Below are positions 1-64,000 of a stretch of DNA of 64,000 nucleotides, in pieces. Source of the DNA: Variovorax paradoxus. GTDB lineage: Bacteria > Pseudomonadota > Gammaproteobacteria > Burkholderiales > Burkholderiaceae_C. Each line of letters opens with the position of its first letter. The first letter of the stretch is position 1. Position numbers and translations under genes: made by a program. Location: contig NZ_CP102931.1 of NCBI RefSeq assembly GCF_024734665.1, positions 866,001 to 930,000 on the forward strand, read 5' to 3'. The notes below the pieces were generated by a model. It had not been told where the DNA came from and ran no database searches. It saw nothing but the letters and a program-made list of their open reading frames with translations.

Positions 1-1258
1 GGCGGTCCACGTCGGGCGTGGCGATCTGCAGGTCGGCCACGGTGCGTTCGGCCAGCGCCTGGCACTGGCGCGCATCGAGCGCGCCGAAGCGCCCGCGCAG
101 GCGGCCGAGCACGGCCGTGACGATGTTGTCGCGGATCGGCTTGTCGAGAAAGAGGCCTTCGCTGAGCCGGTCTTCGGGCACATAGCCGATGCCCTGGCGG
201 ATGCCGTCGGCCGGTGTCTTCAGCGTGATTTCCTTCGCTGCGAGCGAGATGCGGCCGCGGTCTGCGGCTTGCACGCCCGCGAGCGCCATCGCCAGCTCGT
301 TGCGCCCCGAGTCGAGCAGCCCGGTGATGCCCAGGATCTCGCCCTTGTGCAGCGTGAAGCCCACGTCGCTGAACTGCGTGCCGCGGCCCAGCGCTTCGAC
401 CTTCAGCAGCGCGTCGCCGTCATGCGAGCGGTGGCGATAGCGGGCGCCGTCGAGCTGCTTGCCGGTCATCCAGTGCGCGAGCTCGGCCTTGGTGAAACCC
501 TTGATCGGCCCCTGCGCGACCTTGGTGCCGTCGCGGAACACGATGGCCTGGCCGCCCATGGCCATGCACTCGTCGAGCTTGTGGCTCACGAACAGCACCG
601 CCACGCCCTGCGCGCGCAGCGCCTCGACCACGTGCACGAGGTTGTCCACTTCCTTCTGCGTGAGCGAGGTGGTGGGCTCGTCCATGATGACCATGCGCGC
701 GCGCGTGGCCACGGCGCGCGCGATCGCCACCAACTGGCGCGTGGCAATGGGCAGTTCGTCGACGCGGCGCGCCAGGAAGGCGGCGTCGGTCGGCAGCTTC
801 ACCGTCTCCAGCGCACGTACGGCCGTGGCCGCGACCGCCTTGCCGTCGAAACGCCGCGCCAGCTTGCCGCCGGTGCTCACCAGCTGCTCGCTGAGCGCGA
901 CGTTTTCGGCCACGCTCATGTTCGGCAGCAGGGACAGGTCCTGGTAGACCGTCTCGATGCCGAGCGTAAGCGCCTGAAGCGGCGACAGCGCATCGTGCGG
1001 CCTGCCGTCGATCACGATGCGGCCCTGGCTCGGCGGCTGCGCGCCCGAGATGATCTTGATCAGCGTGCTCTTGCCGCAGCCGTTCTCGCCGAGCAGGTGG
1101 TAGATCTCGCCGGCCTCGATCGTCAGGTCGATGCCGCGCAGAGCGTGCACGCCCGCGAAGCGCTTGTGCACGTCCTGCACCTCAAGAAAGACGCGGCGCC
1201 CCGCCGGCGTGGCCGGGGCGTGCGTGGCCTGCATGGAGGGCGCTGCTGCAAGGGTCAT
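1..1258 (-). CDS. Sugar ABC transporter ATP-binding protein, partial at the left edge
   Basis: This is the ATPase of a ribose/autoinducer-2-type sugar importer (RbsA/LsrA-like, two fused nucleotide-binding domains), acting on the cytoplasmic face of the membrane. The reading frame is open from an ATG at 1258 to the window edge, about 419 residues, so roughly the last 80 to 100 residues are missing. The first domain has Walker A GENGCGKST at residues 57-65 and Walker B VIMDEPTT. The second begins near residue 270 with a degenerate P-loop (GITGLLDSGRNEL), as is usual in RbsA-type proteins. It follows the binding protein gene by 11 bp and is the last visible gene of that operon. A second permease may lie beyond the edge. 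Confidence 0.93.
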   Translation of the reverse strand, partial: MTLAAAPSMQATHAPATPAGRRVFLEVQDVHKRFAGVHALRGIDLTIEAGEIYHLLGENGCGKSTLIKIISGAQPPSQGRIVIDGRPHDALSPLQALTLGIETVYQDLSLLPNMSVAENVALSEQLVSTGGKLARRFDGKAVAATAVRALETVKLPTDAAFLARRVDELPIATRQLVAIARAVATRARMVIMDEPTTSLTQKEVDNLVHVVEALRAQGVAVLFVSHKLDECMAMGGQAIVFRDGTKVAQGPIKGFTKAELAHWMTGKQLDGARYRHRSHDGDALLKVEALGRGTQFSDVGFTLHKGEILGITGLLDSGRNELAMALAGVQAADRGRISLAAKEITLKTPADGIRQGIGYVPEDRLSEGLFLDKPIRDNIVTAVLGRLRGRFGALDARQCQALAERTVADLQIATPDVDR

Positions 1259-1269
1259 GGTTCGCAGGC

Positions 1270-2274
1270 TCAGAAGGCGTACTTCTTGTAGTTCTGCTTG
1301 TCGACCTCGACCCAGGCCTGGCCCGTGACGACGATGCCGACGCCCGGCCCCTTCTTGACCGAGACCTTGTTGTAGCCCGGCACGCCCATGTCGGTGCCGT
1401 CGGTGATGGTCTTGCCGTCGATCAGCATCTTGGCTGCCTTGTTCATGACGAGGCCGGCGTCCTTCGGGTCCCAGAAGGCAATGCCGCCGACCGCGCCCGA
1501 CTCGAGGAACTTGGCCGCTTCGCTGGGCAGGCCCGTGCCGAACACGCAGACCTTGCCCTGCAGGCCGGCTTCTTCCACCGCGCGGCCGATGCCCAGCACG
1601 TCGAGCGACGACGAGCCCTGGAAGCCCTTCAGGTCGGGGTGCTTGCGCAGCATTTCCTTGGCCTTGCCGTAGGCCTTCTCGGCGTCGTTGAGCGATTCGT
1701 TCTTGGCATCGACCAGCGTCATCTTGGGGTACTTCTTCGCGTTCGAGGCGCCGCCGTCGGCCCACTGCACCTGCGACTGGCTGCCCAGCGAACCCACCAG
1801 CGAGGTCCACTTGCCCTGCTGGCCCATGCAGGCCGCCAGGCGCTCGTTGATGCGCGCGCCGTAGGCCGTGTTGTCGAAGGCCTCGATGTCGACCATGGTG
1901 TTCTTCTGGTTGTCGGCCTCGTGCGTCACGACCTTGATGCCGCGCTCCATTGCGCGCTTGAGCACCGGCTCCAGCGTGGGCGGGTCCATCGAGACCACGG
2001 CGATGGCGTCGACCTTCTTGGCCACCAGGTCTTCAACCAGGCGCTGCTGCTGCGCGGCGTCCGACTGGGCCGGGCCGATCTGGCGCGTGGTCACGCCCGG
2101 CGTGCTCGCGCCGAATTCCTTCACCCCCACTTCCATGCGGTTGAACCAGCTGATGCCGGTGATCTTGACCACGGTGACGATGTCTTGCGGCTTGCCCTGC
2201 GCGTGCAGCGCCGAGGCAAAGGCCACGGTGGTGAGGGCGAGTGCGGTGCAGGCGATCTTTGTTTTCTTCAGCAT
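1270..2274 (-). CDS. Periplasmic sugar-binding protein of the ABC importer
   Basis: A 334-residue solute-binding protein of the ribose/LsrB/RhaS class (periplasmic binding protein family 4). It should capture a sugar in the periplasm and deliver it to the permease at 2283-3335. The chosen ATG at 2274 gives a clear signal peptide (MLKKTKIACTALALTTV..., cleavage after ALHAQ) and is preceded by GGAG, which overlaps the stop codon of the permease gene; longer in-frame starts upstream lack both. The mature protein has the usual two-lobe pattern, with VVKITGISWFNRM at its start and QGSSSLDVLGIGRAVEE in the second lobe. The neighbouring kinase and aldolase suggest ribose or deoxyribose rather than AI-2, but the ligand cannot be read from the sequence. 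Confidence 0.92.
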   Translation of the reverse strand: MLKKTKIACTALALTTVAFASALHAQGKPQDIVTVVKITGISWFNRMEVGVKEFGASTPGVTTRQIGPAQSDAAQQQRLVEDLVAKKVDAIAVVSMDPPTLEPVLKRAMERGIKVVTHEADNQKNTMVDIEAFDNTAYGARINERLAACMGQQGKWTSLVGSLGSQSQVQWADGGASNAKKYPKMTLVDAKNESLNDAEKAYGKAKEMLRKHPDLKGFQGSSSLDVLGIGRAVEEAGLQGKVCVFGTGLPSEAAKFLESGAVGGIAFWDPKDAGLVMNKAAKMLIDGKTITDGTDMGVPGYNKVSVKKGPGVGIVVTGQAWVEVDKQNYKKYAF

Positions 2275-2282
2275 GTTGTCTC

Positions 2283-3335
2283 CTAGCCCTCGGGGTTTCT
2301 TTGCGTCGCGCCAGGAGGGAGCTGGTGCGGCGGTGCGCTGGTGCGCGAAGTGGAAAGAAAGACGCGCAGGTCCTGCAGGCCGAAGCGCCCGTAGGCCAGG
2401 AAGAACAGCAGCAGCAGGCCCCAGGCGCAGTCGCGGAAGAAGTTGGAAATGCCCAGCAGGTTGAAGGTGCTCGACAGCAGCTGCAGCGCCACTGCCGAGA
2501 AGAACAGGCACACCATGCGCCCGTAGCCGCCCTGCGGACGCACGCCCGCCATCACCGTGATGAGGATGGCGATCAGCAGGTAGGAGTTGCCGTAGTCCGA
2601 CTTCACGCTCGCGGTGCGCGCGGCGATGATCACGCCGGCCACGGCCGCGAGGAATCCGCACAGCGCGTAGGTCGCGATCAGCATGCGGGCCTGCGAGATG
2701 CCGGCGTAGCGCGCCGCCTTGGCATTGGTGCCGAGCAGGAACAGGCGGATGCCGAAGGGGCTTTGCCGCAGCAGCCAGCCGACGGCCAGCAGCATCACGA
2801 GGAAGATCACGAACGGAATCGGCACGCCCAGCACCATCTCGTTGCCGATGGCCGAGAGCGCCTCGGCATCGCCCACGCGCAGGCTGGAGCCACCCGTGAG
2901 CACCACGGCCAGGCCGGTGTAGAGCAGCTGCGTGCCCAACGTGCAGAGGATGGGCGTGAGGCCCGCCTTCGCGATCAGCACGCCGTTGAGGAGGCCGCCG
3001 GCCAGGCCCACCGCCAGTGCGATGGCGGCGAACCAGCCGGTGTAGAGCCAGGGCGACACATCGGGCGCGGCCAGCTGCGGCGCGAGGGTGGCAGCCACCA
3101 CGCCCGCCAGGTTGGCCAGCGCCACGCCCGACAGGTCGATGCCGCCGTTGCCCGAGATCATCGACAGCGCCACGCCCATGGCCAACAGGCCGAGCTCGGG
3201 CAGTTGGCCACCCATGGACTGGAAGTTGTAGACGTCGAGAAAGTCCCCTTTGGACAGCACCGTCGCCACCACGAGGATGAGGACGTTGATGCCGACCAGG
3301 AAGTTGAGTTCGCGGTCTGAAAACTTGAGTTTCAT
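2283..3335 (-). CDS. Sugar ABC transporter permease (RbsC/LsrC/LsrD family)
   Basis: A 350-residue inner-membrane permease of the ribose-type importer family, with about eight to ten hydrophobic segments and the family region around GNGGIDLSGVALANLAGVVAA. The ATG at 3335 gives MKLKFSDRELNFLVGIN, a normal cytoplasmic N-terminus; an in-frame start at 3416 would add a non-hydrophobic tail that reads into the neighbouring gene. It follows the ribokinase-family gene by 13 bp and precedes the binding protein by 8 bp. Only one permease gene is visible. The importer is therefore either a homodimer or has a partner gene left of the window. Confidence 0.92.
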   Translation of the reverse strand: MKLKFSDRELNFLVGINVLILVVATVLSKGDFLDVYNFQSMGGQLPELGLLAMGVALSMISGNGGIDLSGVALANLAGVVAATLAPQLAAPDVSPWLYTGWFAAIALAVGLAGGLLNGVLIAKAGLTPILCTLGTQLLYTGLAVVLTGGSSLRVGDAEALSAIGNEMVLGVPIPFVIFLVMLLAVGWLLRQSPFGIRLFLLGTNAKAARYAGISQARMLIATYALCGFLAAVAGVIIAARTASVKSDYGNSYLLIAILITVMAGVRPQGGYGRMVCLFFSAVALQLLSSTFNLLGISNFFRDCAWGLLLLFFLAYGRFGLQDLRVFLSTSRTSAPPHQLPPGATQRNPEG

Positions 3336-3348
3336 GGGCGGGGTCCTG

Positions 3349-4293
3349 TCAGGCGACGCGGGCCAGTAGCGCATCGACTTCGGCACGCGTTGGCATCGAG
3401 GGCGCCGTGCCGGCACGCGTCACCGAGATGGCGGCCACGGCCGCGCCGAAGCGCGCCGCCTCGCGGGCGGTGGCGCCCTCAGCCAGCGCGGCCGCAAAGC
3501 CGCCGTTGAAGGCGTCGCCCGCGCCGGTGGTTTCCTTCACTGTGCCGGCGCGGAACACCGGGATGTGCTCGGAGCCGCTGGCGCTGTGCAGCAGGGCACC
3601 CTTGTCGCCGAGCGTGATGAGCGCGCAGCCCACGCCCTTGGCGAGGAAGAAGTCGCCCGCGCGGCGCGCGTCCTCGATGGTTTCGACGGGCATGCCGCTC
3701 AGGGCTGCGGCTTCGTGCTCGTTGGGCGTGATGTAGTCGCACAGCGCGTAGAGCGCGTCGTCGAAGGGCAGGGCGGGCGCGGGGTTGAACACGGTGAGCG
3801 TGCCGGCTTCACGCGCAATCTCCAGCCCGCGGCGCGCGGCGGCGGCCGGCTGCTCGAGCTGGGTGACGAACACGCGTGCGCCGCGGATCGCATCGGCTGC
3901 CGCATCGACATCGGCGGCATCGATCAGCATCGCGGCGCCTGGCACCACGATGATGGCGTTGTCGCCGGTGACTTCGTGCACGTAGATGAATGCCGCGCCG
4001 GTCGGCTGCGCCGTCACTTGCGGCGCACGCGGCGTGATGCCTTCGCGCGACCACAGGGCGAGCGCGTCGTTGCCGAAGGCGTCCTGCCCCAGCTTGGAGA
4101 TGAACGTGACCCCGGCGCCTGCGCGTGCGGCCGCCACGGCCTGGTTCGATCCCTTGCCGCCCGGGCCCATTGCGAAGCCAGAGCCGGCGATGGTCTGGCC
4201 CACGCCCGGAAGGCTGGACGCGCGAAACGCGAGGTCGGCAACGAAGATGCCGAGCACGGCCACGCCGTGCTGCCTGGAAGTGATGACGGTCAT
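3349..4293 (-). CDS. rbsK: Ribokinase-family (PfkB) sugar kinase
   Basis: A 314-residue cytosolic PfkB-family kinase that phosphorylates a pentose with ATP, typically ribose to ribose-5-phosphate or deoxyribose to deoxyribose-5-phosphate. The substrate glycine pair region GPGGKGSNQA lies at residues 44-52. The ATP-site signature TTGAGDAFNGG lies at 255-265, with the catalytic base D260. Length is normal for RbsK. The ATG at 4293 follows the mutarotase stop codon by 4 bp. Its co-occurrence with deoxyribose-phosphate aldolase makes deoxyribose a reasonable alternative substrate (DeoK-like role), which the sequence alone cannot settle. Confidence 0.9.
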   Translation of the reverse strand: MTVITSRQHGVAVLGIFVADLAFRASSLPGVGQTIAGSGFAMGPGGKGSNQAVAAARAGAGVTFISKLGQDAFGNDALALWSREGITPRAPQVTAQPTGAAFIYVHEVTGDNAIIVVPGAAMLIDAADVDAAADAIRGARVFVTQLEQPAAAARRGLEIAREAGTLTVFNPAPALPFDDALYALCDYITPNEHEAAALSGMPVETIEDARRAGDFFLAKGVGCALITLGDKGALLHSASGSEHIPVFRAGTVKETTGAGDAFNGGFAAALAEGATAREAARFGAAVAAISVTRAGTAPSMPTRAEVDALLARVA

Positions 4294-4297
4294 GGGG

Positions 4298-4750
4298 TCA
4301 GGCCTGCGGCGCGAGCACGCCTTTTTTGAAGATGAAGCAGCCGTAGAAGCGGCGCTCGCCGGTGGCGACAACGCAGTAGGCGCGGCGCGCGGCTTCGTAG
4401 AAGGCGAAGCGTTCGATGGAGCCCAGCGGACGCGAACGCCCCTCGGCCGCATCGATCTCGCGCTGCATTTCTTGCTGCACCGGCGGGATCTCGTGTGGCT
4501 GACCCATGATTTCCATGCGGCGCGCCGGATCGTCCACGGCCTCGTCGAGCGGCAGCACCGACAGGATGGCGCGCGCCGCCTCGGTGGTGCCCACGCCGTC
4601 GATGCGCAGCAGCCGGCCCAGCGTGGTCTGGCGCGCCACCGAGTCGGCCGGAAAGTTGGCATCGCACAGCACCAGTTCGTCGCCGTGGCCCATGGCGCGC
4701 AGGGCGTATAGCACGTCGGCATTGAGCAGCGGATGGATGGACTTCAGCAT
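4298..4750 (-). CDS. RbsD/FucU-family sugar mutarotase
   Basis: A 150-residue member of the RbsD/FucU family, which interconverts cyclic anomers or ring forms of a sugar so that it can be phosphorylated. The family opening is present (MLKSIHPLL... then RAMGHGDELVLCDANFP, residues 18-34), with His22 and Asp30 at the active-site positions, and the C-terminus ends FYGCFIFKKGVL as in FucU-type proteins. AGGAG lies 6 bases upstream of the ATG. It is the first gene of the kinase-transporter transcription unit and sits just downstream of a LacI-type operator at 4802-4823. It resembles FucU more than RbsD, but the neighbourhood argues for a pentose. Confidence 0.88.
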   Translation of the reverse strand: MLKSIHPLLNADVLYALRAMGHGDELVLCDANFPADSVARQTTLGRLLRIDGVGTTEAARAILSVLPLDEAVDDPARRMEIMGQPHEIPPVQQEMQREIDAAEGRSRPLGSIERFAFYEAARRAYCVVATGERRFYGCFIFKKGVLAPQA

Positions 4751-4801
4751 GCGGACTCCTGGCGATGGAACGGTTCGGTTGGCTGCGATCTTAGAGAAAG
4801 A

Positions 4802-4823
4802 AAACGTTTGCGCAAACGTTTGC
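4802..4823. promoter_or_regulatory. LacI/RbsR-type operator upstream of the mutarotase-kinase-transporter operon
   Basis: Bases 4802-4821 form a perfect 20-bp palindrome, AAACGTTTGCGCAAACGTTT. The overlapping 12-mer GCAAACGTTTGC (4812-4823) is itself a palindrome with the CG centre typical of LacI-family operators (PurR, RbsR). It lies 52 bp upstream of the gene at 4750. On the minus strand a weak -10-like TAAGAT sits about 10 bp downstream of the palindrome, so bound repressor would cover the -35 region. No LacI-family gene is present in this window. Confidence 0.75.
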
Positions 4824-4873
4824 TATTGAGGGATTTCCCTTGGTTTTTGACGCTTTGGCGGCACTGCCGACGC

Positions 4874-7282
4874 TCATTCGCCATAGGGAATCCAGATGTT
4901 CTTGACCTGCGTGGCATGGCGCAGGAACAGCGGGCCTTCGGCCGCCGCGCCGTCGTGCCAGTCGGTGGCCAGGCCGTGGTCGACCAGCGTGCGCTTGAGG
5001 TTGCCGATCGACAGCCGCTCGGCGGCGCGCGACAGCTCCTTCGCACCGAAGACCCACAGCGCATCGACGTCGTCGTGCTCGGCCAGCGTCTGCGCAAGGC
5101 CGGCGGCAGGGCCGGTCACGAGGTTGACCACGCCGGCCGGCAGGTCGGAGGTCTCGAGCACCTGGTAGAAGTCGGTCGCGATCAGCGGATGCTTCTCGCT
5201 CGGCACGATCACCGTGCGGTTGCCCATGGCCAGCAGCGGCGCGAGCAGGCTCACGAAGGACAAGAGCGGCGCTTCGTCGGGGCACACCACGCCGACCACG
5301 CCGATGGCCTCGACGGTGGCCAGTGCCACACCGCGCAGCGGCGGCACGTGCACCGTGCCCTCGTACTTGTCGGCCCATGCACCGTAGGCGAAGAGGCGGC
5401 TTACGGCGGCGTCGACTTCGGCCTGTGCGGCGCGTGCGGCCACGCCGGTCAGGCTTGTGAGGCGCGCAGCGAATTCGCCGGCGCGCGCTGAGAGGTTTTC
5501 GGCCAGGTAGTAGAGCGCCTGGGCACGGCGATGCGGCGTGGCGCTCGACCAGGCCGTGGCGGCGCGCGCGGCGGCCACGGCGTTGCGGATGTCCTTGCGG
5601 TTGCCGGTGCCCACCTCGCCGAGCCGCTGGCCGGTGGCGGAGAACACGGGGTGCGAGAGCTCGCCATCCGGGCGCACCTGCTTGCCGCCGATGAACAGCT
5701 TTGCAGTGCGGTCGATGGCCGGAAGCCCTGCGGCGACCGGTGCCTTGTCTGCCTCGTTCGCAGCTTGGGCAAATGCAGTTGCCGAACGCGGCTTGCGCTC
5801 GGCCCATGCGCGCGGCTTCAGGTATTCGTAGCAGCCCTCGCGTCCGCCTTCGCGGCCGTAGCCCGATTCGCGGTAGCCGCCGAAGCCCACGCCCGCGTCG
5901 AACAGATTGGTTGCGTTGACCCACACCACGCCGGCCTGCAGCTGCGGCGCGATACCCAGCGCAAGGCCGATGGTCTCGCTCCACACGCTGGCCGCGAGAC
6001 CGTAGCGCGTGTTGTTGGCCAGTGCCACGGCCTCGTCGGGCGTGCGGAAGGTCATGGTCACCAGCACCGGGCCGAAGATCTCTTCGGTCGCAACGGTGGA
6101 AGCAGGGTGCACACCCGTCAGCAACGTGGGCGGAAAGAAGCTGCCGCCCGCGGGCAGCACGCCCGGCGGCTGGTAGCAGACTGCGCCTTCGCGCACGCCG
6201 GTGGCCACCAGCGAACGCACGCGTTCGAGCTGCGAGGAGTCGATCAGGCTGCCGATGTCGATCGCCTTGTCCAGCGGCAGGCCCACGCGAAGGCTCTGCA
6301 TGCGGCGCTTGAGGCGTTCGATGAAGTCGGCCGCAATGCCTTCCTGCAGCAGCAGCCGCGAGCCGGCGCAGCACACCTGGCCCTGGTTGAACCAGATGGC
6401 GTCAACCACGCCTTCCACGGCGGCATCGATGTCGGCGTCGTCGAACACGATGAAGGGCGACTTGCCGCCCAGCTCCAGCGTGAGCGACTTGCCCGAGCCG
6501 GCGGTGGCTTCGCGGATCAGGCGGCCCACGTCGGTCGAGCCGGTGAAGGCGATCTTGTCGACGCCTTCGTGCGCCACTAGCGCCGCGCCCGTGGCACCGT
6601 CGCCGGTCACCACGTTCAGCACACCGGCGGGCAGGCCGGCCTGCGCCGCGAGTTCGGCGAACAGCAGGGCGCTCAGCGGCGTGAACTCCGCGGGCTTGAG
6701 CACCACCGTGTTGCCCAGCGCCAGCGCGGGCGCGATCTTCCAGGCCAGCATCAGCAGCGGGAAGTTCCAGGGAATGATCTGGCCGATCACGCCCAGCGGC
6801 ACCTGGTCGGCGAACTCGCGCTCCTGCAGCTGGGCCCAGCCGGCGTGGTGATAGAAGTGGCGCGCCACCAGCGGCACGTCGAGATCGCGGGTCTCGCGGA
6901 TCGGCTTGCCGTTGTCCAGCGCCTCGACCACCGCGAGCAGGCGCGCATGGCGCTGCACCATGCGCGCCAGGGCGTACAGATGCCGTGCACGGCCGTGGCC
7001 GCCGAGTGCCAGCCAGCCGGGCTGCGCGGCGCGCGCCGCGGCGACAGCGGCGTCCACGTCCTGCGCGGACCCCTGTGCGATGCCAGCGAGCCGCTGGCCG
7101 GTGGCTGGTTCGGCCGTGTCGAAATGCGGGCCGGCCGATGCGGGGGTGAAGTGCCCGCCGATGAAATGGCCGAAGCCCTCTGCATGGCGCGAGAGCCATT
7201 GGCGGGCGTCGGTGTCGCTCTCTGGCGCGGGGCCGTAGTCCATGGTGTCGAAATAGCGTGCGACGCTGCTGTTGCTGCTCAT
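4874..7282 (-). CDS. Two-domain aldehyde dehydrogenase, ALDH16-like
   Basis: An 802-residue NAD(P)-dependent aldehyde dehydrogenase built from two ALDH units, as in the ALDH16 family. The first unit (about 1-495) is complete: PWNFPLLM at 171-178, the general base in LELGG (E270), the nucleophile in GQVCC (C304) and the C-terminal GGYRESGYGREGG motif. After a linker (about 495-525) a second unit starts but contains only the cofactor-fold portion. It has no equivalent of E270 or C304 and ends about 280 residues later. It begins 4 bp after deoC, so it probably oxidises the acetaldehyde released by the aldolase. The second unit is probably structural, as known for ALDH16 proteins. Confidence 0.9.
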   Translation of the reverse strand: MSSNSSVARYFDTMDYGPAPESDTDARQWLSRHAEGFGHFIGGHFTPASAGPHFDTAEPATGQRLAGIAQGSAQDVDAAVAAARAAQPGWLALGGHGRARHLYALARMVQRHARLLAVVEALDNGKPIRETRDLDVPLVARHFYHHAGWAQLQEREFADQVPLGVIGQIIPWNFPLLMLAWKIAPALALGNTVVLKPAEFTPLSALLFAELAAQAGLPAGVLNVVTGDGATGAALVAHEGVDKIAFTGSTDVGRLIREATAGSGKSLTLELGGKSPFIVFDDADIDAAVEGVVDAIWFNQGQVCCAGSRLLLQEGIAADFIERLKRRMQSLRVGLPLDKAIDIGSLIDSSQLERVRSLVATGVREGAVCYQPPGVLPAGGSFFPPTLLTGVHPASTVATEEIFGPVLVTMTFRTPDEAVALANNTRYGLAASVWSETIGLALGIAPQLQAGVVWVNATNLFDAGVGFGGYRESGYGREGGREGCYEYLKPRAWAERKPRSATAFAQAANEADKAPVAAGLPAIDRTAKLFIGGKQVRPDGELSHPVFSATGQRLGEVGTGNRKDIRNAVAAARAATAWSSATPHRRAQALYYLAENLSARAGEFAARLTSLTGVAARAAQAEVDAAVSRLFAYGAWADKYEGTVHVPPLRGVALATVEAIGVVGVVCPDEAPLLSFVSLLAPLLAMGNRTVIVPSEKHPLIATDFYQVLETSDLPAGVVNLVTGPAAGLAQTLAEHDDVDALWVFGAKELSRAAERLSIGNLKRTLVDHGLATDWHDGAAAEGPLFLRHATQVKNIWIPYGE

Positions 7283-7286
7283 CGGG

Positions 7287-8357
7287 TCATCCGATCGGGT
7301 GGCGGTGGAAGGCCGAGTAGCGGCCCGTGACGTGGTGTTCCAGCTGGCGCTCGATGTCGGCCAGCAGGGTGGAGGCGCCGATGCGGAACAGGTCGGGCTC
7401 GAGCCAGGCGCGGCCCAGCTCTTCCTTCATGAGCACCTGGTAGTCGAGCGCGGTCTTGGCGGTGGAGACACCGCCGGCGGGCTTGTAGCCCACGCGAAAA
7501 CCCGTGCGGGCTTCGTACTCGCGGATCATGCGCAGCATCACCAGCGTGACCAGCGGCGTGGCGTTCACGCCTTCCTTGCCGGTGGAGGTCTTGATGAAAT
7601 CGGCGCCGGCCATCATGCAGACCATCGAGGCCTTGGCGACGTTGCGCAGCGTCTTGAGTTCGCCGGTCGCGAGGATGGCCTTCACGTGCGCATCGCCCGC
7701 TGCCAGGCGAAAGTCGCGCATCTCGTCGTAGAGCTTTTGCCACTGCCCGGTGAGCACGTGTTCGCGCGTGATGACGATGTCGATCTCGGCCGCGCCGTCG
7801 CGCACCGAAGCTTCGATCTCCTTGAGCTTGAGCTCGTGCGGAATCAGCCCCGCCGGAAAGCCCGTGGACACCGCCGCCACCGGAATGCCGGTGCCCGCGA
7901 GCGCATCCACGGCCGTGGCCACGAAGCGGTGATAGACGCAGACCGCGCCGGTGTGCAGCGTGCGATCTGCAAAGCCCAGCGCGGCCAGCAGGTCGGGGCG
8001 CACGGGGGCCACGGCCTTGGCGCACAGCCTGCGCACGCGCTCGGCCGTGTCGTCGCCGTTGAGCGTGGTCAGGTCGATGCAGGTGATGGCCTTGAGCAGC
8101 CAGCCGGCCTGTGCATCTTTCTTGACCGAGCGGCGACCGGGCAGCGTGGCCACGCGGCGTTCGGCGGCCGAGAGGTTGACGCGGATGTTGTCGAACCAGC
8201 CGGCGTCGAAGGGTTGCGCGGTGTTGCGTGCGATGGGGTGTGGCTTTTTGTCGTGCGTCGTCGCGGTGGCAGCGGCTGGAGGCGACGCAGTCGCGGCGGC
8301 CGGAATGGGGCGCGAGCGCACCGCGCCGCTGGCGCGAACGAGGGAAGTGGAAGTCAT
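7287..8357 (-). CDS. deoC: Deoxyribose-phosphate aldolase, long eukaryote-like form
   Basis: A 356-residue class I aldolase that splits 2-deoxyribose-5-phosphate into acetaldehyde and glyceraldehyde-3-phosphate in the cytosol. The Schiff-base lysine is K256 in GADFIKTSTGK; EIDIV (D193) and the phosphate-binding GYKPAGG follow the family pattern. It is about 100 residues longer than E. coli DeoC. The middle (ITCIDLTTLNGDD) and end (HHVTGRYSAFHRHP) closely match the animal DERA pattern as I recall it, so it belongs to the long subfamily. The first 45 residues are low-complexity Ala/Pro-rich and may be dispensable or may reflect a start chosen too early. It is first in a two-gene unit with the aldehyde dehydrogenase, under the DeoR-type operators at 8475-8525. 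Confidence 0.92.
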   Translation of the reverse strand: MTSTSLVRASGAVRSRPIPAAATASPPAAATATTHDKKPHPIARNTAQPFDAGWFDNIRVNLSAAERRVATLPGRRSVKKDAQAGWLLKAITCIDLTTLNGDDTAERVRRLCAKAVAPVRPDLLAALGFADRTLHTGAVCVYHRFVATAVDALAGTGIPVAAVSTGFPAGLIPHELKLKEIEASVRDGAAEIDIVITREHVLTGQWQKLYDEMRDFRLAAGDAHVKAILATGELKTLRNVAKASMVCMMAGADFIKTSTGKEGVNATPLVTLVMLRMIREYEARTGFRVGYKPAGGVSTAKTALDYQVLMKEELGRAWLEPDLFRIGASTLLADIERQLEHHVTGRYSAFHRHPIG

Positions 8358-8474
8358 GGAGTGAAGGGCGCCGGGGCGCGCAGGCGCCGCGTGAGCGGCA
8401 GGCAGGCAAGGGGCATGTCTTTGTCTCCGATCGTTGTGCAGGCCGCCGTGCAGGGCCGGTGGCGCATTGGCGTG

Positions 8475-8494
8475 AATGTTATTTCAATAACATT
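8475..8494. promoter_or_regulatory. DeoR-type operator, copy 1
   Basis: AATGTTATT and AATAACATT form a perfect 9-bp inverted repeat separated by TC. The 16-bp core TGTTATTTCAATAACA has the same layout as the E. coli DeoR operator (TGTTA...TAACA). It lies about 118 bp upstream of deoC and upstream of the divergent DeoR-family gene, so that regulator is the natural candidate to bind it. Confidence 0.7.
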
Positions 8495-8505
8495 TATCTG
8501 TGCAA

Positions 8506-8525
8506 GATGTTTTTTAAATAACATT
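8506..8525. promoter_or_regulatory. DeoR-type operator, copy 2 (one degenerate half)
   Basis: The right half AATAACATT (8517-8525) is identical to that of copy 1. The left half GATGTTTTT (8506-8514) matches AATGTTATT at 7 of 9 positions, with a 2-bp spacer. The two copies are 31 bp apart centre to centre, close to three helical turns, so bound regulators would sit on the same face of the DNA. The site flanks the start of the inverted-repeat element at 8540. Confidence 0.65.
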
Positions 8526-8539
8526 TTCGATGCCCGATA

Positions 8540-8809
8540 CTAGGGTGAATCGACATTCAAACGGGGCCGCGTTGGCCCGCTTTGCACCCGGATGCGCGAA
8601 GGGCGGCGCAGGCCAGAGTCATCTCTGGCCAAGCCGCCCGACAAAGCAGGCGGGTGCAAAGCGGGCCAACCCGAAGGGAAGGACGAATGCCGGGCGCAGT
8701 GCGGCGTTGCGGCTCGCTTGCGTAGCTAAGCTACGCGGCGCTCACCGCGCCTTGCACTGCACCCGGCATTCGTCCTTCGCGGCCCCGTTTGAATGTCGAT
8801 TCACCCTAG
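8540..8809. repeat. Branched (three-way) inverted-repeat element, possible MITE
   Basis: The ends are a perfect 32-bp inverted repeat (8540-8571 with 8778-8809). The interior holds two further long hairpins. Arm A pairs 8571-8590 with 8651-8670 (20 bp, perfect) and encloses GGGCGGC/GCCGCCC and an 8-bp stem GGCCAGAG/CTCTGGCC with a TCAT loop. Arm B pairs 8678-8694 with 8762-8778 (17 bp, perfect), then 8696-8702 with 8754-8760, and ends in GCGTAGC/GCTACGC with a TAA loop. Almost the whole element can therefore fold into a Y shape. The outermost bases on both sides are CTAG, which fits the YTAR target of IS5-group transposases, but because CTAG is self-complementary a true target duplication cannot be proven. 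It contains no credible gene and looks like a mobile non-autonomous repeat. Confidence 0.85.
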
Positions 8810-8835
8810 GGCTTGTGGACCAGAGGAACCAGAAC

Positions 8836-9624
8836 ATGCGAAAGACCGCCGGCGCCGAGGCCCGGGCCTTGCGCCTTGCAAAGATGCAGGAGCTCGTCGA
8901 GGCCGGCGGACCGTTGCCGATCAAGCAGGCCGCCCAGCGGCTGGACGTGACGGAAATGACGATCCGCCGCGACCTGTCGGCCGCCGACTCGCCGCTTACC
9001 GCCCTCGGTGGCTACGTGCTTGCCACAACGCTGCCGGGCGCCGACAGGTACTCGCTCGACGAGGCCAGCGACCAGCACGCGGCGCACAAGCGCGTGGCCT
9101 GCGAACGCGCCGCCACGTGGGTGCAGGCGCACGACAGCCTGTTCATCGACTGCGGCACCACCATGGTCCATTTCGCGGAGGCCTTGCCGCCCGACATGCC
9201 GCTGAGCGTGGTGTGTTACTCCACGAACATCGCGTCGATCTTGAGCCGCCGGCCGAACACGCAGTTGATGCTGCTGGGCGGGCTGTACCACGCGTCGTCG
9301 GCCACGTTCTTTTCCGACGAGGGGCTGCAATATCTCAACCGGCTGGGCGTGAACAAGGCCTTCATTTCAGCCGGCGGACTGGACCTGGAGCGGGGCGCGA
9401 GCTGCTCCAATTTTCACGAAGTGCCGGTGAAGCAGGCGGCGATCCGCAGTGCGTCGCAGAGCTTCCTGATCGTGGATGAAAGCAAGCTCAACCGCCTGCG
9501 GCCCGCGTTCTTCAGTCCGCTCGATGCGTTTGCGCGCATCGTGGTGGGCGGGGCGCCCGTGCCGGGTCTGCGCAAGCAGTTCAAGGATTTGCCGATCGAG
9601 TTTGCGCGGCCCACAACCGCTTGA
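8836..9624 (+). CDS. DeoR-family transcriptional regulator
   Basis: A 262-residue DeoR-family repressor with an N-terminal helix-turn-helix (about 15-45, containing KQAAQRLDVTEMTIRRDLS) and a C-terminal sugar-phosphate-sensing domain with the family patterns DSLFIDCGTTMVHFA and LNRLGVNKAFISAGGLD. The ATG at 8836 has GAGGAAC upstream and gives a normal N-terminus. A longer in-frame reading from 8530 runs through the inverted-repeat element and is not believable. It is divergent from deoC and probably represses the deoC-ALDH unit and itself at 8475-8525, with a phosphorylated (deoxy)ribose as the likely inducer. The repeat element lies between the operators and this gene. Confidence 0.9.
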   Translation: MRKTAGAEARALRLAKMQELVEAGGPLPIKQAAQRLDVTEMTIRRDLSAADSPLTALGGYVLATTLPGADRYSLDEASDQHAAHKRVACERAATWVQAHDSLFIDCGTTMVHFAEALPPDMPLSVVCYSTNIASILSRRPNTQLMLLGGLYHASSATFFSDEGLQYLNRLGVNKAFISAGGLDLERGASCSNFHEVPVKQAAIRSASQSFLIVDESKLNRLRPAFFSPLDAFARIVVGGAPVPGLRKQFKDLPIEFARPTTA

Positions 9625-9664
9625 ATCAAGACGCGCCCGCAGTCGGCCGCAACGCAAAAGGCGG

Positions 9665-10762
9665 CTACAGCCTGAAAGCCTTCGCCATCTCCACCGCCGC
9701 CTGCTTGTCGAAGGCATTGATCTCGTCGATCAGCTCGTTGGTGAACAGCCGGTTCGGATCGCCCAGCTCCTCGGCCAGTTTGGGGTTCTTGCTGCTCTCT
9801 GCGGTCATCTCGATGTTGGCCTTCCACTCGGCCAGCGACGACGCGCCGATGCGCTGGTCGGGATCGTCCGGCCGGCGCATCCAGCTGTTCTTGCGGTCCT
9901 TCAGGACGAACGCCAGTTCCTTGCGCACCTCTTCCTCGCTGCGGCCCTTGGGCCGGCTTTCGGGGTACACGGCCCAGTGCAGATCGATGCCGACATCGAG
10001 GTTGTTGTGCGCAAAGATCGTTGACTTCGCGATGCCGCGGAACAGCGCCACCAGCGCCTTGCGCTCCTCCTTCAGCAGCTTGCGCGGCACGCAGATCCAG
10101 CCGGACCCCACCTGGGCGAACTTCGGCGTGATCGGTACGTAGCGCAGCTTCGTGCCCATCAGCTCGATGCGCGCCGCGGCGGTGTCGAAGCTCACCACCA
10201 CGTCGACGCGATCGTTGTCTATCGCAGCGCCGGCCGGCGCACCGTCGCCGATGGCGATGTATTCGCACTTGTCGTCCTTCAGGCCCAGTTCGGCGAGCAT
10301 GGTCTTGGTGACCACGATGCCGCTGTCGCCCTGGCTGCGCACGCCGATGCGCTTGCCCGCCAGGTCTGCCGCCGACTTGATCGGGCTGCCCGGCTTCACC
10401 ACGATCACGTTGGCATTGCGCGGCAGCCACTTGTACACGCTCACCAGGTCCAGCGTCGGGTCCTTGGCCATCGCCGGCAGCAGGATGCCGGGCACGGCGG
10501 GCCCGAAATCCACGTGGCCGCCGCGCAGGCTTTGCAGCGCCTGCGTCATGTTCGACATGTTGACGTACTCCACGTCCACGCCGCCGGGCTTGTAGAAGTT
10601 CAGCTTCGGATGCTGGCCCGCAGTCACGAAGCACTGCTGCGGGTCGTTGACCGCCGCGGTGTTCGCCACCTTCATCACGCGCAGGTTCTGCGCCAGTGCC
10701 GGCAGCCCGCCGGCGAGTCCGAGGGCACCCAGCCCCAGGCCGAAATCACGTCGCGTCAACAT
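9665..10762 (-). CDS. Substrate-binding protein of a nitrate/sulfonate/taurine-type ABC importer
   Basis: A 365-residue binding protein of the SsuA/TauA/NMT1-like class. The start at 10762 yields a twin-arginine-type leader (MLTRRDFGLGLGALGL..., cleavage near PALAQ) followed by the two-lobed fold, with SIYKW-like and DLAGKRIGVRSQGDSG regions. It is the last gene of the operon that begins at 15896 and sits 87 bp beyond its permease gene. The ligand is probably the aromatic or heterocyclic compound handled by the neighbouring monooxygenase, which is inference from context. This family transports many ligands besides sulfonates. Confidence 0.88.
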   Translation of the reverse strand: MLTRRDFGLGLGALGLAGGLPALAQNLRVMKVANTAAVNDPQQCFVTAGQHPKLNFYKPGGVDVEYVNMSNMTQALQSLRGGHVDFGPAVPGILLPAMAKDPTLDLVSVYKWLPRNANVIVVKPGSPIKSAADLAGKRIGVRSQGDSGIVVTKTMLAELGLKDDKCEYIAIGDGAPAGAAIDNDRVDVVVSFDTAAARIELMGTKLRYVPITPKFAQVGSGWICVPRKLLKEERKALVALFRGIAKSTIFAHNNLDVGIDLHWAVYPESRPKGRSEEEVRKELAFVLKDRKNSWMRRPDDPDQRIGASSLAEWKANIEMTAESSKNPKLAEELGDPNRLFTNELIDEINAFDKQAAVEMAKAFRL

Positions 10763-10849
10763 GGTCCACTCCTTGCCGGCACGGGGCCGGCCACGTTGGA
10801 AGAAAACAGTCGTTCGTGCGGCTGGAGGCGCCCGCCGCACAAGGGCGAG

Positions 10850-11737
10850 TCAAACGTTCACGGTGCGCTGCGAGGTGTCGGCAGGCATCCAGTGCAGCAC
10901 CCGCCGCTGCACGCGGCGCAGCAGTCCTGTCAGCAGGATGCCGATGACCGAGAGCACGACGCATACCGCGAAGCTGCCGCCGGTGTCGGCCTGCGCCTCC
11001 ATCTGCAGGATCAGCACGCCCAGGCCGGCCTGGGCGCCGACGAACTCACCCACCACCGCGCCCACCACGCTGAAGGCGGCAGCCATGTTCAGGCCGGCGA
11101 AGATGTAGGGCAGGGCACTCGGGAACTTGGCCTTGCGGAAGATCTGCCAGCGCGTGGCAGACAACGACCGCAGCAGGTCGATGCGGTCCGGATCTACTGC
11201 CTTGAAGCCCGCGATGCCGGTCACAAGCACCGGGAAGAAGGTGAGCAGGCAGATGATCACCACCTTGGAGCTGATCCCGAAGCCGAGCCAGACCACGATG
11301 ATCGGGGCCACCGCCACCTTGGGCACGCTCTGCAGCGCGGCCACGTAGGGTTCCAGCAGCGCCTCCAGCTTCGGCATCTGCGAGACCACGATGCCGATCG
11401 CCAGGCCGATGCCGCTGCCGATGAAAAAACCCAGCAGGATCTCGGCGAGGGTCACGCCGCCGTGGTACCAGAAGCCGTCTTTCGCCATCGGCCCGGTGGC
11501 GAAGCCACGCCAGAGCGCGACTGCGATGTCGCTGACCGGCGGAACCAGGTGCCTGGGCAACTTGAACACCCGCACGGCCGCTTCCCACGAGCCGAGCAGC
11601 GTGATCAGCAGCAGGATGGATTGCACGCGCGTGGAGGCCAGCGGGTTGGCGCGGCGCGGGCGCGGCGTCTTCTTGGGCGGGGCGGCAACGGCGTCGGGCT
11701 GCGCGGTGGAATCGGAGGTCAACGTGGCGGTCGTCAT
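10850..11737 (-). CDS. ABC transporter permease, SsuC/TauC type
   Basis: A 295-residue inner-membrane permease with a charged, proline-rich cytoplasmic N-terminus (about 1-38) and about six hydrophobic helices. The cytoplasmic coupling loop is in the region FPSALPYIFAGLNMAAAFSVV, which matches the family EAA-type loop. It starts 12 bp after the ATPase reading frame and precedes the binding protein. Together with these it would form an SsuABC-like importer, provided the ATPase with its internal stop codon is still made or is supplied from elsewhere. Confidence 0.9.
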   Translation of the reverse strand: MTTATLTSDSTAQPDAVAAPPKKTPRPRRANPLASTRVQSILLLITLLGSWEAAVRVFKLPRHLVPPVSDIAVALWRGFATGPMAKDGFWYHGGVTLAEILLGFFIGSGIGLAIGIVVSQMPKLEALLEPYVAALQSVPKVAVAPIIVVWLGFGISSKVVIICLLTFFPVLVTGIAGFKAVDPDRIDLLRSLSATRWQIFRKAKFPSALPYIFAGLNMAAAFSVVGAVVGEFVGAQAGLGVLILQMEAQADTGGSFAVCVVLSVIGILLTGLLRRVQRRVLHWMPADTSQRTVNV

Positions 11738-11749
11738 GGCAGCGTCCTT

Positions 11750-12526
11750 TCAGTCGAATGAAGCGGCGTGCGAGAAGCGCTCGCGGATGGAGGCGGAAGC
11801 CGACGCGAAGGCCGGATGCGACATCGCCTCCATCGTTCGCGGCCGCGGCAGGTCGATGGGCAGCACGCGCTCCAGCGTGCCCGGGCGAGGCGACATCACG
11901 AACACCTTGTCGCCCAGGAACACGGCCTCGGGAATGGAGTGCGTGATCAGCACGACGGTCTTGCCGCTCTCCATCCAGATGCGCTGCAGCTCGAGGTTCA
12001 TGCGCTCGCGCGTCATCGCGTCCAGTGCGCCGAAGGGCTCGTCCATCAACAGGATCTTTGGGTCGTGCAGCAGCGCACGCGCTATCGAGGCGCGCTGCTG
12101 CATGCCGCCGCTCAACTGGCGCGGCAGCTTGTGCTCGAAGCCGTCGAGGCGAACCATGTGCAGCAGCTGCATGGCGCGCTCGCGCGCCTTCTTCGTGTCC
12201 AGCCCGATCACCTCGGCCGGCAGCATCACGTTCTCCAGCACCGTGCGCCAGGGCAGCAGGATCGAGCTCTGAAACACCACGCCCACGTCGCGCCGCGTGC
12301 CCTGGATCGGCTGGCCGTCGAGCATCACGCTGCCGACCTGGTAGTCGAGCAGCCCGGCCAGGATGCGCAGCAGCGTGCTCTTGCCGCAGCCGCTGGGGCC
12401 GACGATGGTGACGAAGCTGCCCTGCTGGATGCTGCAGTCGATCTGCTAGAGCGCGAGCACGCCTTCGCTGCCTGCGCCGAAGTGCTTGGACAGCCCCTCG
12501 ATCCGGATGTAGTCGGTGCTGTTCAT
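11750..12526 (-). pseudogene. ABC transporter ATPase (SsuB/TauB type) with in-frame amber codon
   Basis: The frame from the ATG at 12526 encodes 258 codons with every ATPase motif: GPSGCGKST (Walker A), the signature LSGGMQQRASIARAL, LLMDEPFGALD (Walker B) and ITHSIPEA (H-loop). Codon 27 (12448-12446) is TAG, however, placed between VLAL and QIDCSI, where relatives usually have Gln, Glu or Lys. One base change from CAG or GAG would create it. The next ATG in frame (12328) lies after Walker A, so internal initiation could not give an active ATPase. The ATG overlaps the upstream hydrolase stop (ATGA), which shows the start is right. It is either a recent nonsense mutation, a readthrough site or a sequencing error; the rest of the frame has not decayed. 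Confidence 0.8.
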
Positions 12527-13314
12527 GCCTTGGCTCCTTCAGGCTTCAGGAAGCGGATGAGGTGATGGGCAAGAACCTCCGGTGCCTGCATGGCTGCCAC
12601 ATGGCCGATGGCCGGCAGCAGCACGGCATCTGCTCCATGGATGCGGCCGGCCATGGCCAGCGTGACCGCAGCCGGCACCACGCGGTCGAGTTCGCCGGCC
12701 AGCACCAGGGTGGGTGACACGATGTCCGCCACGCCGTTCTCCAGGGCCGTTGCCACGGTGGCCGTTCGCCGCCGGGAGCGCGCCGACTCCGGCCGGGCAT
12801 TCGCGAACACGCGCCGCAGTTCGGGCCGCTGCTGCAGATAGGCCTCGGGAAAGAACCAGGTCGCCAATTCGTCGGCCGTGCCGGGCAGTCCGTTGCGCAG
12901 TTCGGCCAGGCGGCGCGCCTCCGGGCACAGCTCTTCATACGGCCGTGGCAGCGGCCAGGTGCTGGCCAGCACCAGGTGGTCGATAGCCCGCGGATACAGC
13001 AGTGCCAGGGCCTGCGCCACCCTGCCGCCGAACGACGACCCGAACACGTGCGCACGCTTGAGCCCGAGCGCCTTGATGAACTGGTGTGCGTCGCCGGCCA
13101 GGTCCGCCAGCGTCGCCGTGCGCTCGGGCCCTTCGGTGTCGCCGCAATCGCGCTGGTCGTACGAGATCACGGTGAAGTGCTTCAACAGGTGCGGCACCAG
13201 CGCGGCGAACATTCCGCGCGTTGCTTCCGCGCCGTGCATCAGCACCAGCGCAGGGCCCTGTCCTTCGCGTTCGAAGGCGACACGCACTTCGCCGGCCTGC
13301 ACGAAGTCGGTCAT
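12523..13314 (-). CDS. Alpha/beta hydrolase (meta-cleavage-product hydrolase-like)
   Basis: A 263-residue alpha/beta hydrolase. The nucleophile is S94 in GSSFGG, the acid D210 in GELDRVVP and the base H238 in IGHVAAM, with LMHGAE (25-30) forming the oxyanion region. The ATG at 13314 overlaps the stop of the VOC gene by 4 bp, which fixes the start. In this operon it follows a flavin monooxygenase and a VOC protein. A role in C-C or ester bond hydrolysis of a ring-opened intermediate (MhpC/BphD-like) is therefore plausible, but the exact reaction is not known. Confidence 0.88.
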   Translation of the reverse strand: MTDFVQAGEVRVAFEREGQGPALVLMHGAEATRGMFAALVPHLLKHFTVISYDQRDCGDTEGPERTATLADLAGDAHQFIKALGLKRAHVFGSSFGGRVAQALALLYPRAIDHLVLASTWPLPRPYEELCPEARRLAELRNGLPGTADELATWFFPEAYLQQRPELRRVFANARPESARSRRRTATVATALENGVADIVSPTLVLAGELDRVVPAAVTLAMAGRIHGADAVLLPAIGHVAAMQAPEVLAHHLIRFLKPEGAKA

Positions 13315-13718
13315 GCCGCACCGCCTTCTTCTTGATCCAGCCAGAAGGTCATCTCGATCTTCAGCCCGCGCGGGTCGTTCAGGAACAGCTGGTGAATGTC
13401 CCAACCGGGAATCGGCGCCTCGGTGTACGGCACCCCCAGCGCACCGAGGTGCTCGCGCATTTCCTTCAGTCCGCGCGACCGGAACGAGATGTGGTCGACG
13501 TGGCCCGTCACCGGCTGCCTCGCTGCGTCAGGCGTCGCAAGGTGCGCATACAGGTGAACGATCGGCTGGCCCTCCGCATAGAGCCAGGCCCCGGGCGCGG
13601 GGATATCCGGCCGCGCCCCGACCTGCAGGCGCATCACGCGTGTGTAGAAGTCGATCAGCGGCGGCAGCTCGTCCGGCGTGCAGCGGATCGTGTAGTGGTG
13701 CAGTGCGGTGACGGGCAT
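13311..13718 (-). CDS. VOC-family (glyoxalase/extradiol dioxygenase fold) protein
   Basis: A 135-residue single-module vicinal-oxygen-chelate protein. Residues H8 (HHYTI), H76 (GHVDHISF) and E122 (KIEMTF) sit where the two-His-one-Glu metal site of this superfamily is expected, so it is probably a metalloenzyme such as a small dioxygenase, lyase or isomerase. The start at 13718 follows the monooxygenase stop by 4 bp, and its own stop overlaps the hydrolase ATG. Translation of the three genes is thus coupled. An extradiol-type ring cleavage between hydroxylation and hydrolysis would fit, though many VOC proteins of this length do other chemistry. Confidence 0.85.
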   Translation of the reverse strand: MPVTALHHYTIRCTPDELPPLIDFYTRVMRLQVGARPDIPAPGAWLYAEGQPIVHLYAHLATPDAARQPVTGHVDHISFRSRGLKEMREHLGALGVPYTEAPIPGWDIHQLFLNDPRGLKIEMTFWLDQEEGGAA

Positions 13719-13722
13719 GGCA

Positions 13723-15324
13723 TCAGTCCAGCAGCCTGGCGAGAACGGCGGACAGTTCGGCGGTCGGGTCCGACGGCGTCCACGGCATGCGGAATGCCAC
13801 GTGCCCGTCCGGCCGCACCAGCACCGCGCCGCGCAGGCCGAGCAGCAGCCCGTCCTTCTCGTGGGCGTCGTCCAGCTGGTGTGCCTGCACCAGGCGCCCG
13901 CTCTTGCCGGAAACGGCGCGCGCCGCTTCCATCCACCCGTCTGCCTTGGGCCCTGCGACCAGCACGAACTCCCGGTCGAACCAGTCGAGCGTGGTGTGGC
14001 GCCGTGCCAGGTCCAGCCACAGGTGCGGAAAGCGCGCACCCGGCCGGTCGGTGGGTTCGTACCAGCGCGGGCGCATCACATGCCTGCCCGTGCCGTCGGG
14101 AACGACCGCGCCGTCTTCGTAGCAGAAGCCCAGCGACTGCCCGATGCTGTGGATGTGGTTGTCGCTGTCGCGAATCCAGAAGTCGATGCGGTCCTTGTTG
14201 CCCGAGCGCAGCGCCTCGTCGCACTGGGTGAAGCGCGTCGCGTTGTGCAGGCTGAAGTCGGCATTCGATTCAGCGACGGGGCGGCGCTCCTGCTCATAGC
14301 TGTCCAGCAGGCGCGGGCTGGCGCGCCCCGTGAGCACGAACGCCAGCTTCCACGCGAGGTTGTGCGCGTCCTGGATGCCGGAGTTCATGCCGTAGCCGCC
14401 GTTGGGCGGAAAGCGGTGCGCCGAGTCGCCCACCAGCAGCACGCGGCCTTTGCGGAAGCTCGCGGCCACTTGGCGGCTCATGCGCCACACCGATCTGTTG
14501 ATGACCTTCACATCGAGGTTGGGTACGCCGGAGACCGTGCGGGCGAGGCGCACGACTTCTTCATCGCTGCGCTCGCCGATGCGTTCGTCCACCTCGCGGC
14601 CCACGGGCAATAGATTGAGCCAGCGGTCCTTGCCGTTCGTGTTGAGCACGGTGGTGATGGGGTAGGGCGACTCCTTCGCGTAGACACGCCAGCCCGCGCA
14701 CGTTTTGGCATCGCGCACGTGGGAGAGGTCGGCCTGCCAGAACTCGTTGGCCATCACGGCGAGCGTGGCCGGCCCGCGCATCTCGATGTCGGCCTGCCGG
14801 CGCACCGAGCTGGCGGCACCGTCCGCTGCGATCAGGTATTGCGCCTGCCAGGTGAGCATCTCGCCCGTGTCCAGTTTGCGGCTGCTCACGGCGATGCCGT
14901 CGGCGCCTTCTTCGTACTGCACGAACTCATGGCCGAAGAGGAACTGCCCTAGCTTGCTCTTGCGCGCATGGTCCAGCAGTTCCACCTCGACCGTGTCCTG
15001 CGACTGGATGATCTTCCAGCACGGCGAGTGGCCCACGTTGGGCTCGGGGTTGGTGCGGCCCCACTCGTGGCCGGTCATCGATTCGCAGAACGCGAAGAAG
15101 TCCGCGCCGTCGGGCAGCGCGTGCCGCTTCATCAGCCCGTCGATGCCCCACTGCCGGAAGATCTCCATCGTGCGCGTGTACGTGCCGCGTGCCTTGGGGT
15201 GGTCGGTGGTCGTCGGGCTGCGTTCGAGCAGCACGAATTCGATGCCGAAGCGCTGCAGGAGGATGGCCATCGACAGGCCCACCGGGCCGCCTCCGACGAT
15301 CACGACAGGAATTTTTGTTGGCAT
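13723..15324 (-). CDS. FAD-dependent aromatic monooxygenase (PheA/TfdB/MhpA family)
   Basis: A 533-residue class A flavoprotein hydroxylase that would use NAD(P)H and O2 to hydroxylate an aromatic ring. It has the dinucleotide-binding GGGPVG near the N-terminus (about 11-16), the DG motif in LIAADGAASSVRRQ and the GD motif LVGDSAHRFPPNGGYGMN. A C-terminal thioredoxin-like extension follows, as in phenol hydroxylase relatives. The ATG at 15324 follows the GAF gene by 2 bp, and longer frames upstream run through that gene. It is the catalytic core of the 9.7-15.9 kb operon; the substrate is unknown. Confidence 0.93.
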   Translation of the reverse strand: MPTKIPVVIVGGGPVGLSMAILLQRFGIEFVLLERSPTTTDHPKARGTYTRTMEIFRQWGIDGLMKRHALPDGADFFAFCESMTGHEWGRTNPEPNVGHSPCWKIIQSQDTVEVELLDHARKSKLGQFLFGHEFVQYEEGADGIAVSSRKLDTGEMLTWQAQYLIAADGAASSVRRQADIEMRGPATLAVMANEFWQADLSHVRDAKTCAGWRVYAKESPYPITTVLNTNGKDRWLNLLPVGREVDERIGERSDEEVVRLARTVSGVPNLDVKVINRSVWRMSRQVAASFRKGRVLLVGDSAHRFPPNGGYGMNSGIQDAHNLAWKLAFVLTGRASPRLLDSYEQERRPVAESNADFSLHNATRFTQCDEALRSGNKDRIDFWIRDSDNHIHSIGQSLGFCYEDGAVVPDGTGRHVMRPRWYEPTDRPGARFPHLWLDLARRHTTLDWFDREFVLVAGPKADGWMEAARAVSGKSGRLVQAHQLDDAHEKDGLLLGLRGAVLVRPDGHVAFRMPWTPSDPTAELSAVLARLLD

Positions 15325-15326
15325 GG

Positions 15327-15896
15327 TCAGCTCTCCATCGGCGAAGTGAAGGACATATCGGTGAAGCGGTACGCGAGCCCGGGCGCGGCCGGCACCCAGC
15401 GCGCCGCGGCCAGTGCCAGGAGGCGGATGCCCAGCACTTCGTGCGGCTGCCATTCGGGGCGTGTGCCGAAGACATTGAACGTGGCGTAGCAGACGGTGCC
15501 CCGGAGCAGGGGAACGTTGATCACGCTCTGCAGGCCATACGGGCGCATCTGCTCGAAGTCGTCGAAATGCGGTGCCACGGCCTCCGCGCCCTCCGCCACA
15601 AACACCCGGCCCTGCACGAAGAGGCATTGCGTCCACGGCGTGAGCGTCTTGCGCTTGGTGCCGCCCGCTGGATAGCGCTCGGCCTCGGACGAATAGAAGC
15701 GGCGCAGCCGGATCTCGCCCGCCGGGTCGTGCGCGGTCGTCACGTTCTGCTGGATGCTGAAGATGCCGTCGCCTGCGATCAGGCTTCGCATGCGGTCCAC
15801 CTGGCGCAGGGCTGCATCGGCGCTGCGCGCCTCGGCGAGCAAGTCCAGCAGCTCGTTCGTGAGGGCCGTGGGCATCGATGCGGTGGCGATGGGCAT
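15327..15896 (-). CDS. GAF-domain protein, first gene of the monooxygenase operon
   Basis: A 189-residue protein consisting essentially of one GAF domain (about 15-165), with no DNA-binding, kinase or cyclase domain attached. The core pattern is LRRFYSSEAERYPAGG, then FDDFEQMRPYGLQSVINVPL near residues 115-135. Free-standing GAF proteins of this size bind small aromatic or other ligands, and some are enzyme accessories. As first gene of a hydroxylase operon it may sense, carry or modify the substrate. It is divergent from the LysR gene at 15965, and the 68 bp between them must hold both promoters. Confidence 0.85.
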   Translation of the reverse strand: MPIATASMPTALTNELLDLLAEARSADAALRQVDRMRSLIAGDGIFSIQQNVTTAHDPAGEIRLRRFYSSEAERYPAGGTKRKTLTPWTQCLFVQGRVFVAEGAEAVAPHFDDFEQMRPYGLQSVINVPLLRGTVCYATFNVFGTRPEWQPHEVLGIRLLALAAARWVPAAPGLAYRFTDMSFTSPMES

Positions 15897-15964
15897 GAAG
15901 AAAGTCTAGGCGCCGTAATTCACCGAAGTGCATTAAATTCTGATGACCCGATAACCTGGGAGTT

Positions 15965-16942
15965 ATGGCCATGCCGACCGCCCGCGACCCCGCCGCCGAC
16001 CTGCAGCACACACTGCTCTCCCGTCTGAAGCTGCGGCAGTTGTCGCTGCTGCAGGCCATCGATCGCCATCGCACGCTGGGCCGAGTGGCCGCCGAAATGC
16101 GGGTGAGCCAGCCGGCCATCACCAAGGCACTGCGCGAGGCGGAAGACATCTTCGGCAGCAAGCTCTTCGAGCGCACCAGCCGTGGCCTCGTGCCCACGCC
16201 GGCCGGAGAGGCCGTGCTGCACTACGCGCAGCGCTGGCTCGCGGAGCTGGAGGCCACCACGCGCGTGCTCACCTCACTGGAGGCGGGGCGCAGCGGCCGC
16301 CTGCGGCTGGGCCTCACGCAGCAGGTGCCGCAACAGCTGCTGTCCGCGGCACTCACCCATCTGCTGGATCGCACCCCGCGCATGGCGGTGATGACGCGCG
16401 AGGGCACGACGGACGAACTCGTCGCCGGCCTCGTTGCGCGCGAGCTCGATTGCGCGATCGGCCGCTCGTACGACGGCGATGCAACGGGGCTGGTGCAGGA
16501 GGCGATCTACCAGCAGGAGCCCTGCCTGGTGGTGGCCGCGAAGAGCGTCAAGCGGCTCTCGCGTGGGCCTCTTGACTGGGCGCGACTGGCGCAGCTCGAC
16601 TGGATCCTGCCGCCGCCGAACACGCCCATGCGCAGGACCTACAACGCGATCTTCGTGGGTGCCGGCGTGCAGCCGCCAGTGCCGATGCTGGAGACCACGT
16701 CGATCCGCAGCATGGAGATGGTGCTGCGGACCGAGCCGAACGCGATCGCCATCCTGGCGCGGGACGTGGTGGCCGACATGGAGCGCGCAGGGCACTGGGC
16801 GGCGCTGCCCTACAGGTTGAACTGGAACCTGCCGCCGGTGAGCTTCTTCACGCTGAAGGAGCTGGAAGGGCATCCGATGGTGCAGTCGCTGAGGGACGTG
16901 GTGGGCAAGACCGCGCGGGAGATGCAGCGCAGGACGGGGTGA
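15965..16942 (+). CDS. LysR-family regulator, divergent from the monooxygenase operon
   Basis: A 325-residue LysR-type regulator. The N-terminal winged helix-turn-helix lies at about 20-80 (LKLRQLSLLQAIDRHRTLGRVAAEMRVSQPA...) and the effector-binding domain at about 105-310. The start at 15965 is preceded by GGGAG at a good distance. Position and orientation are those of a classical LysR activator of the divergent operon starting at 15896. The inducer is presumably the pathway substrate or its hydroxylated product. Confidence 0.92.
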   Translation: MAMPTARDPAADLQHTLLSRLKLRQLSLLQAIDRHRTLGRVAAEMRVSQPAITKALREAEDIFGSKLFERTSRGLVPTPAGEAVLHYAQRWLAELEATTRVLTSLEAGRSGRLRLGLTQQVPQQLLSAALTHLLDRTPRMAVMTREGTTDELVAGLVARELDCAIGRSYDGDATGLVQEAIYQQEPCLVVAAKSVKRLSRGPLDWARLAQLDWILPPPNTPMRRTYNAIFVGAGVQPPVPMLETTSIRSMEMVLRTEPNAIAILARDVVADMERAGHWAALPYRLNWNLPPVSFFTLKELEGHPMVQSLRDVVGKTAREMQRRTG

Positions 16943-17053
16943 GGAAAGGAAAAGGAAAGGAGAGGCCCTGCAGACATTCGGCATCGGCGAGACAATTGCC
17001 GCGCCTTTGTCCGCCCGGCGGGCGGGCGGCAACAAATCCGAACCCTTCTGCGC

Positions 17054-18265
17054 ATGTCAATCCCGCCCGCCGCTTCGACCTCTTCCCCCACGCCTTCGTT
17101 CTCCCTGTGGCGCATCGCCGTACCGGCCTTCGCCCCTTCGCTGTTGTTCGGATTGGGCGAGGGCGCCATCCTGCCGATCGTGCCGCTGACGGCGCGTGGC
17201 CTCGGTGCTTCCGTGCCCATGGCCGCGCTGGTGATCGCGATGATCGGCATCGGCTCGCTGCTCAACAACATCCCGGCCTCGATGATCACCATGCGCTGGG
17301 GCGAGCGCTGGGCCATCGTTGCGGCGGGGGTGTGGAGCGGTCTTGGCATGCTCCTGTGCGTGCTCACCTCGCATCTCGGCCTGTTCGCCACGGGGTGCTT
17401 CATGGTGGGCATGTCGCAGGCGGTCTACAACCTCGCGCGCCAGAGCTACATGACCGAGGCGGTGCCCATCGAATACCGCGCGCGGGCGCTGTCGACGCTG
17501 GGCGGCGTCATGCGCATCGGCATGTTCGCCGGGCCTTTTCTCGCGGCCGGGGCGGTGCACGTGTTCGGCCTGTCGGCGGCCTATGTGGTCGGCATCGTGG
17601 CGGTGATGGCGGCTGCGGCCATCGGCGCGCGCATTCCCGACCTCGAGGCGCCGCCGCTCCCGGCCGGGCAGGCGGCGCCGGCTTCGACGTCCGTTGTCTC
17701 GACGCTGCGGGATCACCGCCATGTGTTCCTCACGCTCGGTCTCGGCGTAGTGCTGGTCAGCGCGGTGCGCGCTTCGCGCCAAGCCGTGATCCCGCTGTGG
17801 GCCGACCACCTGATGCTTGCTCCCTCGGTGGCTTCGCTGATCTACGGCCTGGCCGGTGGTGTCGACATGCTGGTGTTCTACCCGGCCGGCAAGGTGATGG
17901 ACCGGAAGGGCAGGCGCTGGGTCGCGGTGCCGTCGATGCTGATCATGGGGCTGGCGATGCTGCTGATGCCCCTGACTTCCGGCGTTCTCACGCTGTTGAT
18001 TGCTGCACTGGCGATCGGTTTCGGCAACGGTATCGGCTCGGGGATGATCATGACCCTCGGCGCCGACCACTCGCCGCGGCACGGGCGCGCGCACTTCCTC
18101 GGCATATGGCGCTTGATGTCCGACATCGGCTCCTCGTGCGGCCCGGCGTTGCTGTCTCTTCTGGCGGGTGGGCTGTCCCTCGCTGCGGGAATCGCGGTGA
18201 CCGGACTGATCGCCTTCGCTGCGGCGGGCACGCTGGCGTATTGGATTCCGCGGCACGGGCGCTGA
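17054..18265 (+). CDS. Major facilitator superfamily transporter
   Basis: A 403-residue inner-membrane protein with about twelve hydrophobic helices and the MFS loop pattern GKVMDRKGRRW between helices 8 and 9. It is a drug/H+ antiporter-like member and could export a toxic intermediate or import a substrate. It lies 111 bp after the LysR gene in the same direction, with a purine-rich stretch (16941-16963) between them, so co-transcription is possible. The start at 17054 gives a short hydrophilic N-terminus before the first helix. Confidence 0.9.
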   Translation: MSIPPAASTSSPTPSFSLWRIAVPAFAPSLLFGLGEGAILPIVPLTARGLGASVPMAALVIAMIGIGSLLNNIPASMITMRWGERWAIVAAGVWSGLGMLLCVLTSHLGLFATGCFMVGMSQAVYNLARQSYMTEAVPIEYRARALSTLGGVMRIGMFAGPFLAAGAVHVFGLSAAYVVGIVAVMAAAAIGARIPDLEAPPLPAGQAAPASTSVVSTLRDHRHVFLTLGLGVVLVSAVRASRQAVIPLWADHLMLAPSVASLIYGLAGGVDMLVFYPAGKVMDRKGRRWVAVPSMLIMGLAMLLMPLTSGVLTLLIAALAIGFGNGIGSGMIMTLGADHSPRHGRAHFLGIWRLMSDIGSSCGPALLSLLAGGLSLAAGIAVTGLIAFAAAGTLAYWIPRHGR

Positions 18266-18607
18266 ATTCCATAAATTCGGCGGTGATCAATTGCATGACC
18301 CGCCAACTCGCACTAGACCTGAGGGTCTCTAATTCCGCGTCCGCAATCAGGTCGGGGTAGGGCCGTGCCTCAGAGGATTCATTGATTCCGTGAATCTATT
18401 GCTGCCGAAAAACGGCGCACTTGACGCAGCAATTTCCGTTCAGAACTCCACAGGCAGAACTCCATCTCCAATTTCCAGACAGGAAATTCCGGAGGCGAAG
18501 CCCTGCGCGAACCGATCTCCATCCGCGGGGTGGCAAGGCTGCAGTTCTACCTGCAAGCTGTCTTTCGAATTCCTTTCGAATTAGTTGCTAATCGTCTTCT
18601 AATTCCA

Positions 18608-18625
18608 TGGTCAGCTTGAGGTCAG
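18608..18625 (+). promoter_or_regulatory. Pho-box-like direct repeat
   Basis: TGGTCAG (18608-18614) and AGGTCAG (18619-18625) are direct repeats starting 11 bp apart with a 4-bp spacer, the geometry of a PhoB box (CTGTCAT-N4-CTGTCAT). Each half matches the consensus at the central GTCA only (4 of 7), so this is a weak match. The downstream gene encodes a secreted phosphoesterase, which makes phosphate control reasonable but unproven. Confidence 0.4.
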
Positions 18626-18691
18626 TTAATTCTGGAAGCAAAGAAATTACGGATCGGTACGTGCTCCGTGAATTGGACATTCATCGCTCTT

Positions 18692-18719
18692 TTGACACAT
18701 GAATGTCACCCGTTATTTC
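18692..18719 (+). promoter_or_regulatory. Candidate promoter for the phosphoesterase gene
   Basis: A perfect -35 hexamer TTGACA (18692-18697) is followed after 16 bp by a weak -10-like TATTTC (18714-18719), about 100 bp upstream of the start codon at 18823. TGACA and TGTCA around 18693-18707 form a small inverted repeat that could be an operator. Confidence 0.45.
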
Positions 18720-18822
18720 TACATTCCTCCTCGATCTGGCGCTTCTTGTTGAAAAAGACGATGCCCAGCTGTGCCTTGCCGGTCGGTAAAAACCATCCAT
18801 AACTCACTGCCCCAGGATATAC

Positions 18823-21282
18823 ATGCTCATTCTCAATAAAAAAGCTTTGCTCACGTCATTGACGACGGTTGCGGCTTGCGTGCTCGCCGCTTGCGGGGGA
18901 GGAAACGACGGGGGCGGCGGCTTCTTCCCGATCACCACTCCGCCCGCCGGCACTCCCACCAGCACCAGCACGACCTTCAGCGGCGTGGTGACCGCCAGCG
19001 GCTACGTGCCGGGCAGCACCACGGGCAACCCGACCCTGAAGCCTGGCTACTACCAGAAGGCCACGGTCTTCGTCGATGCCAACGGCAATGGCGTGCTCGA
19101 CAGCGGCGAAGTCTCGACCGTCACCGATGCCAGCGGCAAGTTCACGCTGACGACCACGCAGACCGGACCGCTGGTGGCCGATATCGGCACCGCCGCGATC
19201 AATACCGCGACCGGCGCTACCGTAGCCAGCCACCTGATCCTGCGCGCTTCGGCCGCCCAGATCGCCGACCAGGGCGCGGGCAAGATCGTCATCAGCCCGC
19301 TGTCGAGCGAAGCGCAACGCCTGGTGGAAGCCAACGGCAGCAGCTACGCGGCCGAGAAGGCCAACCTCGTCGCACGCCTCAATGGGCCGACCTTCAATCT
19401 GGGTACGGCCGCGTTCACCGATCCGCTGGCAGACGTCAACGCCCTGGCCGGCGCGACCCAGTACGCGGCGCTGTATGAAGACAACCAGCTGACCAACCGC
19501 TACACCTACGCGACGACCAAGCTCGACCGCAAGGACCTGTTCCCCGACAACCTGGCCGTCGCGGGCGGCGACCCCCGCCTCGTCGGCCTGTCGAGCGTGA
19601 CGCTCACCAACAGCGATGGCAGCAAGGCCACCCCCACGGTGCCGACGCAAAAGCAGACGCCCATCACCTTCGCGCAGGCGCAGCAGGCGGCCTTCAACGT
19701 GGAAGGCGTGCCGGCATACGACAACATCTTCGTCATCGTCGAGGAAAACAAGTCGACCGACGTGATCGTCGGCAACCCGCGTGCGGCCAACATCAACTAC
19801 ATCCTGAACAACTACAACCAGCTGAAGACGTACTACTCGACTGGCAACCCGTCCGAGCCGAACTACACCGCGCTGGGTGGCGGCGACGACTTCGGCATCA
19901 CCGACGACAACTGGTTCGGTTGCGGCGCTGTCGCTCCCTACGACATCAAGGACGTCGCATTCGCCGGTGGCACGGCTTCTGACGGCCAGACCATGCCCGC
20001 TCAGGGCAAGCTCCCGCCGGCGAACAGCCAGAGCCGCTCCCATTACTCCGCAGCCGACGCGACTTGCGGTGATAACCCGACCGGCGGCACCGTGCACAAC
20101 ATCCCGGGCAGCAACCTGTTCACGGCGATGTCCAAGGCGGGCCTGACCATCCGCACCTACAGCGAGTCGATGAACCCCGGCCAGGACGTGCGCGCCGACA
20201 GCATCCTCGACAATGTCGTTACCGCCACCTACGACTCGAGCAAGCTCAAGGGCGCCACCAACCTCGACGGCTCCGCCCCGGCCACCCTCGTCGGCTCCCC
20301 CAACTTCCCCGCGCAAGGTGGCCTCTACAAGGTCAAGCACGGCCCGTCGATCGCCTTCCAGGGCGCCCGCAGCCTGCCCGATTTCGTGGCCAACAACCGC
20401 ACCATCTTCGGCACGCAGTACCAGGAAGCGGACTGGCTCAAGTCATCGATCTTCCCGGTTCCGAGCGGCTGGATCTACGACCAGTTCGGCAAGGACCTGG
20501 ACACGGGCGATGTGGGCAACATCAACTTCATCGTTCCGGACCAGTGCGACGACATGCACGGTGTCGGCTCCGACACGAGCTGCGCGAACACCAACAACGA
20601 CGGCCAGGCCGCCGGCACCGTGCGCGCCGACATCTACCTGGGCATGGTGGTCAACAAGATCCGGAGTTCGGCGCTGTGGAAGAACCCGCACAAGCGCGTT
20701 GCGATCGTCGTGATGTACGACGAAGGCGAAGGCGGCAACAACGGCTCCTGCTGCGGCTGGAACGCGGGCGGCCCAGCTTCCGGCGCCGCGCCGGTGACCG
20801 TGGACGCGAACGGCAAGGCGACGGCCACCACCCCACCGGCCAACTACGCCGGAGGCAACTTCGGTCACGGCAACTCGATCTTCGGCATCATGTCCAACCA
20901 GCAAGACTTGGGCACGGCGAAGAAGCAGGTTGCAGACAGCGATGCCTACAGCCACTTCGCGTTCCTGCGCACGCTGCAGGACATGTTCCAGATCGCTGAC
21001 CCGGCTGTGGATGCGTCGTACCTGAACCGCACCAAATACACGGAAGCGTTCATCACGGCCAACATCCTTGCGCTGCCGGAATACCAAAGCAGCGCGGACA
21101 CGCACTTCGACTCCGTGCGACCGATCAACCATGCCTACGTGATCCCGGCCAACTACACCCAGAAGCTGTACGCGAATGACATCGTCGGCGTGCAGGACGC
21201 CGCTACGGGCAAGCTGGAAGGTCAGATCACCCCGCAAGTCGGTCCCGACGCGAGCCAGAACAACGTCTGGGCGACCAAGTAA
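18823..21282 (+). CDS. Secreted phosphoesterase-family lipoprotein (acid phosphatase/phospholipase C-like)
   Basis: An 819-residue exported protein. The leader ends in a lipobox LAAC (C24), followed by a Gly-rich and Thr/Pro-rich linker (24-50) and a beta-sandwich module with an EF-hand-like segment DANGNGVLDSGE (about 85-96). From about residue 298 comes the phosphoesterase family core (PF04185 type): IFVIVEENKSTDVI, then VPDQCDDMHG (about 573-580) and VVMYDEGEGG (about 630-640). Such proteins hydrolyse phosphate mono- or diesters outside the cytoplasm. It is longer than usual because of the N-terminal module. AGGA lies upstream of the ATG, and a strong hairpin terminator follows at 21310-21355. 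Confidence 0.85.
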   Translation: MLILNKKALLTSLTTVAACVLAACGGGNDGGGGFFPITTPPAGTPTSTSTTFSGVVTASGYVPGSTTGNPTLKPGYYQKATVFVDANGNGVLDSGEVSTVTDASGKFTLTTTQTGPLVADIGTAAINTATGATVASHLILRASAAQIADQGAGKIVISPLSSEAQRLVEANGSSYAAEKANLVARLNGPTFNLGTAAFTDPLADVNALAGATQYAALYEDNQLTNRYTYATTKLDRKDLFPDNLAVAGGDPRLVGLSSVTLTNSDGSKATPTVPTQKQTPITFAQAQQAAFNVEGVPAYDNIFVIVEENKSTDVIVGNPRAANINYILNNYNQLKTYYSTGNPSEPNYTALGGGDDFGITDDNWFGCGAVAPYDIKDVAFAGGTASDGQTMPAQGKLPPANSQSRSHYSAADATCGDNPTGGTVHNIPGSNLFTAMSKAGLTIRTYSESMNPGQDVRADSILDNVVTATYDSSKLKGATNLDGSAPATLVGSPNFPAQGGLYKVKHGPSIAFQGARSLPDFVANNRTIFGTQYQEADWLKSSIFPVPSGWIYDQFGKDLDTGDVGNINFIVPDQCDDMHGVGSDTSCANTNNDGQAAGTVRADIYLGMVVNKIRSSALWKNPHKRVAIVVMYDEGEGGNNGSCCGWNAGGPASGAAPVTVDANGKATATTPPANYAGGNFGHGNSIFGIMSNQQDLGTAKKQVADSDAYSHFAFLRTLQDMFQIADPAVDASYLNRTKYTEAFITANILALPEYQSSADTHFDSVRPINHAYVIPANYTQKLYANDIVGVQDAATGKLEGQITPQVGPDASQNNVWATK

Positions 21283-21309
21283 GCCAAAGGCCGCCCCCCA
21301 GGCGTGCGG

Positions 21310-21355
21310 TGTTCCAGGCGGAATCCTTTGCGGGGCCCGCCTGGAACAGCTTTTT
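21310..21355 (+). terminator. Rho-independent terminator after the phosphoesterase gene
   Basis: TGTTCCAGGCGG (21310-21321) pairs perfectly with CCGCCTGGAACA (21337-21348), a 12-bp GC-rich stem with a 15-base loop. It is followed by GCTTTTT (21349-21355). This ends or attenuates transcription before the peroxidase gene at 21427. Confidence 0.8.
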
Positions 21356-21426
21356 CTGGCCTTCGAGCTCGCGCAAGGCGAACTCATCCAAGGCGACAAG
21401 GCAGCTCTTGCGAGATGCAACGGTGA

Positions 21427-22845
21427 ATGATGAATCTGGTAATGGACAAGACAGTCCCGCTCGTCATGGCGCTCTCGGTAGCGCTATTGGCTTTGGTGGC
21501 TTGCGACGGCAAGAGCACTGCAACGACGGCAGGCAGCACCACTGGCCCGCGCAAGCCGGCCCTGAGCCTGGGGGCCCAGGTCGGGCAATTGGCCTTCTTC
21601 GACAAGAACCTGTCGAGCGGCAAGAACATGTCGTGCGCGAGCTGCCATGACCCGCAATACGCCTACGGCCCACCGAACAGCATCTCGGTGCAGCTGGGTT
21701 CCGACATCACGCAGACCGGCGCGCGCGCCGTGCCCTCCTTGCGCTACAGGGCATCGACGCCGGCCTACAGCGACGACGCGCCGAACCCTGACGGCGTGAC
21801 CACCAATTCGCCCGGTGGCGGTCTCATGTGGGACGGCCGCGCGGCGACGCTGGCGATACAGGCCGGGATGCCGCTGCTCAATCCGGTCGAGATGAACAAC
21901 ACCTCGAAGGAAGCAGTCGTGAAGGTGGTTCAGAACAGCACCTATGCAGGCTTGTTCAAACAGGCTTTCGGTGCCGATGTGTTCAACAACACCGACAAGG
22001 CCTTCGACGCCCTCGGCACCGCTATCCAGGCGCTGGAGACGGAAGACCTGAGCTTTCACCCGTACAGCAGCAAGTACGACCTCTATGTCTTCAACAAGAT
22101 CGGCGGCACGCTGACGCCGGCCGAGCGGCGCGGCGAGGTTCTGTTTCACAGCACCGGCGTCACCAATTGCTCGGGCTGCCACTACACGGGCGCCAACTTC
22201 AATGGCAGCACCGGCCTGATGACCGACTTCACCTACCAGACCCTGGGTGCGCCGCGCAACGACAGATCGATCCCGAACAATCCGGACCCGATTCCGGCCA
22301 ACGACGACCCGAAATACTTCGACATGGGACTGTGCGGTCCCTTCCGCACCGACCACATGCCCGCCATGCCGGACACGGCAAACCCGTACTGCGGCATGTT
22401 CAAGGTTCCGGTGCTGCGCAACGTGGCGACGCGGGGGGCCTTCTTTCACAACGGCGTGCTCCATTCGCTGGAGCAGGTCGTCAACTTCTACAACACGCGC
22501 GACACCAACCCGGAGTACTGGTATCCCGCCAACAACGACGCCGCCGGTGCGCCGCAGGCCAACCCGGGCTGGGCGCTGCAACCCACCCATGTGCCGGGCG
22601 CAGCGGTCAACAAGTACAACGACCTGCCGGCCTCGCAGCAGGGCAGCATCGACGAGGAAGTTCCGATGGGGACCGGCGAGGGCGGCGACAAGACGCTCGC
22701 CAGCGGCACGCAGCCACGCGCGCCCGGCTCCCCGCCGGTGATGACCCCGCAGCAGATCGCCGACCTGGTCTGCTTTCTGGGCACGTTCAGTGACGGCTAC
22801 CAGCCTCCCTCCGCCGCACCGACCACGGGCAGGTGCGTGAAGTGA
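21427..22845 (+). CDS. MauG/cytochrome-c-peroxidase-like di-haem lipoprotein
   Basis: A 472-residue di-haem protein with two covalent haem sites, CASCH (C70, C73, H74) and CSGCH (C248, C251, H252), and the family pattern TRGAFFHNGVLHSLEQVVNFYN near residue 335-356. The leader ends ALVAC (C26), a lipobox, so it should be anchored to a membrane facing the periplasm or exterior. Such enzymes either reduce peroxide or, like MauG, oxidatively modify a partner protein. It is longer than classical peroxidases because of a 60-residue insert near the C-terminus. Its stop overlaps the GTG start of the next gene. Confidence 0.88.
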   Translation: MMNLVMDKTVPLVMALSVALLALVACDGKSTATTAGSTTGPRKPALSLGAQVGQLAFFDKNLSSGKNMSCASCHDPQYAYGPPNSISVQLGSDITQTGARAVPSLRYRASTPAYSDDAPNPDGVTTNSPGGGLMWDGRAATLAIQAGMPLLNPVEMNNTSKEAVVKVVQNSTYAGLFKQAFGADVFNNTDKAFDALGTAIQALETEDLSFHPYSSKYDLYVFNKIGGTLTPAERRGEVLFHSTGVTNCSGCHYTGANFNGSTGLMTDFTYQTLGAPRNDRSIPNNPDPIPANDDPKYFDMGLCGPFRTDHMPAMPDTANPYCGMFKVPVLRNVATRGAFFHNGVLHSLEQVVNFYNTRDTNPEYWYPANNDAAGAPQANPGWALQPTHVPGAAVNKYNDLPASQQGSIDEEVPMGTGEGGDKTLASGTQPRAPGSPPVMTPQQIADLVCFLGTFSDGYQPPSAAPTTGRCVK

Positions 22846-23495
22846 AGACGAACACAGCCTCAGCCCTTGCCCTGCGCATCGGCAGCGCCGTGTCCGTGCT
22901 GGCGCTGCTGGCCTCGCTGGCCTTGCTCGCCGGGTGCGACAACGAGCAGGCGCGCTTTCCGGACCGCGACAACTTCACGGCGACGGTCAACGACTATCTC
23001 GCGCAGCGCGGGCACGTGTGCCTTGCCAAATACGCCTGGCCGATCACGGTGCCGGCCGGATCGCACGAACCCGATGCGCAGCAGATGCCGGTGCTCGAGA
23101 AACTGGGCCTGGTTACCGGCAAGGATGTCGCCATCACCGTGCCGGCCCGCGAATACGCGCTGACCGATGCGGGGCGCAAGTACTACCTGCAGGTGCCCGT
23201 GGTGATACGCACCACGACGCAGACGGTCACGCACCCGGCCGACTTCTGCGCGGCCACCCTGAGCCTGGATCGCCTGATCGGCTGGGACCCGCCGCAAACA
23301 CGCGATGGCCGCACCGCGACCTCGTTGCTCTTCACCTACCGCATCGCGCCCGATCCCTGGGCAACAGCGCCCGAAGTGCAGCAGGTCTTCCCGCTGTTGG
23401 CGCGCGCCATCCAGCGCGAAGGAACGATGCAGGTGCGGCTTGGCGTTCACCTCACGCGGCGCGGCTGGGTCGCGGACGAGCTGGATGCGCACTAG
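22842..23495 (+). CDS. Lipoprotein of unknown function, paralogue A
   Basis: A 217-residue predicted lipoprotein with leader ending LLAGC. The GTG at 22842 overlaps the peroxidase stop (GTGA) and is the most natural start; a GTG at 22833 is an alternative. I do not recognise the family. It is clearly homologous to the next gene: both share LAQRG-x2-CL-x4-WPI, PV(L/M)E-x-LGLV, LTDAGRK-(Y/F)-Y and DFC-x-A-x-L. Besides the lipid-anchored Cys, two conserved Cys residues (in VCL and DFC) could form a disulfide. Translational coupling suggests it works with the di-haem protein. Confidence 0.75.
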   Translation: MKTNTASALALRIGSAVSVLALLASLALLAGCDNEQARFPDRDNFTATVNDYLAQRGHVCLAKYAWPITVPAGSHEPDAQQMPVLEKLGLVTGKDVAITVPAREYALTDAGRKYYLQVPVVIRTTTQTVTHPADFCAATLSLDRLIGWDPPQTRDGRTATSLLFTYRIAPDPWATAPEVQQVFPLLARAIQREGTMQVRLGVHLTRRGWVADELDAH

Positions 23496-23546
23496 GTCCG
23501 CGATCGCCATGCACTGCTTGCTACCCGTAAATCAACCAGAGACCCC

Positions 23547-24218
23547 ATGAATCTCCGCTCTATCAGCCTGAGCCGGCATACCCGGACTTCGATCAAGACC
23601 CTGACGGGCATCGCAATCGTCTGTGCGCTGGCCGCGTGCAGCGCCAGCCACGATGCCAAGGCACCCACCGCCGAGAACCTCGCGGCTGCACTGGATGACC
23701 ACCTGGCCCAGCGTGGCGACATCTGCCTTTCAATGTTCGACTGGCCGATCGACCTGACCGAAGCCGAGGCCGGCTCCGGCGCACGCCACGCCATCCAGTT
23801 TCCGGTGATGGAACAACTGGGCCTGGTGCACAGCACCATCGTCTCCGTACCGAAGAGCAGCGAGAACCCGGACGGCGCGGTCAAACGATTCGAGCTGACC
23901 GACGCCGGCCGCAAGTTCTACAAGCCGCATCCGTACGCAAACCACGGCACCGAGCACGCCAACGACTTCTGCGTGGCGCATCTCAAGCGCGAGAAGATCG
24001 TCGACGTCAAGGTCGATGCATCCGACGCAAGCCATCCGCTGGCGGTGGTGAGCTACACCTACCAGATCGACACGGCGCCGTGGATGCAGAGCGCCGACGC
24101 GCAGCGCGTGTTCCCGATGATCACGCGCATCACGAATGGCGCGGGCGGGCAGCTGCAGCTTCGCCAGGGCTTCACGCTCGGCGACAAGGGCTGGGTCGCC
24201 CGGATGGAGCCGGTTTGA
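23547..24218 (+). CDS. Lipoprotein of unknown function, paralogue B
   Basis: A 223-residue predicted lipoprotein (leader ending ALAAC) and a tandem paralogue of the preceding gene; the shared blocks are listed there. It keeps the same two non-lipobox cysteines and ends with a similar VFPMI...GDKGWVAR pattern. It lies 51 bp after paralogue A. No enzymatic motif is visible. A family-specific extracytoplasmic binding or scaffolding role is possible but is only a guess. Confidence 0.75.
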   Translation: MNLRSISLSRHTRTSIKTLTGIAIVCALAACSASHDAKAPTAENLAAALDDHLAQRGDICLSMFDWPIDLTEAEAGSGARHAIQFPVMEQLGLVHSTIVSVPKSSENPDGAVKRFELTDAGRKFYKPHPYANHGTEHANDFCVAHLKREKIVDVKVDASDASHPLAVVSYTYQIDTAPWMQSADAQRVFPMITRITNGAGGQLQLRQGFTLGDKGWVARMEPV

Positions 24219-24237
24219 CTCGCACCTGTGGTGACTC

Positions 24238-25143
24238 ATGAGCACCGTCATCCGCTTCTCGCCTGATCTGGGCCGCTGGCTCACGCACAACCTCGATGCA
24301 GGCCAGGCGCCGCAGGCGCTGGTGGCCACGATGCTCAAGCAAGGCATGAACGAGCGCGCGGCGCAGGCCATCGTTGCGGCCTACGTCGATGCGCGCCAGC
24401 GTGGCGCAGCGATGCCGGCCGACGCCATCGAACTGCCGGACGAGGCTTCGTCCAGGCCCGTGGCACGACTCGCACCGGGCACGCGGATTTCGGCAGCCGA
24501 CCGCGAGATCGTCGTGCACTCGCGCGGCGAAGACCCGGTCTTTGCTGCGCTCGGCAACGTCGTGGACGCCGACGAATGCAAAGGCATCATCGAAATGGCG
24601 CGCCCGCGCCTGAAGCCTTCCACGCTGGTCGATCCGATGAGCGGCCGCGATGTGGTGAGCGACAAGCGAGCCAGCTGGGGCATGTTCTTCCGCCTGGGCG
24701 AGAACGATCTGATCGCCCGTCTCGATCGGCGCCTGTCGGCGCTGATGAACCTTCCGCTGGAAAACGGCGAGGGGCTGCAGGTGCTGTACTACCCGACCGG
24801 CGCAGGCAGCGAGCCTCACTATGACTACCTGGCGCCCACCAACGTCGCCAACCGCGAATCCATCGCGCGAAGCGGCCAGCGCGTGAGCACCCTGGTGACC
24901 TATCTCAACGACGTGGCGGACGGCGGCCAGACCGTCTTCCCGCAACTTGGCCTGGCGGTTTCGCCGATTCGCGGCAATGCCTGCTACTTCGAGTACGCCG
25001 ATGAAAACGGCCGCGTCGACACGCGCTCCCTGCACGCCAGCGCGACCGTGACCCGGGGCGAGAAGTGGGTCATGACCAAGTGGATGCGCGAGCGCCGCTT
25101 CGTGGCCGCCGGAGAAGTCGCGAGGCCCTTCGCGGGGCTTTGA
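24238..25143 (+). CDS. 2-oxoglutarate/Fe(II) oxygenase, prolyl-4-hydroxylase-like
   Basis: A 301-residue enzyme whose C-terminal half (about 95-285) is the prolyl-4-hydroxylase alpha-subunit-like fold. The iron ligands are H194 and D196 (SEPHYDYL) and H266 (SLHAS), with K276 in RGEKWVMTKW binding the 2-oxoglutarate carboxylate. The first 90 residues form a helical region unlike the usual minimal bacterial enzymes. No signal peptide is visible, so it probably works in the cytosol before export of any substrate. It follows paralogue B by 19 bp and ends the cluster. Confidence 0.87.
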   Translation: MSTVIRFSPDLGRWLTHNLDAGQAPQALVATMLKQGMNERAAQAIVAAYVDARQRGAAMPADAIELPDEASSRPVARLAPGTRISAADREIVVHSRGEDPVFAALGNVVDADECKGIIEMARPRLKPSTLVDPMSGRDVVSDKRASWGMFFRLGENDLIARLDRRLSALMNLPLENGEGLQVLYYPTGAGSEPHYDYLAPTNVANRESIARSGQRVSTLVTYLNDVADGGQTVFPQLGLAVSPIRGNACYFEYADENGRVDTRSLHASATVTRGEKWVMTKWMRERRFVAAGEVARPFAGL

Positions 25144-25183
25144 AGATCATCTTCGTGCCCATCTGGATCTGGATTTCTGCAGG

Positions 25184-26344
25184 TCAGCGCAAGACCCGTT
25201 TCGAGGCACCAACGATCGTCAGCTCGACATAGCTCGATCCGTTGTGGCTGCGGTCGGAAAAGCGCACCACGTACCCGCCGAGATCGAGCTCGCGAAGCCC
25301 TTCGAGGCCTCGCACGAGGCTCTCGCGCGTCGGGGACGGGCCAGCCTGCTGCAATCCTTCGACGAGCACCTTGGCGGACACGAAGCCCTCCATGTGGTTG
25401 TAGCCGACCTCCACTGCCTTGCGGCTCGCAAGGTCGGAGAGCTCGCGCGCAAGCTTTGTGGCGTTGCCCCACGGGTAGGGCATCACCTGGGCGATGGCGA
25501 CTCCCTTGCTGCGATCGCCAAGGGCCTGAATCAGTTGCTGGGAACTGACCACGGACAAGGCATAGAACTGCGCGCTGGCCCCGGACGATTGATAGGCCGC
25601 GATGAAGTCGCTCGTGACCTTGCCTGCCGTGGCCAGGATGATCACCGGCGGCCTGGAGCGCGCGAGGTCTTGCGCCGCCTCTTGCAGCCTACTGCCGTCG
25701 ATCTCCAGCGGCGTTGCTGCCGCAAGTGCCACGCCGCGTTTGGCGGCCGCGCTTTTGACGGCATCGAGTCCTCCCGCGCCGAACGAGTTGTTCAGATAGG
25801 CCACGCCCACGCGATCGATGCCCAGGACGCCGAGGTGCTGCACGATCTTCTCGATCTCGTCCGCATAGCCCGCACGCACGTTGAAAACGTACTTGTCGAG
25901 GCTGCTGCGCAGGACATCGGTTCCGGTGAAGGGCGCGATCAGCGGCACCTTGTACTCCCGCAATACCGGCAGCGCGGCCAGGGTGGTCGGCGTGCCCGCG
26001 AGATTGAAGAGCGCGAAAACGCCATTCTTCTCGATCAGCTGCCGCACGTTTTCTGCCGTGCGCTTGGGGTCGTAGGCATCGTCGAGCGCGACGAGCCTGA
26101 TCTGCCGCCCGTGCACACCGCCCTTGGCATTGACCTGCTCGAAGCACCACCCGGCGCCTTCCTGGAGTTCGCGCGTCAGCGGGGCGAGCGGGCCGCTCAG
26201 CTGGCACGACTGGCCGATCAGGATCTCGGTGTCTGCCTCGGCGCGTGGAGCCGGCGACGCCCATGGCGCGGCAACCAGCGCCGCCGCCCCAGCCCCCATG
26301 GCTTGCAAGGCCCGACGTCGCGTTGCCGTAGCTGCGGTCGTCAC
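25184..26344 (-). CDS. Branched-chain-amino-acid-type ABC substrate-binding protein
   Basis: A 386-residue periplasmic binding protein of the LivJ-like class (type I fold, Peripla_BP_6), opening with EILIGQSCQLSGPLAPL. The leader contains RRR and a long hydrophobic stretch (about 9-35) and may be Tat-dependent. The start is a GTG that overlaps the upstream tannase-family stop (GTGA), so the two genes are translationally coupled. No permease or ATPase gene accompanies it. It may lend specificity to a transporter encoded elsewhere or act in sensing. Ligands of this class near aromatic-ester hydrolases are often aromatic acids. Confidence 0.85.
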   Translation of the reverse strand: MTTAATATRRRALQAMGAGAAALVAAPWASPAPRAEADTEILIGQSCQLSGPLAPLTRELQEGAGWCFEQVNAKGGVHGRQIRLVALDDAYDPKRTAENVRQLIEKNGVFALFNLAGTPTTLAALPVLREYKVPLIAPFTGTDVLRSSLDKYVFNVRAGYADEIEKIVQHLGVLGIDRVGVAYLNNSFGAGGLDAVKSAAAKRGVALAAATPLEIDGSRLQEAAQDLARSRPPVIILATAGKVTSDFIAAYQSSGASAQFYALSVVSSQQLIQALGDRSKGVAIAQVMPYPWGNATKLARELSDLASRKAVEVGYNHMEGFVSAKVLVEGLQQAGPSPTRESLVRGLEGLRELDLGGYVVRFSDRSHNGSSYVELTIVGASKRVLR

Positions 26345-28047
26345 GGCGTGCAGGTGAAGCTGGCCGCAGAGTTGACGTCGCCCGTCCCGTTGTAGCGCGG
26401 ATACTTCGGCGCCTCGCAGACCGGCATCGTGCGGGCCGTGGCGCCCACCCTGAAGTTGTAGGTCAGCTGATCCGGCGCCTTGCTGTTCTCTACCCAGTCG
26501 ACGATGGCGCTGAGCCAGTCGACCTCGGCCAGGTTGCCGCCCGCCCCGTGGGTCGAAGCGGGAACGATGAACATGCGGGCGTTGGTGCGAGGGTCGGTCA
26601 GCCCGAACGTCTTGGCGACACCGGACATGGTGGTGAAGTTGCGAACGTGATCGTTGACCGACAGCAGCGGATCTCCTGCGTCGTGCCACGAGAGCAGCTT
26701 GCGGCCCGACGCCACGTAGGCCGCGATGGCGTTCTTGTCGTGGTCGGCGCCGATGCGTTGAAGGCCGCTGCTGAAGACGTAGTAGTCGCGGTTGATGTCG
26801 AAGCTTGCCAGGTTGGGGGCCGGCGCCGTGCCCGGGGGAGGCGCACCGAACCACAGGGGATCGTTCGTCGCCAGGAACGCGAAACCGCCGCCCAAGCCGC
26901 CATAGCTCGTGACGCCCAGCGCCGGCACGCCGGGAATGGCGGAAGCAGGAGCGAAGTTGGTCCAGTTGTACTTGCTGTACGCGGTAGCGCCGGTGGCCAG
27001 CGTCAGGTCGCCGAGCAGGCCCGCGAGCGTGGGAACCTGCGCAGCCGACAGGCACAGGGTGGGGTCGGCATTCGCGCCGGGCTGGCCGCATTGCAGCGAC
27101 GCGGCGGGGAGGGTGCACGCGCCGGGGTTGGCGAGGTAGCCATCGGTCGCGCCGTCGCTGGCGTCGCAGGCTGTCACTGCGGCTGTGTAGGCGGCGGCGT
27201 ACTGGGCAGGAGTGATTTCGGCTGGCGTGGCCACCTTCGCGGCCGTGTTCATCAGGCCAGTGACGGCCCCGCCCATGTCCATGGTTTCACAGCCGGCGAC
27301 GATGCCATCGAACTCCTGGGGCCAGCGCTGCGCTGCGATGTAGGCGTTGCGGCCGCCGTTGGAACATCCGTTGAAGTAGCTGTGCGTCGGCGCCTTGCCG
27401 AAGAAGGCCCTGGCGACGGCCTTGCCGAAACGCACCGTGGTGCCTCCCGCGGCGTACGCGTAGTCGACGGCCGACTGCTGGCCATCGGGCGTGCCGCTTG
27501 CCCAGACGCCCGGCGCCGCCTGCGCAGGAACACTGGCCCGGTTGCCTCCGTTCGATGCCGCGTACACCGCGCCCTTCAGGGCGAGCGTGGGGTCGACCGC
27601 GGTCACGGCACCGCCCGCGTCCTTCGTCACAACAGAGGCGATGCGTCCGTCGAAGCCACCGCCGCCCTGCTGCCAGTAGCGTCCGGTCCAGTTGTCCGGC
27701 ACATCGATCTCGATGTCGAGGAAGGGCGCGCGCGTGCCGAGCACTTGGCAAAAGCCCGACGAATAGATCGGCGCCTTCGCCTCGAAGCGCGCAGTGCCCG
27801 TGACGGTCACGCCCTCGATGACCTGTCCGGTGAGCGCGTTGCAGGTGGCCTTGAGTTGCTCGGCGGTGGGCCCCGCAGGCGGCGGCGGTGCAGGGGGCGC
27901 AGGAGCAGGCGCGGGCGCAGGAACGATCGGCAGAAAGCCACCGCCTCCTCCTCCCCCGCCGCCTCCGCAGGCTTGCAGGGCCAGGCCCGCAGCCAGCAGC
28001 AAGCCCTTCGGCAGCAGGGCTCGGGGGACACGTTTTTCGTCGCGCAT
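26341..28047 (-). CDS. Tannase/feruloyl-esterase-family lipoprotein
   Basis: A 568-residue exported esterase of the tannase family, which cleaves esters of phenolic acids. The leader ends in a lipobox LQAC (C27) and is followed by ten glycines (28-37) and a Pro/Ala linker (about 40-60). The nucleophile is S229 in NGCSNGGRNAY; HDAGDP and STHGAGG near residues 460 and 500 carry the likely acid and base. The ATG at 28047 has GGAGA 6 bases upstream and is preferred over an in-frame TTG 12 bases earlier. It is divergent from the TetR gene at 28260. Confidence 0.87.
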   Translation of the reverse strand: MRDEKRVPRALLPKGLLLAAGLALQACGGGGGGGGGGFLPIVPAPAPAPAPPAPPPPAGPTAEQLKATCNALTGQVIEGVTVTGTARFEAKAPIYSSGFCQVLGTRAPFLDIEIDVPDNWTGRYWQQGGGGFDGRIASVVTKDAGGAVTAVDPTLALKGAVYAASNGGNRASVPAQAAPGVWASGTPDGQQSAVDYAYAAGGTTVRFGKAVARAFFGKAPTHSYFNGCSNGGRNAYIAAQRWPQEFDGIVAGCETMDMGGAVTGLMNTAAKVATPAEITPAQYAAAYTAAVTACDASDGATDGYLANPGACTLPAASLQCGQPGANADPTLCLSAAQVPTLAGLLGDLTLATGATAYSKYNWTNFAPASAIPGVPALGVTSYGGLGGGFAFLATNDPLWFGAPPPGTAPAPNLASFDINRDYYVFSSGLQRIGADHDKNAIAAYVASGRKLLSWHDAGDPLLSVNDHVRNFTTMSGVAKTFGLTDPRTNARMFIVPASTHGAGGNLAEVDWLSAIVDWVENSKAPDQLTYNFRVGATARTMPVCEAPKYPRYNGTGDVNSAASFTCTP

Positions 28048-28071
28048 GGTCGTCTCCAATGTTTGTTTTGT

Positions 28072-28089
28072 GCACCGGATATCCGGTGC
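28072..28089. promoter_or_regulatory. 18-bp perfect palindrome upstream of the tannase-family gene
   Basis: GCACCGGATATCCGGTGC is an uninterrupted perfect palindrome located 25 bp upstream of the start codon at 28047. It probably lies within the promoter or 5-prime leader of the esterase gene and is a candidate operator or a short RNA hairpin. Confidence 0.55.
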
Positions 28090-28122
28090 CTCTCGTTGGG
28101 TCGGGTGATCGTCAAGATGCAG

Positions 28123-28136
28123 ACCGACCGGTCGGT
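28123..28136. promoter_or_regulatory. TetR-type operator
   Basis: ACCGACCGGTCGGT is a perfect 14-bp palindrome with the ACCGACNGGTCGGT-like look of many TetR-family operators. It lies in the 212-bp region between the esterase gene and the divergent TetR gene at 28260, which probably binds it and controls both directions. Confidence 0.65.
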
Positions 28137-28259
28137 AATGGGTTGGGCGAGACTAACGCAGGAGCGCGAATACAGGCAAGCGGCGAAAGCTCGGGACTAA
28201 CCCCTAAGATCGGCGATCGCGCTGCCGCCGCCTGGCGCAGGGCTCATCCATCCCGACCC

Positions 28260-28886
28260 ATGACCGTTGACTCCCCCTCTTCCCGCCCGGGCGACCAGCG
28301 CAGCCTGATCGCCAGGAGCGCCGCCGAGCTGTTCGCCCGCAAGGGCTACGCAGCGACGTCGATGAACGAGATCGCCGAAGCCAGCCATCTGTCCAAGCCC
28401 GGCCTGTACCACCACTTCAAGGACAAGGCCGAGGTGCTGTTCTATATCGCGCACGGCCATGTCTCGCGCCTGGTCGACATCGTGACGGGCGTGGAGGCGC
28501 TGGACCTCGCCGCCGAGCAGCGGCTGCCCGAGCTGATCGAGGCGTTCATGCTCGAGTACGCGGAGGCGCAGAACGAGCACCGCGTGCTCACTGAAGACGT
28601 GCGCTTCCTGGACCCTGAGGCGCAAGCCCGCGTGCTCGACAAGGAGCGCACGGTGGTGCGGGTGTTTGCCGACGCCATCGCCGCGTCACGCCCGGACCTG
28701 CACGACGCGCAGCTTCACAAGCTGCTGACGATGTTCCTGTTCGGCATGCTCAACTGGATGTTCACCTGGTTCCGCCCCGAGGGGCGCTTCACCTACGAGC
28801 AGATGGTGCCGATCGCGACTCAGCTGTTCGTCAACGGCATCTCAGGGATGGACATCGAGCCACGGAAGACAACGCGCAAACAGTAG
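28260..28886 (+). CDS. TetR-family regulator of the tannase-type operon
   Basis: A 208-residue TetR-family regulator. The helix-turn-helix lies at about 15-62 (LFARKGYAATSMNEIAEAS, then KPGLYHHFKDK) and the ligand-binding domain at about 80-200. The start at 28260 gives a short hydrophilic N-terminus; an in-frame extension to 27888 reads back into the divergent gene. It probably represses the esterase/binding-protein pair through the palindromes at 28072 and 28123, with release by an aromatic or acyl ligand. Confidence 0.88.
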   Translation: MTVDSPSSRPGDQRSLIARSAAELFARKGYAATSMNEIAEASHLSKPGLYHHFKDKAEVLFYIAHGHVSRLVDIVTGVEALDLAAEQRLPELIEAFMLEYAEAQNEHRVLTEDVRFLDPEAQARVLDKERTVVRVFADAIAASRPDLHDAQLHKLLTMFLFGMLNWMFTWFRPEGRFTYEQMVPIATQLFVNGISGMDIEPRKTTRKQ

Positions 28887-28965
28887 CGCGAGCAACTCGA
28901 GACCAATCTCTTCGGGATGCTGCACATGAGCCGGGCCTTCGCCGGATACGGCGTCCCGCCGTGAC

Positions 28966-31530
28966 TCAATAGACATCGCGGCGATAGCGGCCCTGCGCGA
29001 CCAGGTCGTCGAAGACCTGCTCACCCAGAGCCTCGCGCAGCGCCGAATCGACGCCCGGGGCCATGCCTTCGAGGCTGCCGCATACATAGATCACGGCACG
29101 CTCGGCAACCCATTGCCGCAGCGCATCGGCAGCTTCGCGCAACTGGTCTTGCACGTACCGGCGCTGGGCTTGGTCGCGAGAGAACACCAGGTCGATGCGC
29201 TCCAGCGCTCCGGCGGCCTGCCATTGCGCGATGTCCGTGGCGCAGAAGGAATCGTGTGCGGTGTTCCGCTCGCCGTAGACCAGCCAGTTGCGCCCGTGTC
29301 CCCGCCGCACGCGTTCGCGAAGATGCGCGCGCAGGCCTGCAAAGCCGGAACCGTTGCCGATGAAGATGCACGGCATCTCGTCGTCGACCAGCGCAAAACC
29401 GGGATTGGGCAGCAGGCGCAACTCGATGGCGGTGTCTGTCGGGGCCGAGGCGGTCAGCCAGCCTGATGCGATGCCAAGTCCGCCATCGTGGCGGACCTGG
29501 CGCACCAGCAATTGCACGCAGCCGTCCGCCGCAATCGATGCCACCGAGTAGCTGCGCGGCGCCAGCGGCACCAGTGTGTCGGCCAGCGCCTGCGCGGTTG
29601 CAGGGGGTGTTGCTGCCGCAAGCGTGCTGCGAGACAGGGCATCTTCGAGCGTGCACTCATGGCCATCGAAGCGGACGGGTGTTCGTCCGTCGATCCCGGC
29701 GTCGCGCAGGAACCGCTCGACTGCGGGGCCAGCCTGGCGCGGCAGCAGTTCGACGAGTGCGCCTGGCGCCCAGGTTGCCGAATCGGGGCGGGCCAGTTCG
29801 ATCTCGAAGAGGGGCGCGCCTTGACTGCCTGCGTTGAGCAGCGTGCGACGCGCGAGGCGCCACGGCTCGAAGGGCGCCACCTTCGGCTGGTGCGTTTGCC
29901 ATGTGTCGACCTGCACCGCGAACGCTTCGGCCAGCGACTGCTGCCAGCGCGCGAGGGCGCCGGCATCGCCGTTGCTCACCTCGATCATCGGGAACAGCGC
30001 CTGCGCGCCATGGCCGCGCAGATCGTGGTCGAGCGCTCTGCCGAAGCCGCAGAAGTTGGCGTAGTGCCTGTCGCCCAGAGCGAGCAACCCGTAGCGCACG
30101 TGCTGCAAGCCGGAACCGGTCTGTCGCGCGAACTGGCGTGCAAAGGCGCCCAGGCTGTCCGGCGGATCGCCGTCGCCGAAGGTGCTGGCCACCAGCAGCA
30201 CCTTGCGGTAGCGCTGCAGCGCATCCACGCTCAGGCGAACCAGTGGCTGCAGCACCACTGCGACGCCAGCCGATTGCAGCACCGCCGCCGTCTGCAGCGC
30301 GATGCGCTCCGCGTGGCCGGTTTGCGTCGCGAAGGTGAGCAGCACGGGCTCGGCGCCGCGGCCGGCCGGTTGCAGGGTGGGGCTGAGGCGTGCGCGTTCG
30401 TCGCGCACTGCCCGCTTCGTGCGTCGGCGTCCGAGATAGAGCATCCATCCGGTGATCGCGAACAGCGACAGCCCCAGGCTGCTGAGCGTCATCACGATAC
30501 GGCCGGGCAGGCCCCAGTAGGTTCCCATGTGCAGCGGATAGATGCTGTTGACCAGTCGGCCCGCCAACGGCTTGTCGGCATAGCGTTCATGCTGCGTGGC
30601 TTCACCGGTGACGGCATCGAGATAGAGACGGTTGCGCGCTCGCTCGTGTTCGGGGTTGGCACGCAGGTAGGTCGCTTCGATCTGCGTTGCGTTGCGCGTG
30701 GGCATGCGCAGCGTGGCCAGGCTCCAGTCGCCGTTGGTTTCCTGCAGGAAGGATTGCCACACCCGTTGCAGGTCGGGCTTGGGTGCAGCAGCCGTCTTGG
30801 CCTGTGCGCCGCCGGCCTGCATGCGTTGCGTGCGGACCATGCGACCTTCGCCTGCTGCGTTGTCGATCAGCGTTCGCACACCATCGAAGCCCCAGTAGAG
30901 GCCCGTCAGGCTGGAGGCCAGGTACGCCAGCAGTGCAATGGTGCCGACCACCGCATGCAGGTTCCAGAGGAATGCGCGACCGGTGAGTGCGAAGTCGAGC
31001 TTCAGCCAGGCCCGCCAGGCAAGCGGCCGGCGTGGCCAGCGCAGATAGAGGCCCGACAACGCCAGGATCAGCAGGCCCGTGGCCAGGGTACCGGTGACGG
31101 GCTTGCCCGTGTCGCTGGGCAGCAGCAGCCATCGGTGCAGGCTTTCGACAAACTCGAAGAAGGCGTCGCCTTTCGGCTCGGGCAGCAGCTCGGCCGTCCA
31201 TGGATCGACCAGTCGCACTTCGCCCTGGCGCTGGCCTTCCGGTGGGGCGAAATTGACGCGTGCCGGCCGCCCGGGTTCGGCGAACACGGTGAGCGTGCCG
31301 ATCCGGCGCTTTGGATGCGCCGCCTGCAACTGCTGCGCCAGTGCAGCGGGCAACAGCGCCACCGCACCGCTTGGGTTGGGTGCGTGGCGCAGTTCGGGAT
31401 TGATCGCGTCGATGATCTCGGCGCGGAAGGAGAGCGTGGCTCCGGTCAGCCCGATCAGCACGAGCACGGACCCGGCTGTGATGCCGATGAACCAGTGGAT
31501 CTGGAACCAGGCGCGCCTCAGGAGGGCCAT
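28966..31530 (-). CDS. PepSY-domain membrane protein fused to flavodoxin and FNR-type reductase (ferric reductase)
   Basis: An 854-residue inner-membrane oxidoreductase. The N-terminal PepSY-associated region (about 1-370) has four hydrophobic helices. A flavodoxin domain follows (about 395-540; TFATQTGHAERIA, ASTFGDGDPPDSLG, LALGDRHYANFCGFG) and then a sulfite-reductase-like FAD/NADPH module (about 560-854; RSYSVAS, FIGNGSGFAGLRAHL, YVCGSLEGMA). It should pass electrons from NADPH to an extracytoplasmic acceptor such as a ferric siderophore. It starts 63 bp after the TonB receptor gene and is presumably co-transcribed with it under Fur control. Confidence 0.9.
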   Translation of the reverse strand: MALLRRAWFQIHWFIGITAGSVLVLIGLTGATLSFRAEIIDAINPELRHAPNPSGAVALLPAALAQQLQAAHPKRRIGTLTVFAEPGRPARVNFAPPEGQRQGEVRLVDPWTAELLPEPKGDAFFEFVESLHRWLLLPSDTGKPVTGTLATGLLILALSGLYLRWPRRPLAWRAWLKLDFALTGRAFLWNLHAVVGTIALLAYLASSLTGLYWGFDGVRTLIDNAAGEGRMVRTQRMQAGGAQAKTAAAPKPDLQRVWQSFLQETNGDWSLATLRMPTRNATQIEATYLRANPEHERARNRLYLDAVTGEATQHERYADKPLAGRLVNSIYPLHMGTYWGLPGRIVMTLSSLGLSLFAITGWMLYLGRRRTKRAVRDERARLSPTLQPAGRGAEPVLLTFATQTGHAERIALQTAAVLQSAGVAVVLQPLVRLSVDALQRYRKVLLVASTFGDGDPPDSLGAFARQFARQTGSGLQHVRYGLLALGDRHYANFCGFGRALDHDLRGHGAQALFPMIEVSNGDAGALARWQQSLAEAFAVQVDTWQTHQPKVAPFEPWRLARRTLLNAGSQGAPLFEIELARPDSATWAPGALVELLPRQAGPAVERFLRDAGIDGRTPVRFDGHECTLEDALSRSTLAAATPPATAQALADTLVPLAPRSYSVASIAADGCVQLLVRQVRHDGGLGIASGWLTASAPTDTAIELRLLPNPGFALVDDEMPCIFIGNGSGFAGLRAHLRERVRRGHGRNWLVYGERNTAHDSFCATDIAQWQAAGALERIDLVFSRDQAQRRYVQDQLREAADALRQWVAERAVIYVCGSLEGMAPGVDSALREALGEQVFDDLVAQGRYRRDVY

Positions 31531-31582
31531 GTCGAGAAGTGGGGTTGGAGCCGCCGTGGGGGCGGCCGGGTTGTTGTTGGTG

Positions 31583-31604
31583 TCAGAGATCGATCAGAGA
31601 TCGA
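31583..31604. repeat. 11-bp tandem duplication at the end of the TonB receptor gene
   Basis: TCAGAGATCGA occurs twice in a row (31583-31593 and 31594-31604). The duplication spans the stop codon of the receptor gene, so the last codons and stop are repeated immediately downstream. It does not change the protein. Confidence 0.8.
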
Positions 31605-33714
31605 TCTTCAGCGTTGCCTTGACCGAGCGCGGCGTTCCAACGGCCAGCCGCGTGCCGGCCGCCGCCCAGTAGCGCTTGTCGGCGACGTTGTCGATGTTGA
31701 TCTGCCACAGGGTGCGCTTGCCGAACAGCTGCGTGACGTAGCGGGCGCCCAGGCCGAAGATGGTGTTTCCGCCGATGAACGCCTGGTTCAGGTCGTCCAC
31801 CGGGCGCCGCCCCGTGTAGTAGGCCCCGCCATTGACCGACAGGCCCGGCACCGCCGCGATGTCGTACGAGAGGAAGGCGCTGGCCGTCTGCTTGGCGGTG
31901 TTCTCGGGCATCTTGCCGTTGTACTGCGCGTTGATGTCGCGGAACTCGGCGTTGAGCGATTGGGCCGAGAGCTGCCACGCGAGTGCACGGGTCAGGCGGC
32001 CCTGTGCCGAGAGTTCGAGGCCGCGGTAGCGCTGCCGTCCGTCGGCCACGAAGGTGTTGGCGCTGTTGGTGTAGGCGCCCGGGCGCTCGATGTCGAACAG
32101 GGCGCCGGACAGCAGCATGCCGCCACTGGTGAGCCAGCGCAGGCCGATTTCTTTCTGCTTGCTCACGCCGGGTGGCATGTGGGCGTTCTGGTTGGTGGTG
32201 CCGGCAGGCGCAATTTCGCCTTCCTCTACGCCTTGTGCGTATGACACGTAGCCCACCAGGTCGGGCGTGAACTTGTAGCTGAGCGCCGCGAGCGGCGTGG
32301 TCTTGCGCACGTCGAAGGCGATCAGGGGGATCGTGGCGCTCGCGCCCTGCGTGCTCTCGAAGTGCGTATGGCGCGCACCGACCACCAACTGCCATTGCGG
32401 CGAGAAGGTGATGCGGTCGAGTGCGTAGAGGCCCAGTTCCTTGCTGTCCTGTGCCCCGGTGGTGGGCCGCGTCGGGAGCGCGGTCAGCGGCAGGTAGCCG
32501 ATGACGACCGGGTTGTACAGGTTCTGCGCGGTGCTCGCGCCGCCGTAGTTGCGCTGGTAGATCGGGTCCTGCGTTTTCTTGCTCTGCGCGGCGCCGATGG
32601 TGAGTTCGTGCTGCAAGCTGCCGGTCGAGAACGTGCCGAACAGCTCGGTGCGGAACAGGTCGGAGGTCTGCTTCAGGCTCTGGTCGTTGCCGGTGATGCG
32701 GCCTGCGCCGGTCCGCACGTTGTAGTTGCTGAAGCTGGCGAGTCTGCGGTCGCGCTCGGCTTCGGAGTGCCCGGCTTCCACCGTCAGCGCCCAGTTGTCG
32801 CTGAGCGAATAGTCGGCGCGCAACTGGGTGTTGGTGACTTCGGCGTCGAAGACTGCCCAGGCCGGGCCCAGCAGCTTGTTCGGGTCGGGCAGGGCGGGCA
32901 GGGTGATCACGCCGTTGACGGCCGCCGGCCTCGTGATGCCAGCCTGCTCGGTGATGCGCTTGCGGTAGTTTTCGACGTCGGCCTTGAGGGTGAGGCGGTT
33001 GTTGACGCGCCAGTCGAAAGCAGCCGACACGAACCTGCGGTTGCCGTCTATGCCGTCGATGTTGGAGCCGACCCGGCCGCCGGCCGCGTTGATTCGCACC
33101 CCGAACTGGTTCTGATCGCCGAACTGGCGCCCGATGTCGGTGGATGCCTGTAGCGAACCCTTGTCGTCGACGGCGAGGCCAACGGAGGTCACCGGTGTGC
33201 TGCCGGCGCGCTTGGTCACCAGGTTGATGATGCCGGCCGGCGTGGTGAAGCCGTAGTAGAGCGCCGAGGCCCCTTTCAGCACCTCGACACGCTCCTTGTT
33301 CTCCATGGGAATCTCGGAGACGTTGGGAATTGCGAGCGAACCGTTGAGCCGGTAGTTCGTCCGGTTTTCGACCGCGATGCCGCGGATCACGAGCTGGTCG
33401 AAGGTGTCGCCGCCGTTCTGCTGGCGCGTGACGCCGGCAGTGTTGCGCAGCACGTCGTAGATACCTGCTGCACCCTGGAGTTCGAACACGTCGCTCGTGA
33501 CCGTGTTGACCGTCGCTGGAACCTCCAGGATGTTGGCGCCCCGGAATGTGCCGGCCTCCACGGTATTCGCGACGAACCCGTTGGTGGCACTGGATTGCAC
33601 CGTGACTGTGCTGAGTTGCCCGGACGCATCGGAAGCGGAGTCGGGCGTCTGTGCGTGAGAGTAAGAAACGGCGCCCGCGAGCGCGAGTGGCGTTGCCAGA
33701 AAGAGCTTGTGCAT
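31594..33714 (-). CDS. TonB-dependent siderophore receptor
   Basis: A 706-residue outer-membrane receptor. It has a signal peptide (about 1-21, ending SYSHAQ), a plug domain (about 50-165; LEVPATVNTVTSDVFELQGA, VEVLKGASALYYGFTTPAGIINLVTK) and a 22-strand barrel that ends in the typical C-terminal aromatic/hydrophobic strand (VKATLKIDL). The pattern is that of the siderophore subgroup (FhuA/FpvA-like). A Fur box lies about 80 bp upstream. The reductase gene downstream would release iron from the imported or periplasmic siderophore. The siderophore itself cannot be named. Confidence 0.93.
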   Translation of the reverse strand: MHKLFLATPLALAGAVSYSHAQTPDSASDASGQLSTVTVQSSATNGFVANTVEAGTFRGANILEVPATVNTVTSDVFELQGAAGIYDVLRNTAGVTRQQNGGDTFDQLVIRGIAVENRTNYRLNGSLAIPNVSEIPMENKERVEVLKGASALYYGFTTPAGIINLVTKRAGSTPVTSVGLAVDDKGSLQASTDIGRQFGDQNQFGVRINAAGGRVGSNIDGIDGNRRFVSAAFDWRVNNRLTLKADVENYRKRITEQAGITRPAAVNGVITLPALPDPNKLLGPAWAVFDAEVTNTQLRADYSLSDNWALTVEAGHSEAERDRRLASFSNYNVRTGAGRITGNDQSLKQTSDLFRTELFGTFSTGSLQHELTIGAAQSKKTQDPIYQRNYGGASTAQNLYNPVVIGYLPLTALPTRPTTGAQDSKELGLYALDRITFSPQWQLVVGARHTHFESTQGASATIPLIAFDVRKTTPLAALSYKFTPDLVGYVSYAQGVEEGEIAPAGTTNQNAHMPPGVSKQKEIGLRWLTSGGMLLSGALFDIERPGAYTNSANTFVADGRQRYRGLELSAQGRLTRALAWQLSAQSLNAEFRDINAQYNGKMPENTAKQTASAFLSYDIAAVPGLSVNGGAYYTGRRPVDDLNQAFIGGNTIFGLGARYVTQLFGKRTLWQINIDNVADKRYWAAAGTRLAVGTPRSVKATLKIDL

Positions 33715-33792
33715 GGGAGCGTGCGAGCCCGCGCCGCGTGGAAGCGCGCAGTACTCAAAGAGAATTCAGGCGAAGTTTATCTCATGCGTACG

Positions 33793-33811
33793 GATGAGAA
33801 TCATTCTCTCT
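33793..33811. promoter_or_regulatory. Fur box upstream of the TonB receptor
   Basis: GATGAGAATCATTCTCTCT contains the perfect inverted repeat GAGAA-TCA-TTCTC (33796-33808) and matches the classical Fur consensus (GATAATGATAATCATTATC) well in its centre. It is about 80 bp upstream of the receptor start at 33714, close to the 3-prime end of the MBL-fold gene. It predicts derepression of receptor and reductase under iron limitation. Confidence 0.75.
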
Positions 33812-33844
33812 TTTGTGCGGGTGTCTTCGAGGCGGAGTTTGCTG

Positions 33845-34876
33845 CTAGAGCTCGCGCCACCAGCGCTGCCCCGTGTGCGGCTCGGCGAGCGACAGCTGCT
33901 CGCCCATGCCCGGTGTGGCCAGTGCGACGCCTGCCGCTTCGGCCAGCGCCTGGATGCGGTCGAAGGGCTCGTGCCAGGCGTGCATCGCCAGGTCGAAGGT
34001 GCCGTTGTGCACGGGCATCAGCCAGCGGCCCTTGAGGTCGAGATGGGCCTGCAGCGTTTCTTCGGGCTGCATGTGCACCTCGGGCCACTGTGCGTCGTAG
34101 GCGCCGGTTTCGAGCATCGTGACGTCGAAGGGGCCGAAGCGCTCGCCGATGGTCTTGAAGTCGGCGTGGTAGCCGGTGTCTCCGCTGAAGAACAGGCGCA
34201 GGTCGCCGGCCATGATCACCCACGACACCCACAGGGTGCGGTCGCTGTCGGTGAGGCTGCGTCCGGAAAAATGCTGCGCCGGCACTGCCACGAGCCGTAC
34301 GCCCGCCACAGCCGTCTGCTGCCACCAGTCGAGCTGCTGCACCTTGGCCGCGTCCACGCCCCAGGCGATCAAACGGTCGCCCACACCGATGGGCGTGATG
34401 AACACATCCACCTTGGGCGCCAGCTTCATGATGGCTGCGTGGTCGAGATGGTCGTAGTGGTCGTGCGACAGGATCACGCCCTTGATCGGCGGCAGATCGT
34501 CGATGGCAATGGGCGGTGCATGAAAGCGCTTCGGCCCCATCCACTGGAACGGCGATGCGCGTTCGGAGAACACCGGGTCGGTGAGCCAGAACTCGCCGGC
34601 AAGCTTCAGGAGCAGGGTGGAATGCCCGAGACGGAACAGGCTTGCGTCGGGTGCGGAGGCCAGTGCTGCCGCGCTGAGGGGCTGCACCGGAATTGGCGCG
34701 CGCGGCACCGTGGTGTCGGGCTTCTGTGTCAGCACTCGCCAGGCAATGGCGAGCGTCTTGGCGAAACCGGGCTCCTCGCGTGGCACGACATTGCGGAACT
34801 TGCCGTCGAGCTGTCGCGGCGACGAGGCGCGAACGACGGGCTCGTTACGGCGAAGGCAGAGGGACTGGTTGGTCAT
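33845..34876 (-). CDS. MBL-fold metallo-hydrolase (NAPE-PLD/UlaG-like)
   Basis: A 343-residue metallo-beta-lactamase-fold hydrolase with the zinc motif SHDHYDHLDH (H138, H140, D142, H143), upstream LFRLGHSTLLLKLAG and downstream FFSGDTGYHADF, the pattern of NAPE-PLD-like phospholipases and UlaG lactonases. No signal peptide is visible. The ATG at 34876 is preferred over a frame start at 34915, which lies inside an operator. It is divergent from the TetR gene at 34987, whose product probably represses it. The substrate is unknown. Confidence 0.87.
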   Translation of the reverse strand: MTNQSLCLRRNEPVVRASSPRQLDGKFRNVVPREEPGFAKTLAIAWRVLTQKPDTTVPRAPIPVQPLSAAALASAPDASLFRLGHSTLLLKLAGEFWLTDPVFSERASPFQWMGPKRFHAPPIAIDDLPPIKGVILSHDHYDHLDHAAIMKLAPKVDVFITPIGVGDRLIAWGVDAAKVQQLDWWQQTAVAGVRLVAVPAQHFSGRSLTDSDRTLWVSWVIMAGDLRLFFSGDTGYHADFKTIGERFGPFDVTMLETGAYDAQWPEVHMQPEETLQAHLDLKGRWLMPVHNGTFDLAMHAWHEPFDRIQALAEAAGVALATPGMGEQLSLAEPHTGQRWWREL

Positions 34877-34910
34877 GCGGAGCACTCCGATCAAGAGGGA
34901 GGATAAAAAG

Positions 34911-34926
34911 TACACCAGGCGGTGTA
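34911..34926. promoter_or_regulatory. TetR operator copy 1 in the MBL/TetR divergent region
   Basis: TACACC-AGGC-GGTGTA is a perfect 6-bp inverted repeat with a 4-bp spacer, 35 bp upstream of the MBL-fold gene. Its sequence is repeated at 34960, which suggests a specific regulator site rather than chance. Confidence 0.7.
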
Positions 34927-34959
34927 ATTTTTCGGAGTGTACAGCGAATTCCGGAAAAG

Positions 34960-34975
34960 TAAACTCAGCGGTGTA
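34960..34975. promoter_or_regulatory. TetR operator copy 2 in the MBL/TetR divergent region
   Basis: TAAACT-CAGC-GGTGTA keeps the right half GGTGTA of copy 1 exactly and matches its left half at 4 of 6 positions, with the same 4-bp spacer. It ends 11 bp before the TetR start codon at 34987, so it would serve autorepression. Confidence 0.65.
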
Positions 34976-34986
34976 AAATCCGCCCC

Positions 34987-35595
34987 ATGACCCAGGCTAT
35001 ACGTCTTACCGACCGCAAGCGCGAGGCGATCGTCCAGGCCGCCATCGCCGAATTCCGCGCCAGTGGCTTCGAGGCTACGAGCGTCGACAAGATCGCCGCC
35101 CGCGCCGAGGTTTCGAAGCGCACGCTGTACAACCACTTTCCGAGCAAGGACGAACTCTTCGCCGAGATCCTGCGCGTGCTGTGGGAAAGCGCCGCGAGCC
35201 AGGAAGAGCTGCCCTATCGCGCCGATGCGCCGGTGCGCGAGCAGTTGCTGGCGTTGCTGATGCAGAAAATGTCCCTGCTGGCCGACGACAACTTTCTCGA
35301 CCTCGCACGCGTGGCCATCGCGGCCGCCATCCATTCGCCCGAACGCGTGCAGGAGATGATGAATCGCCTGGGCCAGAAAGAAGGCGGGGTGCTCGGCTGG
35401 ATTCGCGCCGCTCAGAAGGACGGCCGCCTGAAGGCAGGCGACGCTTCACTGGCCGCGCAGCAACTGGAGAGCCTGGTCAAGGGCGTGGCCTTCTGGCCGC
35501 AGGTCGCGCTGGGCCAGCCCAAGCTGGCGCCGCGTGCGCAGCGGCAGATCGCCAATGCGGCGGTAGACCTGTTCCTCAGCCACTACGAGGCATAA
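34987..35595 (+). CDS. TetR-family regulator divergent from the MBL-fold gene
   Basis: A 202-residue TetR-family regulator. The DNA-binding region lies at about 10-58 (AIAEFRASGFEATSVDKIAA, then SKRTLYNHFPSKDELF) and a C-terminal domain of the TetR_C AefR-like type with an LFL-rich end follows. The ATG lies just downstream of operator copy 2. It probably controls itself and the MBL-fold hydrolase through the two TACACC-N4-GGTGTA sites. The inducer is unknown. Confidence 0.9.
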   Translation: MTQAIRLTDRKREAIVQAAIAEFRASGFEATSVDKIAARAEVSKRTLYNHFPSKDELFAEILRVLWESAASQEELPYRADAPVREQLLALLMQKMSLLADDNFLDLARVAIAAAIHSPERVQEMMNRLGQKEGGVLGWIRAAQKDGRLKAGDASLAAQQLESLVKGVAFWPQVALGQPKLAPRAQRQIANAAVDLFLSHYEA

Positions 35596-35613
35596 GCCGA
35601 GACTCGTGCTGCT

Positions 35614-35668
35614 GCACGAGAGTACGGCCGTCCGCGCCCGCAAGGTGCCGACGGCCGTAATTTCGTGC
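35614..35668 (+). other. Interrupted hairpin in the gap after the TetR gene
   Basis: TACGGCCGTC (35623-35632) pairs perfectly with GACGGCCGTA (35650-35659) around a 17-base loop. Outside a 3x3 internal loop, GCACGA (35614-35619) pairs with TCGTGC (35663-35668). It begins 18 bp after the TetR stop and has no U-tract, so it is either a weak terminator or a structured leader or small RNA element. Confidence 0.5.
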
Positions 35669-35739
35669 GTCACTTTCATCCCCTCCAACGCGGCTTTCGT
35701 CAACCCTCACGAGCGGAAAATAGCTTAGCTACTAAATAC

Positions 35740-35768
35740 TTGACACTTAAACTATTGAGCCATAAATT
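35740..35768 (+). promoter_or_regulatory. Strong sigma-70-type promoter of the secreted hydrolase gene
   Basis: TTGACA (35740-35745), a 17-bp spacer and TAAATT (35763-35768) lie in a locally AT-rich stretch about 100 bp upstream of the start at 35868. TAGCT-T-AGCTA (35721-35731), just upstream of the -35, is an 11-bp inverted repeat and a possible operator. Confidence 0.65.
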
Positions 35769-35867
35769 TACGGCACCACGAGAGTTCGTGTGCGGCTTTC
35801 GGTGGCATCGCCCGTAACGCACTTGTTCAATCAGCAGCGCGCTGACGCGCGCATTCAGGAGTTGCAA

Positions 35868-36659
35868 ATGTCCATGCTCAAGATCGCAAAGCTCTTCACC
35901 GCCGCTTTCGGCGCCGCAGTCATCGCAACGGGTGCGGCCAGCGCTGCCGCCGCCACGACGGCAAAGCCCGGCATCGTCCTGGTGCACGGTGGTTTCGTCG
36001 ACGGCTCCGGCTGGGAAGGCGTCTACAAGATCCTCACGAAGGACGGGTACGACGTCACCATCGTCCAGAACCCGACCATCTCGCTGGCTGACGATGTCGC
36101 TGTCACGAAGCGTGCAATCGCCGCGCAGAAGGGGCCGGTCGTTCTCGTCGGCCACTCGTATGGCGGTGTCGTCGTCACCGAGGCAGGCAACGACGAAAAA
36201 GTGGCGAGCCTCGTCTATATCGCTGCGTTCGCTCCCGACAAGGGCGAGTCGGTCGACTCGCTGATCAAGAACCCGCCGCCCGGCGCGCCGGTGCCCCCGA
36301 TCCTTGCGCCGGTCGACGGCTTCCTGATGCTCGACAAGACGAAGTTCGCTGCCTCTTTCGCAGCGGACGTGAAGGGCGAAACGGCCGCCTTCATGGCGAA
36401 TTCGCAGGTGCCGTGGGGTGTTGCCGCCCTCGCCGGAGCGGTCAGCGAACCGGCATGGAAGTCGAAGCCGAGCTGGTACCTCGTGGCCAAGGACGACAAG
36501 ATGATCCCGCCGCCTGCGCAGCGCAACATGTCCAAGCGCGCGGGTGCCACCGTGACGGAAGTCCCCGGCAGCCACGCCGTCTACGTTTCGAATCCCAAGG
36601 CCGTAGCTGCGTTGATCAAGCAAGCCGCGAACAAGGTGTCTGTCGCCGCTGCCAAGTAA
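35868..36659 (+). CDS. Exported alpha/beta hydrolase (EstC/salicylate-esterase-like)
   Basis: A 263-residue alpha/beta hydrolase with a Sec signal peptide (about 1-30, ending ASAAAA). The nucleophile motif is GHSYGG, preceded by VLVHGGFVDGSGW, the oxyanion region of the EstC/HNL-like group; the base is in VPGSHAVYVSNP. AGGAG sits 6 bases before the ATG at 35868, which excludes a longer frame starting at 35790. It is a single gene with its own promoter and a hairpin terminator at 36671. The natural substrate is unknown, and a role in ester or lactone hydrolysis outside the cytoplasm is inferred. Confidence 0.88.
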   Translation: MSMLKIAKLFTAAFGAAVIATGAASAAAATTAKPGIVLVHGGFVDGSGWEGVYKILTKDGYDVTIVQNPTISLADDVAVTKRAIAAQKGPVVLVGHSYGGVVVTEAGNDEKVASLVYIAAFAPDKGESVDSLIKNPPPGAPVPPILAPVDGFLMLDKTKFAASFAADVKGETAAFMANSQVPWGVAALAGAVSEPAWKSKPSWYLVAKDDKMIPPPAQRNMSKRAGATVTEVPGSHAVYVSNPKAVAALIKQAANKVSVAAAK

Positions 36660-36670
36660 TGGATCCGGGT

Positions 36671-36697
36671 GCTGCCTGGTGCGACGCACCGGGCAGC
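36671..36697. terminator. Convergent hairpin terminator
   Basis: GCTGCC-T-GGTGC (36671-36682) pairs with GCACC-G-GGCAGC (36686-36697) around a GAC loop, a 12-bp stem with one T-G wobble. It lies between the convergent hydrolase gene (ends 36659) and the small gene ending at 36706. It lacks a clear U-tract on either strand. Confidence 0.55.
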
Positions 36698-36705
36698 GCC
36701 GTCAG

Positions 36706-36918
36706 TCAACGCTTGTGCTCGCGCGCCAACTCCTTCAGCGCAAGAAAGCCATCTTCCAGTGCAAGATCGAATTCGGGAAAGTTCTTCGGAGAGCGCGCCA
36801 CCTGCACATCGATGATGTCCGTCTCCTTGCGCTCCATGAGCGTCCAGGAAAACGCGTGAGGTTCAACCTCGTCGATGATGACCCGCAGCTGGCTTGCCGG
36901 GACCATGGTGCGTTCCAA
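36706..36918 (-). CDS. Small conserved-looking protein of unknown function, 70 aa
   Basis: A 70-residue soluble protein with no recognised domain; it is acidic in the middle and ends in a charged helix (FLALKELAREHKR). The TTG at 36918 has a strong GGAGG 7 bases upstream and is the better start; an ATG at 36906 has no good site. It is 21 bp downstream of the 84-codon gene in the same direction, so the two are probably co-transcribed. Codon third positions are GC-rich, as in real genes here. Confidence 0.6.
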   Translation of the reverse strand: MERTMVPASQLRVIIDEVEPHAFSWTLMERKETDIIDVQVARSPKNFPEFDLALEDGFLALKELAREHKR

Positions 36919-36939
36919 GGTGCGGCCTCCGGTGGTGTT

Positions 36940-37194
36940 TCAGTGTGCTGCCAGGACTTGCGCCTGATAGGACACATCCAGCAGCTTTCCTTTTCTCGCG
37001 TAGTAGCGGTCGATCCGCCACTCCTTCAGGATTTCCATCGCAAGACTGAAGGTGCCGAGGCTCAGCGTGTAGAGGCTGGCAAGAGGAAAGTCGCCCTCGG
37101 ATTCCAGGGCCAGCACGAGTCGGGCCAGAGTCAGGGACTCCTCGCCGTTCGGGTCGGCCGTGATGATCTGGCGTGCTTCTTTGATCGCGTTCAT
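36940..37194 (-). CDS. Small conserved-looking protein of unknown function, 84 aa
   Basis: An 84-residue, mostly helical cytosolic protein with no recognised domain (MNAIKEARQIITADPNG... GDFPLASLYTLSLGTFSLAM). GGA lies 7 bases before the ATG. It is the first of two small minus-strand genes, and its promoter must lie in the 315-bp region shared with the divergent kdp operon. Its role is unknown. Confidence 0.65.
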   Translation of the reverse strand: MNAIKEARQIITADPNGEESLTLARLVLALESEGDFPLASLYTLSLGTFSLAMEILKEWRIDRYYARKGKLLDVSYQAQVLAAH

Positions 37195-37509
37195 CGGGGT
37201 CCTTTGTGGGGTCTCTCGAGCGCTGTCGCAGCGGCGAACCGCCGCCTGGGCCTACCGGCAGCCCCTTGGGCAATCTGTCTTGCCTTCAGGCCCGGCAGCA
37301 GGGCGTTCCGGTTGGAGCGGCGCAGTCTAGCACCGGCTTTTCGTCAAGGGGCACGTGCTTTCGCATGTTTCAAAGCGATGCGTCGTTCCTTTGCATACCG
37401 CGCTCTCCGGATTTTTATATTCTTTTTACAGCCCGCTCCCAAGATTTATCCCTGTTTTTACGCGCGCCTGCAGAGACTCACTGACTTGTTTCGTTTGCAG
37501 GAGTGATGA
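37195..37509. other. 315-bp divergent region between the small gene pair and kdp
   Basis: The region contains no gene. The left half (37195-37330) is GC-rich with short dyads such as GCGGCGAACCGCCGC. The right half (37370-37460) is AT-richer, with poly-T tracts and a KdpE-like box at 37414-37431. The kdp transcript starts in the last 80 bp, ahead of AGGAG at 37499. Confidence 0.6.
37414..37431 (+). promoter_or_regulatory. KdpE-type binding site upstream of kdp
   Basis: TTTATAT-TCTT-TTTACAG has two T-rich direct half-sites starting 11 bp apart. As I recall it, this closely resembles the E. coli kdp promoter site (TTTATAC-TTTT-TTTACAC), and here too it is followed by GCCCG. It lies about 80 bp upstream of the first small ORF of the operon. 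It predicts activation by KdpE under potassium limitation. Confidence 0.75.
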
Positions 37510-37614
37510 ATGGACATCGTGTGGATTGCCGCCATTGCGGTCATGTGGGTCGTAGTGGCCGAACTGGTAGTCGGGCTGCACAAGCTCGATACGCCCAAGG
37601 GAGAACGGCCATGA
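37510..37614 (+). CDS. 34-residue membrane peptide leading the kdp operon
   Basis: A 34-codon frame begins with ATG at 37510, 6 bases after AGGAG, and ends in TGA overlapping the kdpF start (ATGA). The product is one hydrophobic helix (IVWIAAIAVMWVVVAELVVG, residues 3-22) followed by a charged tail ([11 protein letters not shown]). It is distinct from KdpF, which follows intact. The ribosome site and stop-start coupling argue that it is translated. No known name applies; a KdpF-like accessory role at the KdpABC complex is an inference. Confidence 0.7.
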   Translation: MDIVWIAAIAVMWVVVAELVVGLHKLDTPKGERP

Positions 37615-37709
37615 TCGGACTTGAAGTCCTTTACGGGTTCGCCGGGCTTATCGCCGTGATCCTGTTCGCCTACCTCGTCTTTGCGCTCATCTGCGCCGAG
37701 GAGTTCTGA
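37611..37709 (+). CDS. kdpF: KdpF, small subunit of the K+-transporting ATPase
   Basis: A 32-residue single-helix membrane peptide ([20 protein letters not shown]...) ending CAEEF. Length, sequence style and position directly before kdpA identify KdpF, which stabilises the KdpABC complex. Its ATG overlaps the stop of the preceding 34-codon ORF, and its stop is 2 bp before kdpA. Confidence 0.88.
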
Positions 37710-37711
37710 TC

Positions 37712-39517
37712 ATGAGTAGCTCGGCCTGGGGGCTTCTGGCCCTCTATCTCGTCGTGCTGCTTTTGCTCGCATGGCCGCTCGGACGTTTCCTGGCGGCGAT
37801 GTGCACTGGCCATATGCCGCGTTGGACTCAACGCGTCGAAGCACCGCTCTACAAGCTTGCCGGGGTCTCGCCCGACAACTCCATGCACTGGCGCACCTAC
37901 GCCTTTGCGCTGCTCGCGTTCAACGCGGTCGGTGCACTGGCTGTCTATGGCCTGCAGCGACTGCAGGGCTGGCTGCCGTTCAACCCGGCGGGCATGACGG
38001 CCGTGTCGCCCGACTCGGCCTTCAACACCGCGGTGAGCTTCGTCTCCAACACCAACTGGCAGGGCTATGCCGGTGAATCGACCATGAGCTATCTCACGCA
38101 GATGCTCGGCCTCACGGTGCAGAACTTCTTCTCCGCCGCCACGGGCATTGCAGTGGCCTTCGTGCTGGTGCGCGGCTTTGCGGCGCGCCGCACCGACGGC
38201 AAGGGCTTCGTGGGCAACTTCTGGGTCGATGTCACGCGCATCACGACCTGGCTGTTGCTGCCGATCTCCTTCGTGCTCGCGATGTTCCTCGCGGGCCAGG
38301 GCGTGATCCAGAACTTCGATGCCTACAAGACCGTGGACACGCTCGAGACCACCGCCTTCCAGCAGCCGAAGAACGACGCCAACGGCCAGCCGCTGAAAGA
38401 CGACAAGGGTCAGCCGGTGATGGAAGACGCCACCACCAAGACGCAGACGCTCGCCATGGGCCCGGTCGCTTCGCAGGAAGCCATCAAGATGCTCGGCACC
38501 AACGGCGGCGGCTTCTTCAATGCCAACTCGGCGCATCCGTACGAGAACCCGACGGCGCTTGCGAACCTGCTGCAGATGCTCGCGATCTTCGTGATCCCGG
38601 CGGCGCTGTGCTTCACCTTCGGCCGCGTGGTCGGCGACATCCGCCAGGGCTGGGCCGTGCTCGCGGCCATGACGGTGATCTTCGTCATCGCCGTGGTCGT
38701 GCTCACCCCCGCCGAGCAGGCCGGCAACCCGCTGCTGACGCCGCTGGGCGTCGACCAGATGTCGAGCGTGCTGCAAAGCGGCGGCAACATGGAAGGCAAG
38801 GAAGTGCGCTTCGGCATCGACGCCTCGGCCCTCTTCGCCGCCATCACCACGGCCGCCTCGTGCGGCGCGGTGAACGCCATGCACGACTCGCTCACTCCGC
38901 TCGGCGGCATGGTGCCCATGGTGCTGATGCAGCTCGGCGAGGTGGTGTTCGGCGGCGTGGGCACCGGGCTCTACAGCATGCTGATCTTCGCGATCCTGGC
39001 GGTGTTCATCGCCGGCCTGATGATCGGCCGCACGCCCGAGTACCTCGGCAAGAAGATCGAGGTCTATGAGATGAAGCTCACCTCGGTCGCCATCCTGGTG
39101 ACGCCGATCCTGGTGCTGGCCGGCACGGCCGCTGCCGTGATCGCGGATGCGGGCAAGGCCGGCATCGCCAACCCCGGCGCGCATGGCTTCTCGGAAATCC
39201 TGTACGCGCTGACCTCGGCCGGCAACAACAACGGCAGCGCCTTCGCGGGCCTGTCGGCCAACACGCCGTTCTACAACGCGCTGCTGGCGGTCGTCATGTG
39301 GTTCGGCCGCTTCGGCGTGATCGTGCCGGTGCTCGCCATTGCCGGCGCGCTCGCCGCCAAGAAGCGCCTTCCGGTCACGGCCGGCACCATGCCTACGCAT
39401 GGGCCGCTGTTCGTGACGCTGCTGATCGGCACCGTGCTGCTGGTGGGCTTGCTCAACTACGTGCCGGCGCTCGCGCTGGGACCGGTCGTCGAGCACCTGA
39501 TGCTGTGGGCGAAGTGA
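37712..39517 (+). CDS. kdpA: KdpA, potassium-binding channel subunit
   Basis: A 601-residue inner-membrane protein with about ten helices, homologous to K+ channels and transporters, which selects and passes K+ in the KdpFABC pump. The selectivity-filter segments are recognisable: [14 protein letters not shown] (about 107-120), [20 protein letters not shown] (about 260-280) and [13 protein letters not shown] (about 500-512). Length is close to the E. coli protein (557) with a longer periplasmic insert near residue 215-240. It is followed 10 bp later by kdpB. Confidence 0.97.
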
Positions 39518-39527
39518 GGCCCGGACC

Positions 39528-41630
39528 ATGACTACAAAGACCAATACTTCCCTTTCGCTGTTCGATGCAGCGCTTCTGCGGCCCGCCCTCTGGGCCTCCG
39601 TCGCCAAGCTGAGCCCGCGGGTGCAGTGGCGCAACCCGGTGATGTTCATCGTCTACATCGGCAGCATCCTGACGACGCTGCTCTGGGTGCATGCGATGAG
39701 CTTCCCGGGCGACACCGGCATGAAGCCCGCCTTCGTGCTGGCCGTGACCATCTGGCTGTGGTTCACCGTGCTGTTCGCCAACTTCGCCGAGGCACTGGCC
39801 GAAGGCCGCAGCAAGGCGCAGGCCGCCTCGCTGCGCGGCCTGCGCAAGGACACCTGGGCCAAGAAGCTCAAGGAGCCTTTCCACGGCGCGGCGTTCTTGC
39901 CGGAACAGGCGCTCAACTTGCGCAAGGGCGACGTCGTGCTGGTCGAGACCGGCGACGTCATTCCGCTCGATGGCGAAGTGATCGAAGGCGTGGCCTCGGT
40001 CGACGAAAGCGCCATCACCGGCGAATCGGCGCCAGTGGTGCGCGAATCGGGCGGCGACTTCTCGGCTGTGACTGGTGGCACCCGCGTGCTGTCCGACTGG
40101 CTGGTGGTGCGCGTCTCGGTGAACCCGGGCGAGTCGTTTCTCGACCGCATGATCAGCATGGTCGAAGCCGCCAAGCGCCAGAAGACGCCCAACGAAATCG
40201 CGCTCACCATCCTGCTGGTTGCGCTCACGCTGGTGTTCCTGATCGTCACCGCCACGCTGCTTCCGTTCTCGATATTCAGCGTCGGTGCATCCAATGCGGG
40301 AACCGTGGTGTCGCTCACCGCGCTGGTCGCGCTGCTGGTGTGCCTGATCCCGACCACCATCGGCGGCCTGCTGTCGGCCATCGGCGTGGCCGGCATGAGC
40401 CGCATGATGCAGGCCAACGTGATCGCCACCTCGGGCCGCGCGGTGGAAGCCGCCGGCGACGTCGACGTGCTGCTGCTCGACAAGACCGGCACCATCACGC
40501 ACGGCAACCGCCAGGCCACTTCGTTCCTGCCCGCACCCGGCATTCCGAAGGCCCGCCTGGCCCGCTCTGCGATGCTCGCATCGCTGGCCGATGAAACGCC
40601 CGAAGGCCGCAGCATCGTCGAGCTGGCCCGCCGCGACGGCCTCGACCCGGCAACGCCGGCCGAGGGCGCTCATTTCGTGCCCTTCACCGCGCAGACCCGC
40701 ATGAGCGGCGTCGACCTGCCCGCCGCGCCGAACAGCCTCGACACCGACGCCGTCCAGCTGCGCAAGGGCGCGGTCGACGCGGTGCGGCGCCACGTCGAGG
40801 CGCTCGGCGGCAGCATGGCGCCCGAGGTGCTGCGCGCGGCCGAAGAAGCGGCCCGCCGCGGCAGCACGCCGCTGGCCGTGGCCGAAGGCAACCGCGTGCT
40901 CGGCGTGGTCGAGCTCAAGGACATCGTCAAGACCGACATCAAGGAGCGCTTTGCCGAGCTGCGCCGCATGGGCATCAAGACGGTGATGATCACCGGCGAC
41001 AACAAGCTCACGGCAGCGGCCATCGCGGCCGAAGCCGGCGTCGATGACTTCCTGGCCGAAGCCACCCCCGAAGACAAGCTCGCGCTCATCCGCCAGTACC
41101 AGGCCGAAGGTCGCCTGGTGGCCATGACCGGCGACGGCACCAACGACGCCCCCGCGCTCGCGCAGGCCGACGTGGCCGTGGCCATGGGCAGCGGCACGCA
41201 GGCTGCGAAGGAGGCCGGCAACATGGTCGACCTCGACTCCAACCCGACCAAGCTGCTCGAAGTGGTGGAAACCGGCAAGGCGCTGCTGATGACGCGCGGC
41301 TCGCTCACCACCTTCTCGATTGCGAACGACGTGGCGAAGTACTTCGCCATCATTCCGGCGATCTTCGTGTCGACGTATCCGCAGCTGGGTGCGCTCAACG
41401 TGATGCGGCTCGCGAGCCCGTCGTCGGCCATCCTGAGCGCGGTGATCTTCAACGCGCTGGTCATCGTGTTCCTGATTCCGCTGGCATTGAAGGGCGTGCG
41501 CTACCGGCCCGTCGGTGCCGCCGCGCTGCTGCGCCGCAACCTTGCCATCTATGGCCTGGGCGGACTGGTCGTCCCCTTCATCGGCATCAAGTTGATCGAC
41601 TGGCTTCTTGTAGCCGTCCATCTCGTCTGA
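39528..41630 (+). CDS. kdpB: KdpB, P-type ATPase subunit
   Basis: A 700-residue P-type ATPase that powers K+ uptake. The phosphorylated aspartate is D318 in DKTGTIT. The actuator motif TGES is in [13 protein letters not shown], and the hinge motif is [11 protein letters not shown]. One detail differs from the usual DKTGTITLGNR: Leu is replaced by His ([11 protein letters not shown]). Start and length agree with the family, and it lies between kdpA and kdpC with short spacers. Confidence 0.97.
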
Positions 41631-41643
41631 GGAGTTCCCAATC

Positions 41644-42225
41644 ATGAACAACAACGGCAATATCGTTCGCCCCGTGCTCGTGGTCTTTGCACTGCTGAGC
41701 GCACTCACCGGCCTGATCTATCCGATGGCCGTCACCGGCGCCGCGAAGGCGGTGTTTCCGTCGCAGGCGGCGGGCAGCCTGATCGTGCTCGACGGCACGA
41801 CCGTGGGCTCCAGGCTCATCGGCCAGAACTTCAGCGACCCGAAGCACTTCTGGGGCCGCCCGTCAGCCACCGCGCCGCAGCCCTACAACGCAACCGCCTC
41901 GGGCGGCTCCAACCAGGGCCCGCTCAACCCAGCGCTGACCGATGCGGTGAAGGCGCGCGTCGAGGCGCTGCGCGCGGCCGATCCGGGCAACACCGCGCCG
42001 GTGCCGGTCGACCTCGTCACGGCTTCGGCCAGCGGGCTCGACCCCGACATCAGCCCCGCCGCCGCGCAATACCAGGCCGCGCGCGTGGCGCGCGTGCGTG
42101 GCGTGCCGATCGAGCAGGTCAACGCGCTGATTGCAAGCAACACCCAGGCTCCGCTGTTCGGCTTGCTGGGCGAGTCGCGCGTCAACGTGCTGTCGCTCAA
42201 CATTGCCCTCGACAAGGTGAAGTAA
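41644..42225 (+). CDS. kdpC: KdpC, K+-transporting ATPase accessory subunit
   Basis: A 193-residue subunit with one N-terminal membrane helix (about 10-32) and a periplasmic domain, including the conserved [21 protein letters not shown] and [16 protein letters not shown] regions. It stabilises the pump and increases ATP affinity. AGGAG precedes the ATG. The next canonical gene, kdpD, starts about 180 bp later, and the space holds a small ORF at 42254. Confidence 0.97.
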
Positions 42226-42253
42226 TGGGCGATCGGATAGCCCGAGCTGCACC

Positions 42254-42391
42254 ATGGTGACTGACCTGTTCCACGTCCTCTGCGCGATGGCGGCGCTGTT
42301 CATTCCTCTGGGGTTCGCGTGGTTCATCGTGTCCCGTACTGCACGCCGGCATAAGCGTGGAGCCAGGCGCAAGGACCCCAAGCAACGCTAG
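42254..42391 (+). CDS. 45-residue candidate membrane peptide between kdpC and kdpD
   Basis: An open frame from ATG 42254 to TAG 42391 encodes one hydrophobic helix (about residues 5-27, FHVLCAMAALFIPLGFAWFI) and a strongly basic tail (RTARRHKRGARRKDPKQR). That is a normal inside-positive single-span layout. Third codon positions are GC-rich. The ribosome site is weak, and I know no named family. The space between kdpC and kdpD is normally shorter, so either this is a real extra gene or simply a spacer. Confidence 0.5.
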   Translation: MVTDLFHVLCAMAALFIPLGFAWFIVSRTARRHKRGARRKDPKQR

Positions 42392-42403
42392 CAGGCCTTG
42401 TTC

Positions 42404-45148
42404 ATGCAAGATGCCACTCGCCCGGACCCCGACGCCCTGCTGGCCCAACTGCGAAACGACGAAGCGCGCGCATTGCGCGGCAAGCTGCGCATCTACTTCG
42501 GCGCCAGCGCCGGTGTCGGCAAGACCTGGGCGATGTTGAGCGCCGCGCAGCGCGAGCACGCCACAGGGCGCGACGTGCTGATTGGCGTGATCGAAACCCA
42601 TGGCCGCAGCGAGACCGCTGCGCTGCTCACGGGGCTCGACACACTGCCGCTGCGCGAGCTGGATTACCGCGGTCGCACCCTCGCCGAATTCGATCTCGAC
42701 GCCGCGCTCGCCCGCAAGCCCGCCGTGCTGCTGGTCGACGAACTGGCCCACACCAACGCCCCCGGCTCGCGCCACGCCAAGCGCTGGCAAGACGTGCAGG
42801 AGCTGCTGGCCGCAGGCATCGAGGTGTGGTCTGCGCTCAACGTGCAGCACCTTGAAAGCCTCAACGGCACAGTGGGCGCCATCACCGGCGTGCGCGTGCA
42901 CGAGACCGTGCCCGACACCGTGCTCGACGAGGCCGACGAGGTGGTGCTGGTCGACGTCACGCCCGACGAGCTGACGGCGCGGCTCGCGGCCGGCAAGGTC
43001 TATCTGCCGCAGCAGGCCGAACGCGCTGCGCAGAACTTCTTTCGCAAGGGCAACCTGATCGCATTGCGCGAGATCGCGCTGCGCCGCACCGCCGAGCATG
43101 TGGAAGACGACGTGCGCGGCTGGCGCGTGGAGCAATCGGGTGCCGGCGGCAACGGGCAGGGCCGCGAGCTGCAGGCCTGGAACACATCGGGTGCGATCCT
43201 CGCCTGCGTCGGCCCGCATGAAGGCGCGGCGCAGACGGTGCGCACGGCGGCGCGTCTCGCGGGTCAACTGAATGTGCGCTGGCATGCGGCGTATGTCGAA
43301 ACGCCGCGGCTGCAGCGGCTTGCTGCGGAGGAGCGCGATGGCATCCTCGCGGTGCTCAAGCTGGCGGAAGAACTGGGCGCCGTGACTGCGGTGCTGACTG
43401 GCGTCGACGTTGCGGCGGAACTTGCCGGACAAGCCCAGCGGCTCAACTGCGCAACGCTGGTCGTGGGGCGTGCCGAACCGGCCGAAGGCTGGTTGCGGTG
43501 GTGGCCTTCGGCCGTGCTGACGCGTGAGCTCGCCCGCCACGCTCCGGGCCTCGACATCGTCGAGGTCGCGCGAGCCGAAAGCTCCCGGCGAATCGCGCAT
43601 GGGCGTCCCGGCCGGCTTGCCGACGACAACGTGGAAGACACAGACCGGCCAAGGGCGCGATGGCCCGGCTATGCCTTTACCGCGGCGATCAGCGTGGGCA
43701 TGACGCTGGTTGCCATGCCGCTGTCGAATGTGCTGGAGCTGACCAACATCGTGATGCTGTTCCTGCTCGGTGTGGTCGGTTCGGCGCTGCGCTTCGGGCG
43801 TGGACCGGCGGCTTTCGCCGCGTTGCTCAACGTTGCGGCATTCGACTATTTCTTCGTGCCGCCGCGGCTGTCCTTCAGCGTCAGCGATGTGCAGTACGTC
43901 CTGACCTTCGTCGTCATGCTCGGCGTTGGCCTGCTGGTGGGGCAACTGACCGCCGGGCTGCGCTTCGCGGCCGGCGTTTCGGCAAGCCGCGAGCGGCGGG
44001 CGCAATCGCTGTTCGAACTGACGCGCGAGTTGTCGGCTGCGCTCGAGAGCACGCAGGTCGTCGAGCTCGGAACGGCGGCGGTCGAGGGCCATTTCGGCGG
44101 CCGCGCGCTGGTGCTGGTGACGGACGCGAACGACCGCCTCGTGATGCCGTCGCAGGCGCCCAAGGGATTCGACGCCTCCGTCGCCGATTGGTCGTTTCGC
44201 CAGGGCCAGCCGGCCGGACTCGCAACCGCCACGCTGGCGGCGCAGCCCTGGCACTACGTGCCGCTGCAGGCGCCGATGCGCATTCGCGGCGTGCTCGCGC
44301 TGTCGCCGGCGCAGCCTCGATGGCTGCTGATTCCCGAGCAGGCGCAGCAGCTCGAGACGCTGGCGCGGCAGATCGCCATCGCGCTGGAGCGCGTGCACTA
44401 CGTCGAGGTGGCCCAGCAGGCGGTGGTCGAAATGGAATCGGAGCGCCTGCGCAACGCCTTGCTCGGAGCGATTTCGCACGACGTACGCACTCCGCTCACC
44501 GCGCTGATCGCACTGGCCGAATCGCTGCAGAGCCTGCCATCTGGCGAGCATGTGGAGGCCGCTCGCGCGATCGTCTCGCAGGCACACCAGCTCCACGCGC
44601 TGGTCAGCAATCTGCTGGACATGGCGCGCCTCGAAAGCGGAATTACCGGCGGCGCGGTGAATTTGCGGCGCGACTGGCAGTCGGTCGAAGAAGTCCTCGG
44701 GTCGGCGATCCGGGCGGCCGAACCGGCGTTGGGCGGCGTGCACGTGCAGACGGTGCTTCCGGTCGATCTGCCGCTCGTCGAGTTCGATGCCGTGCTCATC
44801 GAGCGCGTGCTCGTCAACCTGCTGGAGAACGCCGCGAAATATGGCGCGCCGCCGATCGTGGTGAGCGGCGCTGTCACCAGTGACGCCCTGGTGCTCACGG
44901 TGCGCGACCACGGGCCCGGCCTGCCCGCCGTCGTAAAGGGCCACGAGCAGACGCTGTTCGACAAGTTCACGCGTGGCCAGGCGGAATCGGCCACGCCTGG
45001 CGTCGGCCTGGGCCTTGCCATCTGCAAGGCCGTGGTCAATGCGCACGGCGGAGACGTGACTGCCTCGAACGCGCAGGACGGTGGCGCCGAGTTCGTCGTG
45101 ACATTGCCGCGGCGGGCCCCGCCGGTATCCATGGAAGCCCAACTCTGA
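42404..45148 (+). CDS. kdpD: KdpD, potassium/turgor sensor histidine kinase
   Basis: A 914-residue membrane sensor kinase. The N-terminal KdpD domain carries Walker A GASAGVGKT (about 32-40) and Walker B VLLVDELAHTN. A universal-stress-type domain follows (about 250-390), then four helices (about 423-520), a GAF-like region, the phosphorylated H692 in AISHDVRTPL and the ATP-binding N-box LVNLLENAAKYG (about 802). It phosphorylates KdpE when K+ is limiting. The ATG at 42404 is preferred over a TTG six bases upstream. It is followed 5 bp later by kdpE. Confidence 0.96.
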   Translation: MQDATRPDPDALLAQLRNDEARALRGKLRIYFGASAGVGKTWAMLSAAQREHATGRDVLIGVIETHGRSETAALLTGLDTLPLRELDYRGRTLAEFDLDAALARKPAVLLVDELAHTNAPGSRHAKRWQDVQELLAAGIEVWSALNVQHLESLNGTVGAITGVRVHETVPDTVLDEADEVVLVDVTPDELTARLAAGKVYLPQQAERAAQNFFRKGNLIALREIALRRTAEHVEDDVRGWRVEQSGAGGNGQGRELQAWNTSGAILACVGPHEGAAQTVRTAARLAGQLNVRWHAAYVETPRLQRLAAEERDGILAVLKLAEELGAVTAVLTGVDVAAELAGQAQRLNCATLVVGRAEPAEGWLRWWPSAVLTRELARHAPGLDIVEVARAESSRRIAHGRPGRLADDNVEDTDRPRARWPGYAFTAAISVGMTLVAMPLSNVLELTNIVMLFLLGVVGSALRFGRGPAAFAALLNVAAFDYFFVPPRLSFSVSDVQYVLTFVVMLGVGLLVGQLTAGLRFAAGVSASRERRAQSLFELTRELSAALESTQVVELGTAAVEGHFGGRALVLVTDANDRLVMPSQAPKGFDASVADWSFRQGQPAGLATATLAAQPWHYVPLQAPMRIRGVLALSPAQPRWLLIPEQAQQLETLARQIAIALERVHYVEVAQQAVVEMESERLRNALLGAISHDVRTPLTALIALAESLQSLPSGEHVEAARAIVSQAHQLHALVSNLLDMARLESGITGGAVNLRRDWQSVEEVLGSAIRAAEPALGGVHVQTVLPVDLPLVEFDAVLIERVLVNLLENAAKYGAPPIVVSGAVTSDALVLTVRDHGPGLPAVVKGHEQTLFDKFTRGQAESATPGVGLGLAICKAVVNAHGGDVTASNAQDGGAEFVVTLPRRAPPVSMEAQL

Positions 45149-45153
45149 AGAAC

Positions 45154-45846
45154 ATGTCCTCTCACACAGCCGTTGTCATTGAAGACGAGCCGCAGATCCG
45201 GCGGTTCGTGCGCGGTGCTCTCGAAACCGAAGGCTGGCAGGTGCACGAGGCCGGCACGCTGCGCGAAGGCCTGACGGCCGCAGGAACCCGCAGGCCCGAC
45301 CTGCTTGTTCTGGACCTCGGGCTGCCGGACGGCGACGGCGTATCGCTCATCCTCGACGTTCGTCGCTGGTCCGCCGTGCCGATCATCGTGCTGTCGGCGC
45401 GCACCAGCGAGGCCGACAAGATCACCGCGCTGGATGCCGGCGCCGACGACTATCTGACCAAGCCCTTTGGTGCCGGCGAGTTGCTGGCGCGTGTGCGGGC
45501 CACGCTGCGCCGGCCGCGCCCGATCAGCGGTGCGGAGGAGGCCGAAGCCGTCTTCCGCTTCGGCGAGGTGGAGGTCGACCACGTTGCCCGGGTGGTGCGA
45601 CGCGCCGGTGTCGAAGTGCACCTCACACCAACGGAATATCGCCTCCTGTCGGTGTTGATTGCCAACGTGGGGCGCGTACTGACGCAACGCCAGTTGCTGA
45701 TCACCGTGTGGGGGCCGGCGCAGACGGAGCAGAACCACTATCTGCGCATCTACATGGGGCATCTGCGCCAGAAACTGGAAGCCGACCCTGCGCAGCCGCG
45801 CCATCTGCTGACCGAGACGGCGGTGGGCTACAGGCTGTCCGTCTGA
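45154..45846 (+). CDS. kdpE: KdpE, response regulator of the kdp operon
   Basis: A 230-residue OmpR/PhoB-type regulator: receiver domain (1-120) with phospho-acceptor D54 in LLVLDLGLP and K in LTKPFG, then a winged-helix DNA-binding domain (about 128-228) with LTPTEYRLLSVL. It activates kdp through sites such as 37414-37431. After the stop, a short hairpin TCCGGC-AGC-GCCGGA (45852-45866) may mark the end of the transcript. Confidence 0.96.
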   Translation: MSSHTAVVIEDEPQIRRFVRGALETEGWQVHEAGTLREGLTAAGTRRPDLLVLDLGLPDGDGVSLILDVRRWSAVPIIVLSARTSEADKITALDAGADDYLTKPFGAGELLARVRATLRRPRPISGAEEAEAVFRFGEVEVDHVARVVRRAGVEVHLTPTEYRLLSVLIANVGRVLTQRQLLITVWGPAQTEQNHYLRIYMGHLRQKLEADPAQPRHLLTETAVGYRLSV

Positions 45847-45908
45847 CCAGGTCCGGCAGCGCCGGAGCATGAAGCCGCGATGAAATCTTTATGCGCACGG
45901 CGCTACTT

Positions 45909-45926
45909 TTTACAAGGCTTTTATGA
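45909..45926 (+). promoter_or_regulatory. KdpE-like direct repeat upstream of the porin gene
   Basis: TTTACAA-GGCT-TTTATGA has two T-rich half-sites starting 11 bp apart, the same geometry and nearly the same half-sites as the kdp box at 37414, in swapped order. It is about 45 bp upstream of the porin start at 45972, directly after kdpE. Control of the porin by KdpE is an inference. Confidence 0.45.
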
Positions 45927-45971
45927 GGTGGCTTCTAGGCTATGCGCTTCCGTTTCTCTAACTTTTGCCTC

Positions 45972-46871
45972 ATGAAAAAAATCCCCAGCAGGGCCGCTTC
46001 CACCATCGCAGTCAAGCATGCGCTCGTGTTGATCGCCGCGTTCGCAGCTTCGGGCGCAGCCCTGGCGCAGACAGCAACGACGGATGCCGCAGCAGCACCG
46101 GCAGCCGCTCCTGCCCCGAATCTCACGGGCAACGTGTCCATCACCACGAACTACAAGTTCCGTGGCCAGGACCAGGACATGATCGGAAAGAGCGGCTACG
46201 CCAAGACCAAGGGCTTCAAGCCCGCCATCCAGGGCGGCCTGGACTACGCCTTCGGCGACAGCGGCTTCTACGTGGGCAACTGGAACTCCAGCGTCAACTG
46301 GCTCACGGGCAACAGCATCGAGATGGACGTGTACGGCGGCTACAAGTTCAAGGCCGGCCCGCTGGACATGGACGTGGGCGCACTCAGCTACATCTACCCG
46401 GGCAACTCCGCGGGCAACACCACCGAGCTGTACGTTGCGGGCACCTACGCCAACGAAACCCTCGGCTCGTTCACCGCCAAGTATTCGCACACTGTGTCGA
46501 AGGACTACTTCGGCTACGCGGGCAACAAGGCCGGCTCGGGCCTGAAGGGCACCAACACCGGCTACCTGAACCTGTCGTACAGCAAGGAAATCGTGCCCAA
46601 GGTCACGCTGAAGGCAGCCGTGGGCTACACGAACATGTCCAGCGACATCCGCAGCCTGGGCTACAAGAGCTATGTCGACTACAACGTCGGCGCGAGCTAC
46701 GACTTCGGCAACGGCCTGTCGCTGACCGGCTCGGTGCAGGGCGCCAACAAGAAGAGCTCGTACCTCGCGGTGGCCAACCCGGGCGTCGACCTGGGCTTCG
46801 GCACCTTCGGCCAGACGACCTACTCGCCGAACAAGGCGCGCTTCATCCTCACGCTGACGAAGACGCTCTGA
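45972..46871 (+). CDS. TorF-family putative porin
   Basis: A 299-residue outer-membrane beta-barrel protein of the TorF/TIGR02001 type. It has a signal peptide ending GAALAQ, a short Ala/Pro linker, then NVSITTNYKFRGQDQDM, the hallmark opening of this family, followed by alternating aromatic strands (YGGYKFKAGPLDMDVG, YVAGTYANETLGSF) and a C-terminal strand ending LTLTKTL. An in-frame ATG at 45942 would add ten residues; 45972 gives the more typical signal peptide, although its ribosome site is weak. Position after kdpE with a KdpE-like box suggests a link to osmotic or potassium stress. Confidence 0.85.
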   Translation: MKKIPSRAASTIAVKHALVLIAAFAASGAALAQTATTDAAAAPAAAPAPNLTGNVSITTNYKFRGQDQDMIGKSGYAKTKGFKPAIQGGLDYAFGDSGFYVGNWNSSVNWLTGNSIEMDVYGGYKFKAGPLDMDVGALSYIYPGNSAGNTTELYVAGTYANETLGSFTAKYSHTVSKDYFGYAGNKAGSGLKGTNTGYLNLSYSKEIVPKVTLKAAVGYTNMSSDIRSLGYKSYVDYNVGASYDFGNGLSLTGSVQGANKKSSYLAVANPGVDLGFGTFGQTTYSPNKARFILTLTKTL

Positions 46872-46984
46872 TCCTCAAGGCGACAGGCGGGCCGCGGCTC
46901 GCCTTCGTGCACACCATGCTTCCAGGAGCAACGCTCTGGTCTCGCGCTGCGGCGTGGGTTCGGGCGGCTCGTGCCTTGCCTGAC

Positions 46985-47191
46985 ATGAGCCTGCATTGGT
47001 CCTGCTGCGGCACGCCCATGCTCAGCCCCGTGCAGGAGAGCCTGGGAAGCCATGACGGCGCCGAAGTTCTCCTGGCTTCCTGCGGTCATTGCGGAGCGCG
47101 TTGGTTGAGCGTTGTTCCGCAAGAGGGCTGCCCGGGTTGCTGGGAAATCTCTTGCTCGTCCACGGCCAGTTCCAGATCGGGCCAGCGCTGA
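46985..47191 (+). CDS. Candidate small Cys-rich (zinc-ribbon-like) protein
   Basis: An open frame of 68 codons from ATG 46985. It has CxxC at 33-36 (SCGHCGARW) and CxxC at 49-52 (GCPGCW) with 12 residues between, the spacing of a zinc ribbon, plus C7, C8 and C57. No clear ribosome site precedes it and I know no family. It lies between the porin gene and the gene at 47299, in the same direction. It may be real or a chance frame. Confidence 0.35.
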   Translation: MSLHWSCCGTPMLSPVQESLGSHDGAEVLLASCGHCGARWLSVVPQEGCPGCWEISCSSTASSRSGQR

Positions 47192-47298
47192 AGCCAGCAT
47201 ATTTACGCGGCATTTCCACCGCAGGGTGCATTGTTTACACCGTTTTCACACGCGCCTGCCGATACTGAAGCCGTGTTCTTTTCCATTGCAGGAGTTTC

Positions 47299-47643
47299 AT
47301 GGCTTACGCCGCTTATCGGGAATACGCAGGCACTGTGCGTGCCAAGAGCGAGACGGTTTTCAAGGTGCTCGATGTCACGGTGCCGTCGGTCGACGCGTGC
47401 CGCGTGCGGCGCGGCATCGCCGCATGCAAGGGGGCCGGCGTGCTGCGCTGCGAGCCCCTGACGCGCGTGAATGCAACGTGTGCAAATGGCGCTCCGCGCG
47501 CCCGCCTCATGATTCGTCTGCCCCTGGAGAGCTATGCCTCCGTGGTGCACTGTCTGCTCGAATGCGCGCCCGATGGCGAGATCGGCCACCTCACAAGCTG
47601 GCGCGAGCATCTCCGGCGTTGTGGTCTGGCCAATGGTGGCTGA
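47299..47643 (+). CDS. Hypothetical protein, 114 aa
   Basis: A 114-residue protein of unknown family with a good ribosome site (AGGAG, 5 bases before ATG). It is basic, has six cysteines (C34, C43, C51, C61, C84 and C88 among others) and no membrane segment or signal peptide. Its end overlaps the start of the DUF1826 gene by 11 bp, so the two are very probably one unit. No function can be assigned. Confidence 0.65.
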   Translation: MAYAAYREYAGTVRAKSETVFKVLDVTVPSVDACRVRRGIAACKGAGVLRCEPLTRVNATCANGAPRARLMIRLPLESYASVVHCLLECAPDGEIGHLTSWREHLRRCGLANGG

Positions 47644-48343
47644 CCTGGAGAGCGCGGTCGCGGATGCGGCGGCCGGCTACGGCAAGACCTTTGTCCGCGA
47701 TTGCCTGAGTCGGCCGGCGCTCTTGCGGCAACCGCCGGAGATCCTGCTCGGCCAGGACATCGACGTGCTCGAACGCATCCTGGAACCGGGCATCGACCTG
47801 GCACTGTGGCGGCGCGAACCGCAGGCTCCGATTGCTGCATGGCTGGACGCCTTGCCTCCGGCCAGGCATCCCACGGCGCAACTGCAATTGCGTGCGGCCG
47901 ATGTAGCGGCTGCGCTGCACGCAGCGTGCAAGACCTCGCGCACGCCGCGTGGGCCCGGGCGAGACGCTTTGCTGGCAGACATCGACATGCTCGCCACACG
48001 CTTTGCGCTGATAACCGGAAGCCCCCGGATGAGCCTTACGCTGCAGGTTCGCGGCTGCGGCATCGATGAGAACTGGCACCTTGACCATGCCGGACTGCAT
48101 CTGCTGTGCAGCTACAGCGGCCTGGGCACGGAGTGGGTGGCATCTCCGCACGCAGACACGGCACTGCGGATGCCTAAGGGCTTTACTGGGCCCTTCGAGC
48201 GCATGCCGCTTCAGGCCGTTGCGCTCCTTCAGGGCCGTGGCGTGGATACGCAAGGCAGTGATCGAGGGTTGGTGCACCGTTCGCCGCAACTGCGCAACCT
48301 CGGGTCGCATCGCTACGTGTTGCGTCTGGATGAACTGCGGTAG
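47633..48343 (+). CDS. DUF1826-family protein
   Basis: A 236-residue protein matching the DUF1826 pattern, best seen in RGCGIDENWHLDHAGLHLLC followed by SYSGLGTEWV (about residues 142-170), and a C-terminal LVHRSPQL...LRLD segment. The function of the family is not established; members often sit near zinc-homeostasis GTPase (CobW-type) genes, but none is present here. The ATG at 47633 overlaps the preceding gene by 11 bp. The His/Asp/Cys-rich centre could bind a metal. Confidence 0.75.
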   Translation: MVADLESAVADAAAGYGKTFVRDCLSRPALLRQPPEILLGQDIDVLERILEPGIDLALWRREPQAPIAAWLDALPPARHPTAQLQLRAADVAAALHAACKTSRTPRGPGRDALLADIDMLATRFALITGSPRMSLTLQVRGCGIDENWHLDHAGLHLLCSYSGLGTEWVASPHADTALRMPKGFTGPFERMPLQAVALLQGRGVDTQGSDRGLVHRSPQLRNLGSHRYVLRLDELR

Positions 48344-48415
48344 AGGCGCGCTGACCGGGCGCATATTCTTGTTGCGGCGACGGCAGTACTTGTCGTTCTG
48401 CCGATGCGCCGCGGC

Positions 48416-49225
48416 TCAGTACGCCCCGCGCGATTCAGGCGGCACGGGGGTGGCAACCGGCGCGCCGAGGAAGTCGGCCGCCAGCTTGCGCGCAGCGCCC
48501 GCGTACAGCAGCACGTCGACGCCAACGGCGACGAAGGTGCAGCCGAGTTCGAGATAGCGGCGCGCCAGCTTCGGATCTGAAGTCAGCGTGCCCGCGGCCT
48601 TGCCGGAGGCCACGATGGTCCGCATCGCACCTTCGATGGCCGCCTGCACCTCGGGGTGGCCGGGCCGGCCGCGATGGCCCATCGAGGCTGCGAGATCTGC
48701 GGGGCCGATGAACACGCCGTGCACGCCATCGACCTCGCAGATCGACGCGAGGTTGCCCAGCGCCTGCACCGTCTCAGCCTGCACCAGCAGGCAGACTTCG
48801 TCGTCGGCCGCATCGAGGTAGTCGGTGCGCGCACTCCACTGCGACGCGCGTCCGACCGCGCTGCCCACGCCGCGAATGCCGCGCGGCGGATAGCGCGTGG
48901 CCGATACCAGCGCACGCGCCTGCTCGGCGGTGTCGACCATCGGCACCAGCAGGTTCTTCGCTCCGATGTCGAGCAGCTGCTTGATGAGCGCGGTGTCGCC
49001 CTGCACGGCGCGCACCACGGGCTGGGCCCGATGCGGCGCCACCGCCTGTAACGCGGCGAGCGTCGAGCGCAGGTCGTTGGGGGCGTGTTCGCCGTCGATC
49101 AGCAGCCAGTCGAAGCCGGCGGTTGCGCTGACCTCGGCCATGTATGGATCGGCCATCGAAAGCCAGAGGCCGACCTGCGACTGGTTTGCGGCCAGGGCCG
49201 CCTTGAAGGGGTTGTGAGCGGGCAT
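48416..49225 (-). CDS. HpcH/HpaI-family aldolase
   Basis: A 269-residue class II pyruvate-dependent aldolase that splits 2-keto-3-deoxy acids into pyruvate (or a relative) and an aldehyde. The catalytic His is H47 in DGEHAPN; the metal-binding Glu is in VQAETVQAL and the Asp in [14 protein letters not shown]. It is last in the operon 53345-48416, 41 bp after the semialdehyde dehydrogenase gene. With a UxaA/GarD-type dehydratase upstream, a GarL-like role (5-keto-4-deoxyglucarate to pyruvate and tartronate semialdehyde) is likely but not certain. Confidence 0.9.
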
Positions 49226-49266
49226 GTGGGATCTGTCGAAGAGTGGTGATGAATTGGCGCCGGCCG

Positions 49267-50739
49267 TCAGTCCAGCTGCCCCTGGCACGCGTACTTGGTG
49301 TGCAGGTAGTCGTCCAGCCCGTGGACCGAACCCTCGCGGCCGTAGCCCGAGTCCTTCACGCCACCGAAGGGCGCAGCCTCGGCTGCCAGGGCACCTTCGT
49401 TGATGCCGACGATGCCGGTCTCCAGCGCATCGGCCACGCGCCAGATGCGGCGCACATCGCGTGAATAGAAATACGCGGCCAGGCCGAAGGGCGTGTCGTT
49501 CGCCTGCGCGATCACCTCGGCCTCGCTCGAGAAGCGCGTCAGGGGCGCGACCGGGCCGAAGGTCTCTTCGCAGGCGCAGGCCATGGTGGCGTCGGCATCG
49601 GCGAGCACGGTTGGCGCGAAGTAGTTCGCGCCGAGTTCGGGCAGCCGCGTGCCGCCGGTGAGCACGCGCGCGCCGCGCGCCACAGCGTCCTGCACGTGGC
49701 GCTCGATCTTCTCGACCGCGCGTGCGTTGATCATCGGCCCGATCTGCGAGGCCGCATCGCTGGCCGGGCCAACGCGCAGCGCCGCCACGCGTGCAACCAG
49801 CAGTTCGGCAAAACGCTCGTGCACTGCCTCGTGCACGAAGACCCGGTTGGGGCACACGCAGGTCTGGCCGCCGTTGCGGAACTTGGCGGCCATCAGGCCT
49901 TCCACCGCGGCTTCGATGTCTGCATCTTCGAACACGATGAACGGCGCATTGCCGCCGAGTTCGAGCGAAAGCTTCTTGAGCGTGTCGGCCGAACGGCGTG
50001 CGAGGTGCTTGCCCACCGGCGTGGAGCCAGTGAAGGTGATCTTGCGCACGCGCGCATCGTCGAGCCAGGCATCGACCACCTCGGGCGTGTGCTCGCGCGA
50101 TGCCGTCACGATGTTCAGCACGCCCGGCGGCACGCCGGCTTCGGCGGCCAGCGCCACGAGGGCCAGCGAAGTCAGCGGCGTGTCCTCGGCCGGCTTGCAC
50201 ACCACGGTGCAGCCCGCGGCAAGCGCCGGAGCGATCTTGCGCGCGATCATCGCGGCCGGAAAATTCCACGGCGTGATCGCCGCGACCACGCCGACCGGTT
50301 CGCGCAGCGCGAACATGCGCCGGCCCGGCACGGGCGCCGGAATGACGTCGCCGTTGGCGCGCGTGGCTTCTTCGGCAAACCATTCGATGTAGCTGGCCGC
50401 ATAGGCAACTTCGCCGTGGCCCTCGGCCAGCGGCTTTCCTTGCTCGCGCGAGATGAGCCGCCCCAGGTCTTCCTGATGCGACATCACAAGGTCGTTCCAG
50501 CGCTTGAGGATTTGCGCGCGCTGCTTGGCGGGCGTCTTGCGCCAGGCGGGGAAGGCGGCATGCGCGGCATCGACGGCCGCGCGCGAGTCGATTGCATTGG
50601 AGTCGGGCACCTGCGCGATGAGGGCGCCGGTGGCCGGGTCGGTCACATCGAGCGTGCGGCCGGAAGCGGAGCGCAACCATTCGCCGGCGATGAAGTTGGC
50701 CGTGCGTTGCAGGTTGGGGCGCGAGAGGGTCAGGGGCAT
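49267..50739 (-). CDS. NAD(P)-dependent semialdehyde dehydrogenase (GabD-like)
   Basis: A 490-residue aldehyde dehydrogenase of the succinate-semialdehyde type. It has [20 protein letters not shown] (155-174), the base E260 in LELGGNAPF, the nucleophile C294 in [10 protein letters not shown] and the C-terminal [13 protein letters not shown]. Length and motifs are complete. In this operon it may oxidise 2-oxoglutarate semialdehyde or another semialdehyde produced during sugar-acid breakdown; the GabD-like sequence does not decide this. It follows the dehydratase gene by 31 bp. Confidence 0.92.
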
Positions 50740-50770
50740 GGAGAGAAGAAGAAAGGAGGAAAGAAGGCAG

Positions 50771-52294
50771 TCAGCTCACGATGCCCAGGTGCCACGGCAC
50801 GAACTCGTGGTCGCCCAGGCCCAGCGTCTCGCTCTTGGTCGGCTCGCCCGAAGCGTGGCGCAGGATCTGCTCGAAGATCTGCTGGCCCAGTTCGGGCACG
50901 GAGAGTTCGCCATCGATCACCACGCCGCAGTTGATGTCCATGTCTTCCTCGAGGCGGCGGAACATCGGCGTGTTGCTCGCGAGCTTGATCGTCGGCGCGG
51001 GCTTGCTGCCGAACATCGAGCCGCGTCCGGTGGTGAAGCAGATCAGCTGCGCGCCGCTGGCGATCTGCCCCGTTGCGGCCACCGGGTCGTAGCCCGGCGA
51101 GTCCATGAAGACGAAGCCGGGCTCGTCGATGGGCTCGGCGTATTCGTACACCGCGCGCAGCGGCGTGGTGCCGCCCTTCATCGCGGAGCCCAGCGATTTC
51201 TCGAAGATGTTGGCCAAGCCGCCGGCCTGGTTGCCGTGGCCCACCACGCCGTTGAATTGCGCGTTCTGGCCAGCCGCGTAGCGCTCCCACCATGCGAGCC
51301 GGTCGAGCAGCTTCTGCCCGACCTCCGGCGTTGCGGCGCGGCGCGTGAGCATGAATTCCACGCCGTGGATCTCGGGCGTCTCCGACAGGATGGCCGTGCC
51401 ACCGTGGCGCACCAGCACGTCCATCGCCGCGCCCAGAGCCGGGTTGGCGGTGATGGCCGAGAAGCCATCGGAGCCGCCGCATTCGAGCCCGATCTTCAGG
51501 TGGTGCGCGCCCACGCGCGTGCGCCGCGCGGCGTTGGCCTCGGGCAGCATTTCTTCGATGGCGCGGATGCCGGCCTCGATGGTCTGGCGCGTGCCGCCCA
51601 CCTCCTGCATCACCAGCGTGCGCATCAGTCGGCCCGCTTCGAGCCCTTGCGAATCGACCAGCGCATCGACCTGGTTGCGCTCGCAGCCCAGGCCCACGAT
51701 CAGCACGCCGGCCAGGTTCGGGTGTCGCGCATAGCCCGCCAGTGTGCGGCGCAGCACGTCGAAATGCTCGCTCGGCGACGACATGCCGCAGCCACTGGTC
51801 TGCGCGAAGGCGGCCACGCCATCCACGTTGGGAAAGGCAGCCATGCGCTCGGACGTGAAGTGCGCGGCAATGCGCTTGATGACCGTGGCCGAGCAGTTCA
51901 CCGACGACAGGATGCCGATGAAGTTGCGCGTACCGACCCCGCCGCCGGCTCGCTCGAAGCCCATGAAGGTCGCGCGCTCGGCAACTGGTACGAAGTCCAC
52001 CGGGCGCACGTCCTGGCAGAAGGCCGGATCGCGGTAGCTGTCGACCAGCGTGAGGTTGTGGCTGTGTACGTAGTCGCCGGCCTGCAGGTCGCGCGAAGCC
52101 ACCCCGATCACCGTGTCGTACTTCTTCACTTCCTCGCCGGCCGCAATGGCGCGCGACGCGATCTTGTGGCCGGCGGGAATCTGCGCCCTGGCGCGCACGC
52201 CGAATTCGGCGATGGTCTCGCCCAGGGCAATGGCGCTCTTGGCGACCAGCACGTTGTCGTTCGGGTGCAGGCGAAGCAGGGGGCTGTCGTTCAT
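50771..52294 (-). CDS. UxaA/GarD-family sugar-acid dehydratase
   Basis: A 507-residue enzyme with an N-terminal SAF domain (about 1-95; LHPNDNVLVAKSAIALGETI, ending YVHSHNLTL) and the large UxaA-type domain (about 105-507; GVGTRNFIGILSSVNCSA, GLECGGSDGFSAITANPALG, FTTGRGSMFGSKPAPTIK). These Fe(II)-dependent enzymes dehydrate altronate or galactarate to keto-deoxy acids. The two domains are fused, as in E. coli UxaA and GarD. The aldolase two genes downstream favours galactarate or a related aldarate. It starts 55 bp after the Bug receptor gene. Confidence 0.92.
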   Translation of the reverse strand: MNDSPLLRLHPNDNVLVAKSAIALGETIAEFGVRARAQIPAGHKIASRAIAAGEEVKKYDTVIGVASRDLQAGDYVHSHNLTLVDSYRDPAFCQDVRPVDFVPVAERATFMGFERAGGGVGTRNFIGILSSVNCSATVIKRIAAHFTSERMAAFPNVDGVAAFAQTSGCGMSSPSEHFDVLRRTLAGYARHPNLAGVLIVGLGCERNQVDALVDSQGLEAGRLMRTLVMQEVGGTRQTIEAGIRAIEEMLPEANAARRTRVGAHHLKIGLECGGSDGFSAITANPALGAAMDVLVRHGGTAILSETPEIHGVEFMLTRRAATPEVGQKLLDRLAWWERYAAGQNAQFNGVVGHGNQAGGLANIFEKSLGSAMKGGTTPLRAVYEYAEPIDEPGFVFMDSPGYDPVAATGQIASGAQLICFTTGRGSMFGSKPAPTIKLASNTPMFRRLEEDMDINCGVVIDGELSVPELGQQIFEQILRHASGEPTKSETLGLGDHEFVPWHLGIVS

Positions 52295-52349
52295 GGCGTG
52301 GCGTGGGGTTGCTTCGAGCAGGTTCGGATGCCGGTGGGCGAAGGCTTCA

Positions 52350-53345
52350 TCAGCCCTTTTCCATCAGCTCCTTGAGGTTGAGCTTGCGGATCAGGTCGGT
52401 CTCTTGCCGGTACACGGTCTGCACGTACTTCTGGTAGTCGGGGCCGTCCTGGTACATGACGGGCGCATCGATGCTTTCCGCCACCTTGCGGAATTCTTCG
52501 CTGTTGACGGCTGTGCGGAACGCATCGCGCAGCCGCTTCTCGACTGCGGGCGGCAGGCCTTTGGGCGCACCGATACCGTTGGGCGCTTCCACCACCACGT
52601 CGAAGCCGAGTTCCTTGAGCGTGGGCGTGTCCTTGAAGCGCGGCGTGCGCGCCTCGCCCCAGGTGGCGAGCAGGCGCAGCTTGCCGCTTTCGACGTGCGG
52701 CGCCCACGAGCTGCTGTCGGCCAGCATGTCGACCTGTTCGCCCAGCACGTCCTGCAGCGCGGCCGAACCGCCCTTGTAGGCGATGGCGTTGAACTTCACG
52801 CCGGCGGCCTGCGCGAACTGTTCCATGCCCACGTGCGTGGCGCCGCCGATGCCGGCATGCGCATAGGTGATGGTGCCGGGGTGGGCCTTGGCCTGCGCCA
52901 CCGCGTCGCGCAGCGACTTGAATGGTGAGCGCGCCGGCACGGCAATGCCGAAGGTCTGGCCTGAAGTGCGCGCGAGGTAGGTGAGGTCTTTCAGCGGATC
53001 GAGTTGCACGGTGCCGATCTGGGAGAAGCGCGTGACCGAGATCGGTATCTGGCCGATGGTGTAGCCGTCTGGCCGCGCCGAGGCCAGGGCCTTGGTGCCG
53101 ATCATTCCCGAGGCACCTGCGCGGTTTTCCAGCGCAATGGGCTGCCCGAGTTCGCGTGCGGCGATCTGGCAGATGATGCGCATCGACCGGTCGGCCGTGC
53201 CGCCCGCGGGCCACGGGCAGATGAATGTGAGGGGGCGTTCGGGGTAGTCGGCGGCCAGCGCGCGAGCGGGGGCGGTGGCGAGCGCGGCGGCGCCAAGACC
53301 GCCCAGCACGAGCTGACGCCGCGCCATGTTGCGAGGGGTTTTCAT
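52350..53345 (-). CDS. Bug/TctC-type solute-binding receptor of the sugar-acid operon
   Basis: A 331-residue periplasmic receptor of the tripartite tricarboxylate family (Bug). The leader MKTPRNMARRQLVLGGLG... is Tat-like and cleaves near ALAAD; the mature start YPERPLTFICPWPAGGTADRSMR is typical. No TctA or TctB membrane gene is nearby. It is first in the operon leading to the dehydratase, dehydrogenase and aldolase, and divergent from the LysR gene at 53485, so its ligand is probably the same sugar acid. Confidence 0.9.
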   Translation of the reverse strand: MKTPRNMARRQLVLGGLGAAALATAPARALAADYPERPLTFICPWPAGGTADRSMRIICQIAARELGQPIALENRAGASGMIGTKALASARPDGYTIGQIPISVTRFSQIGTVQLDPLKDLTYLARTSGQTFGIAVPARSPFKSLRDAVAQAKAHPGTITYAHAGIGGATHVGMEQFAQAAGVKFNAIAYKGGSAALQDVLGEQVDMLADSSSWAPHVESGKLRLLATWGEARTPRFKDTPTLKELGFDVVVEAPNGIGAPKGLPPAVEKRLRDAFRTAVNSEEFRKVAESIDAPVMYQDGPDYQKYVQTVYRQETDLIRKLNLKELMEKG

Positions 53346-53429
53346 CGTTGTCTCCAGAAATCGTTGTTCGGCAAGCACAGCGGATTCTTCCGGAGACAAT
53401 CATTGCCATCCAATGAAATAGCGGACTCT

Positions 53430-53453
53430 CTTCATGAGCTCCAGGTTATGAAG
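53430..53453. promoter_or_regulatory. Candidate LysR binding site in the divergent promoter region
   Basis: CTTCAT (53430-53435) and ATGAAG (53448-53453) form a perfect inverted repeat with a 12-bp spacer, a layout close to the LysR-type T-N11-A box. It is 32 bp upstream of the LysR start and 85 bp upstream of the Bug receptor start. Confidence 0.5.
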
Positions 53454-53484
53454 AAGAAAGCCCGCTCAAAACCCCTGCGACCCC

Positions 53485-54417
53485 ATGAGCCAGATCGACC
53501 GCGTTCTTCGTTCCAACCTCAAGCTGCGTCATCTGCAACTGCTGGTGGCGTTGGATGAGTTCCGCCACCTCGGGCGGGTTTCGGAGTTTCTTTCGATCAC
53601 GCAGCCGGCCGTTTCGAAGATGCTGGCAGAGATCGAGCGCATGTTCGATCTGAAACTGTTCACGCGCTCCACGCGCGGCACCGAGCCCACGCCCTTCGGC
53701 GTCACGGTGGTGCGCTTTGCGCGCTCGGTGCTGGCCGACTACCAGCGCACGCGCGACGAGATCGACGCCGTGGCCAGCGGCGGTGCCGGCCGCACCAGCG
53801 TGGGCGCGATGGTGGTGGCCACGCCGAGCCTGCTCGTCAAGGCCATCCAGCAGCTCAAGAAGCAGTCGGCACTGACCACCGTGATGGTGGAAGAGGGCGA
53901 CCTCACACGGCTGCTCCCCCGCCTGCGCGTGGGCGAACTCGACCTGATCGTCGGCCGGCTGGAGCCCGGCTATGCCTCGCCGGACCTGGAGACCGAGGCC
54001 CTCTACACAGAGCCGATGTGCATCGTGGTGAGCCCCGGGCATCCGTTGGCGCAGGCTGCCAGGCCGAGCTGGAAGATGCTCGCCGAACTGCCCTGGGTGG
54101 TGCCCCCGCCGTGGGCTTCGTCACGCTCGAAGCTGGCCCAGATGTTCTACAAGCACCGCCTCGTGCCGCCGGCGGACATCGTCGAGACCGCTTCGTTTCT
54201 CGTCACGTTGTCCGTCATGCATGAGCGGCCGGCCGTGGGGTTCCTCGCGCGAAGCGTCGCCCGGCACTTTGCGAAGCAGGGGCAGCTGTGCATCCTGAAG
54301 ATCAACGTGCCGATCGAGCTTCCGCCGGTGGGCATCATCACGCTGCGGGGGCGTTCGCAGACGCCCGCCAGTCAGCTCCTGATGGAGTGCCTGCGAAAGG
54401 TTGCGCCGTCGCGTTAG
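53485..54417 (+). CDS. LysR-family regulator of the sugar-acid operon
   Basis: A 310-residue LysR-type regulator: winged helix-turn-helix at about 10-70 (LKLRHLQLLVALDEFRHLG, FLSITQPAVSKMLAEIE) and effector domain at about 95-300. It is divergent from the dehydratase-aldolase operon and probably activates it in response to a sugar acid or its keto-deoxy product. Its stop codon overlaps, base for base, the stop of the convergent UspA gene. Confidence 0.92.
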   Translation: MSQIDRVLRSNLKLRHLQLLVALDEFRHLGRVSEFLSITQPAVSKMLAEIERMFDLKLFTRSTRGTEPTPFGVTVVRFARSVLADYQRTRDEIDAVASGGAGRTSVGAMVVATPSLLVKAIQQLKKQSALTTVMVEEGDLTRLLPRLRVGELDLIVGRLEPGYASPDLETEALYTEPMCIVVSPGHPLAQAARPSWKMLAELPWVVPPPWASSRSKLAQMFYKHRLVPPADIVETASFLVTLSVMHERPAVGFLARSVARHFAKQGQLCILKINVPIELPPVGIITLRGRSQTPASQLLMECLRKVAPSR

Positions 54418-54860
54418 CGCAGCACCAGCACCGGAATGTGCGAGTGCGTCAGCACATGCAGCGTCTCGCTGCCCATCAGCAGGCGCGCCAGGCTGCGCCG
54501 TCCGTGCGAGGCCATCACGATCAGGTCGCACTGCTGGTTCTTTGCGGTCGTGATGATGGCCTCGGCCACCTGGTTCGACTTCATGACGATGGCCTGCGGG
54601 TTGCGAACGCCCTTGGCGCCCGCAGTGGCCACGACCTTGTCGACCAGTTGCTGCGCGGCGCGGTCCGTATGCTCCTGAGTGGCCTGGATGTCCCGCTGGC
54701 TCAGCATCATCGAGCCTTCGAAGTAGCCGACTGGCTCGATGTGCGCGACGGTGACGCTCACCAGTTCCGCGTTGGTCAACAGGGCCAGGTCGACGGCGGC
54801 GTTGACTGCTTGCTCCGACAGCGCGGAGCCGTCGGTTGCGACAAGAACACGCTTGTACAT
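54414..54860 (-). CDS. Universal stress protein (UspA family)
   Basis: A 148-residue single-domain Usp protein. It starts YKRVLVATDGSALSEQAVNAA and ends with the ATP-binding pattern MASHGRRSLARLLMGSETLHVL (G-x2-x9-G-S/T type) followed by PVLVLR, so it probably binds ATP. The ATG at 54860 is preferred over an extension to 54899 that does not fit the family start. It is convergent with the LysR gene, and the two share the TTAG at their ends. A 13-residue loop at about 48-60 (SMMLSQRDIQATQ) is typical of longer-loop Usp proteins. Confidence 0.9.
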   Translation of the reverse strand: MYKRVLVATDGSALSEQAVNAAVDLALLTNAELVSVTVAHIEPVGYFEGSMMLSQRDIQATQEHTDRAAQQLVDKVVATAGAKGVRNPQAIVMKSNQVAEAIITTAKNQQCDLIVMASHGRRSLARLLMGSETLHVLTHSHIPVLVLR

Positions 54861-54992
54861 GGCAGGCTCCTTGGCCCCCGGCACCGCGGGTGCCCTCATG
54901 TTCAGTCTAGTTCGCGATCGCGGTCATGCAAGGCCCTTCAGTTTTCGCCTCGGCTGCCGATAACCCTCTTGAGGACACAACAGAGGACCCAG

Positions 54993-55355
54993 ATGCTGAA
55001 TGCCATCAGTGCGACCGGCAGCGCCAGAAGCGGAGGCGACGTCAACGCCGAAATCGCGAAGATCCAGCGCCAGATCACGACGACTCAGAAGCAGATCGCG
55101 GAAACGCAGGGTCAGCTGCTCGGCACACCCGAGGGCGATGCACGCGATGCGATCCGGCTGCAGCTCGACGCGCTGGCGGCCCGGCTTGCCATGCTGCAGC
55201 AGCAGATGAATGCGCTGCGCACGGCCAGCGTTCAAAAGAGCGCGATGGCTTCGATGGACGAGAGCGACAGCAGCAGTGGCAGCACATCGCAGCGTGTCAG
55301 TGCCGGTGGCGCTGGCGGCACTTCGATCGGCAGCATGCTGGACGTGAAGGCCTGA
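54993..55355 (+). CDS. FlxA-like coiled-coil protein
   Basis: A 120-residue hydrophilic protein dominated by a coiled coil (about residues 15-80, Gln/Ala-rich, e.g. EIAKIQRQITTTQKQIAETQ) with a Ser/Gly-rich tail, as in the FlxA-like family. GAGGA precedes the ATG. No signal peptide or membrane helix is visible. Its function is unknown. It stands alone between the divergent UspA gene and the convergent MarR gene. Confidence 0.7.
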   Translation: MLNAISATGSARSGGDVNAEIAKIQRQITTTQKQIAETQGQLLGTPEGDARDAIRLQLDALAARLAMLQQQMNALRTASVQKSAMASMDESDSSSGSTSQRVSAGGAGGTSIGSMLDVKA

Positions 55356-55356
55356 C

Positions 55357-55905
55357 TCAGCCTCCGCGCTCCGGCCACCGGTGCCGCGTGCCCCCCGAGC
55401 GCCGGTCCGCCTTCTCCATGACGACGCCCTGCACGAGCAACTGCTCTCCGCGTTGTTCCAGGTGCTGCAGGCAGCGAAGAAAGACATCGAGATCCGCAGG
55501 CTCGATGCCTTCGAGCAATTCGGTGTTCAGCCCCGCGATCCGGGGGAACAGCCTGCCGAACAACTGCTGGCCCGAAGCGCTCAGCCGCACGTGCACTTCG
55601 CGGCGGTCCTGAGCGTCCTGTCGCCGCACCACCAGCTTCTTGTCGACCAGGCTGCGCAGTCCGCGCGAAGTGCGCACGCGGTCCAGGTGCAGGTGCGTGG
55701 CCAGCGTCGACGAAGTCATCTCGCCCTCCTGCGCCAGCGTGGCAATCATTCCCCACTCGCGGCGCGTGATGCCGAAGCCTCCTTCGACCAGGCGGGTTGC
55801 CATGCCGTTGCCCGAGCGCATGGCTCGTGCCAGGCGGTACAGCAGCAGGTCGTTCAGGGAACGGGGCGCGCGCAACGCTGCCGCATCGGGAAAAGCTTGT
55901 TGCAT
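55357..55905 (-). CDS. MarR-family regulator
   Basis: A 182-residue MarR-type winged-helix regulator with GFGITRREWGMIATLAQEG, SSTLATHLHLDRVRTSRGLRSL (recognition helix, about 72-93) and the wing region VVRRQDAQDRREVHVRLS. The ATG at 55905 lies close to a perfect operator palindrome at 55958. It is divergent from the Bug receptor gene at 56094 and probably represses both, with release by an aromatic or organic acid. Confidence 0.9.
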   Translation of the reverse strand: MQQAFPDAAALRAPRSLNDLLLYRLARAMRSGNGMATRLVEGGFGITRREWGMIATLAQEGEMTSSTLATHLHLDRVRTSRGLRSLVDKKLVVRRQDAQDRREVHVRLSASGQQLFGRLFPRIAGLNTELLEGIEPADLDVFLRCLQHLEQRGEQLLVQGVVMEKADRRSGGTRHRWPERGG

Positions 55906-55957
55906 ACGGATGAAAAGTGGGATGGGGAGTGTGGTTCGCCCGCCTCGGAGCACCGGT

Positions 55958-55974
55958 AGTTGATTAGATCAACT
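55958..55974. promoter_or_regulatory. MarR-type operator
   Basis: AGTTGAT-TAG-ATCAACT is a perfect 7-bp inverted repeat with a 3-bp spacer, the layout known for MarR-family operators (TTGAT-N3-ATCAA). It sits 53 bp upstream of the MarR gene and 120 bp upstream of the divergent Bug receptor gene. Confidence 0.75.
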
Positions 55975-56093
55975 GTTTGCCCATACGTATAAACCGGTAA
56001 CAAATTTGAACGAACAGAAACATTCTTGGCGCGCGATTTTCGCCGTGAAAACTCGCGCGCGCCCGTTCACGACAACCGCTCGCAGGAGATCCG

Positions 56094-57080
56094 ATGCCCG
56101 CATTTCTTTCCAGGCGCAAGCTCATCATGGCGTGGGGCATTGCCCTGGCTGCTTGCGCTCCCATGGTCCACGCCCAGGCGCCCGCCGCGCTGGACGGCGG
56201 GCCGATCACCCTCGTGGTCGGCTATGCGCCGGGCGGCAGCACCGACCGCATCGCGCGCCTGATCGCCGAGCGGCTGACGCCCAAGCTCGGCGTTCAGGTG
56301 ACCGTGGAAAACCGCCCGGGCGAGGGCGGCCGGCTTGCGGCCAAGGAAGTGAAGCGCACCCCCGCTGGGCAGAACGTGCTGATGCTCGGCAACCCCGCCG
56401 TGATGGTGGTCGCGCCGCTGGTCTTCAAGGACGCGGGCTACGACCCCGACAAGGACTTCGTGCCCGTGTCGCAGGTCAGCAGCTACGACTTCGCACTCGC
56501 GGTCGGCAACAAGCTCCAGCTCGACCGCGCGATGTTTCTCGTCAGCCGGCTATGGGCGCATCCGGAAGAAGCGATTTTCGGCGTGCCCGCCACCGGCAGC
56601 CTGCCCCACTTCTTCGGCCTGATGGTGGGCGATGCGCTGAGCGTGCAGCCGCAGATCAAGGGCTACGGCGGCTCGGCGCCGCTGGCGGCCGACCTGAGCG
56701 GCGGCAGCCTGCCGATTGCCATCGACACGCTCGATTCGCTCTATCCCCAGCACGTGGCCGGCAAGATCCGCATCTTGGCTACCTCGGGCAAGAAGCGCGC
56801 GAGCTTCGCGCCCAACATCCCCATCTTCCGCGAAGCCGGCATGAAGATCGATGCCGACGGCTGGAACACCTTCTTCGCGCCCAGCACCATGCCGCCCGCC
56901 AAGGTGCAACTGCTGGCCAACGCGATCCGCGACGTCATGAAAGACCCGGGCCTGCAGAAGGCGGCCGACGCGCTCTACATCACGCCCGTGGTCAGCAATG
57001 CGGCCGAGACTGCGCAGATGCTCAAGGCCTTTCGCGCGCAATGGGAGCCCGTTGTACGGCGCTCCGGATTTCAGCCCTGA
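56094..57080 (+). CDS. Bug/TctC-type solute-binding receptor under MarR control
   Basis: A 328-residue periplasmic receptor of the Bug family with a signal peptide (about 1-27, ending MVHAQ) and the typical ITLVVGYAPGGSTDRIARLIAERL and VENRPGEGG openings. AGGAG precedes the ATG. There are no TctA or TctB genes beside it. It is convergent with the tartrate dehydratase gene, ending 13 bp from it. The ligand is presumably an organic acid. Confidence 0.9.
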   Translation: MPAFLSRRKLIMAWGIALAACAPMVHAQAPAALDGGPITLVVGYAPGGSTDRIARLIAERLTPKLGVQVTVENRPGEGGRLAAKEVKRTPAGQNVLMLGNPAVMVVAPLVFKDAGYDPDKDFVPVSQVSSYDFALAVGNKLQLDRAMFLVSRLWAHPEEAIFGVPATGSLPHFFGLMVGDALSVQPQIKGYGGSAPLAADLSGGSLPIAIDTLDSLYPQHVAGKIRILATSGKKRASFAPNIPIFREAGMKIDADGWNTFFAPSTMPPAKVQLLANAIRDVMKDPGLQKAADALYITPVVSNAAETAQMLKAFRAQWEPVVRRSGFQP

Positions 57081-57092
57081 GACCTTCTTTCG

Positions 57093-58259
57093 TCAGGCAG
57101 CAAGCGCCCGCATCTCCGCAATGAGATCGGCCTTGCCCTCGAAGCCGATGCCCGGCAGCGGCGGCAGCGTGACGTAGCCGTTGTCCACCTTCACGCCATC
57201 GGGGAAGCCGCCGTAGGGCTGGAACAGGTCGGGGTAGCTCTCGTTGCCGCCGAGCCCGAGGCCGGCCGCGATGGCTAGCGACATCTGGTGGCCGCCGTGC
57301 GGAATGCAGCGCGAGGGTGACCAGCCGTGCGCCTTCAGCATGTCGAGCGTGCGCAGGTACTCCACCAGCCCGTAGCTCAGCGCGCAGTCGAACTGCAGCC
57401 AGTCGCGGTCGGGGCGCATGCCGCCGTGGCGGATGAGGTTGCGCGCGTCCTGCATCGAGAACAGGTTCTCGCCCGTGGCCATGGGGCCGGCGTACACCTC
57501 GCCGAGTTTGGCCTGCAGTTCGTAGTCGAGCGGATCGCCGGCTTCCTCGTACCAGAACAGCGGGTACTGCGAGAGCGCGCGGCCGTAGTCGACGGCGGTC
57601 TTCAGGTCGAAGCGGCCGTTGGCGTCCACCGCCAGCTGCTGGCCGGGGCGGAGGATCTTCAGCACCGACTCGATGCGCTCGCAGTCTTCAGCGAGCGTGG
57701 CGCCGCCGATCTTCATCTTCACCACCGAGTAGCCGCGCTCCAGGTAGCTGGTCATCTCGCGCTGCAGCCCATCCACGCCTTTGCCGGGGTAGTAGTAGCC
57801 GCCCGCTGCATAGACGAACACGCGCGGGTTCGGCGTGCCGTTGCCGTAGCGCTCGGCCAGCAGCTGGTACAGCGGCTTGCCCGCGATCTTGGCGGTGGCG
57901 TCCCACACCGCCATGTCGATGGTGCCCACGGCCACCGAGCGCTCGCCGTGGCCGCCGGGCTTCTCGTTGATCATCATGCGGGCCCAGATCTTGTGCGGAT
58001 CGAGGTTGTCGCCGGTCTCGTCGAGCAGCGACGCGGGCTCGGCTTCGAGCAGGCGCGGCAGGAAGCGCTCGCGGATCAGCCCGCCCTGGCCGTAGCGGCC
58101 GTTTGAATTGAAGCCATAGCCGATGACGGGCTTGCCGTCGCGGATCACGTCGGTGACAACGGCCACGAGGCTCAGGGTCATCTTCGAGAAGTCGATGTAG
58201 GCGTTGCGGATGTCCGACTTGATGGGGCGGGTGGATTCGAGGATATTGACGATTTTCAT
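57093..58259 (-). CDS. tarD: D(-)-tartrate dehydratase (enolase superfamily)
   Basis: A 388-residue enolase-superfamily enzyme. It follows the Bradyrhizobium D-tartrate dehydratase pattern over its whole length as I recall it (opening IRNAYIDFSKMT, centre YAAGGYYYPGKG, end GGNESYPDLFQPYGG). The catalytic set is in place: K183 in KMKIGG, metal ligands D212, E238 and E264, and H321 in CIPHGGHQMS. It converts D-tartrate to oxaloacetate. It is the last gene of the group 60964-57093, 35 bp after the SDR gene. Confidence 0.9.
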   Translation of the reverse strand: MKIVNILESTRPIKSDIRNAYIDFSKMTLSLVAVVTDVIRDGKPVIGYGFNSNGRYGQGGLIRERFLPRLLEAEPASLLDETGDNLDPHKIWARMMINEKPGGHGERSVAVGTIDMAVWDATAKIAGKPLYQLLAERYGNGTPNPRVFVYAAGGYYYPGKGVDGLQREMTSYLERGYSVVKMKIGGATLAEDCERIESVLKILRPGQQLAVDANGRFDLKTAVDYGRALSQYPLFWYEEAGDPLDYELQAKLGEVYAGPMATGENLFSMQDARNLIRHGGMRPDRDWLQFDCALSYGLVEYLRTLDMLKAHGWSPSRCIPHGGHQMSLAIAAGLGLGGNESYPDLFQPYGGFPDGVKVDNGYVTLPPLPGIGFEGKADLIAEMRALAA

Positions 58260-58294
58260 GGTCGGGTTCGGGGGATGGAGAAAGCAAAAGACGT

Positions 58295-59005
58295 TCAGCG
58301 GTGCAGCGACGAGCCGCCGCAGATGGCGACGTCCTGCCCCGTGATGGCCGCCGCCGGTGGCGACAAAAGAAAGCCCACCAGCGCGGCGATTTCCTCGGGC
58401 TGTATCAGCCGGCCGATGGGTGGCATGCGCGGTGCGCTGCCCGCGCGGGCCGGGTCCTGCAGCATCGAGGTCTGCGTGGCGCCCGGCGACACCACGTTGA
58501 CGGTCACGCCCTGAGCCGCGACCTCCGCGGCCCAGCTGCGCGCGAGCGCGATCAGCGCCGCCTTGGTCGCGGCGTACTGGCCACGACCGGGCAGGCCTTG
58601 TGCGACGCGACTGCCGACGAACACGACGCGGCCATGGCCGCGCGCGGCCATCGCGGGCACGAGCGCATCGGCCAGCCGCGTGGCCGCGTCGACGTGCAGG
58701 CGCCACATCAGCTCGCCGCCCGCGTGGTCGAGCGAGCCCAGCGGGCCGACACGCAGCACGCCGGCCGCGTGCACCAGCGCATCGGCGTCCTGAAGCGCGG
58801 CGGCTGTGCGCGCGATGGCATCGGCATCGCACAGGTCGACAGCCACATGCGCGAAGCGCGCGTGAGACGACAACGTGGGCGCTGCCAGGTCGAGTCCGCT
58901 CACGCGCCAGCCCGCTTCCAGCAGGTGCGACGCGATGGCACAGCCGATGCCGCCGCTGCTGCCCGTCACCACCGCATGCGGTGCCGTGGCGGCTTCATTC
59001 GACAT
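58295..59005 (-). CDS. Short-chain dehydrogenase/reductase
   Basis: A 236-residue classical SDR with the cofactor motif TGSSGGIG (14-21) and the catalytic residues S132, Y144 and K148 (QYAATK), and a standard C-terminus. It should oxidise or reduce a hydroxyl or keto group with NAD(P)(H). The ATG at 59005 lies inside the end of the upstream Bug gene (11-bp overlap), so translation is coupled. In this group it may act on a hydroxy-acid intermediate; the substrate is unknown. Confidence 0.9.
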   Translation of the reverse strand: MSNEAATAPHAVVTGSSGGIGCAIASHLLEAGWRVSGLDLAAPTLSSHARFAHVAVDLCDADAIARTAAALQDADALVHAAGVLRVGPLGSLDHAGGELMWRLHVDAATRLADALVPAMAARGHGRVVFVGSRVAQGLPGRGQYAATKAALIALARSWAAEVAAQGVTVNVVSPGATQTSMLQDPARAGSAPRMPPIGRLIQPEEIAALVGFLLSPPAAAITGQDVAICGGSSLHR

Positions 59006-59966
59006 GGATGTTGCCCTCCACGATGATCTTCTTGGAGCGCGCCATGTCGTCGGCCTGGAACTTCACGAAGTCCTCGACGCTGCCCGGCGTCAGCAGCAGG
59101 CCCTGCACACCCAGCGTCTCGCGCATGTCGGTGCCCAGCGCCTTGTTGACCTCGGCATTGAGCCGCTGCGTGACGGCGGCCGGCAGCTTCGCCGGCCCCC
59201 ACAGGCCATACCAGCTGTAGAACTCGTAGCCCGGAATGCTCTCGCTCACCGTGGGCACGTTGGGCAGGCTGGTGGCGCGCGTGGCGGAGGTCACGGCAAT
59301 CACCTTCAGCATGCCGCTCTTGTGGTACTGCAGCGAGCCGAGGATGGGGTCGATGAAGCCGTCGATCTGCCCGCCGATCAGGTCCTGGAACGCGGGCGCC
59401 GTGCCCTTGTACGGCACGATCAGGTAGTCGAGCCCGCCGCCCGCGCGCTTGAGCAGTTCGGTCGACAGGTGGCCCGCCGATCCGATGGAGCCAACCGCGA
59501 AGGTCATCTTGCCGGGGTGGGCCTTGGCGTACGCGATGAGCGACTTCACGTCGCTTACCGGCAGGTTCTTGTTGACGGCCACCGACAGCGGCGCCTTGGC
59601 GACCAAGGCTACCGGCGTGAAGTCTTTCACCACCTCGTACGGCACGGCCTTCATGGTCATCGGCGCCGTCGTGAAGGTCGATGCGTTGAACAGCAGCGTG
59701 TAGCCATCGGCCGGCGCCTTCGACACCACGTCGGCGCCGATGACACCGTTGCCGCCTGCGCGGTTCTCCACGATGAAGCTCTGGCCCGTCTGCTCGCCGA
59801 GCTTCTGCGCCAGCAGGCGGCCGATGGTGTCGAGCGTGCCGCCGGGCGGAAACGGAATCACCATGCGCACCGGGCGGCTGGGCCAGGTCTGGGCGAAGCC
59901 GGTGGCGGACACCGCGGCCAGCGCTAGGGCGGCCAGCGTGGCTCGCAGGAAATGGTTGCGTTGCAT
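58995..59966 (-). CDS. Bug/TctC-type solute-binding receptor of the tartrate group
   Basis: A 323-residue periplasmic receptor with a signal peptide (about 1-25, ending GFAQ) and the Bug pattern WPSRPVRMVIPFPPGGTLDT. A strong AAGGAG lies upstream of the ATG at 59966. It sits between the DHDPS-family gene and the SDR gene; membrane partners are absent, as for the other two Bug genes in the window. Context suggests tartrate or a related acid as ligand. Confidence 0.9.
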   Translation of the reverse strand: MQRNHFLRATLAALALAAVSATGFAQTWPSRPVRMVIPFPPGGTLDTIGRLLAQKLGEQTGQSFIVENRAGGNGVIGADVVSKAPADGYTLLFNASTFTTAPMTMKAVPYEVVKDFTPVALVAKAPLSVAVNKNLPVSDVKSLIAYAKAHPGKMTFAVGSIGSAGHLSTELLKRAGGGLDYLIVPYKGTAPAFQDLIGGQIDGFIDPILGSLQYHKSGMLKVIAVTSATRATSLPNVPTVSESIPGYEFYSWYGLWGPAKLPAAVTQRLNAEVNKALGTDMRETLGVQGLLLTPGSVEDFVKFQADDMARSKKIIVEGNIHVE

Positions 59967-60025
59967 GTCTCTTGTCTCCTTGTGGTTCTTCATCGGGGCA
60001 TCGCGGGTGTCGCGGCCCCGTGGGC

Positions 60026-60964
60026 TCAGCGCTTCGACAGGCCAGCCTGCTGCACGGCGGCGTGCAATGCATCCATCTCGCGCGCGTTCGGCGCTTCCGT
60101 CGGCGGGCGCACGGTGGCGTTGTCGAGCACGCCGGCCAGGAACATGCCGCCCTTCATGCGCGCATGCGCCTCGCCGGTCGGCTCGCCGCCGCCGTACACC
60201 GCGTCTTTCAGCGGCGTGATGAGCGCCTGCACCGCCATCGCCTTCTTCAGGTCGCCGGCCTTCACCGCGTTCCACAGGTCGATGATCAGTTGCGGAATGA
60301 AGGTCGCGAAGCCGACCAGCGCGCCGTCCACGCCCTGCACCATCGAGGCCAGCAGGTACTCGTCGTGGCAGGTCAGGATGGCCTTCGACGCGTCGGCCTC
60401 GCGGATTGCCTGGATGTCGCGGGCGTACTTGTTCATGTCGCGCTGGCCCACCTTGAAGGCCTGCAGGTAGGGCAGGCGCGCCAGCTCGGCCAGCAGCTGC
60501 GACGAGTAAGAGGCGCGCGTCCAGGCCGGGTACACGTGGCAGACCAGGTCCAGCTCCGGCGCGGCGCGGTGGATGGCCTCGAAGTACTGCAGCGCATGGC
60601 CGGGCGTGAAGCCGAAGCGCAGCCAGTGGTGTGGCGGCATCACGTCGAGCGCCACCGCGCCGGCGGCCTGCGCGGCGCGTGCATGCTCGGCGGCCTCGGC
60701 CAGGCCTTCGCACACGATCGACGAAATCACCGGCGTGCGGCCGCGCAGCTCGTCGGCGACGATGCGCGTCACCTCGGCGCGCTCCGAAGGCGTCAGCGAA
60801 AACACTTCGCCGGTGTGGCCATTGGTCATGATCGCCACCACGCCGTCATGGCCGGCGAGCCACGAGGCCAGCTTGCGCAGCGCCGGCTCGTCGATGCGGT
60901 GGTCGGCCGTGAAGGGGCAGGAAATGGCGGGGATGATCCCGCGATAATTCGCGATGGAAGGCAT
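60026..60964 (-). CDS. Dihydrodipicolinate synthase-family lyase
   Basis: A 312-residue class I aldolase/lyase of the DapA/NanA superfamily. The Schiff-base lysine is K171 (LQAFKVG) and the assisting tyrosine Y145 (HVYPAW). It lacks the usual GTTGE substrate motif and has TNGHTGE instead (47-53), so it is probably not a biosynthetic DapA but a catabolic member acting on a keto-deoxy or 2-oxo acid. The ATG at 60964 fits the family start. It is first in the tartrate group and divergent from the LysR gene at 61073. Confidence 0.88.
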   Translation of the reverse strand: MPSIANYRGIIPAISCPFTADHRIDEPALRKLASWLAGHDGVVAIMTNGHTGEVFSLTPSERAEVTRIVADELRGRTPVISSIVCEGLAEAAEHARAAQAAGAVALDVMPPHHWLRFGFTPGHALQYFEAIHRAAPELDLVCHVYPAWTRASYSSQLLAELARLPYLQAFKVGQRDMNKYARDIQAIREADASKAILTCHDEYLLASMVQGVDGALVGFATFIPQLIIDLWNAVKAGDLKKAMAVQALITPLKDAVYGGGEPTGEAHARMKGGMFLAGVLDNATVRPPTEAPNAREMDALHAAVQQAGLSKR

Positions 60965-61072
60965 GCTGTGTCTCCGTTGTGGTTCAAGGTGCAGGAATGA
61001 GTGCATCTTTTGCCGGCGGGGCGCGAGCCGTCCAATACTCGAATCGCATACAACTATTCAACTGCGCTGCGC

Positions 61073-62008
61073 ATGGGCCCCGGCAACCGACCCCTCGACC
61101 TCGAATGGCTGGAAGATTTCCTGGCCCTGGCCGAGTCCGGCAATTTCTCGCGTGCCGCGCAGGCGCGCTCCATTGCGCAGCCCGCCTTCAGCCGCCATAT
61201 CCGATCGCTGGAGGAGTGGGTGGGGGTCGACCTGTTCGACCGCAGCGGGCACCCCACCGCGCTCACGGCGGCGGGCAAGCGCTTCCAGCCCCTGCTGCAG
61301 GAAGTGCTCGCCGATCTCGAAGCCGCCCGCATCAAGGCCCGCGCCGCGCACGACCTGGATGCCGCCAGCCTCAGCTTCGCCGCCACGCACGTGCTGTCGC
61401 TCACATTCTTTCCGCGCTGGCTGGGCAGCGTGGAGTCGCGCCTGAGCATGGGCCCGATCCAGACCGTTTCCGACAGCTCGTACGCCTGCGAAGACCTGAT
61501 GCTGCAGCGCCGCGTGCAGTTCGTGCTGTGCCACGGACACGCAGGCGCGCCGGGGCGGCTCGACGACACCGGCTACCCCGTTCAGCGTTTGAGCGAAGAC
61601 GTGCTGGTGCCCGTGAGCGCGCCCGATGCAAACGGCGCTCCGCTGCATGCGTTGGGCGCAGGCCAGTCGCCTTCCGTGCTGGTCTACAGCGATGCCTCAG
61701 GGCTGGGCCGGATCATGCGGGCCATGCAGGACAGCGAGTTCGGCAAGGACTTCGCCGCATCGCTGTCGATCGTCTTCACGGCCCACCATGCCGCGCTGCT
61801 GCGCACCATGGCACTTGAAGGCCGCGGCCTCGCATGGCTGCCGATGAGCCTGGTGGCTGATGACCTGCGCAGCGGCACGCTGGTCGATGCCGGCGCGGGC
61901 GGCTGGCGCGTGCCGGTGGACATCCGGCTGTATCGCCAGCAGGCGCACATGGCGCCGGTGGCGGAAGCGCTGTGGGCGCTGGTCAGCGAAGGCGCCTCAG
62001 GCGCCTGA
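61073..62008 (+). CDS. LysR-family regulator of the tartrate group
   Basis: A 311-residue LysR-type regulator with the winged helix-turn-helix at about 10-70 (LEWLEDFLALAESGNFSRAA, then SIAQPAFSRHIRSLE) and an effector domain from about 90. The ATG at 61073 gives the usual spacing to the helix-turn-helix; an in-frame start at 61001 would add 24 residues. It is divergent from the DHDPS-family gene 109 bp away and probably activates that operon. Confidence 0.9.
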   Translation: MGPGNRPLDLEWLEDFLALAESGNFSRAAQARSIAQPAFSRHIRSLEEWVGVDLFDRSGHPTALTAAGKRFQPLLQEVLADLEAARIKARAAHDLDAASLSFAATHVLSLTFFPRWLGSVESRLSMGPIQTVSDSSYACEDLMLQRRVQFVLCHGHAGAPGRLDDTGYPVQRLSEDVLVPVSAPDANGAPLHALGAGQSPSVLVYSDASGLGRIMRAMQDSEFGKDFAASLSIVFTAHHAALLRTMALEGRGLAWLPMSLVADDLRSGTLVDAGAGGWRVPVDIRLYRQQAHMAPVAEALWALVSEGASGA

Positions 62009-62020
62009 CCGCTACCAGTT

Positions 62021-62692
62021 TCAATTCGCGCAGCGTGCCTCGAGAGCGTCGAGGAAGGAGCGGTCCCAGCGGCCTTCCTTCATCGCCTGGATCGTGCGCG
62101 CTTCCGTTTCCAGGTGCGCGCGGGCCTTCTCGATCAGCAGCTCAGCCTCGTCGGGCGAGAAGGCGAGCAGCCCGTCCTGGTCGCCCACCACGATGTCGCC
62201 CGGGTTCACGATCATGCCGCCGACCGACACCGGCACGTTGATCTCGCCGGGGCCATCTTTATATGGGCCGCGATGGTTCACGCCGCGCGCGTACACCGGG
62301 TAGTCGCGCTCGCGGATCTCGGCCACGTCGCGGATGGCGCCGTCGAGCACCAGGCCTGCGGTGCCGATGGTCGCGGTATAGAACGACAGGATGCCGCCGA
62401 TCACGGCGTTCGTGATGTCGCCGCCCGCGTCGATCACCAGCACGTCGCCGGGCCGGCAGAACTCGAAGGCGCGCATCGGCGTGAGGTTGTCGCCGCCGCG
62501 CGTCTTCACGGTGACGGCAGTGCCCGCCATGGTCTTGTGTCCGGGGCGGTGGTAGGGCTGCAGGCCGACGCTGCCGATGTTGCGGTGCAGGTTGTCGCTG
62601 AGCGCGGCCACCGGAATGTCCTGCAGCGCGGCGATGATGGCCGGCGCCACTTGCGGGGCCGACGGGTTCTTGCGGATGGCTTTGTAGGGCAT
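62021..62692 (-). CDS. RraA-like aldolase/decarboxylase
   Basis: A 223-residue RraA-family protein. Members include 4-hydroxy-4-methyl-2-oxoglutarate aldolase and oxaloacetate decarboxylase, both metal-dependent, and the ribonuclease regulator RraA. Family features are PGDVLVIDAGGDITNAVIGG, VLDGAIRDVAEIRE (with the catalytic-region R-D) and NPGDIVVGDQDGLL. Next to a tartrate-type pathway an enzymatic role is more likely than RNase regulation. It starts 29 bp after the aminotransferase stop, in the same direction. Confidence 0.88.
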   Translation of the reverse strand: MPYKAIRKNPSAPQVAPAIIAALQDIPVAALSDNLHRNIGSVGLQPYHRPGHKTMAGTAVTVKTRGGDNLTPMRAFEFCRPGDVLVIDAGGDITNAVIGGILSFYTATIGTAGLVLDGAIRDVAEIRERDYPVYARGVNHRGPYKDGPGEINVPVSVGGMIVNPGDIVVGDQDGLLAFSPDEAELLIEKARAHLETEARTIQAMKEGRWDRSFLDALEARCAN

Positions 62693-62721
62693 GACTGGTC
62701 CTTGTGAGTTTTCAGCGCGCG

Positions 62722-63936
62722 TCAGCGCAGTGCGGCCACGGCACGCGCGATGCGCGTGCAGCCTTCTTCCAGCGTCTCGATCGACGTGGCAATGGAAAGA
62801 CGGAAGTAGGGCGACAGGCCGTACGCAGTGCCCGCGACCACGGCAACGCCTTCGCTTTCGAGCAGGTACATCACCACGTCGCCGTCCTCGTTCAGGCGCT
62901 TGCCCTCGGGCGTGGTCTTGCCGATGAGGCCGCCGCAGTTGATGTACAGGTAGAAGGCGCCGGGCGGCGTGGCGCAGCTCAGGCCGGGAATGTCGTTGAT
63001 GAGTGCCAGCGTGCGGTCGCGCCGCTGCTTGTACACGGCCACGCTCTCGGCCACGAAGCCCTGGTCGCCGTTCAGCGCCGCGGCCGCGGCTGCCTGGCTC
63101 ACCGAGCAGCAGTTGCCGGTGGACTGCGACAGCAGCGTGTCCAGCGCCTTGATCAGGTCCACCGGCCCGGCCGCATAGCCGATGCGCCAGCCGGTCATCG
63201 CATAGGTCTTGGAGACGCCGTTCACGATCAGCGTGCGATCGCGCAGGGCCGGTGCCACCGAAAGGATGTGCGGCAGCGGCTCGCCGTCGAAGCGGATGTG
63301 CTCGTAGATCTCGTCGGTCATCACCATCACGTGCGGATGGCGTTCCAGTACCTCGGCCAGCGCGCGGTATTCGGCCGCCGTGTAGCTCGCGCCGGTCGGG
63401 TTGCTCGGCGAATTGATCAGCAGCCAGCGCGTGCGCGGTGTGATGGCGGCCTCGAGCTGCGCGGGCGCGAGCTTGAAGCCCTGGGATTCGGGGCAGGCCA
63501 CGGTAACGGGCGTGCCCTCGCAGGCGAGCACCATGTCGGGGTACGACACCCAGTAGGGTGCGGGAATGATCACCTCGTCGCCCGGCTCCAGCGTGATCGC
63601 GAAGGCGTTGTAGATCGCACTTTTCGCGCCGCTGGTGGCAATGATCTCGTTCATCGCGTAGCGCAGGCCGTTCTCGCGTTCGAGCTTGGCGACGATGGCT
63701 TCGCGCAGCTCCACCGTGCCCGCCATCAGTGTGTAGCGCGTGGCACCGCGCTCGATGGCGGCGGCCGCGGCCTGGCGGATGTGGGGCGGCGTGTCGAAGT
63801 CGGGCTCGCCCACCACGAGGTTCACGATCGACTTGCCCTGCCTGCGCAGTTCGTTGGCGCGGTCGGCGGCCGAGGTGCTGGGCGAGGGCTTGATGCGCCG
63901 CACGCGGGCGGCAATGCGGGAGGTAGTGGCTTGCAT
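62722..63936 (-). CDS. Class I/II pyridoxal-phosphate aminotransferase (AspC-like)
   Basis: A 404-residue aminotransferase of fold type I, aspartate/aromatic group. The PLP lysine is K243 in VNGVSKTYAMTGWR; D208 and Y211 are in MTDEIYEHI, and NSPSNPTGA (175-183) is present. The carboxylate-binding arginine is in YFRLSIATS. It is complete, with a start at 63936 chosen over an in-frame upstream one. It is followed by the RraA-like gene; together they may process a 4-substituted 2-oxoglutarate or an amino acid derived from it. Confidence 0.9.
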   Translation of the reverse strand: MQATTSRIAARVRRIKPSPSTSAADRANELRRQGKSIVNLVVGEPDFDTPPHIRQAAAAAIERGATRYTLMAGTVELREAIVAKLERENGLRYAMNEIIATSGAKSAIYNAFAITLEPGDEVIIPAPYWVSYPDMVLACEGTPVTVACPESQGFKLAPAQLEAAITPRTRWLLINSPSNPTGASYTAAEYRALAEVLERHPHVMVMTDEIYEHIRFDGEPLPHILSVAPALRDRTLIVNGVSKTYAMTGWRIGYAAGPVDLIKALDTLLSQSTGNCCSVSQAAAAAALNGDQGFVAESVAVYKQRRDRTLALINDIPGLSCATPPGAFYLYINCGGLIGKTTPEGKRLNEDGDVVMYLLESEGVAVVAGTAYGLSPYFRLSIATSIETLEEGCTRIARAVAALR

Positions 63937-64000
63937 GGACCGAACGGTACGCACATCGAACAGCCGAGGCCAAGACGACTTTTCACTGGTTGTATAGGCG

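Follow-up and report, generated by a model that had tools for sequence, protein, structure and literature searches.

A probable IS5-family MITE with a conserved branched fold between operator-like repeats and a deoR gene in Variovorax paradoxus

The 64,000-nucleotide stretch of Variovorax paradoxus DNA analyzed here (the window) contains a deoC gene and, divergent from it, the gene of a DeoR-family regulator. A 270-bp element lies between these genes and, as the initial annotation had placed it, separates the operator-like repeats (8476-8526) from the regulator start at 8836 (Table 1). That annotation also described a perfect 32-bp terminal inverted repeat (TIR) enclosing two long hairpins, and the description holds: the two TIR arms are complementary at 32/32 positions, and the fold has perfect runs of about the 20 bp and 17 bp ascribed to the inner stems. 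Arm B closes on a 28-nt stem that is 89% complementary and arm A on a 25-nt stem that is 96% complementary. Between the arms sits a 9-nt mini-hairpin, which had not been singled out before and is among the most constant parts of the family. Folded as single-stranded DNA, the element reaches -138 kcal/mol versus -61.4 ± 4.1 kcal/mol for shuffled sequences (z = -18.6), with 0 of 200 shuffles as low. The element is geneless, as claimed, in that no open reading frame of at least 50 codons is confined to it, the longest encoding 47, 45 and 39 amino acids. One frame stays open from 8530 through the element into deoR, ending at 9624 as a possible 364-residue fusion, and is probably a product of chance.

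Table 1. Coordinates of the element, its parts and the neighboring features in the window
Feature	Position	Strand	Remark
deoC, divergent neighbor	7287..8357	-	
Pair of operator-like repeats, on the upstream side of the element	8476-8495 and 8507-8526	.	also recognizable in empty orthologous loci
Whole element, including CTAG at each border	8540..8809	.	270 bp
Left CTAG, at least partly target, with putative duplication of TA or CTAG	8540..8543	.	
Left TIR	8540..8571	+	32 bp
Arm B, stem 8568-8595 / 8646-8673 plus capped inner hairpin	8568..8673	.	
Central mini-hairpin CCCGAAGGG, other strand CCCTTCGGG	8670..8678	.	9 nt
Arm A (R1 is its covariance model), stem 8678-8702 / 8754-8778	8678..8778	-	
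Conserved core GCAACGCCGCA of arm A	8700..8710	-	alignment
Apical hairpin of arm A	8720..8736	.	fold prediction
Conserved core GCAAGGCGC of arm A	8747..8755	-	alignment
Right TIR	8778..8809	-	32 bp
Right CTAG	8806..8809	.	
Gene of the DeoR-family regulator, on the downstream side of the element	8836..9624	+	PF00455, PF08220

The genome itself holds one copy of the element, and BLAST matches to it occur in 17 of 101 genus genomes, its own included. Near-full copies with 94-97% identity are found in four sister genomes (G059, G081, G056 and G006), where the flanks are unlike those of the window; others of the 17 have truncated copies, lone TIRs or diverged relatives. At all 21 further orthologous deoC-DeoR junctions compared (L197-L217) the element is absent, and two of the genomes with an empty junction (G059 and G056) carry a near-full copy elsewhere, while two more (G086 and G002) have a lone TIR or truncated copy. 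Relatives can be richer in copies, the arm matches reaching at least 34 in G052, a genome with 28 + 28 TIR sites at up to 3 mismatches. Among 20 copies fetched from G052, CTAG stands at both borders of 14, at one border of 4 and at neither border of 2. The copies elsewhere and the empty orthologous sites rule out a regulatory leader unique to this locus. We infer transposition itself from ends, borders and empty sites, which are directly observed, and consider it very likely that the element is a non-autonomous, geneless transposon, or MITE. The earlier suggestion of an unusual multi-arm MITE is thus upheld: copies are dispersed and bordered by CTAG, the orthologous sites are empty, and IS5-family elements share its ends. 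Neither outcome named there as speaking against mobility, a single copy anywhere or conservation at the locus, was observed.

The insertion can be read against its empty counterparts base by base. The window has ATA-CTAG-element-CTAG-GGCTTG versus ATACTC in 20 of the empty loci and ATACTT in one. The four target bases in the 21 relatives are CTCG (10), CTCC (8), CTCA (2) or another sequence (1) and in none CTAG, so a base change before insertion must be assumed. The CTAG on both sides, in the window and in 14 of the 20 G052 copies, may thus reflect a duplication of the target, although none of the empty relatives of the window's site presents an unaltered (CTAG) target. The initial annotation was right that CTAG stands at both ends; the outer CTAG of each 32-bp TIR, which it had counted with the repeat, is at least partly target. 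CTAG is scarce in this DNA, with 14 occurrences in the 64-kb window apart from those of the element versus 196 expected from base composition, an approximately 14-fold under-representation. Three loci from three genomes, L172, L177 and L178 (near 1501 in each), appear to be the same site and have a CTAGGGTGAATCGACATTCA-like stretch without an element, which is either a remnant or a chance match.

Identification of a partner transposase relied on the ends of the element. Its outer 18 bases, CTAGGGTGAATCGACATT, are identical to the left end of an 850-bp insertion sequence (IS) from a Comamonas thiooxydans plasmid (L191), which has CTAG at both ends and whose right end agrees over 20 bases. The L191 transposase frame belongs to the IS5 family (NF033580, 134.5 bits with a cut-off of 110; PF13340). 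A second TIR class, GGGCSTGTTAAC, has an IS with both ends in L137 (830 bp) and is represented in Variovorax by L141, L142, L161 and L163, IS of 828-832 bp. A third class, GGGYSTGTCATCAATCA, matches both ends of the 875-bp IS of L194 (NF033580, 126.7 bits). For three TIR classes, that of the window included, IS5-family IS with both ends were thus found. Two further classes have partial partners: L396 presents two IS-like ends 0.9 kb apart, and in L397 an annotated IS5 transposase adjoins one end, the other not being found within 4 mismatches of 20. Only one IS-like end was found in L192, L193, L195, L394 and L395.

A search of the genome itself at up to 1 mismatch of 16 returned only the two TIR tips of this element. 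At the same threshold, 8 of 101 genus genomes contain the element's tips, at 21 sites in all, and the sites read comprise elements, remnants or lone tips, with no IS among them; the genus search for transposases used the frame of another TIR class rather than that of L191. Because no genus site was seen to end an IS, the partner of the window's class is known here only from the Comamonas plasmid. Relatives of the L191 transposase were not confirmed in any viral contig. Carriage on phages was rejected because the element itself has no match among 50,697 phage records; nor has it one in the plasmid records searched. Plasmid copies are rare in those records: the class found in G052 occurs in 1 of 72,556 and another TIR class in 6, with a coverage of 80% or more in one. 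A plasmid of Comamonas odontotermitis has a copy of another TIR class (L393:1501-1772) close to a gene for a predicted SMR efflux protein, with matches at 4 places in that record.

The partner elements resemble the IS427 group, including IS870, an assignment that would rest on size, target and frames rather than on a group-level profile. Elements of the IS427 group are given as 832-865 bp, mostly with 2-bp direct repeats and some with two overlapping frames, in the accessible portion of PMC3281130, and the title of Fournier 1993, as cited in PMC6471742, ties IS870 to CTAG. The family shares the CTAG borders with these IS, and IS of 0.83-0.87 kb with MITE-class ends carry PF13340 IS5-family transposase frames. 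It differs from them in being without a transposase, and its folded core was not noticed in the IS examined. Among known small elements, the Correia elements, or NEMIS, of Neisseria are IS5-related MITEs, geneless and present in many copies with TIRs. Each Correia element is a single hairpin of about 100-155 bp, as opposed to the two-armed core seen here, a comparison made with the Correia description rather than with its sequences.

A candidate relative is the Beta-proteobacterial repeat element (BRE) of Hot et al. 2011, which the available text of PMC3110155 describes as about 90 bp, GC-rich, chromosomal and mostly intergenic, with 29 in Polaromonas sp. JS666. An assembly that bears this strain name gives 17 arm matches with our model R1. 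By description, a BRE is near one arm in length and occurs as 1-8 tandem units, as opposed to the TIR-bounded fold, and TIRs, a transposase and a branched fold are absent from the portion of the description available (PMC3110155). BRE may be one arm of the family. Two arm matches close together on the same strand, tandem-like in the manner described for BRE, were seen at G081:C161:107581-107790, L043:1501-1703 and L087:1417-1617. A published account of an element with these TIRs and this fold was not found in the literature searched, which lay outside subscription papers and preprints.

Conservation of the fold is evident in a MAFFT alignment of 14 sequences covering arm A and the mini-hairpin, which was not fitted to any model. 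Both partners have changed in 24 of its 36 consensus pairs. Of 500 column shuffles, none attained the observed value in four covariation measures out of five and 1 did so in the fifth, and sliding the partners by 1-3 columns lowered pairing from 97.6% to 34-45%. The covariance model R1 has matches in 57 of 101 genus genomes, 177 of 399 in the family (81 of 141 genera), 84 of 300 in the order (50 of 135 genera), 64 of 274 in the class (54 of 222 genera) and 43 of 398 in the phylum sample (30 of 212 genera), these samples overlapping slightly. Copy numbers are lower bounds because scoring in these scans was confined to 9 to 36 candidates in each genome. Named genomes, scanned for an exact pattern, gave at least 120 stretches. 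Among the 80 matches listed, the hosts include Burkholderiales, Nitrosomonadales, Ectothiorhodospiraceae and Aquisalimonas, together with metagenome-assembled genomes labeled Acidobacteriota, Spartobacteria and Omnitrophota, labels that may be binning errors.

Across loci the architecture is consistent. By hand count 74 of 100 loci have two matches to the arm model, one on each strand and about 96 bp apart (4 of 104 were left out of this count), so that two inverted arms, homologous as judged by these matches, flank the mini-hairpin; in the window, arm B gives no match to R1. The mini-hairpin consensus is CCC-TNC-GGG, or CCC-GNA-GGG, with the CCC/GGG stem in 99 of 100 loci. Its loop reads TNC on one strand or the other in 94 of 100, a count that leans toward the loop favored by the model. 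In 99 of 100 loci, 21-23 nt separate the conserved core from the mini-hairpin. Among 182 elements extracted, selected for lengths of 262-276, the 98 with clean ends have the hairpin at a distance of 127-134 nt from either end. In the 100-locus alignment, which was fitted to R1, the 21 pairs of the outer stem are 93.8% Watson-Crick, 3.6% G-T and 2.6% mismatched, versus 42.9% Watson-Crick when shuffled, and all four pair types occur in 18 of 21 columns; 39 of the 75 G-T cells fall in one column. The 9 inner core pairs are kept less well (89.8% Watson-Crick, 8.5% mismatched). R1 derives from Variovorax relatives, and both the matches it gives and the alignment fitted to it lean toward its own structure and loop.

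These observations suggest an explanation in which we have good confidence as a whole, namely a MITE whose fold is under selection as DNA. The element would be moved in trans by IS427/IS870-like IS5-family transposases, which would recognize the tips of its TIRs and direct its insertion into CTAG or a near variant of that target. Its folded core, the two arms and the CCC-TNC-GGG mini-hairpin, would be kept through great divergence, with TIR tips differing by class to fit different IS5-family elements. The fold would matter as DNA, whether as a cruciform or as a single strand in replication, for the element's own spread, and copies unable to fold would not be propagated. At the present locus, such an element would have landed between the operators and the deoR start. 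That the fold is actually required is a narrower claim, which we place at an even balance at best. Its strongest form, in which the folded three-armed DNA is the selected unit, needed in cis for transposition, and has passed between several IS5-family transposase specificities by a swap of its TIR tips only and spread through many genera, is offered tentatively.

The relation of tips to cores fits an exchange of TIR tips on related cores, to the extent that automatically delimited TIRs permit. Element pairs with an arm identity of 0.6-0.7 have a mean TIR identity of 0.44, near the 0.47 of pairs with an arm identity of 0.3-0.5, and among closer pairs the mean rises to 0.59, 0.75 and 0.90. Changes within a genome bear on selection more directly. 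When the 20 copies of G052 are set against their consensus, 71 stem changes are one-sided (56 break a pair and 15 leave a wobble) and 6 are two-sided, so single copies decay. In the long run, by contrast, the folds observed are nearly all intact. Selection through spread is then the simplest reading, since only foldable copies would beget new ones.

The main rival to a selected fold is an ordinary IS5-family MITE with passive arms, the pairing of which arose by template switching within hairpins; we consider this unlikely. Quasi-palindrome correction is a mechanism of this kind, and several loci look as it would leave them. The orthologous pair L036/L040 has 2 two-sided changes in place, even target bases appear corrected in the CCAG...CTGG borders of L006 and L008, and arm deletions in L010, L023, L180 and L138 fit replication errors at hairpins. 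Template switching should, however, erase bulges and loops, yet conservation extends to unpaired bases of the core (AA/AAC), to the TNC loop and to the length of the arms. Its corrections are also sparse, the G052 changes being mostly uncorrected (71 versus 6) and L036/L040 itself showing 8 one-sided versus 2 two-sided changes. In L010, L023 and L180 (near 1501) and in L138:2500-2555, one or both arms have been lost, down to a TIR palindrome of about 51-55 bp; L138 and L139 are the same locus with and without arms on two V. paradoxus plasmids.

MITEs are usually taken as shrunken IS whose inside is irrelevant; here the inside is conserved in shape, with fold, arm length and central loop persisting over a wide host range as letters and TIR tips turn over. 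The question of whether a DDE transposase or the host reads folded DNA in a mobile element becomes testable. As a widespread repeat family that lies outside Rfam at gathering score, it can also confuse assembly and small-RNA prediction.

Alternatively, the element might act as RNA, as a structured leader, a terminator or a small RNA, which we regard as improbable. Because it lies in the DeoR leader, the element is probably transcribed at this locus, and its possible relative BRE occurs in the region of the Bordetella small RNAs bprJ1/bprJ2 according to the part of PMC3110155 available. We take transcription as leader to be a by-product of the landing place. On one strand CCC-TNC-GGG corresponds to C(UNCG)G, the classic stable RNA tetraloop. 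On the opposite strand the sequence is C(GNA)G, which forms an exceptionally stable loop in DNA, so the loop favors neither RNA nor DNA. Against a role as RNA, the orientation relative to genes shows no significant bias (13 same to 8 opposite in tandem contexts, p = 0.38, a small sample of low power), G-T (G-U) cells are rare in the conserved stems, and a terminator-like site was not found within 8380-8860. The Rfam search returned 10 matches up to an E-value of 1, all far below the gathering threshold, so no family is assigned at gathering score. The earlier alternative of a structured leader RNA accordingly finds no support in strand preference, G-T pairs or Rfam. That G-T pairs are rare and that orientation is not significantly biased points to DNA over RNA, without proof.

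The inverted arrangement of two hairpin units, which are homologous to each other in most loci, also recalls a REPIN, a palindrome pair moved by a RAYT (tyrosine) transposase, and like the family REP/REPIN sequences are dispersed inverted palindrome pairs. In the window GCTT adjoins each apical hairpin, on facing strands. REP/REPIN sequences are far shorter, however, and have no TIR or target of this kind, and their transposase is of a different class. The long TIR, the CTAG borders and the ends identical to IS5-family elements all oppose this reading, to which we give almost no credence. REPs are described as 20-40 bp and tagged GTAG or CGTC in the accessible text of PMC3733652, and the anatomy of the element does not correspond to such palindromes, on which ground a REPIN/RAYT origin was rejected.

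Returning to the MITE with a DNA fold, the settings of its relatives suggest where such an element would settle: genus copies often border a TAG stop codon, which leaves the gene intact. In Variovorax, 32 of 53 copies have a neighbor's TAG stop at the border (TAGG) versus 34 of 116 background CTAG sites (p = 1.7e-4), the 53 being those with neighbors callable by the codon-usage script used for gene calling; the p-values are rough, as background loci partly overlap. The 32 divide into 17 of 23 loci assigned to G052 and 15 of 30 others. With CTAGG required at the border, the stop-codon enrichment is weaker (25 of 53, p = 0.036). Convergent contexts are also enriched, at 22 of 53 copies versus 9 of 55 gene pairs in the window (p = 0.005). 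Overall, landing at TAG stops looks like low-harm targeting. At a few borders, CCAG...CTGG in L006 and L008 and CCAG...CTAG in L180, target bases outside the TIR have seemingly changed together like a pair.
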